This document shows positions 1 through 64,000 of a stretch of DNA of 64,000 bases, piece after piece; the stretch's first letter is position 1, and each line of letters begins with the position of its first letter. The DNA is from Chloroflexota bacterium (GTDB lineage Bacteria; Chloroflexota; Dehalococcoidia; Lucifugimonadales; Australimonadaceae). The stretch is from positions 1 through 64,000 of the forward strand of contig JAQCEV010000001.1 in assembly GCA_027618515.1 (NCBI GenBank). Direction: 5' to 3'. The position numbers were made by a program, and so were the translations under genes. The notes under the pieces were generated by a model, which saw only the letters and a list, made by a program, of their open reading frames with translations, did no database searches and was not told where the DNA came from.

Positions 1-256
1 GTCAATTTGGACCTTCGTTGAGCACTTGGAGTCGCTTTTTGGCCGGGGATAGTTGGGAATGAGCCTGTTTGGTCCTGTCGTTTTACCTCTGAAGCGTGAA
101 CTGTCGAATGTTGGCCGCTCCTGGCACGCGTGGATATCGCCGAGGGGGTATGGTCAAACATGCTCATTCTTGCTCATTTACTCCTGCCAGAGGGGTCCAA
201 ATGGGTCCACAACGGTCCATTGGCTCCTGAGTCGGACCCCGTCCTGAATAGCGAAA

Positions 257-292
257 CGCCCCGAGGAGAATTTGCGTTATCTCGTCGGGGCG
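257..292. repeat. Inverted repeat / hairpin CGCCCCGAGGAG-N12-CTCGTCGGGGCG
   Basis: 12-bp arms with one mismatch, read directly. Confidence 0.6.
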
Positions 293-425
293 CTGCTACA
301 TCTGTCGCGTAGGTCGTCCGTGGGACAGGGTAGCGGGTGGGGGTGCGATGGCGCTATGGGCGTTTGTCATAGGTGGGGGGGAGGGGGCAAGCGGGGCGAT
401 GGTCTGACTTGCTATCGGATGGAGC

Positions 426-840
426 TTATTGCAGGCATGACTCGGCGATGGGTGGGGATGAGCCCCTCGTCAACCGGGGCCGGAGCGTAAGTTGTGCCTT
501 CAGACGGATAAGAGCGTCAGCATTGAAATTTTCACAATACACCAAAACTCTCGCGACCCCATAGTTAAGAAGGTCGTCTGGGCGAGTCTGTATCAGAGCG
601 ATGTCTGCGGGAGTTGCTTGGCGCACCTCTACTTTGTAGGACTCGCGCGCAGGATCAACCAAAAGATAGAACCTGGTCTGCTCGCCTGGCCCCACCACTC
701 CGGGTGAGCCATAGTGGTGCCCGTCAACGAACAACACGATGCTCTCACCGAATCCGTTGGTCCCTGTCCTGATCGCCTGACCAGCAACCGGAAAGCAGCA
801 TCATCGCAATCAGCAACAAGCACGATGAGCGAATCGTCAC
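426..840 (-). pseudogene. Small lipoprotein, apparently frameshifted (lipobox signal peptide and mature domain in different frames)
   Basis: Minus strand GTG at 840 reads MTIRSSCLLLIAMMLLSGCWSGDQDRDQRIR* (lipobox LLSGC, stop 745-747); the mature-like sequence GFGESIVLFVDGHHYGSPGVVGPGEQTRFYLLVDPARE... is in another frame (ORF 426..737 extended upstream). Confidence 0.5.
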
Positions 841-964
841 CTTGGCGCGAGTGACGCGGATTGACGGGGAAACAGCGGTACCGAGGATATCGCTTTCCAT
901 ACGCATCATTCCGAATGAGTGTCGCTCTATGAAGGGTTGTCTCGTGGTTGGGATGGGCGGATGA

Positions 965-1268
965 GAGGGATGGTGAGAGGACTTTCGACTTCGCTCGCGC
1001 TGCGTTCAAGAAACAGGGGCATTGCGCCGGGAAAAACGGCGCAGGGGGCCGAGGGATGGTGAGAGATTCTTCGATACCGCTCGGCGCGGACTCTGAATGA
1101 CGTTAATGGCGGGGGCATCGTTGGGCTGCGTCCAGCGTTCGCTCGCCCTTCGAGTGCCTCAGGACGAACGGGATTCGGACACGGAACGGCGAGAGGTTCC
1201 CTTCGAGCGACTCAGGGCAGGCATTCGGTACCGCTCGGCGCGGACTCAGCAACTGACGTTAATGTGGG
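965..1268. repeat. Cluster of imperfect intergenic repeats
   Basis: GAGGGATGGTGAGAG at 965-979 and 1051-1065; TACCGCTCGGCGCGGACTC...TGACGTTAATG near 1073-1108 and 1231-1264. Confidence 0.55.
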
Positions 1269-1425
1269 CTGGCCCGGTTGCGGATGGCGGGCGGTGGTTT
1301 GTTGGCGGGTGTTTCGGCCCTCTCCTCAATCCTCTCCCAGAGGGCGAGGAGGCCGGATGCAGAGGACGTTCGGTCGGCGAGCGCTTAGCCGGTGACGGGC
1401 GACAGCGCTCGCGGGGACAACCACG

Positions 1426-2130
1426 CTACGCTGCGCTGGCCGGGGGCGTGGGGGTTGCGGGCGGGGTGAATCCTTTGGCGATGAGCCATACGCCTAGGGT
1501 CAGTTCGTTGATGGCGATGGGGAGGAAGAGGACGATGGAGGAGGTGGCGACGGGGTCTGCGCCGAACATGATCCTGAGGCCTGCTGCGATGTAGGGTACG
1601 GCGCCGATGAGGCCCCAGAGTGCGAGCCATCGGGGGACGAGCCTGGTTCGGTAGAGTAGGTAGTAGAAGATGAGGGCGCTTGGGCCGAAGGCGACGGTGG
1701 GTACGAGCGCGCTTCCCGCCCATTCATGGGCTGCCTGTAGGGCTGCGCCTAGGGTTTGGAAGTGGGGAGAGTCTGGGGCGTCTGACGCTGCGAATTCCTG
1801 GCTGAGGGTCAGCAGTGAGAGTAGGCCGATCACCGAGACGAGGAAGAGTATGCCTTCGGTGAGTCTGGCTCCTACGTACCCAAGAGCTAATGCGCCATCC
1901 TGTCGCTTCAAGACGGGGTACATGGTGATCGCAATGCTCGCGACTGAAACGGCCATGGCTAATTCAAACAGCGCTCCTAGGGTGATTTGGGTTTCGCTTT
2001 CGGAGATCTTGGCTAGATCAAGGGGGCGTTCGAGGGCGGTTCCGAGCATGGCGAGGCTCAGGACGCCAGCGACGATGGCGAGGAGGAACAGTATCCCGGT
2101 GGTCATTGCGGTTCTTCTGTCCGCGGTCAT
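1426..2130 (-). CDS. DUF4386-like multi-TM membrane protein
   Basis: ORF 1426..2235; likely start at MTADRRTAMTTGILFLLAIVAGVLS; hydrophobic segments and DUF4386-type pattern. Confidence 0.65.
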   Translation of the reverse strand: MTADRRTAMTTGILFLLAIVAGVLSLAMLGTALERPLDLAKISESETQITLGALFELAMAVSVASIAITMYPVLKRQDGALALGYVGARLTEGILFLVSVIGLLSLLTLSQEFAASDAPDSPHFQTLGAALQAAHEWAGSALVPTVAFGPSALIFYYLLYRTRLVPRWLALWGLIGAVPYIAAGLRIMFGADPVATSSIVLFLPIAINELTLGVWLIAKGFTPPATPTPPASAA

Positions 2131-2399
2131 GTCTCGCTCCTTGGCTTGCGTTCCGGTGTTGGTGTTCCGCGGCACAGTGTAGGCGTGAAGCTCCGTTGAG
2201 CTTGCATCTCGAATCGAGCAGAAGGCCAGGCACAAGATAGTCAGCCGTTGTGCAGCGGGCGTGAAGTCCGGGTCTTGTTACGTGAAGGCGGTGAGCGCGA
2301 CGACCGAGCGAGAAGGCCAGCGTTGGCGTAGTCGGCGCGGGATAACGCTGGCGTTCGCGGCGGGGGGGGGGGGACTATGCCACGCGTGCGCGACCGAGT

Positions 2400-3191
2400 G
2401 TGCGCGACCGGGATAGTCATCAAATATCCGTCTCGCTGTGGCAGCGAATCGACGGCGTGAGCAATTGCGTGGAGAACACAAATCATTATTCGGTGAATAA
2501 CACCAGGACTCGGAGAGAGGTGGTTGGTGGGCAGCTGCTGCTTGAAAAGACCATATGCTGCAACGTGTCTTTGCCGTTCTCGCTTGAGGAGTTGGTCCAG
2601 CATATGTTGGGGTACCAAGATTCGCTGATCGCAGCGGGCGTTGCCATGCCGACGCTCGTCGATATACGCGTCGACGACGGCTGCGTGGTTGTCCTATGTG
2701 AGGACGGTGGGGCGAATCTGGTGGATCGGTACGTGACGCCGGAGCGGTTCGTGGCTGCGCCTGAGAAACCGATAACAGAAGTTGTCGCCGTCCTGAAGAA
2801 GGTGATTGACGCAGGCCTTTCTATCGACCCGCATGTGAAGAATTTCGTGGGCGAGGCGGGGAGTCTCCTTTACGTGGACATGTCGCCACCGCTAACGGAG
2901 AGCTACGTGGCGGCAAGGTTGTCGTTAGCAACGAGGGCTACGGGAGATAGCGAGTATCAGATATTGAAGGATAATTTCTCGTACTTCCAGCCAGAGTTTC
3001 TTCCCTATCATTTCGCAGGCGATTTCCTAAATGTTGATCCGACAGCGGAGAAAATCTTCCCTGATATCCACTCCGTGCTGCGTGACCAAGGGCTTATCGA
3101 GGGCGTTGGCCTCGATGAATTTGCTGCCAGGGTAAAAGGCATCCGGGAGCTTGAGAATCTCCGACTGAGCAAGGGCCTCTTCATGATTTGA
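2400..3191 (+). CDS. Hypothetical protein, possibly kinase-like / DUF6206-like; start uncertain
   Basis: Long ORF with non-biased protein sequence (SIDPHVKNFVGEAGSLLYVDMSPP); true start may be downstream of 2400. Confidence 0.5.
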   Translation: MRDRDSHQISVSLWQRIDGVSNCVENTNHYSVNNTRTRREVVGGQLLLEKTICCNVSLPFSLEELVQHMLGYQDSLIAAGVAMPTLVDIRVDDGCVVVLCEDGGANLVDRYVTPERFVAAPEKPITEVVAVLKKVIDAGLSIDPHVKNFVGEAGSLLYVDMSPPLTESYVAARLSLATRATGDSEYQILKDNFSYFQPEFLPYHFAGDFLNVDPTAEKIFPDIHSVLRDQGLIEGVGLDEFAARVKGIRELENLRLSKGLFMI

Positions 3192-3251
3192 GGGCCCACG
3201 TCACGCAGGTCTTCACGCGATCAAGCAGGCAGTTCGGCGAAGGAGGGTGGT

Positions 3252-4200
3252 ATGGGTGTGAACGATATCCAGAGGGTTGGGGTTGTGGGATCAGGGTTGA
3301 TGGGGCACGGGATCGCGTTGGCGTTCGCGATGGGTGGGTACCCGGTGACAATGTGCGATCTGGACGATGAGCGGCTGTTACGGGCGATGCGTGATGCGTC
3401 GGCGACGGCGACGTTGTTCGTGGAGGAGGGGTTGATCACGGCAGAGGAGGCTGAGGCGGCGATCGGTCGGCTGTTGACGACGACCGATCTGGCGGAGCTG
3501 GCAGCCACTAGCGATTTCATCACAGAGGCGATCGTGGAGCGGTCTGAGGATAAGCGGGCGCTGTTTAACAAGCTGGACGAGTTGTGCCCTCCCCACACGA
3601 TCATCGTGAGTAATACGTCGTCGTTGGTGCTGAGCGATTTCGGGTCGGACGTGAAGCGTCAGGATCGGATCGCCGGTGACGCATTACTTCGCGCCACCGG
3701 CGATCGTGCCAGGCGTTGAGGTTGCGAGGGGGCCAGGGACGTCGGAGGAGACGTACGAGACGGCGTACGAGTTGATGCGGCGGATACGGCATGTGCCAAT
3801 CCGGGTGCAGAAGGAGCTTCCCGGGTACCTGCTGAATCGGCTACAGGCTGCGCTGTCCACGGAGGCGTACAAGATGTGGGCGGAGGGGGTGGCGTCAGCC
3901 GAGGATATCGATCTGGGGGTGCGGGCGACGTTCGGGTTCCGTATGCCGCAGGAGGGGCCGATGCTGCATTACGACTTGGCGGGCGTGTGGCGTTGGCCGA
4001 GGGACGTGCGCATGGGGATGCTGTCGCGTCACCTGCCAGGGATGAGCGAGGAGGCGCAGGCGAAGATCACGGCGCGTTACGAGGAGGGGACGCCGTGGTT
4101 CGGGGAGGCGGGTGGTACGCCAGAGGAGATCGAGGAGCGCGATAGGGCGTACTTGCGTCGGTTGAAGGCGCAGTACTGGGATGCGGAGGATAAGGGGTAG
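3252..4200 (+). pseudogene. 3-hydroxyacyl-CoA dehydrogenase, frameshifted
   Basis: N-terminal Rossmann half VGVVGSGLMGHGIA in ORF 3252..3719 and C-terminal half THYFAPPAIVPGVEV... in ORF 3676..4200; removing one G at 3675/3676 restores RQDRIAVTHYFAPP. Confidence 0.8.
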
Positions 4201-4416
4201 GACGGGCTCCATGGGGTGGGACCGCGGCCGTTGGTGCCCCCGAATAGCAGCGTTCGCTGTGATTGGCGCCCACGACCGGTGTCAGGCGCCGAGTGCGCAT
4301 GGCGCTTGTAGGTCTATCGTCCGCATGGGGTAGTACTTTTGTACGGTGAGATTAGTACGGAAGTGGGAGAGGCTAGCTCATGCACGCGGACTCGCGCAGC
4401 ACAGAGGAGGCGCTAG

Positions 4417-4626
4417 ATGAGCAGAGATTCATGGAGCAGGGATTCCTGGGACGTGGACCCGAACATATCAGGGATGCACCGGGATAGCGACGGGAACGAT
4501 ACGCTCGTGAGCATGACCAAGCGTGTGGCGAACCTTCAGCGGCAACTGGACGCGGTAGGGGAACTGGCGCGAAACCCATGGGCCGCCCAGAGTGACAATG
4601 ACGATTCCTCGACCCTGGTAGCGTAG
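4417..4626 (+). CDS. Small hypothetical protein (69 aa)
   Basis: ORF immediately 5' of the receiver-like gene (3 nt gap). Confidence 0.5.
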   Translation: MSRDSWSRDSWDVDPNISGMHRDSDGNDTLVSMTKRVANLQRQLDAVGELARNPWAAQSDNDDSSTLVA

Positions 4627-4629
4627 GCG

Positions 4630-5037
4630 ATGCGGGCCCTTTGTTTAGGATGCTCGCCCTCCAGCGTTTCCGCCGTTCGGGAGATTCTTTCGAACCTCTG
4701 GCCAGGCGCTGATGTGGATGAAGCCGAGGACCTGGTGACGGGTTTCGGGTACCTCGTATGGACGCCTCCGGATGTGGTCTTCGTAGCCAACGATTCCTCG
4801 TGGAGTCCTTCGTTGACAGAGGCGATCGGCGAAGTCCGATCCAACGCTTTGGGTCATCCGCTGGTCGCGCTGGTTGGTGCGTACGGGGATGGTGATACGG
4901 TTCGTATCTCCGCGCTCGACGCAGGAGCAGACGATTGCATCGAGAAGACGGAGTCGCCTGATCGAGCAGAGGCGAAGGTGCTCGCAATGGTGCGACGCAC
5001 GCAACGGCTCCAGGCTGCGTTTCGTCAAGCTAGCTGA
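4630..5037 (+). CDS. Divergent response-regulator receiver-like protein
   Basis: Receiver-like pattern PDVVFVANDSS...ALVGAYGDGDTVRISALDAGADDCIEK. Confidence 0.6.
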   Translation: MRALCLGCSPSSVSAVREILSNLWPGADVDEAEDLVTGFGYLVWTPPDVVFVANDSSWSPSLTEAIGEVRSNALGHPLVALVGAYGDGDTVRISALDAGADDCIEKTESPDRAEAKVLAMVRRTQRLQAAFRQAS

Positions 5038-5125
5038 CAAAGAGGCCAGGCGCGCCGAACATCGGGTTTGGGCGCCTAGGCGACGGCCTGGCGCGATGCA
5101 GATGGTTCGCGCTGATGTCACTAGC

Positions 5126-5145
5126 GAAGGCTGAAAACAGCCTTC
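5126..5145 (+). terminator. Hairpin GAAGGCTG-AAAA-CAGCCTTC downstream of the 4630..5037 gene
   Basis: Perfect 8-bp stem with tetraloop; weak T-tract, so only a candidate terminator. Confidence 0.4.
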
Positions 5146-5203
5146 CCAAAACCCCATTTCACGTCATACCCCTAATAGGTTCGAGCCCTGGCTTGAACGC
5201 CCG

Positions 5204-5234
5204 ATCAGTGAGCAGCATGACATGCTGCTCTGAT
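5204..5234. repeat. Palindrome ATCA-GT-GAGCAGCATG-A-CATGCTGCTC-TGAT
   Basis: Perfect 10-bp inverted arms around a single A, with outer ATCA/TGAT also pairing. Confidence 0.7.
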
Positions 5235-5261
5235 TCCGTGCGTCCAGGGTCAGCGTGGGTG

Positions 5262-5618
5262 CTACCGGAGCATCTTGGCAACGGCGTCTAGGAGCCGTTG
5301 GTGGGTGAAGGGCTTGAGGACGAAGTCGATGGCGCCGTTGATCCTGGCGTCCTCCACGACCTCACGCTGGGCATCCCCAGTGAGGAGCGTGATCCGCGCG
5401 GAGGGGTCGAACTCCCGGATGCGTTTGAGGGCGTCGATGCCATTCATGTCAGGCATCTTCAGATCCATGAGCACCGCATCGGGGCGGGTGGATCTGTACT
5501 TATCCACAGCATCCACGCCTTCGGTGGCTTCGATGACCTGATGGCCCTCTTCAAGAAGAGACTCACGTATCCGCATTCTCATTAGAGAAAGGTCGTCAAC
5601 GACCACTATTCGAGCCAC
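5262..5618 (-). CDS. CheY-like response regulator, single receiver domain
   Basis: MARIVVVDDLSLMRMRIRESLLEEGHQVIEA...VLMDLKMPDMNGIDAL...LTGDA...FVLKPF; likely GTG start at 5618. Confidence 0.9.
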   Translation of the reverse strand: MARIVVVDDLSLMRMRIRESLLEEGHQVIEATEGVDAVDKYRSTRPDAVLMDLKMPDMNGIDALKRIREFDPSARITLLTGDAQREVVEDARINGAIDFVLKPFTHQRLLDAVAKMLR

Positions 5619-5810
5619 GGTACCGCCCCCTCCCGCGCTTCTTAACCACCGTATCGCCATCGGGCACGACTGTCGATATGCCAAAAGTACTAGAGCACTA
5701 CAGACCATCGTCGTGCCTACTACCTTTGGAGGGGGCGGCTAAAGACCACGGTGGTGCGGGACGAGTGGACGCTGGTCGATCGCAGGATCGAGATGTGCGT
5801 ACGCTAGCGT

Positions 5811-6068
5811 CTATCGATGAGGGTGCATCTCTGGCTCTTTACCGGGCCACATTCGTTCCCTGACCTGGAGCGCGTGCGGAGGGCAAAGGAGGGCCGCTAG
5901 ACCAACGGCGTCGTGGTGGTCCTCGTGCTCGACGTCTGTCTGGAATTCGACGCGGCCCCAGCCCGCCGGCAGGTATTGGTGCTCGACGCGGTCGGAGTCG
6001 AGGTACTCATCGGAGGTGTCGCAGTCGGGGTAATCGCACTTGATGGAAACGATGGATGAGTAACCGAT
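5811..6068 (-). CDS. Small conserved-looking protein (85 aa, CxxxxC motif), no canonical start; candidate AUC start
   Basis: Open frame (I/M)GYSSIVSIKCDYPDCDTSDEYLDSDRVEHQYLPAGWGRVEFQTDVEHEDHHDAVGLAALLCPPH...; AGGAGG (6080-6075) lies 6 nt before ATC at 6068-6066; no ATG/GTG/TTG between upstream TAG and this codon. Confidence 0.5.
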   Translation of the reverse strand: MGYSSIVSIKCDYPDCDTSDEYLDSDRVEHQYLPAGWGRVEFQTDVEHEDHHDAVGLAALLCPPHALQVRERMWPGKEPEMHPHR

Positions 6069-6263
6069 GGGGGGCCTCCTGGATGCGTCTTGGCTGGGGG
6101 CATTCTAGGCCACGCGAGGATCGATAGGGGGCGGGGTTGGTTTACGTTGGCGCGTAGCGTCGTTCGTTTGGAACCGCCGCGGGCGCTAGCCTGCCCCGGG
6201 CCCGTGCCGCACTGGCGTGCGGTAGAGGGGCGCGATGGGCAGGAGTGAATCGAGGCTTGGTGC

Positions 6264-7532
6264 TTAGCCGTTGCCTTTGCGGGCGATGGCGGCGTCACGG
6301 GCTTTGGTGAAGAGCTGGTCGACTTGGTAGATGGCGTCGCCAGGCAGAGTGCCGGTGTTGCCGTAGAGGGCGTCGCCGGGGACGTAGGTGCTCATGTCGC
6401 CGTAGTCCTCGATCTCCAGGTGGAGGCGGTCGTGGGGCTCACGGAAGACGTTGATGGGGTCACCACCGTCGCGGACGGTGTCGATCTGCTCTTCGAGCAA
6501 GCGACGGTAGAGGATCAAGCCCTTGTCTGACTCGGCGAGCTTCTCCTGGCTGCGATCCATGATCTCGTCCTGCTCCTCCCAGACAATGAGGTCTTGAGGG
6601 AGTATCCACTCCGGGAGGTCAACGACGGGGACGTCGAAGACCGGGACGGGGTACTGCTCGGGAACCTTGATGTCGGCGCCAGGCTCATAGATGTGGTAGA
6701 CGAGGTGCCAGGTGTGGGTGTCGTCGATGGTGACGCGGATCTGGAATTCCTGCTCGCCACGTTGGCCTATGTGAACCATGTTGGGGAACACCAGGGGGTG
6801 TCCGTGGTTCCAGCCCTGGGATGTGGCTTCGTCCTCGCCCTCCTGGAGGCGGAACTTGAGGATGCCGTACTCGAACAGCTCAAAGGCGATCTTGGCGTGG
6901 TGGCGCTTGGCACGCCGGAATCCACGCCAGCGGCGTTCATCGGTAATGCCCAGCTTCTCGAGTGCGTAGAGGCCCCAGTGGCCGTGGTCCCACTCCAGGT
7001 GGGTCTGGTCGATGGAGTTCTCCTGGCACTGGACCCAGTTGGCGTTGAGGAAGGTGGAACCGATCATGCGGAAGGCGTTGGGCTGGACGAACAGGCTCCA
7101 CTTGGGGAGCTCGGGTGCAGGCAGCGGGCCGATGTACCCGAAGATGAGGCCGCCGAGCTCTTCGACGGGGTAGGAGTCAATCTGGACGCGGGAGGCGAAG
7201 GTGCTATCGGCGTTCTCGGCAGGCATCTCAAGGCACTGGCCTTTGGTGTCGAACATCCAACCGTGATAAGGACAGCGGAGACCTTCTACCTCGGGGATGC
7301 CGAGGCGCAGGTTGACGCGCCGGTGGGGGCAGCGCTGGCCGATGAGGCCGATGTTGTTGGATTTGTCTCGGAAGAGGGTGAAGTCTTCGCCAAGCAGTCG
7401 CACGGCCTTTGCGCCAGGTTCCATCAGATCAGCAGAGGTGGCGACGGGATACCAGTAGCGACGCATAAGTTCGCCTCCTGGGGTGCCGGGGCCGACCCTG
7501 GTTATCTTTTCGTTGGTTTCTGAACTAAGCAT
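6264..7532 (-). CDS. Rieske (2Fe-2S) aromatic ring-hydroxylating dioxygenase-type oxygenase
   Basis: Rieske motif CPHRRVNLRLGIPEVEGLRCPYHGWMFD. Confidence 0.9.
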   Translation of the reverse strand: MLSSETNEKITRVGPGTPGGELMRRYWYPVATSADLMEPGAKAVRLLGEDFTLFRDKSNNIGLIGQRCPHRRVNLRLGIPEVEGLRCPYHGWMFDTKGQCLEMPAENADSTFASRVQIDSYPVEELGGLIFGYIGPLPAPELPKWSLFVQPNAFRMIGSTFLNANWVQCQENSIDQTHLEWDHGHWGLYALEKLGITDERRWRGFRRAKRHHAKIAFELFEYGILKFRLQEGEDEATSQGWNHGHPLVFPNMVHIGQRGEQEFQIRVTIDDTHTWHLVYHIYEPGADIKVPEQYPVPVFDVPVVDLPEWILPQDLIVWEEQDEIMDRSQEKLAESDKGLILYRRLLEEQIDTVRDGGDPINVFREPHDRLHLEIEDYGDMSTYVPGDALYGNTGTLPGDAIYQVDQLFTKARDAAIARKGNG

Positions 7533-7750
7533 GGCGAGTTTCCTCTCTTGGGTGCGTCTCGGGCGACGCTACAACATTGTTTCGAGGATAGTGGGATGAG
7601 ATTTCATTTCAAGCCTTTCCACGTGAAAGGTCGTTCACAGGCGTTGAAAAGTTACCCGTGGCCGTATGAAAGTTCGTTCACAAGGTTTGGCACAGGGGAA
7701 GGCGCAGGGGATGGAACAAGTGCGGGATAGCTATAATCGCGACGCCTGAA

Positions 7751-8167
7751 ATGCTCGTGGAAAGGGACACGATGGATCTTGCTACGTTGGAGCCCGGGTC
7801 CGAACTGTTCTCCCAGCGCATCACGATGACCGGCGACGCGGTTGCGGGTTATCTTGCGGCGGTTGAGGACGATGGGGATGCGTACGCGCAAGAAGGCGTG
7901 GTGCCGCCGATGGCGGTGGCTGCGCTGGTGATGGCCGAGGCGCTGAAGGCGATCGAGTTGCCAGCGGGGGCCGTGCACACCGGTCAGGAGCTGGGATTCC
8001 TGGCGGCGGTGGATGTGGGGGCTGAGGTGCAGTGCACGGCGAAGGTGGTGCAGAACAGCGTGCGACGCGGTACGCGGTTCGTGGCGCTGGAGATCACGGC
8101 GGACGTGGGCGACGAGCGGGCGCTGACGGGGCGCGTGTCGCTGGCTATCCCAGAGGAGGAGGAGTAA
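7751..8167 (+). CDS. MaoC/FAS1-like dehydratase subunit
   Basis: Hotdog-like sequence, overlapping (TAATG) a second MaoC-like gene. Confidence 0.65.
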   Translation: MLVERDTMDLATLEPGSELFSQRITMTGDAVAGYLAAVEDDGDAYAQEGVVPPMAVAALVMAEALKAIELPAGAVHTGQELGFLAAVDVGAEVQCTAKVVQNSVRRGTRFVALEITADVGDERALTGRVSLAIPEEEE

Positions 8168-8556
8168 TGGCGACGCCAGAGGTACTCCAAGAGATATCGC
8201 ATAAGGTGACACAAGCGCAGTTGGCAAGGTACGCGGATGCGAGCGGCGATCACAATCCGCTGCACCTGGACGAGGAATTCGCGGCGAGGACGCCCTATGG
8301 ACGAACGATAGCGCACGGCATGCTGGTGCTGGCGTTCGTGTCGGAGACGATGGCGAAAAGTTTCGGTCGCGCGTGGATGTGCGAGGGGAAGATGAAGGCG
8401 AAGTTCCGGGCTCCGGTGTACCCAGGCGATACCGTGACCACGAGCGGGACGCTAAAATCGACCTCAGACGCGACGGCTACGTATGAGATCGTCGTGCGGA
8501 AGCAGGACGGCAGCGATGTCGTTACGGTGGACGCGACGGTGCCGATCCCGGTTTGA
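8167..8556 (+). CDS. MaoC-like hotdog dehydratase
   Basis: ARYADASGDHNPLHLDEEFAARTPYGRTIAHGML is a MaoC/hydratase motif; ATG at 8167 inside ORF 8032..8556. Confidence 0.85.
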   Translation: MATPEVLQEISHKVTQAQLARYADASGDHNPLHLDEEFAARTPYGRTIAHGMLVLAFVSETMAKSFGRAWMCEGKMKAKFRAPVYPGDTVTTSGTLKSTSDATATYEIVVRKQDGSDVVTVDATVPIPV

Positions 8557-8586
8557 CGTGGCGTTCGCCCTGCCCTGTTGATCCCG

Positions 8587-8632
8587 TGAATAAGGCCCCT
8601 GAATGAGGCCCTTGAACTTACCCCCTGAACGG
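8587..8632. repeat. 13-bp imperfect tandem repeat (about 3.5 units)
   Basis: TGAATAAGGCCCC / TGAATGAGGCCCT / TGAACTTACCCCC / TGAACGG, in phase at 13 nt. Confidence 0.6.
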
Positions 8633-8643
8633 AGTGTGACTGA

Positions 8644-9663
8644 ATGAGCGATAACCCAACTATCGCCATCGACGCCATGGGAGGCGACTACGGTCCTTCC
8701 GAGACGGTGCGAGGCGCGGTACTGGCTGCTCGCGCTGGTGGCGTGACGGTGCTGCTGGTGGGCGATGAGGCTGAGGTACAGCAGGCGCTGGCAGCGGAAG
8801 ACGCGGCCGGTCTGCCGATCAAGGTGATCCCGTCTGAGGGCGTGATCGTGGAGGGCGAGCACCCGGCAAGGGCGCTGCGCTCGAAGCCGAAGTCGTCGAT
8901 CGCGGTGAGCGTGGGCCTGGTGAAGCAAGGCATGGCCGACGGATTCATCAGCATGGGGTCGACGGGCGCGAGCATGGCGGCGTCGGTGTTCCTGCTGGGT
9001 AAGTTCCCGGGACTCGAACGCCCTACCCTGGGCGGGCCGTTCAACGGGTTGGCCCCCAAGACGACGATCATTGATATCGGGGCGAACGTCGACTGCAAGC
9101 CTGTTCAGCTTCTGAACTTCGGTGCGCTGGGGGCGAGCTTCCAACGGTCATTCATGGGGTTCGACAATCCGAGGGTCGGGTTGCTGAGCGTGGGCTCAGA
9201 AGAGGGCAAGGGCAACAAGCTGGTGCAGGAGGCTTTCGAGCTGTTCAAGGCCAGTGGGCTGAACTTCGTGGGGAACGTCGAGGGCAACGAGATTTTCACG
9301 GATAAGGCAGACGTGATCGTCTGCGACGGATTCGTGGGCAACGTGCTGTTGAAGTACACGGAAGGCATGGCCGAAGCGGCAGCCCGGTACCTGGCAGGCG
9401 CACTCGGTGCCGATTCTCCGGCGGTGAAGGCGATAAGCGGTTTGGCTTTGGCAGAAGAGCACGGCGCGGCCCCGCTGTTCGGGGTCAACGGGCTTGCCCT
9501 AGCGGGGCACGGTCGTGCGAAGGCCGAGGGCGTCGCGGCATCGGTGGTGCTCGCGAAGCGCTTCTTGGAGGTTGATCTGGTCAAACACATGCGGGAAGAC
9601 CTGGCGGCTGCGCAGGAGCGCGCGGGGGTCTCCGGCGACGATGCGGATGAGGTGGAGGCATGA
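8644..9663 (+). CDS. plsX: Phosphate acyltransferase PlsX
   Basis: IAIDAMGGDYGPSETVRGA...; SMGSTGASMAAS; full-length. Confidence 0.95.
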   Translation: MSDNPTIAIDAMGGDYGPSETVRGAVLAARAGGVTVLLVGDEAEVQQALAAEDAAGLPIKVIPSEGVIVEGEHPARALRSKPKSSIAVSVGLVKQGMADGFISMGSTGASMAASVFLLGKFPGLERPTLGGPFNGLAPKTTIIDIGANVDCKPVQLLNFGALGASFQRSFMGFDNPRVGLLSVGSEEGKGNKLVQEAFELFKASGLNFVGNVEGNEIFTDKADVIVCDGFVGNVLLKYTEGMAEAAARYLAGALGADSPAVKAISGLALAEEHGAAPLFGVNGLALAGHGRAKAEGVAASVVLAKRFLEVDLVKHMREDLAAAQERAGVSGDDADEVEA

Positions 9664-10406
9664 GGGGGCTGGCAGGCAAGACGGCGCTGGTCACTGGCGG
9701 TAGCCGAGGGATAGGCCGCGAGGTCGCGCTGCGGTTGGCCGCAGAGGGCGTGGCAGTGGCGGTGAACTTCAACACGGGTGAGGCTGAGGCGGCAGAGGTC
9801 GTCAAGGAAGCCGAGGCCTTGGGCACGAACGCCATCGCGCTGAAGGGCAGCGTGGCGAGCGCAGCGGACGCCGATTCGCTCGTCGAGGAGGCGTTGGCGA
9901 AGCTGGGCGGGCTGGACATCCTGGTGAACAACGCAGGGATCACTCGCGATAACCTGCTGATGCGGATGTCCGAAGAGGACTGGGACGCGGTGCTGGACAC
10001 GAACCTGAAGGGTGCGTTCCTGTGCACGAAGGCGGCGATACGTCCGATGTTGCGCCAGCGGTCAGGCAGGATAATCAACATGTCGTCGGTGGTGGCGTTG
10101 ACGGGTAACGCAGGGCAAGCGAACTACACGGCTGCGAAGGCGGGGCTGATCGGCTTCACGAAGACGGTTGCGCGCGAGGTGGCTTCACGGGGGATCACGG
10201 TGAACGCGATCGCACCGGGGTTCATCGAGACGCGTATGGTGGAGGAGTTGGCGGAGGAGCTTCGTGGGAAGATCCGCGAGCGCATCCCGCTGGCGCGCTT
10301 CGGTGCGGCGGACGAGGTGGCGGCGTCGGTGGCGTTCCTGGCGAGCGAGGACGCGGCGTACATCACCGGGCAGGTGCTGAGCGTGGACGGCGGGCTCGGG
10401 CTTTAG
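9660..10406 (+). CDS. fabG: 3-oxoacyl-ACP reductase FabG
   Basis: TALVTGGSRGIGREVALRLA, NNAGITRDNLLMRM, YTAAKAGLIGFTK. Confidence 0.95.
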   Translation: MRGLAGKTALVTGGSRGIGREVALRLAAEGVAVAVNFNTGEAEAAEVVKEAEALGTNAIALKGSVASAADADSLVEEALAKLGGLDILVNNAGITRDNLLMRMSEEDWDAVLDTNLKGAFLCTKAAIRPMLRQRSGRIINMSSVVALTGNAGQANYTAAKAGLIGFTKTVAREVASRGITVNAIAPGFIETRMVEELAEELRGKIRERIPLARFGAADEVAASVAFLASEDAAYITGQVLSVDGGLGL

Positions 10407-10475
10407 GCTCTTACTAGATAACGAACAGTTCAGTAGGCCCAGCGGGGCAAGGCAAGACACGGGAGAAATTCAACG

Positions 10476-11207
10476 ATGAACGTTGTTCCATCAGACCATC
10501 AAGGACCGGGCGAGAAGATCATGGTTATCGTGGCGCACCCGGACGACGCGGAGTTCATGTCGGCAGGCAGCGTTGCTGCGTGGACGAAGGCAGGTAAAGA
10601 GGTCGTTTACGTGCTGGTGACGAGCGGCGATAAGGGGTCTGAGGACCCGAACATCGTGCCGTCCGAACTCGCGGCGCAGCGGGAGATCGAGCAGCGCAAC
10701 GTGTGCGACATCCTGGGCGTGGGGCCGATCGAGTTCCTGCGGCACGAGGACGGGACGGTGACGAGCGATCTTACGTTGCGTAAGGACATCGTGCGGGCGA
10801 TCCGCAAGCACAAGCCGTCAGCGGTGATCACGCAGAACCCGACGGTTCGCTGGTCGGGCAATTACGTGAATCATCCGGATCATCGGGCCACGGGCGATGC
10901 GACGATGGATGCGGTGTTCCCGTCGGCGCGTGACGTGCACATGTTCCCGGAGTTGAAGCTGAACGAGGGGTTGGAGCCGCACATCGTGCCGCACCTGTAC
11001 CTTGGCGATCGATCCGAGGACGCGGATGTGACGTTCGATATCAGCGATACGATCGAGAAGAAGATCGAGGCGCTGTCAGCCCACGTTAGCCAGGTGCCAG
11101 ACCCGGCGGACACGGGCAAGCGTGTGCGCGAGGGCGCGGCGTTGATCGGGGAGCGGACGGGGTTCGCGCACGCTGAGTCGTTCAAATACTTTTACTTGGG
11201 GAAGTAG
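10476..11207 (+). CDS. PIG-L/LmbE family deacetylase
   Basis: VIVAHPDDAEFMSAG motif and HPDHRATGDATMDAVFPSARD. Confidence 0.9.
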   Translation: MNVVPSDHQGPGEKIMVIVAHPDDAEFMSAGSVAAWTKAGKEVVYVLVTSGDKGSEDPNIVPSELAAQREIEQRNVCDILGVGPIEFLRHEDGTVTSDLTLRKDIVRAIRKHKPSAVITQNPTVRWSGNYVNHPDHRATGDATMDAVFPSARDVHMFPELKLNEGLEPHIVPHLYLGDRSEDADVTFDISDTIEKKIEALSAHVSQVPDPADTGKRVREGAALIGERTGFAHAESFKYFYLGK

Positions 11208-11398
11208 CGTTGGTGGCTGGCGGCGGGAGTCGTTGGCTGGAGAATACGTAAGTTGTGGGGAGAGCGGCCTGGGTGGGTCGCTCTTTTTGTTGTGCGGGGG
11301 CCGGTATTGATGATGCCTGGCCTCGATTTCTGCGTATGCGGGCAAGCGGGAGTCGGAAACAGCCCCGCTCATGGCCCATTTACCGCCGCGTGGCTAAG

Positions 11399-11677
11399 AT
11401 GCGGCGTATGCCGATATCCACTCCGGCCCTCGTAACCTCTGTTGTTGTCGATCTGCCTTTTTTCATAGTCACTGTTTTCGTTGGGTTGTTGGGAGTTGGG
11501 TCGATCGTGTTTCGACGTCAGTGGGCGGAACTGAGCATCTGGCCATTCACACGGTCCTGGCCATTCAGCCTGAATCAGCGCACCACCATAGTTCAGTTTT
11601 GGTTCTTGATCGCGGGTGTTCTCTTTGTGATCGTCTCCGCGGTTACGGTAGCAGCCGGGATCATCTCCCTGATCTGA
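11399..11677 (+). CDS. Small two-TM membrane protein, unknown
   Basis: ATG at 11399 within ORF 11255..11677; two hydrophobic segments. Confidence 0.45.
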   Translation: MRRMPISTPALVTSVVVDLPFFIVTVFVGLLGVGSIVFRRQWAELSIWPFTRSWPFSLNQRTTIVQFWFLIAGVLFVIVSAVTVAAGIISLI

Positions 11678-11908
11678 GGATTGCCACTCTTGCGAGAAAG
11701 CGAAAGTCGATTTACGGGTAAACCTGCCCGCCCCTCTTCCGTGATTACCCATCTGCGGGCTATCGTTTCCGCTCGTTGATTTCGCGGAAACCGGTTCCTA
11801 TCGAGAGAGAAGAATTTGGGTTTCGCCACTCATCAATTCAACCTGCCCGCCCGCGGCGCCGACTGCTCTCTGGGCGCGCAGGCTGCCTAAGCGGCGAGCG
11901 GAAGCCCA

Positions 11909-12205
11909 GTGGGCGAGGCGCTAGCGATGGCTTGGGCAGCCGGTAGGGCGACGCAGAAGGTGGACGAAGAGCAGAACTTGGATCACGCCTTTGGCTCGGG
12001 AACGATCACGGCGGAGCAGGTCAGTTCGATGACCGAACGTATCTCTGACCTGGAAGGACAGCTTCGTAATGTTCACCTTCAGGCGCACATAGTGCTGGCC
12101 GACATCCTCACGGCATCCCAGGTAGCTACCTACGATGCGTTGCGGGGTTATGGAGTAGGCGAAGGCGACACTTCGCACGTGATGCCAGAGTCGCACGCCA
12201 TGTAG
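11909..12205 (+). pseudogene. CpxP/Spy-like periplasmic protein, 5'-truncated remnant
   Basis: FGSGTITAEQVSSMTERISDLEGQLRNVHLQAHIVLADILTASQVATYDALRGYG resembles the C-terminal half of Spy/CpxP-like proteins; no signal peptide upstream. Confidence 0.5.
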
Positions 12206-12216
12206 CGGGTCAGGCG

Positions 12217-13236
12217 CTAGGCGTCGGCGGGTTCAGTGGCGAGGGCGTAGGCGGGTTCGTGGAGGGTGGCGGTGGCACCTGGGAAGTCGGTGGCGAGGAC
12301 TGCGCCATCGATGGCGAGCTTGGTGGCGACGAGTGCGAGGCCTTTGATGCCGTCAGGAGTTTCGGTGACGGATGTGATGTGGCCTGCGTTCTTGCCGTCT
12401 TCGCTCACGAGCTTGGTGCCGGGGGCGACGGGGGCGTCGAGGTCGACGGCCATGAGGCGTCGCTGGATCTTGTTGTAGGTCTGGAGCCTGGCCAAGACTT
12501 CCTGGCCGGTGTAGCAGCCTTTGGTTTCGCTGATGGAACCGAACAGGCGGGCTTCCAGTGGATTATTGAAGAGGCCGAATTCGGAGTCCATGGCAGGCAT
12601 GCCGTTGAGGACGCGGTGAGTTTCCCACGCATCGGCTGAGGTGAGTTGGGCGCCCACCTCAACGAGCGCGGCGAGGACCGCTTCGCGGTCGGCGAGGTTG
12701 CCCAGGATCTCATAGCCCTCAGCGCCACCGACGAGCCTGTGCCAGACGACGACCGATACGCTGGCGATCTGGACGCGAGCGATGGAGTCGAGGGAGATGT
12801 CAGCGACGTTTGCGGACACGGCGGCGACGGTCGATGGCGCGGTGGGGCCAGCGAGGGTGAGGTGGAAGGTGTCGCTGGTGCGATCTTCGACGGTGATATC
12901 TTCGGCGAAGGTGAACATGTCCAGCCAGTCGATGACGGTCTGGGCGTAGCCAGGGCTCGTTAGGCACCAGATGCCGTCGTCCAAGGCGGCGAGCGCCAGC
13001 AGGTCAACGACGCGCCCATCGGCGTTGGTGACGATGGTGGAGGAGCCCTGCCCTTCAGGCAGTTCTTCGAGTTTGTTGGTGGTGAGCCGGTTGAGAAGAT
13101 CCAGGGCGTCTTCGCCGGTTATGAAGAGGCACCCGACGCTTGGCACACCGTCGCGCGCGACCAGGCCGCATGCGTTACGCAATGCGGCGAGGCCAGTCCG
13201 GTCAGGGCCAGTTCGCTCAGGAGTCGTAGCGCTCAT
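12217..13236 (-). CDS. YgfZ/GcvT-like folate-binding protein
   Basis: CLFITGEDALDLLNRLTTNK and SETKGCYTGQEVLARL (YgfZ signature KGCYxGQE). Confidence 0.9.
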   Translation of the reverse strand: MSATTPERTGPDRTGLAALRNACGLVARDGVPSVGCLFITGEDALDLLNRLTTNKLEELPEGQGSSTIVTNADGRVVDLLALAALDDGIWCLTSPGYAQTVIDWLDMFTFAEDITVEDRTSDTFHLTLAGPTAPSTVAAVSANVADISLDSIARVQIASVSVVVWHRLVGGAEGYEILGNLADREAVLAALVEVGAQLTSADAWETHRVLNGMPAMDSEFGLFNNPLEARLFGSISETKGCYTGQEVLARLQTYNKIQRRLMAVDLDAPVAPGTKLVSEDGKNAGHITSVTETPDGIKGLALVATKLAIDGAVLATDFPGATATLHEPAYALATEPADA

Positions 13237-13246
13237 ACCTGCAGCG

Positions 13247-13594
13247 CTAGACGGAGAACGATGTGCCGCAGCCGCAGGCCTTCTTGGCGTTTGGGTTGTT
13301 GAAGATGAACCCTTTGCCGTTGAGCCCACCGGAGTAGTCGAGCTCGGTGCCAGCGAGGAAGATGTAGCTCTTCTTGTCGATGGCGAGCGTGACGCCGTTC
13401 TGGACGATGACCTTGTCGGTCTCGCGGGCTTCGTCGACGAAGTCGAGGACGTAGGTGAGGCCGGAACATCCGCCGCCCTTCACGCCGACACGCAAGACAC
13501 CGTCGTTCTTGCCTTCGCTGTTCATGAATGCGCCGACATGGTTGGCGGCGTTCTGGCTGATGGTGATCGTAAGAGGTTGCTCGGCTGTTGCCAT
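13247..13594 (-). CDS. HesB/IscA/ErpA-type iron-sulfur cluster assembly protein
   Basis: LRVGVKGGGCSGLTYVLDF and C-terminal CGCGTSF. Confidence 0.95.
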   Translation of the reverse strand: MATAEQPLTITISQNAANHVGAFMNSEGKNDGVLRVGVKGGGCSGLTYVLDFVDEARETDKVIVQNGVTLAIDKKSYIFLAGTELDYSGGLNGKGFIFNNPNAKKACGCGTSFSV

Positions 13595-13690
13595 TTCCTC
13601 GTGCTCCAGTAAGAGATGTACGACTGAATCATACCATGCGACGAGCGCGAGCTACGTCCTCGCGGGACGGAGGGCTGCCGCTCGGCAGGA

Positions 13691-14893
13691 TTAGGCGATA
13701 GGGAGGTCTGGCGATGAGTCGGTTTGGGGGGTCTCGCCGGACAGGAGGCGGTAGGAGGCGAGGCGGTGCGCTCCGAACGGGGTTTGGGGCAGGACGGCTT
13801 CGACGGCGCACCCGGGCTCACCACGGTGGAGACAGTGCCGAGTCTGACAGTGTTGAGATCGCTCGACTATCTCGGGGAAGCCGACCAGAAGGTCATCGGG
13901 GGAGATGGGGCCAAGGCCGAATTCGCGGATGCCTGGAGAATCGACAACGTAGGTGTCGGGCGACGATAGCGGGATGAGCCGGGCGGACGTCGTGGTGTGC
14001 CGGCCCTTCCCTTCGCCTGAAATCGATTGCGTTATTTCGCCTGTCCTGCGCCCAAGATCTGGCTCAATGGCGTTCAGCAACGTGCTCTTTCCGACTCCAG
14101 AATGCCCCGTGAATAGGGATATCTTGCTCGCCAGCGCGTCCTTGAGCATGTCGATGCCATCGCCGGTCTCAGCACTCGTGGTGAACACGGTGACCCCGAT
14201 CGATCGGTACCCCTCAAGCATCGTTTCCACTTCGCTGGTCACGCCCAGGTCGGTCTTGTTCAGGCAAATGGCGAACGTGAGCTGCTCCAGCGCGGCAGCG
14301 GTGAGGTAGCGGTCGATGAGGCCAGGCCGGAACGGCGGTGACGTCGGGGAGCAAACGAGGACAACAAGGTCCAGGTTCGCCGCGATGGGGTCGAATGTGC
14401 TGCGGGCGTCAGTTTTGCCGACGAATCGCCCAAGCACAGAGCGCCGTGGCTCGACGCCGTCGATGCGTAGGCGGCCAGAGAGTGAGGTCACGCGGACATC
14501 GTCGCCTGCCACGATGGGCGACGGGATGCCTGAGACGACGAGACGAGCGGCGAGCTTCGCGATCTGGAGTTCGCCTTGGTTGGAGACAACAAAATCGAGG
14601 CCACGAGCTTCGACGATGGTGACGATGGGAAGAGAATCCAGGTTCTTCGCGACAGGATGTGAGGTCGATCGCCGCTCGTAGCGCTCGAAGGTTTCGGGGT
14701 ACTCGTCTTCCTCTAGGTCGGGCTCCCAGTCCTGCGCCCGACTGGCTCCCCGGTTCTTGGGCCTCGGGGGCTTCGAAGGCTTCGAGGGCTGCTGCGACTT
14801 GGCGGGAGGGGTTCCTCGGTTCTCTTTTTCTTCGAAGAACTTGCCGATCGCTCGAAGCTTGTGGGGGTCTAGGTTCGGTTGATCTGGTGCCAT
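13691..14893 (-). CDS. rsgA: Ribosome small subunit-dependent GTPase RsgA
   Basis: Circularly permuted GTPase: GHSGVGKSTLLNAI, GKGRHTTTSARLI, DSPGIREFGL, Zn motif CQTRHCLHRGEPGC; start MAPDQPNLD at 14893. Confidence 0.93.
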   Translation of the reverse strand: MAPDQPNLDPHKLRAIGKFFEEKENRGTPPAKSQQPSKPSKPPRPKNRGASRAQDWEPDLEEDEYPETFERYERRSTSHPVAKNLDSLPIVTIVEARGLDFVVSNQGELQIAKLAARLVVSGIPSPIVAGDDVRVTSLSGRLRIDGVEPRRSVLGRFVGKTDARSTFDPIAANLDLVVLVCSPTSPPFRPGLIDRYLTAAALEQLTFAICLNKTDLGVTSEVETMLEGYRSIGVTVFTTSAETGDGIDMLKDALASKISLFTGHSGVGKSTLLNAIEPDLGRRTGEITQSISGEGKGRHTTTSARLIPLSSPDTYVVDSPGIREFGLGPISPDDLLVGFPEIVERSQHCQTRHCLHRGEPGCAVEAVLPQTPFGAHRLASYRLLSGETPQTDSSPDLPIA

Positions 14894-14942
14894 GGCGTGC
14901 GCCGATTCTACAGGTGTGATCGCGCTCGTGGGGTCAAGATTT

Positions 14943-14962
14943 ACACGGATTCGTGTATAATA
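14943..14962 (+). promoter_or_regulatory. Perfect inverted repeat TACACG-GATT-CGTGTA overlapping a TATAAT -10 upstream of the XRE gene
   Basis: TACACG 14943-14948, CGTGTA 14953-14958, TATAAT 14957-14962; XRE gene starts at 14994. Confidence 0.55.
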
Positions 14963-14993
14963 CAGGTTAAGTCCAGAGTGGGGAGGAATCGCA

Positions 14994-15242
14994 GTGGAGT
15001 ATGGAAGCGAGTGGGACGCGGAGTCGGTGGCGGCGTTGCGGGCGCGGTTGGAGATGACGCAGGCGGAGTTCTCGGAGACGCTGGGCGTGCGGCAGCAGAC
15101 GGTGAGCGAGTGGGAGACGCGGATGCATGCGCCGAAGGGTGCATCGAAGAAGCTGCTGTCGATGGTTCGCGAGCAGGCGGGGTCGTATAAGACGAGCAAC
15201 TCTCGTGAGACGGGACAGGCGGGCGAGTCGGGCGTCAAGTGA
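14994..15242 (+). CDS. XRE-family helix-turn-helix regulator (82 aa)
   Basis: ALRARLEMTQAEFSETLGVRQQTVSEWETR. Confidence 0.85.
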   Translation: MEYGSEWDAESVAALRARLEMTQAEFSETLGVRQQTVSEWETRMHAPKGASKKLLSMVREQAGSYKTSNSRETGQAGESGVK

Positions 15243-16612
15243 CGACGTACGCCTACCCGAAGTACGTGCCGGCGGGCGGCTGGTGGCGAAGGGTGATCCG
15301 CGATCCGGTGCTGCCGGAGCGGTTGCTGGCGAAGCTTTGGCGAGGCAAGACGGGGGCGTCGCTGCGCACGACGGACGGGCAGACGGTGGAGGTGATCTAT
15401 CCCGGTAGGCCAGCGCCAGGGCACGGGCCCGATTTCCGGGACGCGATCTTGAAGCTGGGGCCTCGCACGATCAAGGGGCCCGTGGAGCTACACCGGGTGC
15501 CGTCGGACTGGAAGGCGCACGGGCACGATGGGGATCGGGCGTATGACAACGTGGTATTGCACGTTGTGGCTTCGATTGGCGAAACTCCAATTCGACCTAC
15601 TCGTAAGACCACGATTGGCCCAATAGCCAAGAAGGCGACGACGTTGACGACGACACTTGATAGAGATGTGCGCGTGCCTGCGTACGCGGCGCTACCGACG
15701 GTGGTGCTGACTACTCCGTTACAGGACGGTGAGAACGCTCAGGTCCAGGCCAGATGTGCGGGCCCGCTGGGGGCGTTGGCGTCTTTGAGCAACGATGCGC
15801 TGAAAGAGCGATTGCGGGCGGCCGGGATGCGTCGGTTCGAAGAGCGAGTGGCGTTGGCGCGGAAGGCGTTGGCGGTGCGTAGCGCCGATTCGGTGCTGTT
15901 CGCTCGGATCGCGGACGGGCTCGGATACGCGGAGAATCGTGAACCGTTCGCGGAATTGATCCGTCGCGTGCCGCTGACCGTGCTCCGCGCTGCGGGTCAC
16001 ACGGCGGTTCCCGATCAACGAGCGGCGTTCATTGAGCGGTTGCTCCTCGGCGGGGCCGGGCTTGCACCCAGAACCAACGAGTGGGATGCGATCGTGGGGA
16101 TACCGCCAATGTCGGCTAGCGCGTGGCGCAGTGCTGGGGTGAGGCCTGCGAATCACCCTCGACGGCGGTTGGCGGCTTTGTCGCATTACGTGGCGGTCTC
16201 TGATCCGCTGGGGTTCGCAGGATGGCTACAGTTCCCGGTGGCTGAGGGGGCGAGCGCGTTGATCCACGCGCTGACCGTGGAGTCCGCCGGAACGGTTGCA
16301 GGAGAGGGTTCAGCGTTGGTGGGTGATGCGCGGGCGAAGGAGATCGCGGTGAATGCGGTGTTGCCCGTGTTGGCGGCGATGAACACGCCCGGGGTGCCGA
16401 GTACAGCAGACGCCTCACTTGGAACCCCGGCGGGACAAACCTATGCGGGGTTTCCGGCGCTGGGTGGCAATACGGTGTTGCGGGAAGCGCTGATGCTGCT
16501 GGGACCGCGCCGTGGCTTGCGGTTGGGCGCATGCGAGCAGTTGGGGTTGCAGCGGTTGTACCAGGAGGCGGTGGCGCCGAGCGATGAGCCAACCGACCGA
16601 CCAGACAGCTAG
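15239..16612 (+). CDS. DUF2851 family protein
   Basis: PGHGPDFRDAILKL...GPVELHRVPSDWKAHGHDGDRAYDNVVLHVV matches the DUF2851 N-terminal pattern; GTG start overlaps the XRE stop. Confidence 0.8.
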   Translation: MTTYAYPKYVPAGGWWRRVIRDPVLPERLLAKLWRGKTGASLRTTDGQTVEVIYPGRPAPGHGPDFRDAILKLGPRTIKGPVELHRVPSDWKAHGHDGDRAYDNVVLHVVASIGETPIRPTRKTTIGPIAKKATTLTTTLDRDVRVPAYAALPTVVLTTPLQDGENAQVQARCAGPLGALASLSNDALKERLRAAGMRRFEERVALARKALAVRSADSVLFARIADGLGYAENREPFAELIRRVPLTVLRAAGHTAVPDQRAAFIERLLLGGAGLAPRTNEWDAIVGIPPMSASAWRSAGVRPANHPRRRLAALSHYVAVSDPLGFAGWLQFPVAEGASALIHALTVESAGTVAGEGSALVGDARAKEIAVNAVLPVLAAMNTPGVPSTADASLGTPAGQTYAGFPALGGNTVLREALMLLGPRRGLRLGACEQLGLQRLYQEAVAPSDEPTDRPDS

Positions 16613-17199
16613 GCGATGTAGACGGCTCGGAAGGCTTTGAAGACGTGACGCGGGATGAACGCGAGGCGCCCCACGAGGCCTGTGGCAAGCGACGCGGCGA
16701 TGACGCCGAGGATGGCACCGCCCACGATGTCCGTGGGGTAGTGGACTCCAGCGTAGACGCGGGCGAGGCCCCAGAGGGACGCGAGGACGTAGAGCGCTGC
16801 CCCAAGTCGACGATGCCTGATCCAGACGACGGTGGCGATGGCGAATCCGACGCTGGCGGGGTTCGCGGGAAAGCTGGAGTCGGTGGGTGCGTAGAAGTAG
16901 AGGTTGATGTCGAGGTCGACGAAGGGTCGATCCCGGAACGTCAGCAGGTTGGAGATGGTGACGAGTGCGTTGGAGAACCCTACGGCGATGCCTCCAGTGA
17001 GGGTGACAAGCTGGTTGCGGTAGCGCTCCGCGTCTGACGATCCGCTGAACCAGAGTCCGAGCAAGACGAGGCTGCTGAGCACAGGGACGAGGTAGTCGCT
17101 GACGAGCGCTTCCATGAGCGCGTCCAGCGCCGCTGAACGCCCGACGAATCCGTTAAGCCACAGGACGAGGGCCTCGTCGATGTGCGCCACTTGACTCAT
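16609..17199 (-). CDS. PAP2-family phosphatase, membrane
   Basis: Membrane segments with SFPANPASVGFAIA and RVYAGVHYPTDIVGGAILG. Confidence 0.85.
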   Translation of the reverse strand: MSQVAHIDEALVLWLNGFVGRSAALDALMEALVSDYLVPVLSSLVLLGLWFSGSSDAERYRNQLVTLTGGIAVGFSNALVTISNLLTFRDRPFVDLDINLYFYAPTDSSFPANPASVGFAIATVVWIRHRRLGAALYVLASLWGLARVYAGVHYPTDIVGGAILGVIAASLATGLVGRLAFIPRHVFKAFRAVYIA

Positions 17200-17663
17200 C
17201 CCGCGCCTACCCGCTCAGACGCGGTGGACGCGGAACGTCGCGAGTGTGCGACGCGAGCGCGGATGGCGTGGAAGAACGTCGTTCGTGAAAACCAAGTCAT
17301 GCCGGTAGGGGGAACTTCCCCTGATTGACAGTCCCAACCGTGGTTATTGCCCCACCGGTGGTTGATGAGGCTGGTGACAGCCAGGGTCGCGCCTACGGCC
17401 GCTGCACCGGACATGGCGAACCAGAACGCTTGAATGTTGGCGTCGAGGCCCAGCCCAGTATCGGGCTGGTTGCGTTCTCCGGTCATGAAGTACCAGAGGA
17501 TTGCCACCAGGATCACTAGGACGCTGACACCCATGGTGGCCCTAGGCCACCGACGGGCGTACAGGATGCCCCACAGTCCGCTTCGTGCGGCAGCGAACTG
17601 GATGACGCAGAGGGCGCTAACGAACACCCAGACGATGTAGTCGATAAGGAACGCAGACAGCAT
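17196..17663 (-). CDS. Hypothetical membrane protein
   Basis: ORF with TM segments, 4-nt overlap with the PAP2 gene. Confidence 0.55.
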   Translation of the reverse strand: MLSAFLIDYIVWVFVSALCVIQFAAARSGLWGILYARRWPRATMGVSVLVILVAILWYFMTGERNQPDTGLGLDANIQAFWFAMSGAAAVGATLAVTSLINHRWGNNHGWDCQSGEVPPTGMTWFSRTTFFHAIRARVAHSRRSASTASERVGAG

Positions 17664-17672
17664 AGTCAGTTG

Positions 17673-18608
17673 TTACGAGGCCGCGCCCTTGGGTTCCGCG
17701 ACGGTAAGCTGGTGCATGTACTTGGGGTTCTGTCCCCTAACGATGGGGAAGTAGAGATCCTGGAGCTTGCGCGTCACGGGGCCGATGCCGCCATCGCCGA
17801 CGTTTCGGTAGTCGACGCTGCCGACGCCCTGGATGTGGGCTGCGGTGCCGGTCAGGAAGACTTCTTCAGCGGTGTAGAGCTCGCTGCGGTCGACCGAGCG
17901 CTCTTCGATCTTCATGCCCAACTCCTCGCGAGCAAGGGCGATGACCGTGTCACGGGTGATGCCGGGGAGCACGTTGCTCTCGAGCGATGGTGTGGCGATG
18001 GTGTCGCCATCGACGAAGAAGATGTTCTCGCCGGTGCCTTCGCAGACGTGGCCGTCCATGTTCAGGAGGATGGCTTCGTCGAAGCCCATGGCGATGGCGT
18101 CGGTCTTGGCGAGGATCGAGTTGAGGTAGAGGCCGCTGAGCTTGAAGCGCGGCGGGATCATGGTGTCATCGATGCGGCGATACGAAGCGACCTGGCAACT
18201 GATGGCGCCGTCAGAGTCGATGTAATTACCGAAGGGAACGGCCAGGCACATGAAGCCGTCAGCCAACGATCGGAGGTTGAGGTTCGCGACCTTTTCCTCT
18301 GATTTGAAGGCCATGGGCCGGATGTAGATATCCTGCTGGAAGCCACTACGTTCAACGACTTCGATGGTGATCTGGATCAGCTCATCGATGGTGTAGCCGG
18401 GATCCATCCAGAGCATCTTGCAGCCACGGAGCATACGTTCGTAGTGCTCACGCAGCTTGAACATATACATCTTGCCGTCGGCTTCGTTCCAGTTGCCGCG
18501 GATGCCTTCGAAGGCGCCGGTCCCATAGTGGAGGGCATGCGTCATGATGCCTACCTTCGCATCCTCGAGCGGAACGTATTGTCCGTTGAGGAAAGCCACT
18601 CCAGCCAT
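17673..18608 (-). CDS. ilvE: Branched-chain-amino-acid aminotransferase
   Basis: GTGAFEGIRGNWNE, GSGENIF-like GTGENIFFVDGD, LPGITRDTVI. Confidence 0.93.
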   Translation of the reverse strand: MAGVAFLNGQYVPLEDAKVGIMTHALHYGTGAFEGIRGNWNEADGKMYMFKLREHYERMLRGCKMLWMDPGYTIDELIQITIEVVERSGFQQDIYIRPMAFKSEEKVANLNLRSLADGFMCLAVPFGNYIDSDGAISCQVASYRRIDDTMIPPRFKLSGLYLNSILAKTDAIAMGFDEAILLNMDGHVCEGTGENIFFVDGDTIATPSLESNVLPGITRDTVIALAREELGMKIEERSVDRSELYTAEEVFLTGTAAHIQGVGSVDYRNVGDGGIGPVTRKLQDLYFPIVRGQNPKYMHQLTVAEPKGAAS

Positions 18609-18779
18609 GATGCACACCTCTTGAGTTGGGTGGCCGGGTGCCATGCCTGAAGCACATCACCAAGCCGTCTAGGGATTATCCGAGTCGTCGCCTGGCACTG
18701 TCAACGCGCCAGAGCATTCTCGCGACGTAGAGCAGACCTGCGCTTCAATCTGATACCTTTCCGTTTGTCTTATATAACC

Positions 18780-19160
18780 ATGTTTAATCGTCCGATCTAT
18801 CAGGCCTCAATCGTGTTCCTTTCATTGCTGGCTTTGGCCGGGGGGATAGCGCTGCTTCTCGCCCAGGGTGGGCCGACGGGGGTGGTGATCACCCAGCCCC
18901 CAGAGCGAACAACGTCAAGTGAGGGCACTCCTGAGGTGCAGGTGGCCGGGGAGCCCTCGGATGCGTTGGTGGATATCAATTCGGCGACAGCCAATGAGCT
19001 CGTCGCGCTGCCCGGGGTGGGGCCCGTGTTGTCGGAGCGGATCGTGGCGTACCGGCAGGCGAATGGTCGTTTCGAGCGTGCCGATCAGTTGATGGCGGTC
19101 GCGGGTATCGGGCCTGCGACGTACGAGGCGATCCGTGATCTGATCACGGTGGGTGACTAG
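18780..19160 (+). CDS. comEA: ComEA-like helix-hairpin-helix protein
   Basis: N-terminal TM, DINSATANELVALPGVGPVLSERIVAYR. Confidence 0.9.
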   Translation: MFNRPIYQASIVFLSLLALAGGIALLLAQGGPTGVVITQPPERTTSSEGTPEVQVAGEPSDALVDINSATANELVALPGVGPVLSERIVAYRQANGRFERADQLMAVAGIGPATYEAIRDLITVGD

Positions 19161-19164
19161 CAGG

Positions 19165-21615
19165 ATGCCTCTTGCGTGGGCTGGGCTTGGATGTTCGCTA
19201 GGGTTGTTCTGGGGCGCGGCACATCCCGTCTCGTGGCTGGCAGTTGCATTGCTGTCGATAGCCTTGGCAGGCGGGTACGTGCTCGCGCGGTCAGCGTCGC
19301 TGCGGGTCGGTGGAGTGGCTTTGCTGCTCGCTGGGGCACTGGTGGGCGTGCTGCGAGGCGGCGATGGTCTTCTTGATGGCGCTGAAGGGCTGGTCGCGCA
19401 CCACGGCGATGGGGTGACTATCACGGGGACGGTCGTGGGCACGCCGGAGGCGATCGGTACGCGGGTGCGTCTGACGTTGGACGTGGAGAGCGTCCGCACG
19501 CCCGACCGACGAACGCCCAGCGGAGTCGATTGGCCAGTGGACGCACGCGCGGTCGTTTGGGTGGGACGCGATATCGCGCCGCTCCCCGGTCGGGCGTTCC
19601 CATTCCTGGCACACGGCGATCTGGTGACGGTCGTGGGGAAACTCGGGGCTCCTGAGGCGATCGGCGTTTTCGATTATCCAGAGCATCTGGCGGCACGGGG
19701 TATCAGCGATGTGCTGACGCTGGGGCGCGTGGCAGCCGTTGAGGCAAGGGATGGCGGCGGGCTGATGGGGACGGTTCATGGCTGGCGACGCAGTTTGGCG
19801 GGCGCAGTGGAGCGGCACGTTCCAGAGCCGCAGGCGGCGGTGGTGAATGCCCTGACCTTGGGGTTGCGTGGAGGAATAACGCCCGAGGTCAACGAAGCGT
19901 TCAGGACTTCAGGGTTGTCACATCTGCTGGCGGTCTCGGGTCTCCACGTGGGCGTGCTGTTGGCGATGGTGCTTGGGGTGTCGGCACGCGTGATCGGAAG
20001 GCACCGGTTGGTATACCTGTTGCCACCGCTGGTGCTGCTGTGGGCGTAGGTCCTGCTAGCGGGTGCGCCGCCTTCAGCGATCCGGGCGGGCCTCATGGGG
20101 TCAGTGTTGCTGCTGGCACTGGGTACGGGTCGGGCTGCTGTGCCGGTGAATGCGCTGGGGCTGACGGTGGTGCTGGTGCTGATGCTGGATCCCGCGACGC
20201 TTTGGGATCGAGCGTTTCAGATGAGTGCGGCAGCGATGGCGGGGGTGCTCTTGATGGGGTTACCGCTAGCGAACCGGGCGTTCCGCTTGGGCAGGGGGCG
20301 GGCGATGTGGGCGCAACTGGCGAGCACGTTCCTGCTGGCGCCGTTGGCCGTATCGCTGGGCGCCGTGGCTGGGTCGATGCCATTGGTGGCGTTCAATTTC
20401 GGACAGATCCCTCTGCTGAGTATCCCCGCGACGCTGATCGCGATGCCATTGGTGGCGCCGTTGTTGGTGATGGGGTTGCTGACGGGCCTGGTGGGGTTGG
20501 CAGTGCCGCCGTTGGCGCCGGTGGTTGGCCTGGTACCGGCGGGTTTCGGCGGGCTGCTGGTGGCGCTCGCTGAGGCGACGGCAGCGGTGCCCCGAGCAAC
20601 GGTTGAAACGAGCGTGTCGGTGGAGTGGGTGTGGAGCGGGTACGCAGCGCTGGCTATCGTGGCAGCGGTCGTGTATCGGGAGTGGTGGTTGCCCAACGCC
20701 CGCGAGTTTGGCGCGGTGGTCTGGCGCGGGCCGCAACGTCGTGCAGCAACGCTGGCCATGATTTGTGCGTTCGCGGTGCTGGCGGCATGGCCGTGGGCGG
20801 CGTTGGCATTCGACGAGGGCGACGGGCTGCTGCACGTGTACTTCTTGGACGTGGGCCAGGGAGATGCGACGTTGATCGTGGGGCCGTCGGGGCACAGCGT
20901 GTTGATCGACGGGGGCCGCGATCCGCGTCAGACGATCAACTCGATCGACCGGCTGCTACCGGACGGCGGTGTGGTTATCGACGTGGGAGTACTGACGCAC
21001 CCCGACGCGGATCACGCGAACGGGGTGCTGGAGTTGGCGAGTAGGGGCAGGTTCGGCACTTTGCTGGTGGCGCATGCCATTGATGACGCAGGGCAGCGAA
21101 AGCTAGATGCGTTTCGTGCGACGGGCGCGACTGTGGGGGCGGCGGTCAGCGGTACGGTGGTCGATCTGGGCGACGGGGTCGTGTTGGACATCCTGTACCC
21201 GCCCGATCCTCCGGTGTCGGGGACGGGTGCCGACGTGAACAACAATAGTGTTGCGGCGATGCTGTCGTGGCGAGAGGCGTCGGTGTTGTTCACGGGTGAT
21301 CTGCACGTGGAGGGCGAGGGGATACTGCTAAGTCTGGCGGGGGAGGTAGACGCGGACGTGTTGCAGGTGGGGCATCACGGGTCTGCAACGTCTAGCTCGG
21401 CGGCGTTCCTTGACGCGGTGTCGCCTATGGCCGCAGTGATTTCGGTGGGCGAGAACAATCCGTTCGGCCACCCGGCTGAGGAGGTCGTGGAGCGGTTACG
21501 GGAGTACACCACTCCGGGGGCGCTGTTCAACACGGCTCAGGGTGGGACGGTGGAGGTGTTCACCGATGGCACTCGTTGGTTCTCAACCAAGGCGGCGGCG
21601 TGGGATATCGAGTAG
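19165..21615 (+). pseudogene. comEC: ComEC/Rec2 DNA-uptake channel split by an in-frame TAG at 20047-20049
   Basis: ORF 19153..20049 (competence domain, GLSHLLAVSGLHVGVLLAM) and ORF 20095..21615 (rest of channel plus metallo-beta-lactamase domain VYFLDVGQGDATLIV, THPDADHANG, VGHHGS) are in the same frame; VLLAGAPPSAIRAGLM follows the stop. Confidence 0.85.
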
Positions 21616-21684
21616 TGTCGACGCAGGGGGTCAGGAATGCCGTTGGTATACTGACGGCACCCCATTCATATAGGACGGTTCCAT

Positions 21685-22410
21685 TTGACGACGCGCATCG
21701 ATGGCAGATCTTTCGACGAACTTCGACCTACGACCATCACGTTGGACTACCAGGAGTTCGCTGAGGGATCGGTGCTGGTGGAGGTCGGAAAGACGCGGGT
21801 CATCTGCGCGGCGAGCATCGAGGAACGGGTGCCACCTTTCATGCGAGGCCAGGGCAAAGGCTGGATCACCGCAGAGTATGGGATGCTCCCACGCTCAACG
21901 CTCTCCCGCATCAACCGTGAGCGGAGTGCGAAGGGTGGACGGACGATGGAGATTCAGCGATTGATCGGCCGGTCACTCCGCGCGGTAACGCAGCTCGACA
22001 AGGTGGGAGAGCGGACGATCACCTTGGATTGCGATGTGCTGCAGGCCGACGGTGGGACGCGAACGGCGTCGATCACGGGCGCGTACGTTGCGCTGTACCA
22101 GGCGTTCTTGGGCCTGGTACGCAAGGGGGCGTTGCATCACGTGCCGCTAAGCTCTTCTATCGCGGCTACCAGCGTTGGGCTGGTAGGCGATGAGGTGCTG
22201 CTGGACCTCTGCTACGACGAGGATTTCAAGGCGAACGTTGACTGCAACGTTGTGATGACGGAGCAGGGTGAGTTCGTCGAGGTACAGAGCACCGGCGAGG
22301 AGCATCCGTTCTCCCGGGCAGCGTTGGATCAGATGTTGGGGCTGGCCGAGGCTGGCATCCAGCAATTGACCGTTATCCAAAAAGAAGCGATCGCGGCGCT
22401 AAGCCGGTAA
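21685..22410 (+). CDS. rph: Ribonuclease PH
   Basis: [62 protein letters not shown] start. Confidence 0.95.
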
Positions 22411-22568
22411 GCGTTGGCGTGAGGCCGAACGGCGAACCGTTCACGCCGTTGCTCCGTAGTTATGGTGAATCAACCCACCATTGGGGCGCATCCAATCAGG
22501 GCGTGCGTCCTGTTGGGCCGGAAGCTCCATCGGACCGACGCAGAATCTTCCACCACGGAACTCCATTG

Positions 22569-23681
22569 ATGAATATTCGAAAACTTGCGCTCGCTTCTCT
22601 CACGGTGATCTCCCTGCTGGCTGCGGCATGCAGCAGCGGTGACCCAACGCCCACAGCGGGCTCGACAGCAACGGCGACTCCGACTGCGGCGAGCACGTCG
22701 TCCCCGAACCAGTCAGTCCCGGCGGGGTTCCCTGATATCGCGAGCGTGGTCGAGCGGGTCGCCCCAGCAGTGGTCCAAATCATCGCGACTACGCAGGAGC
22801 AGAACATCTTCGGTCAAACGACGGATTCGACCTCGCAGGGATCGGGCGTGTTTTTCAGCGAAGAGGGTTATCTGCTGACGAACAACCACGTAGTAGAAGG
22901 CGCGACGAGCGTACGTGTTGTGTTGGCCAGCCGTGAGCGAGTAGACGCTGAGATCATCGGGTTAGACCCCGAGGCGGATCTGGCCGTGCTCAAGATCGAC
23001 CCCAACGACGTCGAGGAGCTTGTGATCGCCAAACTGGGCGATACGGACGCGATGCGGATCGGCGATTGGGTGATCGCGATCGGTAGCCCGCTAGGCTACG
23101 AAGGCTCAGTGACGGTGGGGATCGTGAGCGCGAAGGGTCGTTCGCTAGTGCTGGAGCAGAACGCGCCAGCACTACATGACTTGGTGCAGACCGATGCGGT
23201 CATCAACCCTGGTAACAGTGGAGGGCCGCTGCTGAATCTGGCCGGTGAGGTCATCGGCATCAATACGGCGATCATCCGCGGTTTGATCGGCAACAACCAG
23301 GAGGCCGAGGGCATCGGTTTCTCCGTGAGCATGGGTACTGCGATCCCGGTCTCTCGGCAACTCATCGAGAATGGCCGAGTGATCCGGCCACGCATCGGCG
23401 TGACCATCGAAGACGTGACGCCCGTGAATGCGGCGGAGCGTGGGCTGTCCGTCCACGAGGGTGTTCTGGTTCTGGGCGTGGTTTCGGGTGGCCCCGCTGA
23501 CCGAGCAGGGATCGAGACCAACGATGTGATCGTTATGGTGGACGACTCCCCGGTGAGTTCGACGACCGAGTTGGTGCGCCTGCTGCTCAATGGGTACAAA
23601 GTAGGCGACACGATACACATGGCGGTCGTCCGCTCCGCAGTCACCTTGACCTTCGACATCACCCTCGAAGAAGTTTCGTAA
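22569..23681 (+). CDS. HtrA/DegP-type S1C serine protease lipoprotein
   Basis: Lipobox LLAAAC, catalytic NPGNSGGPLLNLAG, PDZ-like C-terminus; start MNIRKLA at 22569. Confidence 0.92.
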   Translation: MNIRKLALASLTVISLLAAACSSGDPTPTAGSTATATPTAASTSSPNQSVPAGFPDIASVVERVAPAVVQIIATTQEQNIFGQTTDSTSQGSGVFFSEEGYLLTNNHVVEGATSVRVVLASRERVDAEIIGLDPEADLAVLKIDPNDVEELVIAKLGDTDAMRIGDWVIAIGSPLGYEGSVTVGIVSAKGRSLVLEQNAPALHDLVQTDAVINPGNSGGPLLNLAGEVIGINTAIIRGLIGNNQEAEGIGFSVSMGTAIPVSRQLIENGRVIRPRIGVTIEDVTPVNAAERGLSVHEGVLVLGVVSGGPADRAGIETNDVIVMVDDSPVSSTTELVRLLLNGYKVGDTIHMAVVRSAVTLTFDITLEEVS

Positions 23682-23760
23682 GCGGCGTAGCCGTGACTCA
23701 CGCCGGGCGTGTTCAGGCCCTGCGCGCGAACGTCAATAGACGGCTGTCCCCGGAGTAGGG

Positions 23761-24180
23761 CTAGAGGCCGTGGGCGTACATGCGGGTGGGCGCGAGCAGG
23801 ATGGCGACGCGCTTCTGCTCGGCCATGACAGCGTCGTACTCATCCCAGTTGGGGTGTTCTTTGCCAGCACTGGCTCGATAGACGTCTCTCAACGTGGCTC
23901 GCAACGTGTCAGCGTCGGAGTTGTGTGCGCCAACGACTTGGGCGTCGCCGTCGAGGACAGCGTAGACCCGCAAGTCAGGGGACATGACCATCATGGCGCA
24001 CCGAGGGTCGCGCAGGAGGTTGGCGTACTTGGCGTTGCGTTGGCGCGTGGTGAAGGCGAGGGCATCGCCGACACGACCGACGGTGACGAGGCTCATCTGC
24101 TGGCGACCGTCGCGCCTATACGTGCTGAAGTTCACGACTTGGTTCTGGGCCAACAGCGGCGTTAGGTCATCGATGTTCAT
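23761..24180 (-). CDS. PPOX-class F420-dependent/FMN-binding oxidoreductase
   Basis: VNFSTYRRDGRQQMSLVTVGRVGDALAFTTRQRNAKYANLLRDPRCAMMV. Confidence 0.85.
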   Translation of the reverse strand: MNIDDLTPLLAQNQVVNFSTYRRDGRQQMSLVTVGRVGDALAFTTRQRNAKYANLLRDPRCAMMVMSPDLRVYAVLDGDAQVVGAHNSDADTLRATLRDVYRASAGKEHPNWDEYDAVMAEQKRVAILLAPTRMYAHGL

Positions 24181-24334
24181 TGAGTACTCCCTGGGAACGT
24201 AGGTCGAGGCTAGGCGCGGTCGGGTGAACCTGTCAACGCGGGGGAATCGGCTGAACGAGAGGGCGGGCCATCGCTTTAGGGTGAGCGGTGTTCTACCATT
24301 GCGTTGAGCCCTGAACCTATAGCCGGAGCGATAC

Positions 24335-25690
24335 GTGACCGACCCAACCGACGAAGCGACTTCTGAGGCGACCCCAGAACGCCGACGACCCCGCTTCTTC
24401 TACGGTTGGACTATCGTGGCATCTAGCGTTGCAACGAATACGCTCCTCTCGGCGGCTTACTTCCAAGGTTTCAGCGTCTTGTTCCTGCCCATCGAAAGCG
24501 CGTTCGGTTGGCCTCGATGGGTGATCTCCGCTGCGTTCAGCATGAGGCAGCTTGAGTCTGGTGTGGCCAGTCCGTTCATCGGTTTCATGCTCGTGCGGAT
24601 GACGGCTCGGTCCATGATCCTGTGGAGCGGGATAATTACGGGCTTGGGGTTGATCGGGCTGGGCATGATCAACGGCTTGTTCACCTTCTTCTTGTTCTTC
24701 TTCATCGTTTCTCTGGGGGCTTCAGGGGCGAGTCACGCGGTAACGTGGCCGGTGCTGATCGCTCGGTGGTTCCGGCGCAAGCGTGGTATGGCGATGGGCT
24801 TCGCGGTGATGGGGCCGATCTTCGGGTCGCCGTTCCTGCTGCTCAACACGTCGTTGGAGGAGTCGTTCGGGTGGCGTGCAGTGTTGATCGGCTACGGCGT
24901 TGTGGTGATCGTGGGCATCTCGTTGATCAGCATGCTGATCAGCAACACACCAGAGGAGCACGGGCTTCATCCCGATGGCGATGAGCCGAAGGACGAGGCG
25001 GAATCGGAGGTGATGCGATCGCGCACACGGGCGGACTCCGGGCTATCAGTTCACGACGTGCTGCACACCCGGGAGTTCTGGTTGCTTGTGGCTTACATGG
25101 GTGGCATGTTCATAGTGAATTCGGGGATCCACGGGCATCAAATCCCCTATCTGATCTTGGATCGCGGCTTTTCGCCGACCGAAGCAGCATTGTCCGTGAC
25201 GCTGGTCTTCCTGTTCAGTGCGATCGGTCGCATGGGTGGTGGGATAATCATGGATCGCTCCGACTATCGATTCGTGCTGGCGGTGATGGCCACGGTCATG
25301 GGTTTTTCAATCCTGTACCTGCAAGTGGCCGAGCCCAGCACGGTGTTCGGTGCGATGCCCTTCATCGTGATGTTCGGGGTTGGCTTCGGCAGCATGATTC
25401 CCATCCGAGGGACGTTGGGCAGCATGATGTTCGGGTTGCGGTCGCTGGGGCCGGTGATCGGCATGATGCAGGGCGGGGCCGTCGCAGCCGGGGTCTTTGG
25501 GCCGATCTACCTCGGGGTGATGTTCGACGTGAACGGCTCATACCGTGAGGCGATGTGGGGCTTGGTGGTCATCAGCTTCGTGATGGCGCCGATGGCGTTC
25601 CTGATGTCGTCGCCAAAGTACCTGCGCGACCGCAAGGCTCAAGCGGGCGAGGACGCCTCGGCCGCCGCAGACTCTGCCAGGCCCGGATAA
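24335..25690 (+). CDS. MFS transporter
   Basis: 12-TM-like sequence, monocarboxylate-type (FYGWTIVASSV...). Confidence 0.9.
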   Translation: MTDPTDEATSEATPERRRPRFFYGWTIVASSVATNTLLSAAYFQGFSVLFLPIESAFGWPRWVISAAFSMRQLESGVASPFIGFMLVRMTARSMILWSGIITGLGLIGLGMINGLFTFFLFFFIVSLGASGASHAVTWPVLIARWFRRKRGMAMGFAVMGPIFGSPFLLLNTSLEESFGWRAVLIGYGVVVIVGISLISMLISNTPEEHGLHPDGDEPKDEAESEVMRSRTRADSGLSVHDVLHTREFWLLVAYMGGMFIVNSGIHGHQIPYLILDRGFSPTEAALSVTLVFLFSAIGRMGGGIIMDRSDYRFVLAVMATVMGFSILYLQVAEPSTVFGAMPFIVMFGVGFGSMIPIRGTLGSMMFGLRSLGPVIGMMQGGAVAAGVFGPIYLGVMFDVNGSYREAMWGLVVISFVMAPMAFLMSSPKYLRDRKAQAGEDASAAADSARPG

Positions 25691-25704
25691 CGTACGATAT
25701 TGCT

Positions 25705-25968
25705 GTGAAAGAGATCTTTGGCAATTGGACGGGCGTGATCGGGGTCATCGGCGTGATCGCGTTCGTGATCTTCGGCTTGCCCATCACACCGGGCTGGCTG
25801 AGTTGGCCGTGCCTTGGGATCGCGGTCATGGCCCTCGGTCGCCTGATCGTCGTGGGCGACCGCCACCACCAAAAAGTGTCGGATCATCTGGATATGGACA
25901 ACGACGAGGCCGCTGACGGCAGAGCGCAGCGGATCCGGGATCTGCTGGGCGAGGACAGGCGTCCCTAG
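25705..25968 (+). CDS. Small membrane protein, unknown
   Basis: GTG start; MKEIFGNWTGVIGVIGVIAFVIFGLPITPG. Confidence 0.5.
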   Translation: MKEIFGNWTGVIGVIGVIAFVIFGLPITPGWLSWPCLGIAVMALGRLIVVGDRHHQKVSDHLDMDNDEAADGRAQRIRDLLGEDRRP

Positions 25969-25977
25969 TCGGATCGG

Positions 25978-27576
25978 CTAGTCGAAGACGGTCTTGGAGT
26001 AGGGCTCAACGTCGACGAAGGTCTCGATGACGCTGGGGCCATCCAACGCGAGACCCCACCTGATGGCGTCCGCCAATTCATCTTGGTTGCGCACAGCGCG
26101 CACCGGCACGCCGAAGTAGTGGGCGGGCGGCTCGAGGGCTTCGCCAAGCACAGCCGCTGACTCCGGGTTGCCCAGTCTTTCCTGCTTGACCTTCATGAGC
26201 CCGAGCCAGCCGTCGTTCAGGACGATGATGGGGACGCATAGTCCCAGGCGTCGCACCGTCGCGAGCTCACCCGCTGTCATCTGAAAGCCACCGTCGCCGA
26301 CGATGCCGACGACCTGCCGGTCGGAGCGCGCGAGTTTGGCCGCGTAGGCCGAAGGCATGCCGTAGCCCATAGATGACCAACCATTGGTGGCAACCGCAGT
26401 GTGCGGTAGGTCGGTCTGCCACTGGGTGGCGATCTGGTGCGTGTGGGCGCCCACGTCATAGGTGAGGACCGCGTCGTCAGCGAGTTCGGCGCGCAGCACG
26501 TCGAGCACGTGGTGCGTGGCGAGCTTGGTGCTGGCGGGCCGTAGGTTTTCGTGGAGAGTCTTGCGGTGGGCAGCCCAAGAGTCACGATCCCACGCGTTCT
26601 CGACGGTCGGCAGGTCGGCCAATCGGGTGACGATGGCATCGATGTCACCGACGGCCTCGTAGGCAACGATGGCGTGAGTGCCAGGCTGCACGGGCTCAGT
26701 GCTGAGGTGCACGACCGGGGTTTCGCCCAGCCAGTCTTCGTAGTCGATCTCGATGGGGTCGAAGCCAACGGCGATCACCAGGTCTGCCTGATCCATCATG
26801 CGTTTGACGTCGGTGCGACGCGCGCGGCCCATGACTCCGAGCGCCGCGGGGTGCGACTCAGGCAGGAATCCTTTGGCGTGGAGCGTGGTGACGAAGGGCA
26901 CCTGCTGCTTGTCGATGAACTGAAGCAAGGCCTCAGGGGCCTTGGCACGCGTGAACGTGAGGCCAGTAACGACGAGGGGGCGCTCAGCGGTGCGTAGGGC
27001 GGCTTCGACGCGCTCGCTCATGTCAGAGGGAGGTGGAGGAACGGGGGCGGGGACGAGGGCATCTAGGGGAGACTCGGTGGCTTCCGCGACACCGACGTCT
27101 TCGGGGAAGTCGAGGTGGATGGGGCCGGGCGGCTCAGCGACGGCTTCACTCAGGGCGCGCGCTAGTGTTTCAGCCACGTGGCCTTCCTCGATCAGGTAGG
27201 TAGCTTTGGTGAGTGGTGCGAAGAGCGCTTGGTGGTCGATGAACATCTGGGTGCGTCGGCCGTACTGGGCGCGCACGTAGTTGCAGGTGATGGCGATGAC
27301 GGGAGAGCGGTCTAGGTAGGCACCACCGACGCCGGTGGTGAGGTTTGTCGCGCCGGGGCCGACGGTGGAGACACAGACGCCGGGGATGCCGGTGAGCCGA
27401 CCAGCCGCCTCAGCCATGAAGCCAGCGGACGTTTCGCTGGCGGTGAGGACGAAGTCGACGGTGTCGCTCTGGCGTAGGGCTTCGATGAGGGGGAGGACGG
27501 GGCCGGAGGGGACGCCGAACACCCAGCGCACGCCTGCGCGCTCCAGCATACGGACGGTTAGTTCGACGTTGTTCAC
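25978..27576 (-). CDS. Thiamine-diphosphate-dependent enzyme (acetolactate synthase large-subunit-like)
   Basis: GPGATNLTTGVGGAYLDRSPVIAIT; GDGGFQMTAGELATV...IVLNDGWLGLMK. Confidence 0.88.
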   Translation of the reverse strand: MNNVELTVRMLERAGVRWVFGVPSGPVLPLIEALRQSDTVDFVLTASETSAGFMAEAAGRLTGIPGVCVSTVGPGATNLTTGVGGAYLDRSPVIAITCNYVRAQYGRRTQMFIDHQALFAPLTKATYLIEEGHVAETLARALSEAVAEPPGPIHLDFPEDVGVAEATESPLDALVPAPVPPPPSDMSERVEAALRTAERPLVVTGLTFTRAKAPEALLQFIDKQQVPFVTTLHAKGFLPESHPAALGVMGRARRTDVKRMMDQADLVIAVGFDPIEIDYEDWLGETPVVHLSTEPVQPGTHAIVAYEAVGDIDAIVTRLADLPTVENAWDRDSWAAHRKTLHENLRPASTKLATHHVLDVLRAELADDAVLTYDVGAHTHQIATQWQTDLPHTAVATNGWSSMGYGMPSAYAAKLARSDRQVVGIVGDGGFQMTAGELATVRRLGLCVPIIVLNDGWLGLMKVKQERLGNPESAAVLGEALEPPAHYFGVPVRAVRNQDELADAIRWGLALDGPSVIETFVDVEPYSKTVFD

Positions 27577-27578
27577 GA

Positions 27579-28382
27579 TTACGTACCTAGGTGGACGGGG
27601 TCCACTGCTTGCTGGACGGTTCGGATGATGGACATGGCGGTGAGCTTGCCCGTCTTGGGGTTCTCACTGGGGATGTTTTCGAGATGCAGCCGCATGAGGC
27701 CGAACTCGCCTTCGACCTCGATGTCATGGCAGTTGCGCGTGAGGCCAGGCACGGCGATGACCTTGAGGATGGTGCGATCCGGGCCTATGCCAGCGAAGCT
27801 GACGGCGGCAGAGATGTTGAGGTTGGCGGGGAAGCCCGCGCAGGCGTCAGTGGCGGAGCCAGAGAAGACCTCGGTCTCCTCGGTGAGCGCCCAGAGGTCG
27901 ATGTTGTTGTTCACGATGTGCGGCGCGCCATCCAGTGCGGCGGGGCCTTTGCGGGAGACCATCGTCACGTGGTCGATCTCGCCGACCGAGGCGGACTTGA
28001 TGCCGTCGAGCCCGATGATGGCGCCGGAGGGCATGAGGAGGCGGCAGCCGGTTTCACGTGAGCGCGCCATGATCTCGGGGTGCGCGACGAGGGCACCGAT
28101 GCTGATGAGCATGAGGTCTTTACCAGCGTCGAACACAGCAGCGGCGAGTTCGGGTACGACATGACCACCGGCGGCCTCGATGATGAGGTCAGACGCGGCG
28201 ATGAGGTCGGTTTGGCTCAAGAGTGGCCAGTCGTGCTGGAGCGATGCGAGGAATTCTCGCGCTGGCGCTTCCGTGCGGGCGGAGACGCCCGCGACTTCGA
28301 CGTTGATCTGCCCAGCGTCGGCCGCTTTGAGGATGGCTTTGCCGATGGCTCCGCAGCCGACGATCCCGATGCGTGTGGTCAT
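27579..28382 (-). CDS. L-aspartate dehydrogenase family protein
   Basis: RIGIVGCGAIGKAILKA; GSATDACAGFPANLNISAAVSFAGIG. Confidence 0.85.
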   Translation of the reverse strand: MTTRIGIVGCGAIGKAILKAADAGQINVEVAGVSARTEAPAREFLASLQHDWPLLSQTDLIAASDLIIEAAGGHVVPELAAAVFDAGKDLMLISIGALVAHPEIMARSRETGCRLLMPSGAIIGLDGIKSASVGEIDHVTMVSRKGPAALDGAPHIVNNNIDLWALTEETEVFSGSATDACAGFPANLNISAAVSFAGIGPDRTILKVIAVPGLTRNCHDIEVEGEFGLMRLHLENIPSENPKTGKLTAMSIIRTVQQAVDPVHLGT

Positions 28383-28413
28383 TTCTCCCTCTTCTCCCGA
28401 GTGAACCCTACAA

Positions 28414-28441
28414 GTAGGGGCGACCGGTTGGTCGCCCCTAC
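28414..28441. repeat. Perfect palindrome GTAGGGGCGACC-GGTT-GGTCGCCCCTAC
   Basis: 12-bp perfect arms with a 4-nt loop in an intergenic gap. Confidence 0.85.
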
Positions 28442-28495
28442 TCACCTTCAGGTTGGATCTAGGCTAGTTAGGCAAAAGCGTGGTGCTTTCGGGGG

Positions 28496-29440
28496 CTACT
28501 TCTCGTTGCCAGCCCGGAGCCAGCCCACGTAGTCGGCGATGGCGTCGTCGACGCTCCATTGCGACTTGAATCCGAGGCCCGCCAGGCGCTCGGCCGTCAT
28601 GTAGCCATCCTTCTTGTGTGCGGGGCCTTCGCCTGCCTGGAGTGCGATCTTGGCGTCTGGAATCGCCTTCTTCACGGCGGACTCAATGTCACCGTTGGTG
28701 ATCTGATGGCCGGCGCCCAGGTTGTAGATGTTGTGCTCCAGCTTGTCCGCCATGTAGACGGTCTGGATGGCCTTCGCAGTGTCTTTCACGTAGAAGATGT
28801 CGGCATTGTCGCCCGCGAAGGGCACGCGGCCGCCCATGTACTCAGGGTCGACACCCTTCACAGATGCGCTGACGAGTCGGCTGGGCAGGTTCATGCCCGA
28901 GTGGTAGAGCGGGCCCCAGATGCCCCCGATGCGCATGTTGATGAGCTCGATGCCCGTGCGCGATGCGTAGTGCATGCCCAGGATCTCCCAGGCTTTCTTG
29001 TACGTCTCGGTTGGGTTGGCCGATTCCATGGGGAGGCGGTCGGTCTCGCTGTAGGGGCCATCGCCCATGCTGTGGTATACGGCGATGGAGCTGGCCACGC
29101 AGATGCGTCGGACCTCAGCCTCGCGTGCTGCTTCGAGGGCGTCGATGAGCCCGGTCATGTTGGTTCGGTAGTCTTCGGCGGCGGTGAGCGCTGCAACACC
29201 AGGGACCGCGAGGTGAATGATGCCGTCAACCTTGTGCTTCTTGGCGATATCGCGGATGACGTTGCCCTGGGAAACGTCGCCCTTCTCGATGATGACGCGT
29301 TTGCCGAACTCGTCCTTGATGAAATCTGGCTCACGCCAGGTTTGGTACCACGTGATCACCACGTCCTCACCAGCATCGACGAGAGCCCTCGCCGTGTGGA
29401 GACCAATGAAACCCATACCGCCAGTGATGAGAACGGTCAC
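28496..29440 (-). CDS. NAD-dependent epimerase/dehydratase (extended SDR)
   Basis: VLITGGMGFIGLHTARALVDAG. Confidence 0.9.
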   Translation of the reverse strand: MTVLITGGMGFIGLHTARALVDAGEDVVITWYQTWREPDFIKDEFGKRVIIEKGDVSQGNVIRDIAKKHKVDGIIHLAVPGVAALTAAEDYRTNMTGLIDALEAAREAEVRRICVASSIAVYHSMGDGPYSETDRLPMESANPTETYKKAWEILGMHYASRTGIELINMRIGGIWGPLYHSGMNLPSRLVSASVKGVDPEYMGGRVPFAGDNADIFYVKDTAKAIQTVYMADKLEHNIYNLGAGHQITNGDIESAVKKAIPDAKIALQAGEGPAHKKDGYMTAERLAGLGFKSQWSVDDAIADYVGWLRAGNEK

Positions 29441-29673
29441 CGTCGCACCTCCGCAATCTTCTTTGTGTATCTGGTTGCCGCCGCGCCCGGCGCGCGGTTG
29501 AGGGTAGCATATCGGAGGCGTCGGCTGGTGGCCGGGCGCGGGTTCCGATCGCTACCGAGTCGCGACCGGAGCGCGTTGTGCGAACGGGGGTAGATTCCTA
29601 TCCTAAGCAGGCTGCCCACCCCGCGAGCGACTATCGCTGGGGTGATCTGCGGGATTCCGCCGGAAGAGGCCCC

Positions 29674-31872
29674 ATGATCAGTCAAAACGAAGCTGCGACG
29701 ACAACCACCGCACGGGTGGCCCGTTGGAGCGCTCATCACCGTTGGATCGTTCTGATCGTGACGTTCCTAGTGCTAGCGGCGTCGGTGTTCGCATCAGCGA
29801 CGTTGGAGGTAGTCCTGCAGGATACCGAGGGAGACATCGGCGAGTCGGCTGACGCGCACGCGGTACTCGCTGCGAAATTCCCTCGCGGCGGCGAGAGCGG
29901 CGAGCAGTTGCTGATCAGTCACACTGAACTGAGCGTGATGGATTCGGGCTACCAGGCGGTGGCCGAGCAGGTGTTCGAAGATCTGTTGGCACTGCCGCAG
30001 ATCAAGTCGGTAAGTTCAGTCTATGAAACGCCCGCGCCGGGGCACGTCTCGGCCGATGGGCACGTGCTACGAACGGACGTCGTGATCGACCGTCAGGTGC
30101 CCGTGGACGGACATCGAGCGGACGCGATCATCGCAGCCGTGGCGGGAGCGCGCGAAGCCAACAGCGACGCGGGCTACTCCATCGCGATCGTGGGTAATCT
30201 AACCACCAATCGCGAAGTCAACGAGATAACCAACGAGGACTTTGGGCAGATCATGATCGTGTCACTAGGGCTCGGTCTGATCATCATGTTGCTGGCGTTC
30301 CGCGCAGTGATCGCGGCGTTGATCCCGCTAGCGCTTGCAGTGGGCGCGATCACCATCGCCAACGGGCTGGCTGCGGTGATCAGCCAGTCATATGCGCTGA
30401 ACGACCAGTACTCGGAGATGATCCTGCTGTTGGGTTTGGCGGTGGGTATCGATTACTCGCTGTTCATCGTGAGTCGGTACCACAAAGAGCGGGAGGCGGG
30501 TAAGGACAAGTACGCGGCGATCGTGGCGGCTAACAATACGACGGGCCGTGCAGTGTTCTTCGCTGGCGTGACGGTACTGGTGTCGTTGGCGGGTCTGACG
30601 CTGACGAACCACCCGATCTTCGTGTCGCTGGCGATGGGCGCGATGCTGGTGGTGTTCGTGACGATCATCGGGTCGGTGACGTTCCTCCCAGCAGTGCTGG
30701 CGGTGATCGGCGATGGCGTGAACAGGCTGCGCATGCCGTTCCTGGATCGTTTGGTTGGCAATGGCATATGGGGAGCGGTGACTGACAGGGTTATGGCCCG
30801 ACCGGCGATCTTCGCCAGCGTCGCGTTGGTCGGGTTGATCGCGCTGGCGATACCTGCATTCGCAATCCATCTCGGTTTCCCCACGGGTTCAAAATCTTTG
30901 CACAACGCGGTGACCGCAAAGACCGCGCTAGTCCTGTTGGAGCAGCATTTCACGGCGGGATTCACGGACCCAACGCTAGTGGTGGTTTCGGCGGATGATG
31001 TGACGACGCCTGCGGTTCAGGATGCAGTCGCTGGCTTCATCGCGCGCTTGGAGACCGAGTCCGACCGCTACTTCGGTCCGTTCGAAGCGACACCGAACCC
31101 GGCAGGCGATACATTGTTGATCCGGGTGCCGATGAGCGGAGATCTCAAACTGGCGGCGGCGGGCGTTGAAGCACTACGCGAAGAGATACTGCCAGTTGCG
31201 TTCGGCTCGACAGGCGCGCGAGCGCTGGTCGGCGGTTCCACTGCGTCGACCTTGGACTTCAAGGCGTTCGTGTACAGCAAGGCGCCGATCGTGTTCGCGT
31301 TCGTTCTAGGGGTCGCGTTCCTGTTGCTGCTGTGGATGTTCCGTTCGATCGTGATCCCGATCAAGTCGATCATCCTGAACATGCTGTCCGTCGCGGCAGC
31401 GTACGGGGTGCTGGTGATGGTGTTCCAGTGGGGCTGGGGGATCAGCCTGCTGGACTCGGAGTCGTCCGGGGTGATCCTGGCGTGGCTGCCACTGTTCCTG
31501 TTCACGATCCTGTTTGGGTTGTCGATGGACTACCACATGCTGCTGCTGAACCGGGTGAAAGAGGCCTACGACCTCACGGGCAAGAACGATGAATCCGTGG
31601 CCATAGGCATCAGGCTGACGGCGGGGCAGATCACCAGCGCGGCGGCGATCATGGTGGGGGTGTTCTCGGCGTTCGCGCTCGCCCGCGATGTGAGGCTGCA
31701 GCAGTTCGGCGTGGGGCTTGGGGTGTCGGTGCTGATCGACGCGACGGTTATCAGGTCGGTGTTACTGCCAGCGACGATGAAGCTGCTGGGCGACTGGAAC
31801 TGGTACCTGCCATCCTGGCTGGAATGGTTGCCACGGGTGTCGATGGCGGAGCCCGAGCCCGAAGCCCAGTAG
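29674..31872 (+). CDS. MMPL/RND-family transporter
   Basis: Multi-TM with GLAVGIDYSLFIVSRY and FGLSMDYHMLLLNRVKEAY repeats. Confidence 0.92.
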   Translation: MISQNEAATTTTARVARWSAHHRWIVLIVTFLVLAASVFASATLEVVLQDTEGDIGESADAHAVLAAKFPRGGESGEQLLISHTELSVMDSGYQAVAEQVFEDLLALPQIKSVSSVYETPAPGHVSADGHVLRTDVVIDRQVPVDGHRADAIIAAVAGAREANSDAGYSIAIVGNLTTNREVNEITNEDFGQIMIVSLGLGLIIMLLAFRAVIAALIPLALAVGAITIANGLAAVISQSYALNDQYSEMILLLGLAVGIDYSLFIVSRYHKEREAGKDKYAAIVAANNTTGRAVFFAGVTVLVSLAGLTLTNHPIFVSLAMGAMLVVFVTIIGSVTFLPAVLAVIGDGVNRLRMPFLDRLVGNGIWGAVTDRVMARPAIFASVALVGLIALAIPAFAIHLGFPTGSKSLHNAVTAKTALVLLEQHFTAGFTDPTLVVVSADDVTTPAVQDAVAGFIARLETESDRYFGPFEATPNPAGDTLLIRVPMSGDLKLAAAGVEALREEILPVAFGSTGARALVGGSTASTLDFKAFVYSKAPIVFAFVLGVAFLLLLWMFRSIVIPIKSIILNMLSVAAAYGVLVMVFQWGWGISLLDSESSGVILAWLPLFLFTILFGLSMDYHMLLLNRVKEAYDLTGKNDESVAIGIRLTAGQITSAAAIMVGVFSAFALARDVRLQQFGVGLGVSVLIDATVIRSVLLPATMKLLGDWNWYLPSWLEWLPRVSMAEPEPEAQ

Positions 31873-31879
31873 TCGTCTG

Positions 31880-32839
31880 CTACTGGGCGTTGCCTGCCTC
31901 TAGCCACTCAACATAGTCGGCGATGGCCGTCTCGATGGAGTGCTTTGGCGCGTAGCCGAGTTGCTGCATGCGGCTGATGTCGCTGTAGGCGTCAGGCTTG
32001 AAGCGAGGGCTGCGGCCCTCCTGAAACTCGGCTGCGAATCCGGGTTTGACCTTGGCTACGGCGTCGAGGATCTCAGCGTTGGATGTCGCCCTGCCCGACC
32101 CGATGTTGTAGGTCTGGTGTTCCAGCGTGGGCGCGTTGTGCACGGTGGCGATGCCGCTCGCGATGTCTTTGACGTAGGTGAGATCGCCGGTGTCGCCAGC
32201 GAAGGGTACGCCGCCGAACGCTGGCGAGAAGTCTGGTTCGGTGCCATGGACAGCAGCAGCGACCAGCCTGCTAGGCAGGTTGCGCATGGAGGCGTACATC
32301 GGGCCGTAGACGCCGCTGAGTCGCATGTTGACCAGGTCGATGCCGGATTGCTTGGCGTAGTTGAGGGTGAGTATCTCCCAGGCCTTCTTGAACGCCTCAG
32401 GCGAGATGATCGAGTCGATGGGGAGCGGTCGGTCTTCGCGAAACGGGCCTTGCGGGACGCCGAAGTAGGGCGCGCTGGAACTGGCAAGGCTCACGCGGCG
32501 GACGCCAGCCTCTCGCGAGGCGTCCAGCAGGAGCGACAGCTTGTCCATGTTGATGCGGAGGTCAGCGCCAGCGTCCGGTTGGGCCTGGCCGTGGATCGCC
32601 ATGTGGACGATGCCGTCGACCTTGTGCTTGTTGGCCAGGGCGAGCAACGCACCAGGCTCACCGATGTCGGCTTGCTCCCACGTAAGCCCTTTGCCGACGC
32701 GTGCTTCGAGGAAGCTGGGCATACGCCAGGTCTCCCGATAGGTTGCGATGACCTCGACGCCAGCGTCGAGGAAGGCCTCGACGGTGTGCAATCCGATGAA
32801 TCCCATGCCACCGGTGATGAGTACTTTGTTGTTTGGCAT
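31880..32839 (-). CDS. NAD-dependent epimerase/dehydratase, paralogue of 28496..29440
   Basis: VLITGGMGFIGLHTVEAFLDAG; high similarity to the other SDR. Confidence 0.9.
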   Translation of the reverse strand: MPNNKVLITGGMGFIGLHTVEAFLDAGVEVIATYRETWRMPSFLEARVGKGLTWEQADIGEPGALLALANKHKVDGIVHMAIHGQAQPDAGADLRINMDKLSLLLDASREAGVRRVSLASSSAPYFGVPQGPFREDRPLPIDSIISPEAFKKAWEILTLNYAKQSGIDLVNMRLSGVYGPMYASMRNLPSRLVAAAVHGTEPDFSPAFGGVPFAGDTGDLTYVKDIASGIATVHNAPTLEHQTYNIGSGRATSNAEILDAVAKVKPGFAAEFQEGRSPRFKPDAYSDISRMQQLGYAPKHSIETAIADYVEWLEAGNAQ

Positions 32840-32848
32840 GATTGGCTC

Positions 32849-35800
32849 CTAGTTCGATTTCACGACGCCAAGGGTGAGCTTGACGCCTTCGATGTCCTGC
32901 TCCTCGGAGTAGGCGTTGGCGGGTGCGGATTCTAGGCGAACGTCATCGCTGAGCGTTTCCTGGCGTAGGTAAGCGTCGTGAGCAGCGAGGGCGCTGGTGA
33001 CGGAGTCGGGCGCGCCAAAGATGTACGCGGTGATACGGTCCTCGATCTCCAAGCCTGCGGCCTTGCGGACGTTCTGCAGGCGATGGACGATCTCGCGCGC
33101 CATGCCTTCGGCTTCGAGTTCGGGAGTGAGGTCGGTGTCGAGGCCAACCATGAGGCCGCCTGAACTGTCGATGGAGACGGCGAAACCGTCACGCTCTTCT
33201 ACGTCCACGAGGATCTCGGTCTCGTCGAGGGTGAACTCACCAACCGTTACGGTGCCTCCATCACGTAGTGTGGTGGCGACGGCTCCCGCGTCAGCGGCCG
33301 CAAGGGCTGCCCGGATGGCACCGATCTGCTTGCCGTATTTGGGGCCCAGCGCAGGCAGGTTGGGACGCAGCTTGAATGTCGCAAGGGCGTCATCTGTGGC
33401 GACCTCAAGGGCTTTGACGTTGAGCTCCTCCAACACTTGGTCGGAGATGACGGCCAGGTACTGCGCTTCTTCGGGTCGCGCCCGAACGATGACACGCGCT
33501 AGGGGCTGGCGCACTTTGAGCATGCCTTTGCTGCGAGCGGCGCGGCCCAGGCTAGCGATACGCATGGCAAGGCGGATTGCCTTGTCGAGGTCGTCGTCGA
33601 TCAGTGAGGCCTCGGACTTGGGGAAGTCAGTGAGGTGAACGCTGTCCGGCGAGTTCTTCGGCGCAAGGTTGCGGTACATGGCGTCGGCCAAGAACGGGGT
33701 CATGGGTGCCATGAGCTTGCTGAGGGTGAACAGGCAGGAGTAGAGCGTGACGTACGCCCAGGTCTTGTCGTCATCACCCGAGTCACCGTCATCACCGCCC
33801 AGAGGACGCCAGTAGCGGCGGCGACCACGACGGACGTACCAGTTGGAGAGTTGGTCGACGAATTCTTCCACGCGACGACCGGCGTCCGTGGGGCTGTAGC
33901 TATCCAGGTCTGAGGTGACGTTGGCTACCAGGTCGTTGAGCTCGGAGATCACCCAGCGGTCAAGTTCGTTAGGCGGAGCGCTGGAGAGCCCAGGGCCGCC
34001 GATGTCACCTGCCCAGTAGTCAGCGTGAGCTTCGGGGTCGAAGCCGTCGATGTTGGCGTAAGTGACGAAGAAGCTGTAGGTGTTCCAGAGCGTGAGCATG
34101 AAGCGTCGAAGGCTCTCGCCAACGAGTTCGGCTGAGAATCGTCGAGGCAACGATGACGGGGCAGACGTGAAGAGATACCAACGCAATGCGTCGGCGCCCT
34201 GCTCGTTCATGACCTCCCACGGGTTCACGACGTTGCCCTTGGACTTGGACATCTTCTCGCCCTTGCCGTCGAGGATGAGGCCGAGGACGATGACGTTCTG
34301 GTAGGAGGGTTGCTTGGCAACGAGAGTGGAGAGGGCGAGCAGGCTGTAGAACCATCCGCGGGTCTGGTCGACAGCCTCGGTGATGTACTGCGCCGGGAAG
34401 AGGTCACTGGCGATCAGCTCGTCGGGGTTGTTGATGGTCACCGGCTTGCCGCCGTTGCCGTTGATGGTGAACGGGTAGGACCACTGGGCGAAGGGCATGG
34501 CGCCGGAGTCGTACCAGGCGTCGGCGACTTCAGGGACACGATGCATGACGCCCCCGCAGTCAGGGCACGTCATCTCGATCTGGTCTACGAACGGTCGATG
34601 GAGGTCGAGGTCAGCAACGAGGTGCTTCGTCTCAGCCGTGGCTAGCTCAGCAAGCTCGGCACTGCCGCCAACACAGCGCGCGCCTTCGCAGTCGTCGCAG
34701 CGCCAGATCGGGATGGGTGTGCCCCAGTAACGTTCGCGGGAGACTGCCCAGTCAACGTTGTTGCGTAGCCACTCACCGAAACGGCCTTCCTTGATGTGGT
34801 CCGGGTACCAGTTGATCCCCCGGTTACCAGCGACCATCTGGTCTTTGACTGCGGTGGTCTGGATGTACCAGGAGGCCTTGGCGTAGTAGAGCAGCGGGGT
34901 GCCGCAACGCCAGCAGAACGGGTACGTGTGCTTGATGATGCCGTCCTTGAAGAGGAGACCATGCTCTTTGAGGTCAGCGGTGATGTCTTTGTCCGCCTGC
35001 TTGATGAATTTGCCGGTACCAGGAAAATCACCCTGGAGGATGCCGCGCAGATCCACCGTGTGGACGGTGGGGAAGTCGTGCTCTTTGCCGAGTTCGGCGT
35101 CCTCTGCACCATAGGCTGGTGCGGTGTGGACGATGCCCGTGCCCTCGTCAGTGGTGACGTAGTTGGCGGCGAGCACGCGATGGGCGTGGTCAGCGAGTTC
35201 TTCGCCACGGTAGGGAGGCTCGTAGCCGATGCCGAGGAGGTCTGTTCCATCGAACGTGTCCACAGTCGTCCAGCCTTCGCCGAGCACGCGCTTAGCGAGA
35301 ACCTCGGCGAGCAGTAGGCGTTCGCCAGGGTCAAGAATCTCGTCTTCCAGTGGGGACTGCATGAGCGCGTAACGCTCTTTGGGGCTCACCGCGAGCGCCA
35401 TGTTGGCGGTCAGCGTCCAGGGGGTCGTGGTCCACGCCATGAACGCTGGGCGTGTGGCCATCCACGAGCCGTCCGCGAACCCGAGGCGCTTGAGGACGGA
35501 AGCTGACGCGCCATGCTCGGTGCTCGGCTCTAGGTTGAGGGGGAAACGCACGAACACAGACGGGTCAGGCGTGTCGTCCTTGTAACCAAGGGCGACTTCG
35601 TGGGAACTGAGGCTGGTGACGCATCGTGGGCAGTGGGGCGTTACTTTGTAGCCTTCGTACACGTGGTTGTCGTCCCAGAGGCGCTTGAACACCCACCAGG
35701 CAGTCTCGACGTAGCTCTTATGGTAGGTGACGTAGGCGTTGTCCATATCCAGCCAGACGCCCGCTCGCTCAGTCATGGATTGCCATTCCTGAACGTACCG

Positions 35801-36202
35801 GAAAACGCTTTCGCGGCAGCGGCGGTTGAACTCTTCGATCCCGAAGACCTCGATCTCGTGCTTGGACTTGAGGCCGAGCTCTTTCTCAATCTCAAGTTCT
35901 ACAGGCAGTCCATGGGTGTCCCAGCCGCCTCGACGGAGAGGACGGAAGCCCTGCATGGTCTTGTAGCGCAACAGGATGTCCTTGAACGAACGGGAAAGGA
36001 CGTGGTGGATGCCTGGGCTGCCGTTGGCGGTCGGAGGGCCTTCGTAGAAGACGAATAGGGGCGCGTCGGCGCGTACCTCGTCGACCTTGTGGAAGGTATC
36101 TTCCGTCCGCCACTGTTCCAGAACCCGCTCTTCAAGTTGGGGGAAGCTCACCCTACTTGAGATCGGTTCGAATCGCTGTTGCTGGTCCTGCTGCTCCGGC
36201 AT
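32849..36202 (-). CDS. ileS: Isoleucyl-tRNA synthetase
   Basis: GSPGIHHVLSRSFKD (HIGH-like), GEKMSKSKGNVV (KMSKS), GWDTHGLPVELEIEKELG. Confidence 0.97.
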   Translation of the reverse strand: MPEQQDQQQRFEPISSRVSFPQLEERVLEQWRTEDTFHKVDEVRADAPLFVFYEGPPTANGSPGIHHVLSRSFKDILLRYKTMQGFRPLRRGGWDTHGLPVELEIEKELGLKSKHEIEVFGIEEFNRRCRESVFRYVQEWQSMTERAGVWLDMDNAYVTYHKSYVETAWWVFKRLWDDNHVYEGYKVTPHCPRCVTSLSSHEVALGYKDDTPDPSVFVRFPLNLEPSTEHGASASVLKRLGFADGSWMATRPAFMAWTTTPWTLTANMALAVSPKERYALMQSPLEDEILDPGERLLLAEVLAKRVLGEGWTTVDTFDGTDLLGIGYEPPYRGEELADHAHRVLAANYVTTDEGTGIVHTAPAYGAEDAELGKEHDFPTVHTVDLRGILQGDFPGTGKFIKQADKDITADLKEHGLLFKDGIIKHTYPFCWRCGTPLLYYAKASWYIQTTAVKDQMVAGNRGINWYPDHIKEGRFGEWLRNNVDWAVSRERYWGTPIPIWRCDDCEGARCVGGSAELAELATAETKHLVADLDLHRPFVDQIEMTCPDCGGVMHRVPEVADAWYDSGAMPFAQWSYPFTINGNGGKPVTINNPDELIASDLFPAQYITEAVDQTRGWFYSLLALSTLVAKQPSYQNVIVLGLILDGKGEKMSKSKGNVVNPWEVMNEQGADALRWYLFTSAPSSLPRRFSAELVGESLRRFMLTLWNTYSFFVTYANIDGFDPEAHADYWAGDIGGPGLSSAPPNELDRWVISELNDLVANVTSDLDSYSPTDAGRRVEEFVDQLSNWYVRRGRRRYWRPLGGDDGDSGDDDKTWAYVTLYSCLFTLSKLMAPMTPFLADAMYRNLAPKNSPDSVHLTDFPKSEASLIDDDLDKAIRLAMRIASLGRAARSKGMLKVRQPLARVIVRARPEEAQYLAVISDQVLEELNVKALEVATDDALATFKLRPNLPALGPKYGKQIGAIRAALAAADAGAVATTLRDGGTVTVGEFTLDETEILVDVEERDGFAVSIDSSGGLMVGLDTDLTPELEAEGMAREIVHRLQNVRKAAGLEIEDRITAYIFGAPDSVTSALAAHDAYLRQETLSDDVRLESAPANAYSEEQDIEGVKLTLGVVKSN

Positions 36203-36247
36203 CTTTACCTCAGTTCATGTCCTGTGTCGCACAAAACGGGTCGGGAA

Positions 36248-36520
36248 ATAGAAAAAGCCCGTCCACTTGCTTAGCGGACGGGCGAAAAACCCGCGGTACC
36301 ACCACCATTCCCTGGCGTGCCAGGGCTCTCAAGACCAGGGTAACGGGCGGTGGCCCGGTCAGGCCTACTTCCTTGCGCTTGGCAAGGGTTCGGTTGACGG
36401 CTCGGGAGGGATCTTCGACAGGTGCTACGTACCGGCTTCCACCGTGCCCGGCTCGCTGTTCGCGGCGCTGCTGTCTACTCGTCTCCGTCGTTGCCTTGGA
36501 AACGATGGTAGCGGAGGCAG
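36248..36520 (-). promoter_or_regulatory. T-box leader upstream of ileS, Ile (AUC) specifier
   Basis: Minus strand: AGCGAGCC...GGTGGAAGCC (GGUGNRA at 36443-36437), GAAGATCCC specifier ATC at 36412-36410, T-box AATGGTGGTGGTACCGCGG (about 36309-36291), terminator GCCCGTCC...GGACGGGC. Confidence 0.92.
36252..36283 (-). terminator. Rho-independent terminator of the T-box leader
   Basis: GCCCGTCCGCTAAGCAAGTGGACGGGCTTTTT on the minus strand. Confidence 0.9.
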
Positions 36521-36547
36521 CCAGGAGGGGCAAGCTAGCGGCGGCCC

Positions 36548-37480
36548 CTAATTGCGGCGCGGGCGGCGAGGGCGCTGTCGGCGAGGCGTTGCCTCTGCTG
36601 GAAAGTCCATGATCGTGGCCTCAACGCCCTTCGTTTCGAAGGCATTCACGTCGGCTTCGGGCTGGGGCTCGGCCCAAGCAGGCTCCTGGAACCACGAGTG
36701 CCTGATCCTGATGAAGACGAAGGCCACGGCAAGCTGTAGGCCCGTGGCGGCAAGCCACACTCCGGCGAGCGAGGCGTAGTTCACGAACGTCAAGGTACCG
36801 CTGACGATCGGTTCTTCCCATCCTGTGAGGATGCCATGCGCAAACGTCACCAGCAGCAAGCTGAAAACGACGCCGGTGGTCTGGTCATCGGCAGCTTCCA
36901 CGAGGCGTCTGGCCAACCAGGCGATAACCACCACTTCAACGGCCGCAATCACGAAGGCGGCGAACGTGAGCAGCTCCGGGTTGTCGATGCCCGTGCCGTC
37001 TACGGCGCCGAACACGGGGAATCTTGTCACCTGAGTAAGAACGAAGAAGGACATGAAAGCGACGCCCCAGCCGAAGCCAGCGCTGGAGACCATGACCGAG
37101 ACGACCAGCGCCATGATGAACATGAGGATGTAGGCGCCCACAACGACGATGGCGCGAGTGAGGTTGCCCTCCGATTCGCCAAGGAAGCCGGTGGTGAGCA
37201 GGAAGATCGCACCTTGCCCTGCTGGTAGCCACGTCATCAGGCCAACGGGGAGGCCTCGACGTACGGCGTAAGCACCGCCAAGGGCGACGACCACCAAGAG
37301 GACGACTGCCGGAGGCGTGAGGGTGCCAACGATGCCAGGCAGGCCCAGGGATCGCCACGGCCATGAAACGAGGGATGCGGCCAGTAGGAGGGCGAAGGGC
37401 GCCCCAAGCATCAGTTGTAGTCGACTGCGGTCGACTACAAACGAAGGCTTTCCCGGTAGCGCTGGTTGGTCTGAGACCAT
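36548..37480 (-). CDS. Hypothetical multi-TM membrane protein
   Basis: ORF 36548..37615; likely start MVSDQPALPGKPSF at 37480; about 7-8 TM segments. Confidence 0.7.
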   Translation of the reverse strand: MVSDQPALPGKPSFVVDRSRLQLMLGAPFALLLAASLVSWPWRSLGLPGIVGTLTPPAVVLLVVVALGGAYAVRRGLPVGLMTWLPAGQGAIFLLTTGFLGESEGNLTRAIVVVGAYILMFIMALVVSVMVSSAGFGWGVAFMSFFVLTQVTRFPVFGAVDGTGIDNPELLTFAAFVIAAVEVVVIAWLARRLVEAADDQTTGVVFSLLLVTFAHGILTGWEEPIVSGTLTFVNYASLAGVWLAATGLQLAVAFVFIRIRHSWFQEPAWAEPQPEADVNAFETKGVEATIMDFPAEATPRRQRPRRPRRN

Positions 37481-37490
37481 GCCGTACTGC

Positions 37491-38279
37491 CTACTCGCGG
37501 TCGTCGCTGTAGTTGGGGCGGTATTCACTGGGCGTACCACCACCACGGTTGCCACCACGCGGGCTTCCGCTGTTGCCACCACTGCTGCGACGTGGTCCTC
37601 GGTCGCCGCCACCACTTGAGGGGCGCGCTGCTCGCTCGCCGGTTGGGGTGACGACCACGCGTCGCTGGGTGCCTTCGCCTGAGCTCTCGGTGGTCACGCC
37701 TTTGTCTTCGGCGAGGGCCACGTGCACAAGGCGACGGTCTGCGGCAGACATGGCTTCCATCTCCACTGGCTGGCCGGAGCTGATCGCGCGCTCTGCCATA
37801 CGTTCAGCGAGCACGCTGACTTGCTGCTCACGGCGATCCCGATACTGCTCGACGTCCACGATGATAGGGCCAGCGTCGTCTTCACGACGGCCAAGGATGA
37901 TGTTCGTGACGTACTGAAGCGCACGTAGAGTCTCGCCACGGCGACCGATGATCAACCCGGCGTCCTCGCCTTGGATGTCGATGATGGTGGGGTTGTCAGC
38001 GCCCGTGCCTGAACTCCTGATCGTCGGTGTCGCGTCGACATCCATGGCGTTCAGAAGATCCGTCACGACGCCCAATGCCGCGCTTGCTCCAGCGGTGGAG
38101 CCGGTTATCAGCGATACACGAACCTTGGCGGGTTCAGCCCCGATGCCCAAGATTCCGCTGCGGCCTTGGCTAACGACGTCTACCTCGACCTCGTCGCGGC
38201 CTACGCCGAGCTCGAGTATCGCTAGCTCTATCGCTTCCTCGACCGTCTTCCCCGTTCGTTCCAGAGGTTGTTTCTCCAT
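37491..38279 (-). CDS. jag: Jag/SpoIIIJ-associated RNA-binding protein (Jag_N, KH, R3H)
   Basis: MEKQPLERTGKTVEEAIELAILELGVGRDEVEVDVVSQG; GLIIGRRGETLRALQYVTN; R3H-like C-terminus. Confidence 0.92.
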   Translation of the reverse strand: MEKQPLERTGKTVEEAIELAILELGVGRDEVEVDVVSQGRSGILGIGAEPAKVRVSLITGSTAGASAALGVVTDLLNAMDVDATPTIRSSGTGADNPTIIDIQGEDAGLIIGRRGETLRALQYVTNIILGRREDDAGPIIVDVEQYRDRREQQVSVLAERMAERAISSGQPVEMEAMSAADRRLVHVALAEDKGVTTESSGEGTQRRVVVTPTGERAARPSSGGGDRGPRRSSGGNSGSPRGGNRGGGTPSEYRPNYSDDRE

Positions 38280-39114
38280 CAGCGCCAAGCTCCTTATCCG
38301 GCAGGGCTTCAGTGAGTGTGGGTCCCAGTCTCGAACCGGAGGCCTGCTGCTCAACAGCGGGCACGGATTTCTTGAAACCACCCAGACCATTAATGAAGTA
38401 TTGCATCACTATCCCGATGGAATTAGAGGTCACCCAGTAGAGGACCAATCCAACGGGGAATATCAGACTCAGGAACCCGAAGAATACCGGGAACATGAGT
38501 GTCATGGTTTTCTGTTGGGCCGCTTGCTTCGGGTCCATGGAAGGTGACTGAGTCATCTTCTGCTGGACGAACATGGTGAGACCAGAGAGGCCGACCAAGA
38601 AGAACGCGAGAATATTACGGGATTGGGTCGCCTGGACAGCGAGATCCATCCCCAGGAAGCTCCGGTCGACCGGGACAACGGTGTTGAGGACGGGGAGCCA
38701 GCCGTAAAGCTTGCTGGCCAGACCCGCGAGGTTTTCAGGGGTGAACGGCACGACGAAGTTGATGGCCCAGAACAAGCCGATGAAGATAGGCATCTGAACG
38801 ACCATAGGGCCGAGACAGCCGATGGGGTTGAGGCCCATCTCTTTGTACGCCTTCATGATCTCTTGCTGGCGAAGCTGCGGGTTGTTCTTGTGACGGTCGT
38901 TGATCGCCTTCATGCGAGGACCAAGATCCTGCATCTTGCGGGTCTGACGAACTTGCCGAACGACAAGTTTGTACGTGGCCCCACGAACCAAGATAGTGAA
39001 TGCGATGATGGCCAGCCCGAGGTTGCTGCCTAAAAAGACATACAACATCAGTAGGCTGTTGGTCATCGGTTTGGTGATCGCCTCGTTCCAGACGAGGACG
39101 ACGAAATCGAACAT
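38170..39114 (-). CDS. yidC: YidC/Oxa1-family membrane insertase
   Basis: GLAIIAFTILVRGATYKLVVRQVRQTRKMQ; MPIFIGLFWAINFVVPF; basic C-terminal tail. Confidence 0.93.
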   Translation of the reverse strand: MFDFVVLVWNEAITKPMTNSLLMLYVFLGSNLGLAIIAFTILVRGATYKLVVRQVRQTRKMQDLGPRMKAINDRHKNNPQLRQQEIMKAYKEMGLNPIGCLGPMVVQMPIFIGLFWAINFVVPFTPENLAGLASKLYGWLPVLNTVVPVDRSFLGMDLAVQATQSRNILAFFLVGLSGLTMFVQQKMTQSPSMDPKQAAQQKTMTLMFPVFFGFLSLIFPVGLVLYWVTSNSIGIVMQYFINGLGGFKKSVPAVEQQASGSRLGPTLTEALPDKELGADGETTSGTNGEDGRGSDRASDTRARRRPRRGRGRRR

Positions 39115-39135
39115 TTCTTCTCGTTCCCCTTTTGC

Positions 39136-40374
39136 CTAGAACCCTTCGACCTTGTATTCCCAGTCCTTCTCGATAATGCCACCGTCGACCACGAATGCAG
39201 TGATCATTTCCTCTAGCGACCGCACATAGACGGTATTGCCGCTGACCATGAGCGGCGCGCGGACTTTGTCGTCGGCGAGAGCGTAGTCATCGATCCTGAT
39301 ACCGTCACGATCCAAGAGCGTTACGTCGCCACCATCCGAGCCAACCATGATGTTGCCGTCGACGACCGCAGGCCTGGCGAGGATCTCGTCACGCGAGCCT
39401 TCTTGGTCGTACGTCCACGCAACGGAGTCAGTGTCCGTGTCATAGGCGTAGAGCACGCCGTCGAGGTTCGGTGCGTAGATGCGGTTGCCGTCGGTTGCGG
39501 GGGTGGCCCAGAACCAACTGTCCGCCGTGAAGACTTCCTGCTTGTCTCCGGAGGCCATGTCAATGGCGTACATGATGCCGTCGAATGCGCCGACGTAGAG
39601 CGTGCCGTCGATGGCGACGGGGGCAGCTACGACGCTGGCGCCCAACTCAACGGGGGCGCTCCACACCAGTTCACAGGTTTCGATAGAGACGGCGTGCACG
39701 AAGTGATCAAGGTCGCCGAAGTAGGCGACGCCGTCGACCACGAGCGGTGACGACCACACGCGGCCTACTCCGACTTCCTCCCCTAAGGGGTAACGGCATC
39801 GTTCGATGCGGTTCTGACGTCCGGCGCTGAGTTCCTCAGCCTCTAAGACGTAAAGGCGCCCAAGGTGCGTGTCCTCAGCCGCGGCAACAACGAGTGCGCC
39901 ATCTGCGTAAATGACATCGCCGGAGATACCTTTGGCGAGCTTGTTGCCATCGATCTCAAACGAGCCAACGTCGCCGAGGACATCGCCGTCTTCCGAGACG
40001 TTGAGCGAGTAAACGAAGCCTTGGTAGCTACCAACGAAGAGGCGGCCATCCGCGATGGTTGGCGTGCCGTAAAATGCGACGCCAACGCGCTGTTTGTCCC
40101 CTCCCTCTTCGCGCTCCTGGGCGTCGAAGACGTGGCCTTCCCGTGGCTGGATGCCGCCGCGGGAAGTGGGGATAAGCAGGAGTTCAATGACGCGCCCATC
40201 GCGAGTAGCGACGAAGACCGTCTCCGTTTCGGGCTGGGCGACGATACCCGACCAACTCTCGGAGGCACCGATGTTGCGTTGCCCCGCACAGCCCGCCAAT
40301 ATGACGGCTGCCACGAGCGACAAAAGCACAACCATGCTTAGCTGGCGGCTGAATCGTGAGCCAGGGCGTTTCAC
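39136..40374 (-). CDS. PQQ-like beta-propeller lipoprotein
   Basis: Lipobox VILAGCAG, repeated GxLYVGxxDGxxYAID blades. Confidence 0.85.
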   Translation of the reverse strand: MKRPGSRFSRQLSMVVLLSLVAAVILAGCAGQRNIGASESWSGIVAQPETETVFVATRDGRVIELLLIPTSRGGIQPREGHVFDAQEREEGGDKQRVGVAFYGTPTIADGRLFVGSYQGFVYSLNVSEDGDVLGDVGSFEIDGNKLAKGISGDVIYADGALVVAAAEDTHLGRLYVLEAEELSAGRQNRIERCRYPLGEEVGVGRVWSSPLVVDGVAYFGDLDHFVHAVSIETCELVWSAPVELGASVVAAPVAIDGTLYVGAFDGIMYAIDMASGDKQEVFTADSWFWATPATDGNRIYAPNLDGVLYAYDTDTDSVAWTYDQEGSRDEILARPAVVDGNIMVGSDGGDVTLLDRDGIRIDDYALADDKVRAPLMVSGNTVYVRSLEEMITAFVVDGGIIEKDWEYKVEGF

Positions 40375-40454
40375 TCTAAATAGGTCCTTGTCCCGTCTCC
40401 ATATGAGGCGAGAACAGCGCCCCCGAACTTATCGGGCTGACGCTGGATGATCGT

Positions 40455-40700
40455 CTAATCCACTAATCCATGGGCATGCGACCCGGTTCCAGGAACCGGG
40501 TCATATCCTTCACCACCCCAAGGCTGGCAGCGGCCCAGCCGCTTCACAGCGAGCCATCCACCCTTGAGCAATCCGTGAGTCTCTATCGCTTCCTGCGCGT
40601 AGTGCGAGCAGGTAGGCGAGTAGCGACAGGCACCTGGCCAGTAGGGTGACAGCGCGTGCTGATAAAATCCGATCAACCGGATCGCCACACCACGCATCAC
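40455..40700 (-). CDS. yidD: Membrane protein insertion efficiency factor YidD
   Basis: [35 protein letters not shown]. Confidence 0.95.
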
Positions 40701-41068
40701 TCACCACCCTCCCCGGCGCCGGGCTTTCCCAACAGATCTAGTCGACGCTCGAGATCCAATACAACATTGCGGATCGTTTGAAAATCCGCATCAAGGATCG
40801 GTTTGCGAGCAATCAACAACTGATCCCACCCCTCTCGGACTGGGGCCCGCCTAACGATCTCTCGCAGACGGCGCCTCACCCGATTCCTATCCACCGCATT
40901 CATGGACACACGCTTACTGACTACGAACCCGAAGCGAGTGTAGTCAAGAGCGTTTGGTACCGCGCGCAGCACTAATAGTGGATGGGCTCGGGATGTGCCG
41001 CGCTGGCGGAGTGTCAGGAAGTCGCTCTTGCGACGAAGTCGCTGGTCTCGGTCTAAAGACTGGCGGAT
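40697..41068 (-). CDS. rnpA: Ribonuclease P protein component; frame extends upstream of listed GTG, candidate AUC start at 41068
   Basis: Frame upstream of 40972 continues [53 protein letters not shown]...[13 protein letters not shown]; the first canonical start (GTG 40972) would remove the N-terminal region. Confidence 0.9.
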
Positions 41069-41115
41069 ACGTCCCTCATCGGGTTGGCACCGGTTAGCAC
41101 TATCCTAGCTAGAAG

Positions 41116-41262
41116 CTAGGCGGCTAGCTGGTGCCGTCCTTTGAATCGCCGGGAGGCGATCACTCTCCGCCCGCCTGGCGATGCCATGCGGTGCATGAAT
41201 CCGTGCCGGCGTTGCCGACGGCGTTTCTTGGGTTGCCACGTTCGTTTCGACACAGGCCTCAT
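41116..41262 (-). CDS. rpmH: 50S ribosomal protein L34
   Basis: [42 protein letters not shown]. Confidence 0.93.
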
Positions 41263-41405
41263 CCCCTCGTTTGGGCGATTGCCCAGGTGCGAATTATACT
41301 TACCCCACGAGTAGGGTGTCAAACGAGCACACCCTAGTATCAGACCACTCCCGCCTTCAACTCACATGCCCGCAAAACGCTTCTTTGAGCGCGGGGAGAT
41401 TCGTT

Positions 41406-42173
41406 TTGTCACCGCCAAGCAATAAGCCGAAACGACTAAGGGCTGACCAACTACTGCTCGATAGAGGGTTTGCGACAAGTTTGGAGCAAGCACGAGCGAT
41501 GATCCTGGCGGGGGAAGTGTCCTCTGCGTCGCGTCGCATCGAGAACGCGGGGCAATCATTACTTGGGGACACTATGTTGTCAGTCCGCCAGCGCCCGCGC
41601 TTCGTGGGACGAGGCGGGGAGAAGTTGGCAGGCGCGTTGGATGCGTTCGGGCTTGATGTCGCCAGCATGGTGGGACTCGACGTCGGTGCGTCGACCGGCG
41701 GGTTCACGGATTGCCTGCTGCAGAGCGGCGCCACGCGGATGTACGCGGTGGATGTTGGCCGAGGGCAATTGGCAGAGCGATTACGCAACGACCCCCGGGT
41801 GAAGTCGTTCGAGCGTATGAACGCGCGCCATCCCTACCCGCTGCCCGAACTGGTGGACATCGCGGTGATGGATGTGTCGTTCATCTCACTGCTCGTGGTT
41901 TTGCCAGAGACGATCGCGCACGTGAAGCAAGGAGGGCTAGTGGTGGCGTTGGTCAAGCCGCAATTCGAAGCGGCGAAGAATCAGGTCGGACCCAAAGGAG
42001 TGGTGAGCGACCCGGCGGTCCACGCGGACGTGATCGGTAAGGTTTGCTTATGGGTAGCAGAACGGCCAGGGATACGGCTCGTTGGGGTACGGCGATCTGT
42101 TCTGCAGGGTGACGAGGGCAATCGCGAGTTCTTCGTGGCGTTGCGCGTGACGGGGGCCACAGGCGGTGGCTAG
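41406..42173 (+). CDS. tlyA: TlyA-family rRNA methyltransferase with S4 domain
   Basis: LRADQLLLDRGFATSLEQARAMILAGEV (S4), VGLDVGASTGGFTDCLLQ; likely TTG start at 41406 after GGAG. Confidence 0.92.
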   Translation: MSPPSNKPKRLRADQLLLDRGFATSLEQARAMILAGEVSSASRRIENAGQSLLGDTMLSVRQRPRFVGRGGEKLAGALDAFGLDVASMVGLDVGASTGGFTDCLLQSGATRMYAVDVGRGQLAERLRNDPRVKSFERMNARHPYPLPELVDIAVMDVSFISLLVVLPETIAHVKQGGLVVALVKPQFEAAKNQVGPKGVVSDPAVHADVIGKVCLWVAERPGIRLVGVRRSVLQGDEGNREFFVALRVTGATGGG

Positions 42174-42310
42174 GCGCGCCTAACTACAAGCCCTTGGAGT
42201 GCTGACGTGACCCCTTGATTATGGCTGCGTGGTGGCCCTCATTTCACTTGGCGTTCCGCGCGTTACAATGGTAGTGTTCGCCAGCGATCACCACCGCGCG
42301 GGGAGATACC

Positions 42311-43774
42311 TTGGACGACGCCCCACGATTCGCTCTTGATGAGTCCGATAATCCGCACGATGAGTGTGGAGTCGTCGGAGTCCACCTCCCACAGGCCACC
42401 GACAGTGATGCCGCGCAGGTGGCGTTCTACGGCTTGTATGCTCTGCAACACCGCGGGCAAGAGAGCGCAGGCATCGCGGCGTCGGATGGCCGGACTCTTC
42501 GCAATTTCACGAATGTTGGTTTGGTTTCGAACGCGTTCAGGCAAGAAGACCTGGAACGCTTGCCAGGTCATATCGCGGTCGGGCATACCCGCTACTCAAC
42601 GACGGGATCTTCTAGCGCGCTGAACGCGCAGCCTATCCTGGCGCAGGGGCCAGGAGGCGAGATCGCGTTGGCGCACAACGGCAATATCGTCAATGCAGAA
42701 GAGATGCGCCAGCGGCTCCTAGAGTGGGGAGTTTCGACCACCACCGGCACGGATAGCGAGGTCATCGCACACCTGTTGGCTTGGGCTCCAGGCGAGACGT
42801 GGGGCGAGCGCACCGCTTACTTGATGAAATCGATCAAGGGCGCGTATTCGTTGGTCGTCGCCACGAAGGACACGACGATCGGCATCCGGGATCCTCACGG
42901 CGTGCGGCCGTTGTGCTTGGGCCGATTCTCCAACGGTGGGTGGATCATCGCATCGGAGAGTGCCGCGCTGGATCATATCGGCGCGCAGTTCGTACGCGAG
43001 GTCGATCCCGGCGAGACTGTGGTGATCGACCGTGACGGCCTCGTCAGCGTCCCGAATCCACTGCCTCAGGAACGCATCGCTCATTGCGTTTTCGAGCACA
43101 TCTACTTCGCCCGCCCCGATTCCACGCTGGACGGACGCCTCGTGCATATGTCGCGTACGCGTATGGGCGCAGCCTTGGCGAAGGAACACCCCGTTGAAGC
43201 TGACGTGGTGATCTCGATCCCTGAGTCGGCCAACTCTGCGGCGGTCGGGTACGCAAGAGCATCAGGAATCCCCTTCGAGCTTGGACTCGTAAAGAATCGC
43301 TACGTGGGCCGGACGTTCATCGAACCGGACCAACGGTTCCGTGATCTTGGGGTGCGGAACAAGTTCAACCCGCTACCCGAAGTGCTGGCCGGTAAGCGAG
43401 TGGTGGTGGTGGACGACAGCATCGTTCGTGGAACGACGACACCGCGCATCGTTCAGCTACTCAAGCGAGCAGGCGCAGCAGAGATACACGTACGCGTGTG
43501 CGCGCCACCGATCAAGAATCCCTGCCATTTCGGCGTGGACATGGCCACGAAAGACGAGTTCATCGCTTCCGGTCGGACGGTCGACGAGATCCGAGAGATC
43601 ATCGGCGCCGACTCGCTGGGTTACCTGAGCACGGAAGCCCTGCACGATGCGGTTGGTGGAGACAGTACGGGCTCGCGCTTCTGCGATGCCTGCTTCACGG
43701 GCAATTACCCGATCCCGATCCAACTGCAGATGGACAAGCTCTCCCTGGAACGAACTCTGACGCAGGGCGAATAG
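42311..43774 (+). CDS. purF: Amidophosphoribosyltransferase
   Basis: CGVVGVH...YGLYALQHRGQESAGIA; VVVVDDSIVRGTTTPRIV. Confidence 0.96.
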   Translation: MDDAPRFALDESDNPHDECGVVGVHLPQATDSDAAQVAFYGLYALQHRGQESAGIAASDGRTLRNFTNVGLVSNAFRQEDLERLPGHIAVGHTRYSTTGSSSALNAQPILAQGPGGEIALAHNGNIVNAEEMRQRLLEWGVSTTTGTDSEVIAHLLAWAPGETWGERTAYLMKSIKGAYSLVVATKDTTIGIRDPHGVRPLCLGRFSNGGWIIASESAALDHIGAQFVREVDPGETVVIDRDGLVSVPNPLPQERIAHCVFEHIYFARPDSTLDGRLVHMSRTRMGAALAKEHPVEADVVISIPESANSAAVGYARASGIPFELGLVKNRYVGRTFIEPDQRFRDLGVRNKFNPLPEVLAGKRVVVVDDSIVRGTTTPRIVQLLKRAGAAEIHVRVCAPPIKNPCHFGVDMATKDEFIASGRTVDEIREIIGADSLGYLSTEALHDAVGGDSTGSRFCDACFTGNYPIPIQLQMDKLSLERTLTQGE

Positions 43775-43786
43775 CCGCAGTAGCCA

Positions 43787-44878
43787 TTGGCGACCCAGTA
43801 CCCTCCCCACACCATCACCCGCCTGCGGGAACTTGTCAGTGCGCTCCCTGATGCTGATCGCGCACGCTTCGAGCGTGTGTACGAGGTTTCAACAGCGGAA
43901 GGTCGACTTCACGCGCCGGATGCGATGGTTCCGTGGATAGAGAGTACTTTCGGCGAGCTGGCCTCGGTCCAGACGCAACGTATCGTTCGTGTGTCCAACC
44001 TCGTAACGGGCGAGGGGACACTGTTCAACGAACTCCGTGCTCGACGGCCAGTGCGATCCGCGCTCCAGACGGAGAGCGGGCTGGGGTCAGCGTTGCAGGA
44101 TGATCCTTGGGCGAACCCGATCCACGCGACGCCCGAAGATACATTCGGTAGGCTGTCCAACGCTCATGGCGTAACGGCGGCGAACGTCGCGAAATACGAC
44201 GCGGTGCACAGCATCATCGTGTTTTCCGAGCCGGACCCGCTCGCGTTCACGCGGGAGTCGGTCGTTGCACACTTAGCCCTAGCGCATGATTGGCTGCGGG
44301 CAGCACACCATGACGATGTGGGGGCCCGGTACCCGTATATCATGTGGAACTGTCTCTGGCGCGCTGGCGGTTCGATCGTTCACGGGCACACACAAGTGTC
44401 ACTCGCGCGCGGTCGTCACTACGCGAAGATCGAGCGCCTGCGAGCGGACGCGCTGCGCTACCGGGAGGCCAACGGCGTCTCCTATTTCGATGATCTGGCA
44501 GCCATCCATGCTTCGCTGGGACTGGCCCATCAGGTGGGCGGTGTGAGCGTGCTCGCGAATCTGACCCCGCTGAAAGAGAAAGAGTGCATCTTGATCGCGA
44601 ACGCGGCCGATGGCGCGCTGGGTGGCGCGCTCTTCGATGTGCTTCGCGTGTACCGCAACGCATTAGGCGTGCGATCGTTCAACGTGGGGATGCTGCTCCC
44701 TCCGATGGCTGAGACCAAGGAGTCCTGGGAAGGGTTCCCGGTCGTAGTGAGAGTTGTGGATAGAGGTAGTCTCGAAACAAGAACCAGTGATATCGGCGGG
44801 ATGGAGATGTTTGCGGAGTCGGTCGTTGCGGCCGACCCGTTCGCGGTTCATCAGGCCTTGGTTACCGAGGGAGCGTAG
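43787..44878 (+). CDS. HIT-superfamily protein, GalT-like
   Basis: GGSIVHGHTQVSLA contains the HxHxQ motif. Confidence 0.7.
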   Translation: MATQYPPHTITRLRELVSALPDADRARFERVYEVSTAEGRLHAPDAMVPWIESTFGELASVQTQRIVRVSNLVTGEGTLFNELRARRPVRSALQTESGLGSALQDDPWANPIHATPEDTFGRLSNAHGVTAANVAKYDAVHSIIVFSEPDPLAFTRESVVAHLALAHDWLRAAHHDDVGARYPYIMWNCLWRAGGSIVHGHTQVSLARGRHYAKIERLRADALRYREANGVSYFDDLAAIHASLGLAHQVGGVSVLANLTPLKEKECILIANAADGALGGALFDVLRVYRNALGVRSFNVGMLLPPMAETKESWEGFPVVVRVVDRGSLETRTSDIGGMEMFAESVVAADPFAVHQALVTEGA

Positions 44879-44880
44879 AC

Positions 44881-45624
44881 GTGGCATCCGTTGATGTGGT
44901 GATACCAGTACTGAACGAAGAACACTCGCTTCCCAGGTGCATCGAGCAACTGCGCGATTCCCTGAGTACGTCGCTGCCGCAACACCAGTGCAGGATCGTC
45001 GTTGCCGACAATGGGTCGACCGACGGTACGTTGGATGTGGCGAAGGCTGAAGCGAGCGCACACCCCGCGCAGGTGGCGTACGTGCATCTCGACGTTCGCG
45101 GGCGCGGGCGAGCGCTGCGCAAGGCTTGGCTGGAGAGCGACGCGGACGTAGTGAGTTACATGGACGTGGATCTCTCAACCGGGCTGGACGCGTTCCCGGC
45201 GATGGTGAACGGGATCGTTGAAGATGGCTATCACGTTGCGTTTGGGAGCAGGCTGGCGAAGGGTGCTCACATCAAGCGATCTCCGAAGCGCGAGGTGATC
45301 TCGCGGACGTACAACCTGATGATACGAGCGCTGATGCAGACCCGGTTCCGGGACGCACAGTGCGGTTTCAAGGCGCTCAGTCGCGGCGCGGCCCAAGCGT
45401 TGGTTCCCACCATCGTGAACAATCATTGGTTCTTCGACACTGAACTCTTAGTCATCGCAGAAAAGCGTGGTTTCCGCATGCTTGAGGTCCCGGTTACGTG
45501 GGACGAGGATGCCGACACTCGCGTCAAGATAATGCCGACGGTCATGGAAGATCTGAAGGGGCTGGCGAGGCTGAGATGGGGGGGTATCCCTGAAGTCGAG
45601 CCTCCCAAGGGGCTGCGAGAGTGA
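44881..45624 (+). CDS. Family 2 glycosyltransferase (polyprenyl-phosphate type)
   Basis: VDVVIPVLNEEHSLPRCIEQL...VVADNGSTDGT...YMDVDLSTGLDAF. Confidence 0.92.
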   Translation: MASVDVVIPVLNEEHSLPRCIEQLRDSLSTSLPQHQCRIVVADNGSTDGTLDVAKAEASAHPAQVAYVHLDVRGRGRALRKAWLESDADVVSYMDVDLSTGLDAFPAMVNGIVEDGYHVAFGSRLAKGAHIKRSPKREVISRTYNLMIRALMQTRFRDAQCGFKALSRGAAQALVPTIVNNHWFFDTELLVIAEKRGFRMLEVPVTWDEDADTRVKIMPTVMEDLKGLARLRWGGIPEVEPPKGLRE

Positions 45625-45694
45625 ACCAGCGTGCGAACGGCAATCGCAGAGTAGATAATGGAAGGCGTACGAACCTCCTTTTGCAGGCCAACAG

Positions 45695-46693
45695 ATGACT
45701 CAACGTAATCCCGCATTCGAAGTCCGCCCGTCGGTTATCACCGGCGATACGGCTGACGTATACCTCCACCGCACCCAGCGGGTGCTCCGCAACGAGGGCA
45801 TAAACCCGACCGTGGTGATGCAATTTTCCGCCACCAACGAGGGAACGCTATGCGGTTCGATGGAGGTTCGGGCAGTCCTGAGCAAGGTCGCATCTGAGGG
45901 CAATCGCGAGGTCTGGGCAGTTGAAGAAGGGCAGCAGATCGCCAGAGGCGAGGTCTGCCTGACGGTGAAGGCCCCGTACTCCAGCTTCGGCCTTTACGAG
46001 ACAGCGATCTGCGGGATACTGGCGCACCACTCAGGCTGGGCTACTGCCGCACATGCGTTGACGGCAGAAGCCGGTAATATCCCGGTCGTCAACGTCGGGG
46101 CGCACAACGTGCACCCGTCTGTGGCTCCGGTCATGGACTACGCTGCCGTCGTCGGCGGGTGCCTGAGCGGCTCAACGGTACTCGGGTCCAGGCTCGCCAA
46201 TAGCCCTCCCGTCGCCACGGTGTCCGGAGCGCTCGTGCAGCTGATGGGCGACCCCGTGAAAGCGATGCATGCATATGATCGCGCCGTAGCGCCGGATGTG
46301 CAGCGGATCGCCTACATGGATCCGCGGAAGGATCCCGCCGAGCAAGCGGTCGAAGTCGCACGTGCCATGCGGGACCATCTGAACAGCGTTCGTATCGCTC
46401 GGATGCCTGGGGGTCGCGCCGTAGACACGGAAACGCTCATGGAGGTTCGCCGTCGGCTTGACGGGATCGGCGCGCGCCACGTCAGCATCGTGCTCAGCGG
46501 ACGGTTATCGCCAGAGCGTATACGGAAGCACCTAGACGAGGGCGCACCGATCGACGTGTTCCACGACAACGGGTACATCTCATCCGCGAATCCCCTGTCG
46601 TTCCTGCCGAACATCCTGACGATCAGCGATAAGTTGGTTCCTCAGGAAACTGAGCCACTTCCGCCCAACTCGCGGCTGGTGCGGGTGCTCTAA
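45695..46693 (+). CDS. Nicotinate phosphoribosyltransferase family protein
   Basis: SVITGDTADVYLHRTQRVL, FHDNGYISSANP C-terminal pattern. Confidence 0.8.
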   Translation: MTQRNPAFEVRPSVITGDTADVYLHRTQRVLRNEGINPTVVMQFSATNEGTLCGSMEVRAVLSKVASEGNREVWAVEEGQQIARGEVCLTVKAPYSSFGLYETAICGILAHHSGWATAAHALTAEAGNIPVVNVGAHNVHPSVAPVMDYAAVVGGCLSGSTVLGSRLANSPPVATVSGALVQLMGDPVKAMHAYDRAVAPDVQRIAYMDPRKDPAEQAVEVARAMRDHLNSVRIARMPGGRAVDTETLMEVRRRLDGIGARHVSIVLSGRLSPERIRKHLDEGAPIDVFHDNGYISSANPLSFLPNILTISDKLVPQETEPLPPNSRLVRVL

Positions 46694-46720
46694 CCCCCGG
46701 CTACGCCATGAACGTGCGGG

Positions 46721-47359
46721 CTACGCCTCGACGATGTACGTTCCCAGAGCGAACCCAGCGTCATTGGTCAGCGCGGCTACGCTGGTGACGGGCTTTTCCA
46801 GATCAGCGAACGATCCACCCGAAACGGCGAACTCAGCCGCGCCAGCCGCAGTGCTTGCGTCAAACACGCTCACCTGGCTGTCACGGACGTCGTCCGCTTC
46901 GTAGGTCGCGATGTACTGCGCTCGCCCCACCTGTAGATCAACCTCGTGCACAACCAGCGCGTCCTTCCGAACGATGGCGAGCCAACCTCTGTCTCCGCGA
47001 CGTGGCACTGCTGCTGCGATGCGTGGGGTGTTGAAGTCGTCCTTCTCGTAATCGAGAGCGAGCAGCGAGAGGGCCATGGCTTCGCGGATGGGCATCCCAA
47101 GAGCGACCTTCTCGACGATGGGATCCGTGTGGCTGCCGTTGGTGGCGATGGCCCAGTCCCCTACGAGTCGTAGGGCGTTATAGGCGATATAGGGGTTCTT
47201 GTTCAGATCGGTCTCGAACCCGGGGCGAGGCACCACGGCCAAGGTTCCATTATTGTCGACGGCCTGGCGATTGGGGAATGATCGACTGGAGACGCGGTAC
47301 ATGACTGCGTTCGCTCCTGCAGCGTTCTTCCCGACGGCTACGATTCTTCCAACGTACAT
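46721..47359 (-). CDS. IMP cyclohydrolase, archaeal PurO-like
   Basis: MYVGRIVAVGKN...VMYRVSSRSFPNRQA resembles PurO family proteins. Confidence 0.75.
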   Translation of the reverse strand: MYVGRIVAVGKNAAGANAVMYRVSSRSFPNRQAVDNNGTLAVVPRPGFETDLNKNPYIAYNALRLVGDWAIATNGSHTDPIVEKVALGMPIREAMALSLLALDYEKDDFNTPRIAAAVPRRGDRGWLAIVRKDALVVHEVDLQVGRAQYIATYEADDVRDSQVSVFDASTAAGAAEFAVSGGSFADLEKPVTSVAALTNDAGFALGTYIVEA

Positions 47360-47398
47360 CTGTTTTCTTCTCGCTCGTGTTGCTTGGGGTTCTGTTGC

Positions 47399-48415
47399 CT
47401 AGCCAAGGGCCAGGCTAGGCGTCGCGTCCAGGGCCATCCCGTGGGTCACGCCACGGATAAATCGATAGTAGCCTGCCGCACCGATCATGGATCCATTATC
47501 GGTGCACAGCTTGGGTGCCGGGATGATCACGGGCACGGGCGCTTGGCGGCACGCCTCGCGGAGGGGTCCGTTGGCCGAGACGCCTCCACCCAGGACGAGG
47601 CCCTTCGCTCCGTAACGTTTGACGGCGGCGATGGCCTTGGTGGCGATGACATCGACAACAGCGTCCTGGAACGCAGCAGCGATATCGGCGACTAGGGTGG
47701 CATCCGCTCCTGCTTCGGGCGCTGGGTAGACGCCAAGCTCCTGCGCCTTGTGGAGCACGGCGGTCTTGAGCCCCGAGAAGCTGAAATCCAGGGAGTCGCC
47801 AAGCCATGCTCGGGGGAGCTTGAACGATGGCGTGATGCCCTCAGCGGTTCGCTGGACCACCGGGCCGCCGGGGTAACCAAGTCCAAGGATGCGACCTGCT
47901 TTATCGAAGGCCTCGCCTGCCGCGTCGTCACGGGTACGACCAACGACTTCGTAGTCACCGTGGCCTCGCATGACGATGAGATCGGTGTGGGCGCCTGATG
48001 CGATGAGCACGATGAGGGGGAAGCCAGGGTCTACGGCGGGATCGGTGCCACCGAGCCACGCGGCGTAGGTGTGGCCTTCCAGGTGGTGCACGCCCACCAA
48101 GGGTAAGTCTCGCGCATAGGCGATAGCCTTCGCGGTGTTGACGCCGACCATGAGTGAACCCATGAGCCCAGGCCCCTGCGTCACGGCGACGACATCGATA
48201 GCGTCCAACGTGACTTCGGCTTTAGCAAGCGCGCCTTCGAGAACAGGGACGATCTGCAGGAGGTGCTGCCGCGAGGCGACTTCGGGTACGACCCCTCCAT
48301 AGCGCGCGTGGATGGCGACCTGCGAGGAGACGACATCGGACAAAACACGAATGCCGTCTTCGACGACGGCAGCTGCGGTTTCATCACATGAGCTTTCGAT
48401 TCCAAGAACCAGCAT
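47399..48415 (-). CDS. tsaD: tRNA N6-adenosine threonylcarbamoyltransferase TsaD
   Basis: MLVLGIESSCDETAAAVV; VGVHHLEGHTYAAWL; GLVLGGGVSANGPLRE. Confidence 0.95.
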   Translation of the reverse strand: MLVLGIESSCDETAAAVVEDGIRVLSDVVSSQVAIHARYGGVVPEVASRQHLLQIVPVLEGALAKAEVTLDAIDVVAVTQGPGLMGSLMVGVNTAKAIAYARDLPLVGVHHLEGHTYAAWLGGTDPAVDPGFPLIVLIASGAHTDLIVMRGHGDYEVVGRTRDDAAGEAFDKAGRILGLGYPGGPVVQRTAEGITPSFKLPRAWLGDSLDFSFSGLKTAVLHKAQELGVYPAPEAGADATLVADIAAAFQDAVVDVIATKAIAAVKRYGAKGLVLGGGVSANGPLREACRQAPVPVIIPAPKLCTDNGSMIGAAGYYRFIRGVTHGMALDATPSLALG

Positions 48416-48562
48416 GACCAATCGAGGCTAGCACACCAAGGCCGGTTGCAGGTCTGGCGCGAGCCTGATTCAGAGGAACGTGCGAGGCCCTGTGCTACCA
48501 TCGCTGGCATTCCGTTCACGAGCGGCCGGAACGACAGAGTTCAGGCCGAAAGGGGATCTGAC

Positions 48563-49834
48563 ATGATCGGCGAAGTGGGGACAGCGAGCGTTGTCGTCCT
48601 GGTAACGTTCTTGTTGCTTTCCGCGTTCTTCTCAGGTGCTGAAGCCGCGCTCCTTTCCGTCCAACGCATCCGTATCCAGCAGCTGGCCCGCAGCGGGGTG
48701 CCAGGTGCGGCGCGTGTCGCCAAGCTGGTAGACCGCCCCGATCGCCTCCTGCCTCCCATCCTCTTAGGCAACAATCTCGCTAATACTGCGGCCGCGGCGT
48801 TGGCCACGTCGATCGCCATCTCGATGTTGGACGACGAGGGCGAGGCCATCTTGATCGCGACAGCGGTGGTGACGGTAGTGTTGCTGATCTTCGGCGAGAC
48901 CATCCCCAAGACGGCAGCGGCTCGTCATGCCGAGCGCGCATCGATCATCGTGGCTATCCCGATCGTAGGCATCAGTTGGCTACTCCGGCCCGTTTCGTTC
49001 GTCCTTCAAGCCATCTCCAACAGTGTGATCAGGCTCTTGGGGTCAGACCCGCACCTGCACACGACCGTCACCGAGGAAGAGATCAAGGCGATGGTGTCGT
49101 ACGGGCATGAGAAAGGGGCAGTGGAGTACGGCGAGGCCGAGATGATCATGCGGGTGCTGGAGTTCGGCGACGGGCAGGCCCGTGAGGGGATGACGCCGCG
49201 CCCCGAGATCGTTTGGGTTGAACAGGGGATTTCGATCCAGCAGTTCCTGGCGCTTTACAGCGAGAACTATCACACGCGATTCCCCGTATACCAAGGCACC
49301 GTGGACAACGTAGTCGGCTTGGTTGCCGTGAAGGACGTGATGCGGTTGCTCGCTGATGGCGCAGACCAAGCTTCACCCGCCACATCACGGGTGCGGCCAG
49401 CAGTGTTCGTCCCAGAGACCAAACGGATCCAGGATCTATTCGACGAGATGCGGGCCAGCGGTGAGCAGATCGCCATGATCGCGGACGAGTACGGCGGTGT
49501 AGCAGGCCTCGTAACACTCAAGCGCTTAGTGGAAGACATCGTAGGGCGTGTCGGTGGCGAGGACGAGTTTGCTCCTATCGGGGTTGTTGTGGTCGACGAA
49601 TGGACGTTCGACCTGGACGCGAGCCTGTCCATCCCTGAGGTCAATGAGCGATTACAGTTTGCGATTCCAATGGGCGATTACGAAACACTGGCTGGGTTCT
49701 TGCTTGGGCAACTGGGCAAGGTTCCCGAGGTCGGGGATGAACTCGCCTGCGCGAACCTACGGTTCACGATCACGGCGATGCACGGCGTTCGAATCTCACG
49801 CGTACGCGTCGTGTCAGCAGCGGTGGCGGGGTAA
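48563..49834 (+). CDS. CNNM/CorC (HlyC/TlyC) transporter-like protein with CBS domains
   Basis: LLLSAFFSGAEAALLSVQRIRIQQL; MTPRPEIVWV; IADEYGGVAGLVTLKRLVEDIVG. Confidence 0.92.
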   Translation: MIGEVGTASVVVLVTFLLLSAFFSGAEAALLSVQRIRIQQLARSGVPGAARVAKLVDRPDRLLPPILLGNNLANTAAAALATSIAISMLDDEGEAILIATAVVTVVLLIFGETIPKTAAARHAERASIIVAIPIVGISWLLRPVSFVLQAISNSVIRLLGSDPHLHTTVTEEEIKAMVSYGHEKGAVEYGEAEMIMRVLEFGDGQAREGMTPRPEIVWVEQGISIQQFLALYSENYHTRFPVYQGTVDNVVGLVAVKDVMRLLADGADQASPATSRVRPAVFVPETKRIQDLFDEMRASGEQIAMIADEYGGVAGLVTLKRLVEDIVGRVGGEDEFAPIGVVVVDEWTFDLDASLSIPEVNERLQFAIPMGDYETLAGFLLGQLGKVPEVGDELACANLRFTITAMHGVRISRVRVVSAAVAG

Positions 49835-49854
49835 CGCCATGGAGTACCACATAC

Positions 49855-51270
49855 ATGGAGTCTTCGCCATCGTGGCAGAAGCCAGCGACGCTCCGACTAG
49901 GCCAGCTCGTCCTGACGGTAGTTCGGCGCAACGACAGCAAGCTGGCCGACGGGCCGATGGTGCTCGCCGTGTCTGGCGGCACTGACTCGCTGGCCATGCT
50001 GCTGGCGACCGCGACTATTCGCGAGTCGCTGGGGCGCGAGATAGTGGTGGCACATTTCTCCCACGGTCTGCGCAAGAGCGCCGAGAAGCGCGAGGCGGCG
50101 TTGGTACGCCGGATCGCGCGCGAGCTTGAACTCCCGCTAGAACACGAGCAGGCGTCGACGGGCCGATCCGAGGCATCTGCACGAAACGCACGATATGCGT
50201 TCTTCGGACGTGTGGCGTCGTCACGCGGCGCGGCGTTGGTAGCAACGGCACATACGCTGAATGACCAAGCAGAAACGTTGCTGCTGCGCCTTAGCCGGGG
50301 AACCGGCCTGCGTGGCGCTGGCGCGATGCGTGAACTCTCCCACCGCCGGGTCAATCAAGCCAACGGCGAACAGCTCGGGCTACTACGTCCGATCCTGGGC
50401 GCAACGCGAGCGGATACCGAAGAGGTTTGTGCGGAGTGGGAGTTGACCCCTGCATCCGACGGTACGAATCGTTCGGTGCGATACGCACGGAATCGAGTAC
50501 GACGACGCGTGCTGCCGGAGCTTGCCGAGATCAACCCCAACGCGGCTGGCGCGCTGGCGGCGTTCGCTGCGACCGCTCAGGAAGACGACGATCTGCTGGC
50601 GCAGTTGGCCGCTGAAGCAGTCGCCGGAGAAGAGCTGCGGGAGCCCACCCGCACCACCTGGCCGGTGCACGTCCTGCGGGTGTTGCCCCCTTCCCTAGTG
50701 GCCAGGGTGCTGCAGTCGGCGTGGGCAGTGCTGCGCGGTGACGGGGCCGCGCTTTCGCGTGCGCAGATCGAGTCGATCAGCCGATTGCTGACGCGCGGGA
50801 GCGGCGCAGTAGATCTAGGTATCGGGGCCACATTCGCGGTGGAGCACGACACGGCGTCGGTGTCGACGACAGCCATCGCGTCCGTTGCGTTCGCGGCGAC
50901 TCCGCTGGCCCTGCCTGGGGAAACGATCGTCGAGGGGTGGGCCATCACGACCAGCGCGGGGCTTGCAGACGGTACGATCAGCAACGACGCGTGGCGAGCG
51001 ACGCTGGATCTCGACGCGCTAGGCGACGGCCCGTGCGTGCGCTGTCGCATCAGAGGCGATCGCTTTCAGCCGCTGGGGATGAACCAAGAGGTGCGATTGC
51101 AGGACGTGCTGGTCAACGCGAAGGTTCCGCGCTCCCAACGAGACAACGTGCCGTTGGTGGTCGCTGGTGAGCGGATCGCTTGGGTCGCTGGTGTGCGGAT
51201 CGCCGACTGGGCGAAAGTGACGCTGGGCACAACACGATCAGTGGTGATCGAGGTACGACCGGCTAGTTGA
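49855..51270 (+). CDS. tilS: tRNA(Ile)-lysidine synthase
   Basis: LAVSGGTDSLAMLL; HFSHGLRKSAEKREA; HTLNDQAETLLLRLSRGTGLRG. Confidence 0.93.
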   Translation: MESSPSWQKPATLRLGQLVLTVVRRNDSKLADGPMVLAVSGGTDSLAMLLATATIRESLGREIVVAHFSHGLRKSAEKREAALVRRIARELELPLEHEQASTGRSEASARNARYAFFGRVASSRGAALVATAHTLNDQAETLLLRLSRGTGLRGAGAMRELSHRRVNQANGEQLGLLRPILGATRADTEEVCAEWELTPASDGTNRSVRYARNRVRRRVLPELAEINPNAAGALAAFAATAQEDDDLLAQLAAEAVAGEELREPTRTTWPVHVLRVLPPSLVARVLQSAWAVLRGDGAALSRAQIESISRLLTRGSGAVDLGIGATFAVEHDTASVSTTAIASVAFAATPLALPGETIVEGWAITTSAGLADGTISNDAWRATLDLDALGDGPCVRCRIRGDRFQPLGMNQEVRLQDVLVNAKVPRSQRDNVPLVVAGERIAWVAGVRIADWAKVTLGTTRSVVIEVRPAS

Positions 51271-52642
51271 TCGACTCGGGGCCTTTGGCCGTTTCGGGGG
51301 CCTCGATGGCTAGACCGGAATCGTAGGAGGCGAAGGCTTGCTCGAAGAGGAGCTGGCGGCCATCGTTGCTCTCGGTGATCTTGACTTCTGCTTTGGTAAG
51401 CAGGTCGGTCTCGCAGTCGATCCAGATCGTTGCGGCGCCAAGGACACCCTGCGGTGGCGATGGGTTGCCAAGCACCGAGGCTAGCGACTCGCGACCGAGG
51501 GGCTCGTAGCGCACCTGGAGGTACTGCTTGCCGCCACTGACATTGTATTCGTGTGCCGTGGGGTAGCCCTGCCGCAGTACATTGATGTACTTGGCCACGG
51601 TGAGGTGAGCGTTGAGCTGGCGCTCGGAGTCGAATCGCGAAGGATCGTCCGGCTTCTGCCAGGTGCCTGCGAGACGATAGAACTCTCTGCCGATGGAGAC
51701 CCAGCGCTCGCGAACCTCACCAGTGGATGACCACCCGGTCTGCGAGACGCGGAACCGGTCAGGGGCGACGAACTCCAAGTCCCAGACGTAGTCACCCGCG
51801 GTGAGCTCAAAGTGCGCGGGATCACGGATGATCTGTCGAGTGACATAAGAGGAGGCGCTTTCAGTTGCGGCGACAGAGCGCGCCACGCGTCCAGCAACGT
51901 CGGAGACGCCTGTCGGCTCTGCCGCAGGCTCGAAGCGTGACGTAAGCACGGAGGCGAGGCTGGCAGCCGCTCCGCTCGCGCTGACGCTAAGGCCGTCTGA
52001 TACTGCTGTGGGAAGCGCCTGGCTATCGAGATAGGCGGGCACTTGATCGTTGAAGCTTTGTTGCGGTTGCTCTGCGGGCGCGACGGCCGAGGCAGGCGGA
52101 GCAATCACGGACATCAACTCGTACACGCGATGAGCGACGAGGTAGGCGTCCCGTCGCGATTCTGAGGAAAGCAGGGGCTGGCGCAGCGTATAGCCGCTAG
52201 CGTGGAGCAGCAGCGCGCCGTCGTCATCAGGGAACACGTACCCCGAAATCATGAAGACGGCGATGAGGGTGGGCACTCCGCCTGCGACCAGCGAGAACAT
52301 CGTCGTTTCAAAGATCGCCCAAGTGATCCCGGCAAGGGCTGCTCCGATCACGAGGGCGATCATCCCGTTCATAAGCCGACCGGTGTCGCGCTCGACATCC
52401 GACACTTCGACTGCGGTGAGCCGATCCAAGGGGACGACCGCCGTGGTGCGTACGCCACCCTGGCGACCGAGTCGGATGACGCGCCGGGTGGTGATGGTCA
52501 GCGTGTCCTTGCCCGCAGTCGACGCGTTGATGGCGCCTTCGTGGCTATCGAGCGCTAGCTCGAAGCGTTCCCCCGCCAGCCAGGGGATCTGTCGTTCGGG
52601 ACTCTCTTTTTCAAAACGGCTCACAGGCAGATCCTTATGCAC
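51263..52642 (-). CDS. Hypothetical protein: PH-like N-terminal region, two TM segments, LppX/LolA-like C-terminal region
   Basis: TLTITTRRVIRLGRQGG...PLDRLTAVEV; ITWAIFETTMFSLVAGGVPTLIAVFMISGYVF; AGDYVWDLEFVAPDRFRVSQTGW. Confidence 0.65.
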   Translation of the reverse strand: MHKDLPVSRFEKESPERQIPWLAGERFELALDSHEGAINASTAGKDTLTITTRRVIRLGRQGGVRTTAVVPLDRLTAVEVSDVERDTGRLMNGMIALVIGAALAGITWAIFETTMFSLVAGGVPTLIAVFMISGYVFPDDDGALLLHASGYTLRQPLLSSESRRDAYLVAHRVYELMSVIAPPASAVAPAEQPQQSFNDQVPAYLDSQALPTAVSDGLSVSASGAAASLASVLTSRFEPAAEPTGVSDVAGRVARSVAATESASSYVTRQIIRDPAHFELTAGDYVWDLEFVAPDRFRVSQTGWSSTGEVRERWVSIGREFYRLAGTWQKPDDPSRFDSERQLNAHLTVAKYINVLRQGYPTAHEYNVSGGKQYLQVRYEPLGRESLASVLGNPSPPQGVLGAATIWIDCETDLLTKAEVKITESNDGRQLLFEQAFASYDSGLAIEAPETAKGPESIN

Positions 52643-52718
52643 ACAGTGTGCTCGGCGTAGGCAGACCTACGCTTGTCGCGCCTCCAGGCAGGATAGCGCC
52701 ACACCGGACGAGGGGTCA

Positions 52719-53435
52719 CTACCTGCGGAAGTTGATCCGCCTGAAGATCTCGGCGAACTCGAACTTGAAGCCATGATCGGCAGCCTCGGCGGCGGCGTCC
52801 GTCGCGCGCCTCTTGGCGAATTGCTCGATCCGCGTCATGTCCGTGGATAGCTGGCTTTCGTGGGCGGCCAGCGCGTGCATCTTGAGATCTACCGTGTCGG
52901 AAATGTCGACCACGACGTCGGGGGCTTCGGAGCCCCACAGGAGCACCGTGCCAACCTTGTGGGTTTCCAGGCCCGCAGCAAGGTGCTCGGGGAAGTGGAG
53001 GACATCGCGAGCGAACGGGAATGACGCGTCGAGGGCTGTTTGGCCGGAGATGCGATGGTCACGGTGGCTATGGGACATCCGTCGTGGGTCCATGGCCAAC
53101 AGCACGTCAGGGCGGAACCGCCGGATCTGCTCAACGATCTGGCCACGGAATGCGCTGGTGTCTTCCAACTCGCCGTCTCCGTAGCCAAGCATTATCAGTT
53201 CGTCGACGCCAAGCACTTCCGTCGCCTTCTTCTGTTCGGCAGCGCGGATCGTCGCGAGGCGCTCGCTGGTCATGTCGGGGTCTGACGAGCCTTTGTCGCC
53301 GTTGGTGCATACGACGTAGAGCACCTTGCAGCCTTCACGAGCCCACTTGGCGACGGTCCCACCAGCTCCTGACTCGCCGTCATCGGGGTGGGGGATCACC
53401 AGCATCGCTCGTTCGGGGGTTTCGATCGTCTCCAT
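52719..53435 (-). CDS. PIG-L/LmbE deacetylase (MshB-like)
   Basis: MLVIPHPDDGESGAGGTVAKWA; HSHRDHRISGQTALDASFPFARD. Confidence 0.9.
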   Translation of the reverse strand: METIETPERAMLVIPHPDDGESGAGGTVAKWAREGCKVLYVVCTNGDKGSSDPDMTSERLATIRAAEQKKATEVLGVDELIMLGYGDGELEDTSAFRGQIVEQIRRFRPDVLLAMDPRRMSHSHRDHRISGQTALDASFPFARDVLHFPEHLAAGLETHKVGTVLLWGSEAPDVVVDISDTVDLKMHALAAHESQLSTDMTRIEQFAKRRATDAAAEAADHGFKFEFAEIFRRINFRR

Positions 53436-53556
53436 TGAACCTCTAAGCCTTTGGCAGGGAAGACCCGCCGTCTACAAGAATCGATTGGTAAGATGATACC
53501 GGCTCGGCAACGCCGCGTCTCAAACCCGTCCTATCTCAGCGTTCGGAGCGCCCATC

Positions 53557-54426
53557 TTGACCTCCTCTGGTATCACTATCCGTTCATTCACCTGGTCAGA
53601 CGTTGCACTGCTTGCGACGCTTCAGCATGCCGATGAGTCGGATGTTGATCGTTGGCTCAGGCAGTCCAATCTGACGCCAGAGCAAGAGTGCGTTTTCGCC
53701 GAGGTCGGCGGCAAAGCTACCGGGTTCGGGTACCTGATCGTTGAGCAAGGCCTGTCTCGCGGGGTGCTGATAGCGGAAGCGGAAGATCCGGCCGTACTCA
53801 GTGCGCTGGTCTCCGATGCCACGACGAAAGCGCAAACGCTCGGGCTCAGCGTCCTCCAGTTAGACGTGCCTGAGGACGATCAGCAGCGCCGTGACATCTG
53901 TGAGGCTGCGGGCATGTCGGTGATCCGGACTCACCTTCATCTGTTGAGGCCGGGCGATCAGCCAACGGGCATCACGTTGCCGGCTGCCACCACGACTCGG
54001 TTGGCGGCCCGCGTGGATGTCGCCACGGTCACGAATATCCAGAACGCCGCGTTCACCGGAAGCTGGGGATACTCTCCGAACAACGAAGAGGAGATCGCCT
54101 ACCGTATCTTCGAACTGCCGTCGATTGCGCCCGACCCAGTGGTCATCGTGACGATGGATGGCCAAGACCTGGGCTATTGTTGGGCACATCAGGAGCGCGT
54201 GGACTCGCCGGGCATGGTTGATATGGTGGGTGTGCTGCCTCACCAGCAAGGCAAAGGGCTCGGGAAGTTGGTGACAGCGGTGGGAATCGACCACCTGATC
54301 AGCATCGGGGCCACGCCAGTGGAGATCACCGTAGACAGCGAGAATGGGCCAGCGATCCACGTCTATGAGAGCGTAGGATTCCGGCTCCATCACCGTTCCG
54401 TGTGGTACGAGCGGGCGCTTAGCTAG
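53557..54426 (+). CDS. Double-GNAT acetyltransferase (MshD-like)
   Basis: Two GNAT-like halves; second half DMVGVLPHQQGKGLGKLVTAVGIDHLI...NGPAIHVYESVGF. Confidence 0.8.
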   Translation: MTSSGITIRSFTWSDVALLATLQHADESDVDRWLRQSNLTPEQECVFAEVGGKATGFGYLIVEQGLSRGVLIAEAEDPAVLSALVSDATTKAQTLGLSVLQLDVPEDDQQRRDICEAAGMSVIRTHLHLLRPGDQPTGITLPAATTTRLAARVDVATVTNIQNAAFTGSWGYSPNNEEEIAYRIFELPSIAPDPVVIVTMDGQDLGYCWAHQERVDSPGMVDMVGVLPHQQGKGLGKLVTAVGIDHLISIGATPVEITVDSENGPAIHVYESVGFRLHHRSVWYERALS

Positions 54427-55682
54427 CCGATGACCTGCGCGCGTTCGGCAAAGCCTTGCGCTGCACGCCGATAGCCCTCAAGGGCTTGATCCGCAGCACG
54501 AGCCCACGTGAACGTCCGAGCATGGGCCACAGCGCCCTCGCCCATGGCCCCCAAGAGTCGTGGATCACCTAGTAGATCGTCCAGGGAGTATGCGAAGTCC
54601 ACCGGATCGTGGGCGGCCACGAGCCGTCCCGTTTCTCCGTCGAGGACCTGCGTGGACAGTGCGCCAACGTTGGAGGCTACGACGGGCCGACCGGAGGCCA
54701 TCGACTCAAGGGCAACGAGGCCAAAGCTCTCGTGGAACGAGGGAACGGCCGTGACATCGGCAGCAGCGTAGAAATCAACGAGTTGTTCCTGCGGAACTGC
54801 TGTGTACCACGAGACACGGTCGGCGACACCGAGCTCAACCGCCAAGAGGCGAAGCCAGTCGAAGCTGTGCTCGCCTTCAGATCCACCAACGAGAACCAAG
54901 CGAGTGTTCGCCTTGCCACGCATGTGCGCCAACGCGCTGATGAGCACGTCGGGCCCCTTGAATGGCTCGGGGCGCCCCACGAATAGGACTATGTTCTCAG
55001 TAGGGTTGAAGCCCAAGCGCTCACGGGCTTGCAGCTTGTCCGTTGGCCTGAACAGCGACAGATCTACTCCGCCAGGTGCCACATGGATGCGGTCGTCCTC
55101 GATCCCAAAGAGTTCGTTGAGTTCGCGCCGCTCGTCGTGGGTGAAGGCGAACACGAGGTCGGCGCCATGCGCCATCTGCTCTTCAGCGACCTTGCGTTGT
55201 TCGGGTTCGGTTTCGGAGCTCTCGCGCTCTTTGATGGCAGCGAGGGTATGGAAGCTGACCACGCCCGGCAGGCCCCATTCCGCAGCGACGGATTGAGCGA
55301 CGCTACCGGACAGCCAGTAGTGGCTATGGACGAGGTCGTACTCCAAGCCCTCGCTCGCGACGAACTCCAGCATCCGCTCGCGAAACTCAGGAAGGTGCGG
55401 GACGACCTCTGACTTGACCAACTCCGGGTCCCCTGCCGAGAGATGGATGACGCGGGCGTTCGGGCCGATCTCAAAGACCTCCGGCCCGCCAGCCTTGTGG
55501 CTCCGCGTGTAGACATCCACAGAGACGCCTGCCGCAGCTATCGCCGGGGCGATGTCACGTAGGTATACGTTCATGCCACCCGCGAAACGCATACCGGGGG
55601 TGACCATGGGGCACCCATGCACGGACACCATGGCGATCCGCTTTATAGGGGGGGTGTTCATTGACGTAGGCATCGAAAGCAC
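54423..55682 (-). CDS. Family 4 glycosyltransferase (MshA-like)
   Basis: RIAMVSVHGCPM...AGGMNVYLRDIAPAIAAAGVSVDVYTR...DLVHSHYWLSGSVA; VPSFHESFGLVALESMASGRPVVAS. Confidence 0.9.
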   Translation of the reverse strand: MLSMPTSMNTPPIKRIAMVSVHGCPMVTPGMRFAGGMNVYLRDIAPAIAAAGVSVDVYTRSHKAGGPEVFEIGPNARVIHLSAGDPELVKSEVVPHLPEFRERMLEFVASEGLEYDLVHSHYWLSGSVAQSVAAEWGLPGVVSFHTLAAIKERESSETEPEQRKVAEEQMAHGADLVFAFTHDERRELNELFGIEDDRIHVAPGGVDLSLFRPTDKLQARERLGFNPTENIVLFVGRPEPFKGPDVLISALAHMRGKANTRLVLVGGSEGEHSFDWLRLLAVELGVADRVSWYTAVPQEQLVDFYAAADVTAVPSFHESFGLVALESMASGRPVVASNVGALSTQVLDGETGRLVAAHDPVDFAYSLDDLLGDPRLLGAMGEGAVAHARTFTWARAADQALEGYRRAAQGFAERAQVIG

Positions 55683-55686
55683 AAGC

Positions 55687-56652
55687 TTAGCGCTTCACGA
55701 TGATGCGGTGCAGACCTATGTCCTGTCCGCCAAGGTGGTACTTGTAAGGCTCAGGCCCACGCAGGAAATCGAAGTACGTGAGGCCTCGCTCGATCGCGTC
55801 CTTGATGCAGAGCGCGTTGAGCATGAGGCCCACAGCGAGCGGGCCATGCTCAAGTCGGTAACCGCTGTTGTAGAGCAAGCGACGTCCGGCGTAGTCGAAC
55901 GAAATGGTCGTGGCAACACGCTCGCCGTTGAGTTCCAGGAAGAGCAGCCGTAGGAAGCCAGCGTCGAATGACCATTCGATTATCTCGCGGAAGAATTCCT
56001 CACGCTCGGGGAGCATGAAGTCACGCTTTTCTTCGCGGCTCTCAGCCATGAGTTCATGGAAGAGATCGAAATCAGCGACCAGCGTTTCCTTGGTGGTTTC
56101 CACTAGCCTAATCTCGCCAGCGGCCTCAAGGCGCCGCAGCTTGCGTCGCAACTCGTGGCGATCCTTCTTACGAAGTACAGCAAGGAATTCGTCCCACGTC
56201 GCAGGAAGGTCGACCCCTGGCACGACATCTTCATCCTCGATGGTGACCTCATATCCAAGCGCACGATAAGCGTCGGGAAGCTCACGCATCGCAGGCGAGA
56301 ACGCAGGCAGCGAGCGTAGATCCATGGTCTTCCACGGCTCATCGGCGACGCGCTCGATGAACGCCGCGTGGAAGCCGGGCTCAACGTCGATGAAGTCGTG
56401 GTAATCGAAGAGGTCGGTGTCGCCCACGAAGCTCAGCGTGTCGCCGTCGAGCACCATGGGCGCCAGCCCGAGCGGCGCGTCTTCAGGGCCGATGGTGAGC
56501 AGTCGCAGTCCGTCGTTGCCGCTACCGAACCTGCGCCACCAGATCCCTTGCCATTTTGGCGTGAGGAAGATGGAGGACCAAGATCGGCGCTCCAGCAGTT
56601 CATGCCAAAGGGGGCTGGCAGCGGCGATGGCGTCGTCATGTGTGCCGCTCAA
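55687..56652 (-). CDS. GNAT-type acyltransferase (FemAB/BcsL-like, Acetyltransf_6)
   Basis: [17 protein letters not shown]...; [57 protein letters not shown]. Confidence 0.82.
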
Positions 56653-57218
56653 CGTATTCCTTCTTGGAGCAGGCTTAGGAACTCGCCGCGCGTTGCGACG
56701 GAGTTACGGAAGTCGCCACGGGTCGCAGACGTGACCACGGAGGCACCAGGCTTCCGCACGCCGCGCATGGCCATGCAGAGGTGCTCTGCCCGGATCACGA
56801 CGGCGACGCCTTCAGGATCGAGGGCCTCTTGGATGGCCTCGGCCACCTGAGAGGTCAGCCTCTCCTGCACTTGGGGCCTTCGCGCGAGGATGTCGACCGC
56901 GCGCGCCAGTTTGCTTATGCCAACGACCTTGCCCTTGGGTAGGTAGCCGACGTGAGCCGTGCCAAAGAACGGCAGCAGGTGGTGTTCGCACATGGAGTAG
57001 AACGGCACGTCGCGGATGATGACCATCTCTTGGTGATCCTCATCAAACTGGGTGCCCAGTACCTCTACTGCCTCTTCGTGCGTTCCCCCGCTGATCTCTC
57101 CGTACATCTTGGCGACCCTGCTGGGGGTCTCCAACAACCCTTCACGGTCCGGGTTTTCGCCTATCGCCTCAAGCAGTTCATGGATGATCCGCTCTAGGCG
57201 TTGAGTGTCTATCGCCAC
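56649..57218 (-). CDS. folE: GTP cyclohydrolase I
   Basis: [34 protein letters not shown]; likely GTG start at 57218 or 57221. Confidence 0.95.
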
Positions 57219-57246
57219 CACGCCCTCCTCTGACTCTCGCTTATCG

Positions 57247-58311
57247 CTATCGTTTGGGTCGCGCACCGAGCATGTCGGCGACGGTTCGGGCGTCGGCTGG
57301 GGCTTCTTCCTGCGGGCGATCCGCAAGCCCCATGGCTACCGACGGGTCCTTGAGCCCGTGGCCTGTGATGATGCAAGCGATGGTGCTGGAACTGAGATCC
57401 ATGCCCGCCCTAGCGGACTTGATGGCGCCAGCGACAGATGCCGCAGACGCAGGCTCGCAGAAGACACCTTCCATGCGTGCCAGTAGCTTATACGCTTCTA
57501 GAATCTCTTCGTCCGACACCGTACCGATCAATCCACCCGATTCATCGCGTGCGGTGATGGCCGAAGACCAACTGGCGGGGTTCCCGATGCGGATGGCAGA
57601 CGCGATGGTCTGCGGATCCGCGATGGGGTGCCCGGCAACGATGGGAGCGGCGCCTTCCGCCTGGAAGCCCATCATCTGCGGCAAGCTGGACGCGCGTTCG
57701 TCGTCGTGCGCCTCTTTGAAGCCCTTCCAATAGGCGGTTATGTTGCCAGCGTTGCCGACGGGGATGAATAGATTGTCTGGTGCAGCGCCGAGGGTTTCGA
57801 TGATTTCGAATGCGGCGGTCTTCTGCCCCTCGATGCGATGCGGGTTCACGGAATTGACCAGCGATATGTCGTAGTTCTCCGCGACTTCTCGAGCGATGTC
57901 CAGGGCGGCGTCGAAGTTGCCCGCTATCTGGATAACGCGTGCGCCGTAAGCGACAGCCTGGCTGAGCTTGCCCGCCGCGATCTGGCCAGCCGGGACGAGC
58001 ACGACAGTCTCCAGGCCCGCTGCGGCGCCGTAAGCAGCGGCTGATGCACTGGTGTTGCCGGTGGAGGCGCAGAGGATCGTGGTGTGGCCAGCTTCCATCG
58101 CCTTCGCGACGGCGACGACCATCCCGCGGTCCTTGAATGAACCGGTGGGGTTGCATCCTTCAAGCTTGAAGAAGAGATGGCCGATGCCAAACTCTTTCCC
58201 GAGCCGACGGGATTCCACCAGGGGAGTGTCCCCTTCCCCCATGGTCAGCATCGGGGTATCCGCGGTTACCGGTAGGTACTCGCGGTATCGTTTCAGAACA
58301 CCTTCACCCAT
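57247..58311 (-). CDS. thrC: Threonine synthase
   Basis: [41 protein letters not shown]. Confidence 0.95.
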
Positions 58312-58340
58312 TGGACACCTTAGCAGCGATCTTTCGAGCG

Positions 58341-59642
58341 CTACGCAATGCGTTCTTCTACTCTGATGAGGTTACTCACTTCGTCAACCGAGTCCAGCGT
58401 GCTCAGCTGCTTCAGCGCTTGCTGGACATCCGCTTCTCGGGCGACGTGAGTAGTTATGACGATCTCAGCAGCTTTGCCTGACTCGTCGACTTCTTTCTGT
58501 ATAACCGATGCCAGGCTGACGTCCAAGTCTCCCAGCACCTGCGTTACCTGCGCCATGACGCCTGGGCGGTCTGATGCCCGGAGTCGTATGTAGTACTTAG
58601 TTTCCAGGTTGTCCACCGTCTCGATGGTCAAAGCCTCGTCGAACAGCGGCGGCTGAGCTGGTCGTACGCCGCCGACGATGGCACGGCCGATCGCGACAAC
58701 ATCGGCGAGGATCGCGCTGGCCGTCGGGCGGGCGCCAGCGCCCGGTCCCTGGAACATCGCCCAATCAACGAGGTCACCTTCAAGTTCAACGGCGTTGTAC
58801 ACGCCATCCACTTTGGCCAGTGGGTGACTGATGGGCAGGAAGGCAGGGTGAACCCTAGCCAAGACTCGTCCGTCAGTTTGGCGGGCGGTAGCGAGCAGTT
58901 TGATAACGTAGCCCAACTCCTCGGCGTACCAGAAGTCTTCGGGCGCCAAGCGGCTGATGCCTTCTCGGAAAACATCGGTGTCACGTACTACGGTTCGGAA
59001 CGCTAGCGACGCCAGTATGGCCAGCTTGAACGCCGCGTCGACGCCATCGACATCCGCTGCCGGATCGGGCTCTGCGTAGCCCAACTCTTGTGCCTCTCGG
59101 AGCACCGTCGCGTAGTCGAGACCATCCGTGGCCATCCTGGTGAGCATGTAATTGGTCGTGCCATTGATGATGGCGTTCACCGCTGAGATGTCATTCGCGG
59201 CGAGGTCGTCGAGCAGGGGGCCGATGATCGGTATGCCGCCACCAACGCTGGCCTCGAAGCGAAGCATCACGCCTTTGTCCGCTGCTGCTCGTAGCAACTC
59301 TGGCCCATGCTTGGCCATGACTTCTTTGTTGGCGGTCACCACATGCTTCCCCGCGGCGATGGCCGCTGAGATGTGGTCGTAGGCCGGATACTCTCCGCCC
59401 ATCACTTCGATGACCAGAGGGATATTCGGGTTCTTGAGGATGTCATCGGCGTCTGCGGTTAGCGAGAGTCCCTCGGCTACAGCCGATCGGCGCGATCGCA
59501 CATCACGAACCAGCGCTCGGTCGATTCGGACGGGGGCGCCGATACGTTGGGCCAGGGTGTGCGCTTGTTCGCGAACTGCCGTGGCTACTCCGGCGCCAAT
59601 GACACCGAGGCCCATCAACCCAATCGAGATGTGGTCGGCCAT
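58341..59642 (-). CDS. hom: Homoserine dehydrogenase with ACT domain
   Basis: GLMGLGVIGAGVA; AINGTTNYMLTRM; YAEPDPAADVDGVDAAFKLAILA. Confidence 0.95.
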   Translation of the reverse strand: MADHISIGLMGLGVIGAGVATAVREQAHTLAQRIGAPVRIDRALVRDVRSRRSAVAEGLSLTADADDILKNPNIPLVIEVMGGEYPAYDHISAAIAAGKHVVTANKEVMAKHGPELLRAAADKGVMLRFEASVGGGIPIIGPLLDDLAANDISAVNAIINGTTNYMLTRMATDGLDYATVLREAQELGYAEPDPAADVDGVDAAFKLAILASLAFRTVVRDTDVFREGISRLAPEDFWYAEELGYVIKLLATARQTDGRVLARVHPAFLPISHPLAKVDGVYNAVELEGDLVDWAMFQGPGAGARPTASAILADVVAIGRAIVGGVRPAQPPLFDEALTIETVDNLETKYYIRLRASDRPGVMAQVTQVLGDLDVSLASVIQKEVDESGKAAEIVITTHVAREADVQQALKQLSTLDSVDEVSNLIRVEERIA

Positions 59643-59654
59643 ATAAGCACGTAC

Positions 59655-60668
59655 CTAAATGATCTGATCGATGACCCACTGTGAGTCTTCGGGGGTTAGG
59701 CCGTCTGAGTCAACAGCCGCCTCCAGCACCTTGTCGTTCAGCCATGACTGGAAGGCGTTGGTTGCCAGAAATCCTCGCATGACGGGGTCAACGGGTTGCT
59801 CGGATGGGCCATCGTTCACGCGCAGGACGACGCTCCCCGCGCTGGTCACCAAGGGGCCGATCAGTTCGTTTAGCACGAGTTCTTCAGTGAAGAGGATCGT
59901 GTCCAACTCCTCGATCGCACCACGCGGAACCCAACCCACCACTCCGCCAGGACCGGAGATCACACGCTCGGTGGTGAGTTCATCCGCAACGGCGGCAAAC
60001 TCTTCACCAGCGTTGATGCGGTCTGCCGCCTCTTGGGCGGTCACGGTAGACGCGGTGATGATCCACTCCACGGAGACTTGCTCTGCTATCTCTGGAGAAA
60101 CGTCGTTGAAGTGATCTTGAAGCTCGCTAACGTAGAGGCGTCCTGCGAGCCATTGACGGTAGTCATCTTCGGATACGTTGAAGATCCCTAGGAATGAGTC
60201 CAACTCATCTCGTCCATCGGCAGTCAGCGCGTCGACGGGTTCCGAGGCGTCAGCCGGTAGTGTCTCGAATCGGCTGATGATGGCCGTGTCGATCTCTTCG
60301 GCAGTGACCTCAACTTCAAGTTCAGAAGCATAGGCGCGCACTACAGCATCGCGAACCAGACTGTTCAAGCCGGTGTCCGGGTTGAGCGTGCCACCAGCGT
60401 CGAATGCCTCAAGCGCGGAGTACGGAACGAGATCCGCCAGCTTGATCGACTCGCCGGAGATCTCAGCGATCGTTTTCCGTGGAGGTTGGAACGACGAGTC
60501 GAACCACCCGTAACCGAGCAGTCCAACGACGATAGCAACAACGAACCCAGCTCCCCCAAGCAGGAGCTGGCGTTGCTTCTTCTCGACGTCCCGTCGGTTC
60601 ACGACCGGCTGAGAGCGGTCTCTAAGTTGGGAGTAATCCCCTCGTTCGGCGCGTCTGCGCTGTCGCAT
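59655..60668 (-). CDS. SurA/PrsA-like peptidyl-prolyl isomerase (parvulin), membrane-anchored
   Basis: N-terminal TM; parvulin-like AADRINAGEEFAAVADELTTERVISGPGGVVGWVPRG. Confidence 0.82.
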   Translation of the reverse strand: MRQRRRAERGDYSQLRDRSQPVVNRRDVEKKQRQLLLGGAGFVVAIVVGLLGYGWFDSSFQPPRKTIAEISGESIKLADLVPYSALEAFDAGGTLNPDTGLNSLVRDAVVRAYASELEVEVTAEEIDTAIISRFETLPADASEPVDALTADGRDELDSFLGIFNVSEDDYRQWLAGRLYVSELQDHFNDVSPEIAEQVSVEWIITASTVTAQEAADRINAGEEFAAVADELTTERVISGPGGVVGWVPRGAIEELDTILFTEELVLNELIGPLVTSAGSVVLRVNDGPSEQPVDPVMRGFLATNAFQSWLNDKVLEAAVDSDGLTPEDSQWVIDQII

Positions 60669-60677
60669 TGCCGCCCG

Positions 60678-61343
60678 CTACTGTTCGCTGTCTTCGACAG
60701 CGGCATCAGCCTCGGCAACGGGAGCCTCGGCGGCAGGTGCCTCAGCAACAGGTGCCTCGGCGGCGGGCGCTTCAGCAACAGGAGCCTCGGCGGCGGGCGC
60801 TTCAGCAACAGGAGCCTCGGCGGCAGGCGCCTCAGCAGCAGGCGCCTCAGCAGCAGGCGCCTCAGCAACAGGCGCGTCAGTGGCAACAGCGTCAGTGGCA
60901 ACAGCCTCGGTCGCGACAGCCTCGGCGGCAGGCGCACCAGCAACAGCAGCCTCGGCGCCAGGCGCTCCGGCAACCGGCGCGTCACCGACTGCCCCAGGGG
61001 CCGCCCTCGGCGGCGCAGGAGGCGCATCGCGGAACGATCGGCGACCGCGGTCACCTCGGGGGTCAGGGCGGGCGAGCTCCATCAAGGAATGTCCACCGGT
61101 GTACGGCAGCAATGCGAGGAAGCGATCACGCTTGATGGCAAGCGCAAGTTGACGTTGGTGAGGGGAGCAGGTACCCGTCTTACGGCGGGACTCGATCTTT
61201 CCCCACTCAGAGATCAATCGGCGGTTGCTAGCAACATCTTTGTAATCAATGGTTACTTTGTCGACGCAGAATTGGCATACCTTGCGGCGAGGGAAAAAGC
61301 GGCGTCCACCACCACCAGGGCGGCGTTTCACAGTGCTTTGCAT
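60678..61343 (-). CDS. rpsR: 30S ribosomal protein S18 with long low-complexity C-terminal extension
   Basis: [61 protein letters not shown] followed by ~130 aa rich in [10 protein letters not shown] repeats; start MQSTVKRR at 61343. Confidence 0.9.
60695..60960. repeat. 15-bp-phased coding repeats encoding AP(A/V)AE in rpsR
   Basis: Recurrent GCCTCGGCGGC(A/G)GGCGCCTCAGCAACAGG units. Confidence 0.85.
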
Positions 61344-61433
61344 ATCAGGAACTCCTTCAAGCCCTTTCGGGGCAGCCCCTCCTGGGGCGAGCAATTTGGA
61401 CCCCAGACCTCTGGGGGAGCGGCCTAAGCCGCC

Positions 61434-61859
61434 CTAGAAAGGCAGGTCATCGGGGGTGGAGGCTTCGCGAGGGTCAGCCGCAGCTCCCCCTCCGCCACCA
61501 AACTCCGCACCGCCTTGCTCATCACCGCCAGCTCGATCTAGGAAGATGATCCGGCTAGCGATGATCTCGTTCGTGAAGCGGGCCTGTCCGTCATTACCTT
61601 GGAAGGTATTGCTGTGCAGACGCCCTTCGACGAATGCGCGCTGGCCTTTGCTCAGGTATTGGTTAACCTGCTCCGCAAGGCTGCTCCACGCAACAACGGT
61701 GAACCATTCAGTCTCCTGCTTGCGTTCACCGTCTTGGCCGCTGTAGCTACGACTCGTGGCTATCCTGAACGACGTGACAGGGCTGCCGTTGGGGGTGTAC
61801 CGCATCTCTGGGTCCGTCCCAACGTTCCCGATCACCATCATCTTGTTCAGGCCAGCCAT
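61434..61859 (-). CDS. ssb: Single-stranded DNA-binding protein
   Basis: MAGLNKMMVIGNVGTDPEMRYTPNGSPVTSFRIAT; C-terminal DDLPF. Confidence 0.96.
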   Translation of the reverse strand: MAGLNKMMVIGNVGTDPEMRYTPNGSPVTSFRIATSRSYSGQDGERKQETEWFTVVAWSSLAEQVNQYLSKGQRAFVEGRLHSNTFQGNDGQARFTNEIIASRIIFLDRAGGDEQGGAEFGGGGGAAADPREASTPDDLPF

Positions 61860-61865
61860 AGTTCG

Positions 61866-62144
61866 CTAGTCCTGTCGGATCAGCAGGTGGCGCATCACAT
61901 CGTCAGTAAGCTTGAGGCCAGCCTCAAGATCCTTGGACTCTGGTGCTTCCATGCTGAGGTGGGCTAGATGGTAGTTCGCCTCGGATCGGTTGCCTATCTT
62001 GTAGGCAAGCTTCCGGCGGCCCCAGCTATCTTCGTCCACCACTTCGCCGGTGCCGATCAAGCGACGAACACGATCCATGACCGCGCCAACTCGCTCTTCG
62101 TCGACTTCCGCTTCGAGCATTAGTACAAGCTCGTATTGCCTCAA
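61866..62144 (-). CDS. rpsF: 30S ribosomal protein S6
   Basis: RQYELVLMLEAEVDEERVGAVMDRV...WGRRKLAYKIGNRSEANYHLAHL; TTG start. Confidence 0.94.
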   Translation of the reverse strand: MRQYELVLMLEAEVDEERVGAVMDRVRRLIGTGEVVDEDSWGRRKLAYKIGNRSEANYHLAHLSMEAPESKDLEAGLKLTDDVMRHLLIRQD

Positions 62145-62272
62145 TGTTTCTCCCCGTCCGCTTCTAGCCGCTTCTGTTACGCCTGCGGCTTATTCTGCCG
62201 CACGAATGGCGAGTATATCAGCGAGACCTCTGCGCCTCAACGTTCGCGGGCGTTTCCTATTCAAACCCGGTC

Positions 62273-63571
62273 TTACGTGTCCAATCCCGGGACTGGGAAT
62301 CCGCTCGTCAGGGCGAGGACAGCCTCGCGCACTTCGGCCTCGGCGACCTCGTCACCTCGGTGATTCAGCGCCTTGATGATGAGCTCGCCCACCTGACGGG
62401 TCTCTGCTTCACGGAAGCCTCTGGTGGTGATGCTAGGAGTTCCAAGCCGCAGGCCGCTGGTAACGCGGAACGGCTGCGGGTCGTTGGGGATCGCGTTCTT
62501 GTTGACGGTGATACCTACACGCCCCAGGACATCTTCAGCTTCAACGCCGGTGATCTCAAGCGCACGCAGATCCACCAACATCAGGTGGTTGTCGGTCCCA
62601 CCGGAGACGATGCGAAGGCCAGCCTCCTCCAACGTGGCGGCCAACGTTTTGGCGTTCGACACGACAGCCTGGCCGTATTCCTTGAAATCCGGGCGCAACG
62701 CCTCGCCGAAACACACCGCCTTGGCGGCGATAGCGTGCATCAGCGGCCCGCCCTGTGCGTAGGGGAATACGGCACGATCGACGTTCCGGCGGTGGCTTTC
62801 AGTGGACATGATGAAGGCGCCACGAGGGCCCCTCAACGACTTGTGCGTCGTGGAAGTCACGACCTGGGCGTAGGGCACGGGAGACTGGTGAACGCGCGCC
62901 GCGATCAACCCAGATATGTGCGCCATGTCCACCATGAGGATCGCGCCGACCTCTTCTGCGATCTGACCGAAGCGCTCAAAGTCGATACTGCGGGAGTAGG
63001 CGGTGTAGCCAGCGACGATGACCTTGGGTCGGTGCTCTCGGGCCATCACGGCGATGGCGTCGTAGTCCAGTTGTTCGGTTTCAGGGTCGAGGCCGTACGC
63101 AACGAAGTTGTACAGCTTGGAGGAGAAGTTGACGGGACTACCGTGGGTCAGGTGACCACCTTGGTCCAGCCGGAGCCCCATGACAGTGTCACCCAACGAC
63201 AGGAGAGCCGCGTAGGCTTCCATGTTCGCTGACGCGCCGGAATGCGGCTGCACGTTGACGTGTTCGGCGCCGAACAACTCTTTAGCACGGTCGATCGCGA
63301 GTTGCTCCGCGATGTCTACGTACTCACAGCTGCCGTAATACCGGGCCCCTGGATAGCCTTCGGCGTATTTGTTGGTCAAAGGAGAGCCTTGTGCCTCCAT
63401 GACGGCCGCGCTTGCGTAGTTCTCGGAAGCGATGAGGACAACGTTGTCTCTCTGTCGCTGGGTCTCCAACTCGATCGCTCGCGCGATCTCGGGGTCGCGG
63501 TCGGCCAATGCACCCACTCTGGCATCCTCCTGCGTGTCATAAGGAAAGGGACTCGGGGTGACCATCAGCAC
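62273..63571 (-). CDS. glyA: Serine hydroxymethyltransferase
   Basis: [56 protein letters not shown]. Confidence 0.97.
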
Positions 63572-63662
63572 ACTGTAGCGATGGCCAGCGCGGACAAGCG
63601 CGGATATGCGATCCGCAGCGCCTGGAGTTTATCGGAGGCGTAGCCCTACCAACAAGCAGGGA

Positions 63663-64000
63663 TCAAACGTCTCGCGCGAACGTGTAGCAGTGAACCGCGA
63701 GTGCACCCGCAGCTTTGAGCGCCGCAGCAGCCGCATCCAGCGTCGCCCCGGTGGTCATGACATCGTCAACCAACGCCACGCGTAGTCCGGCGACTGCCGT
63801 CGAGGACAGGAATGCCGATCTCACGTTGGCCTGACGCGCCGCGACATCCTTCGCCTCAACCTGTCGGCCTGACTGGTGCTTTCTCGTGAGCCAGGTCGGC
63901 TCGAAGGGAACGTCGATCTGCTCGGCGATACTTCTGCCCAACAGGGTCGCTTGGTTGTAGCCGCGCTCGCGCAGCCGAGATCGATGCAACGGCACCGGTA
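63663..64000 (-). CDS. ComF-family phosphoribosyltransferase, truncated by window edge
   Basis: PLHRSRLRERGYNQATLLGRSIA; VALVDDVMTTGATLDAAAAAL; conserved sequence runs into the edge. Confidence 0.88.
   Translation of the reverse strand, partial: PVPLHRSRLRERGYNQATLLGRSIAEQIDVPFEPTWLTRKHQSGRQVEAKDVAARQANVRSAFLSSTAVAGLRVALVDDVMTTGATLDAAAAALKAAGALAVHCYTFARDV

Follow-up and report, generated by a model that had tools for sequence, protein, structure and literature searches.

The window, a stretch of 64,000 nucleotides from a Chloroflexota bacterium, carries on its minus strand a small open reading frame that is flanked upstream by a gene for a Rieske [2Fe-2S] oxygenase and downstream by a gene for a CheY-like response regulator (Table 1). 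The oxygenase (422 aa) is separated from the small frame by 195 nt and does not overlap it. Rieske oxygenases of this type are greatly expanded: each of the five relatives searched has 37-81 matches. Although an ATG at 5708 is the listed start of the CheY-like gene, its conserved domain and a GGGAGGGGG motif favour a GTG near 5618 on the same strand, located behind the motif, and this is probably its true start.

Table 1. Features at and around the small-protein gene (positions in the window)
Feature	Position	Strand	Basis
Rieske [2Fe-2S] oxygenase, upstream neighbour	6264..7532	-	PF00355, E 2.6e-19
In-frame TAG bounding the small-protein frame upstream	6105..6107	-	Sequence
Shine-Dalgarno AGGAGG, 6-nt spacer to ATC, predicted weakly structured region	6075..6080	-	Sequence, folding
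ATC codon at the start position; ATG in the sole homologue	6066..6068	-	Sequence and alignment
Small-protein gene, 85 codons plus TAG; candidate zinc-binding	5811..6068	-	Homologue G011:C52, dN/dS
CheY-like response regulator, downstream neighbour	5262..5708	-	PF00072, E 3.3e-27

An open frame without a canonical start

An earlier note on this DNA had described an 85-codon minus-strand frame (6068..5811), AGGAGG exactly 6 nt 5' of an ATC codon, and no canonical start between the upstream in-frame TAG and that codon, all of which is borne out by the sequence and by a scan of the frame. Read along the minus strand, AGGAGG (6080-6075) is followed by CCCCCC (6074-6069), ATC (6068-6066) and GGT TAC, and 84 further sense codons lie between the ATC and the TAG that ends at 5811. 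The upstream in-frame TAG is 12 codons from the ATC, and neither ATG, GTG nor TTG occurs from that TAG through residue 72; the first canonical start in the frame is an ATG at residue 73, which is 3' of both Cys/His clusters of the encoded protein.

By itself the open frame is unremarkable, because 38 of the 302 long frames in this GC-rich window are equally start-less (stop-to-stop frames of at least 90 codons with no canonical start in the first 60 codons), and the window has 45 copies of AGGAGG. Taken by themselves, the open frame and the Shine-Dalgarno motif are little proof of a gene. AGGAGG at 4-10 nt from a start constitutes the strongest Shine-Dalgarno class here and is found at 15 of 201 gene proxies of the genome, and very few of 200 shuffles fold as weakly as the leader of the small-protein gene (z +2.0). 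No sigma-70-type promoter for the gene was found by consensus.

A homologue in a sister genus and the position of the start

Homologues were sought in the genome itself, in its relatives, and in the family, the order (250 genomes) and samples of the class (393) and phylum (400). The sole real relative is encoded on contig C52 of genome G011 (JADFQE010000027.1), a Chloroflexota MAG from the same family and a different genus, and is 60% identical to the window protein over 83 residues, nearly its whole length (E 2e-35); none beyond G011 was found in the order or in the class and phylum samples. No convincing relatives were detected in phage and plasmid collections or among solved structures. Two other matches were judged to be chance: a weak one (L075) is antisense to a transporter gene, and a viral one (L011) shares the string WPGEEPEP but belongs to a different protein. 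A further short viral match (L012) resembles the latter.

Differences between the window gene and its homologue are distributed 19/15/36 over the three codon positions, a third-position excess with p = 0.005, and dN/dS is about 0.24-0.28. Given that the relative is 60% identical, that dN/dS is low and that the candidate metal ligands are conserved, the frame is, on this comparison, a genuine protein-coding gene. The suspicion that gene callers would overlook a coding gene here was therefore well founded, with a homologue at E 2e-35 and no canonical start, and the homologue search that had been proposed as a check returned one relative rather than none.

The frame of the homologue is closed by a TGA four codons upstream of its ATG, which is its first possible start and aligns exactly with the ATC of the window. 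Because the only possible start of the homologue aligns there, comparison supports the ATC codon as the start position of the small-protein gene; upstream of the aligned start, no clear similarity between the two sequences was seen. The earlier note had proposed asking which codon aligns to the start, and on this point the position matches, whereas the codon differs, being ATG there and ATC here. Three features expected of a near-cognate start are thus present, namely a conserved coding frame without a usable ATG, GTG or TTG, a homologue (one only) that places the start at an AUN codon, and a strong, well-spaced Shine-Dalgarno motif (AGGAGG, 6 nt). Conservation of the near-cognate codon, a supporting rather than strictly defining feature, is not supported, since the sole homologue uses ATG.

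The protein itself carries the CxxxxC pair and the later Cys/His cluster that had been pointed out previously, in the form C11-x4-C16, H48/H51/H52 and C62-x2-H65, and C11, C16, H48, H51, H52, C62 and H65 are conserved in the homologue. Two conserved Cys/His ligand pairs (C11/C16 and C62/H65), as in treble clefs and zinc ribbons, are therefore present, in two sequences only; a zinc-binding fold is plausible, and the protein probably forms a treble-clef-like domain with a single zinc. A low-confidence structure model built from the two sequences (pLDDT 57, pTM 0.43) shows strands at 38-47 and 52-61 followed by a helix at 63-73, and because of that low confidence we draw the zinc domain from the conserved ligands and not from the model. 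Profiles from Pfam, NCBIfam and PHROG gave no convincing match; the best, phrog_11377, is weak (E 0.022), covers residues 7-37 (5958-6050 on the minus strand) and is also obtained with the homologue. This uncharacterised phage protein family of 57 positions is possibly a distant relative of the small protein.

The gene occurs in two of the 250 genomes of the order and is absent from the other genome of the same genus, indicating a dispensable gene that may be in decay. Nor do the two genomes share the gene order: upstream of the small-protein gene stands the Rieske oxygenase in the window and an MsrB-like gene in G011.

infC starts and the initiator tRNA in the lineage

The translation initiation factor gene infC (IF3) begins with ATA in the window's genome. 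We compared infC loci across the order (L045, at G000:C45:13512, and L046-L074), and at the aligned start of the 29 scored loci found ATA in 21, ATC in five and ATT in one; the remaining two start one codon away (ATA or ATT), and ATG stands at the aligned codon in none of the 29. The ATC starts belong to G002, G008 and G011, which are the three genomes tested from the genus of the homologue (g2), and to G038 and G035. Some of these starts are read from conservation and not from exclusion, because a few loci have canonical codons further off in frame. Nevertheless, AUC starts very probably occur for infC in this bacterial family, so that the comparison with infC-like noncanonical starts made in the earlier note holds within the lineage, including AUC in infC of the sister genus. 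With infC starting at AUA here and at AUC in the homologue's genus, the host appears to tolerate AUN starts in principle.

None of the 42 tRNAs found has an unusual anticodon, and the one with initiator features (L099, UGCGGGG...GGGCUCAUAACCC...) has the anticodon CAU; a special AUC-reading initiator tRNA was therefore rejected. With a CAU initiator, AUC would be paired through a third-base C·C mismatch, which is weak, and IF3 discriminates against third-base mismatches in vitro (PMC10158994).

Translation from AUC and its alternatives

The reading that we favour, although we would put it just short of even, is that of a genuine accessory gene translated from AUC at a low, IF3-sensitive level, the gene being an accessory member of a narrow Chloroflexota family. 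Use of AUC in the cell is plausible on the sequence evidence. The codon that is AUG in the relative reads AUC in the window's genome, and the full AGGAGG with its 6-nt spacing and weakly structured leader would place the ribosome and present AUC in the P site, where the ordinary CAU initiator tRNA would form two good pairs next to the mismatch. Initiation would likely be weak, clearly below that at an AUG and sensitive to IF3, and would yield small amounts of an 85-residue protein that starts with fMet-Gly-Tyr-Ser and probably binds one zinc ion via C11/C16 and C62/H65 in a treble-clef-like manner.

Two alternatives stay serious, because there is one copy of the gene and one homologue. The first is that the ATC arose as an error in sequencing or assembly, or came into the consensus from a minority strain, and that the cell has an ATG and hence an ordinary gene. 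We consider this unlikely, though well worth weighing: the homologue starts with ATG, ATC differs from that codon in one base only (C for G at 6066), six C lie immediately 5' of it, and the assembly is a draft of 178 contigs. Against this, consensus substitutions are rare in well-covered assemblies, the gene shows no further damage, and it lies on a contig of 103 kb.

The second, also unlikely in our view, is a recent start-loss allele, in which a dispensable gene without its AUG is now essentially silent and starting to decay. The patchy distribution of the gene, including its absence from the other genome of the genus, and its unconserved neighbourhood fit such a history. In addition, a random non-canonical change of ATG gives ATA, ATC or ATT in three of seven cases, and for this reason AUN is itself weak evidence of use. 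An ATG-to-ATC change has been interpreted as a disruption in a Neisseria PAAR gene (PMC10210955), and in B. subtilis a rny-lacZ fusion was expressed much less strongly when its start codon was mutated to AUC (PMC10303841). However, the small-protein frame contains no stop or frameshift, and its Shine-Dalgarno motif is still complete and surpasses that of most genes in strength. The purifying selection seen on comparing the two lineages also speaks against silence, though it says nothing about the time after the start change. Annotated genomes extremely seldom show a switch from AUG to AUN, with one AUU and no AUC in 61,358 (PMC5622118), and this rarity raises the probability of both a base error or strain variant and a start loss; annotation bias does depress the AUN count behind that figure.

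Other explanations are very improbable. A chance open frame with no gene would suit the abundance of start-less frames (38/302) and the lack of a Pfam or NCBIfam family, but is refuted in practice by the low dN/dS and by a homologue from another genus that is full-length and has a proper start. A different start or recoding, through a frameshift from an out-of-frame ATG about 35 nt 5' of the ATC or through a dedicated initiator tRNA, is just as hard to credit, as the homologue fixes the N terminus at the ATC codon, the alternative frame has no matching start in the homologue, and the tRNA set is ordinary.

The near-cognate start considered here belongs with those already known and is not a new kind. 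The infC starts (AUU, AUA or AUC) resemble it in being AUN in the same lineage and AUC in a sister genus, but infC is essential, with a conserved AUN start that is autoregulatory in E. coli, whereas the window gene is accessory and its homologue has AUG. Another likeness is S. aureus cvfC1 (61 aa), which is also small, possibly zinc-binding and equipped with an AUN start and a strong Shine-Dalgarno motif; its product, a putative zinc-finger protein, is made from an AUU that follows an extended Shine-Dalgarno motif and in poor medium yields about 10% as much as AUG; for cvfC1 (AUU) and ccpN (AUA) the level is about 10-30% of AUG (PMC13009471). Unlike the window gene, cvfC1 uses AUU, was shown by ribosome profiling and is conserved among staphylococci (PMC13009471), and no sequence relation is implied. 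E. coli pcnB (AUU; cited in PMC13009471) and Borrelia pncA/BBE22 (AUU; PMC13398362) likewise have third-base near-cognate starts outside infC, but these are proven experimentally and are not AUC; one of the two was misplaced by annotation. For Staphylothermus marinus L12ae, an ATC start was inferred only by alignment of homologues, as in the window gene, although that protein is archaeal and a likely essential ribosomal protein (PMC2678158).

Genes with AUC starts are systematically missed because gene callers do not report AUC. To our knowledge, such starts outside infC are almost undocumented. The AUC here would point to weak translation, to a start lost by mutation or to a wrong base in the assembly, and the small-protein gene, with its start position fixed by comparison, is a directly testable AUC candidate. 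It is possible, and we advance it tentatively, that a gene other than infC has switched between AUG and AUC, with low, IF3-sensitive expression for which a full Shine-Dalgarno motif compensates, in a lineage whose infC itself starts with AUA or AUC. Such lineage-wide infC starts make AUN starts trackable in uncultured Chloroflexota.
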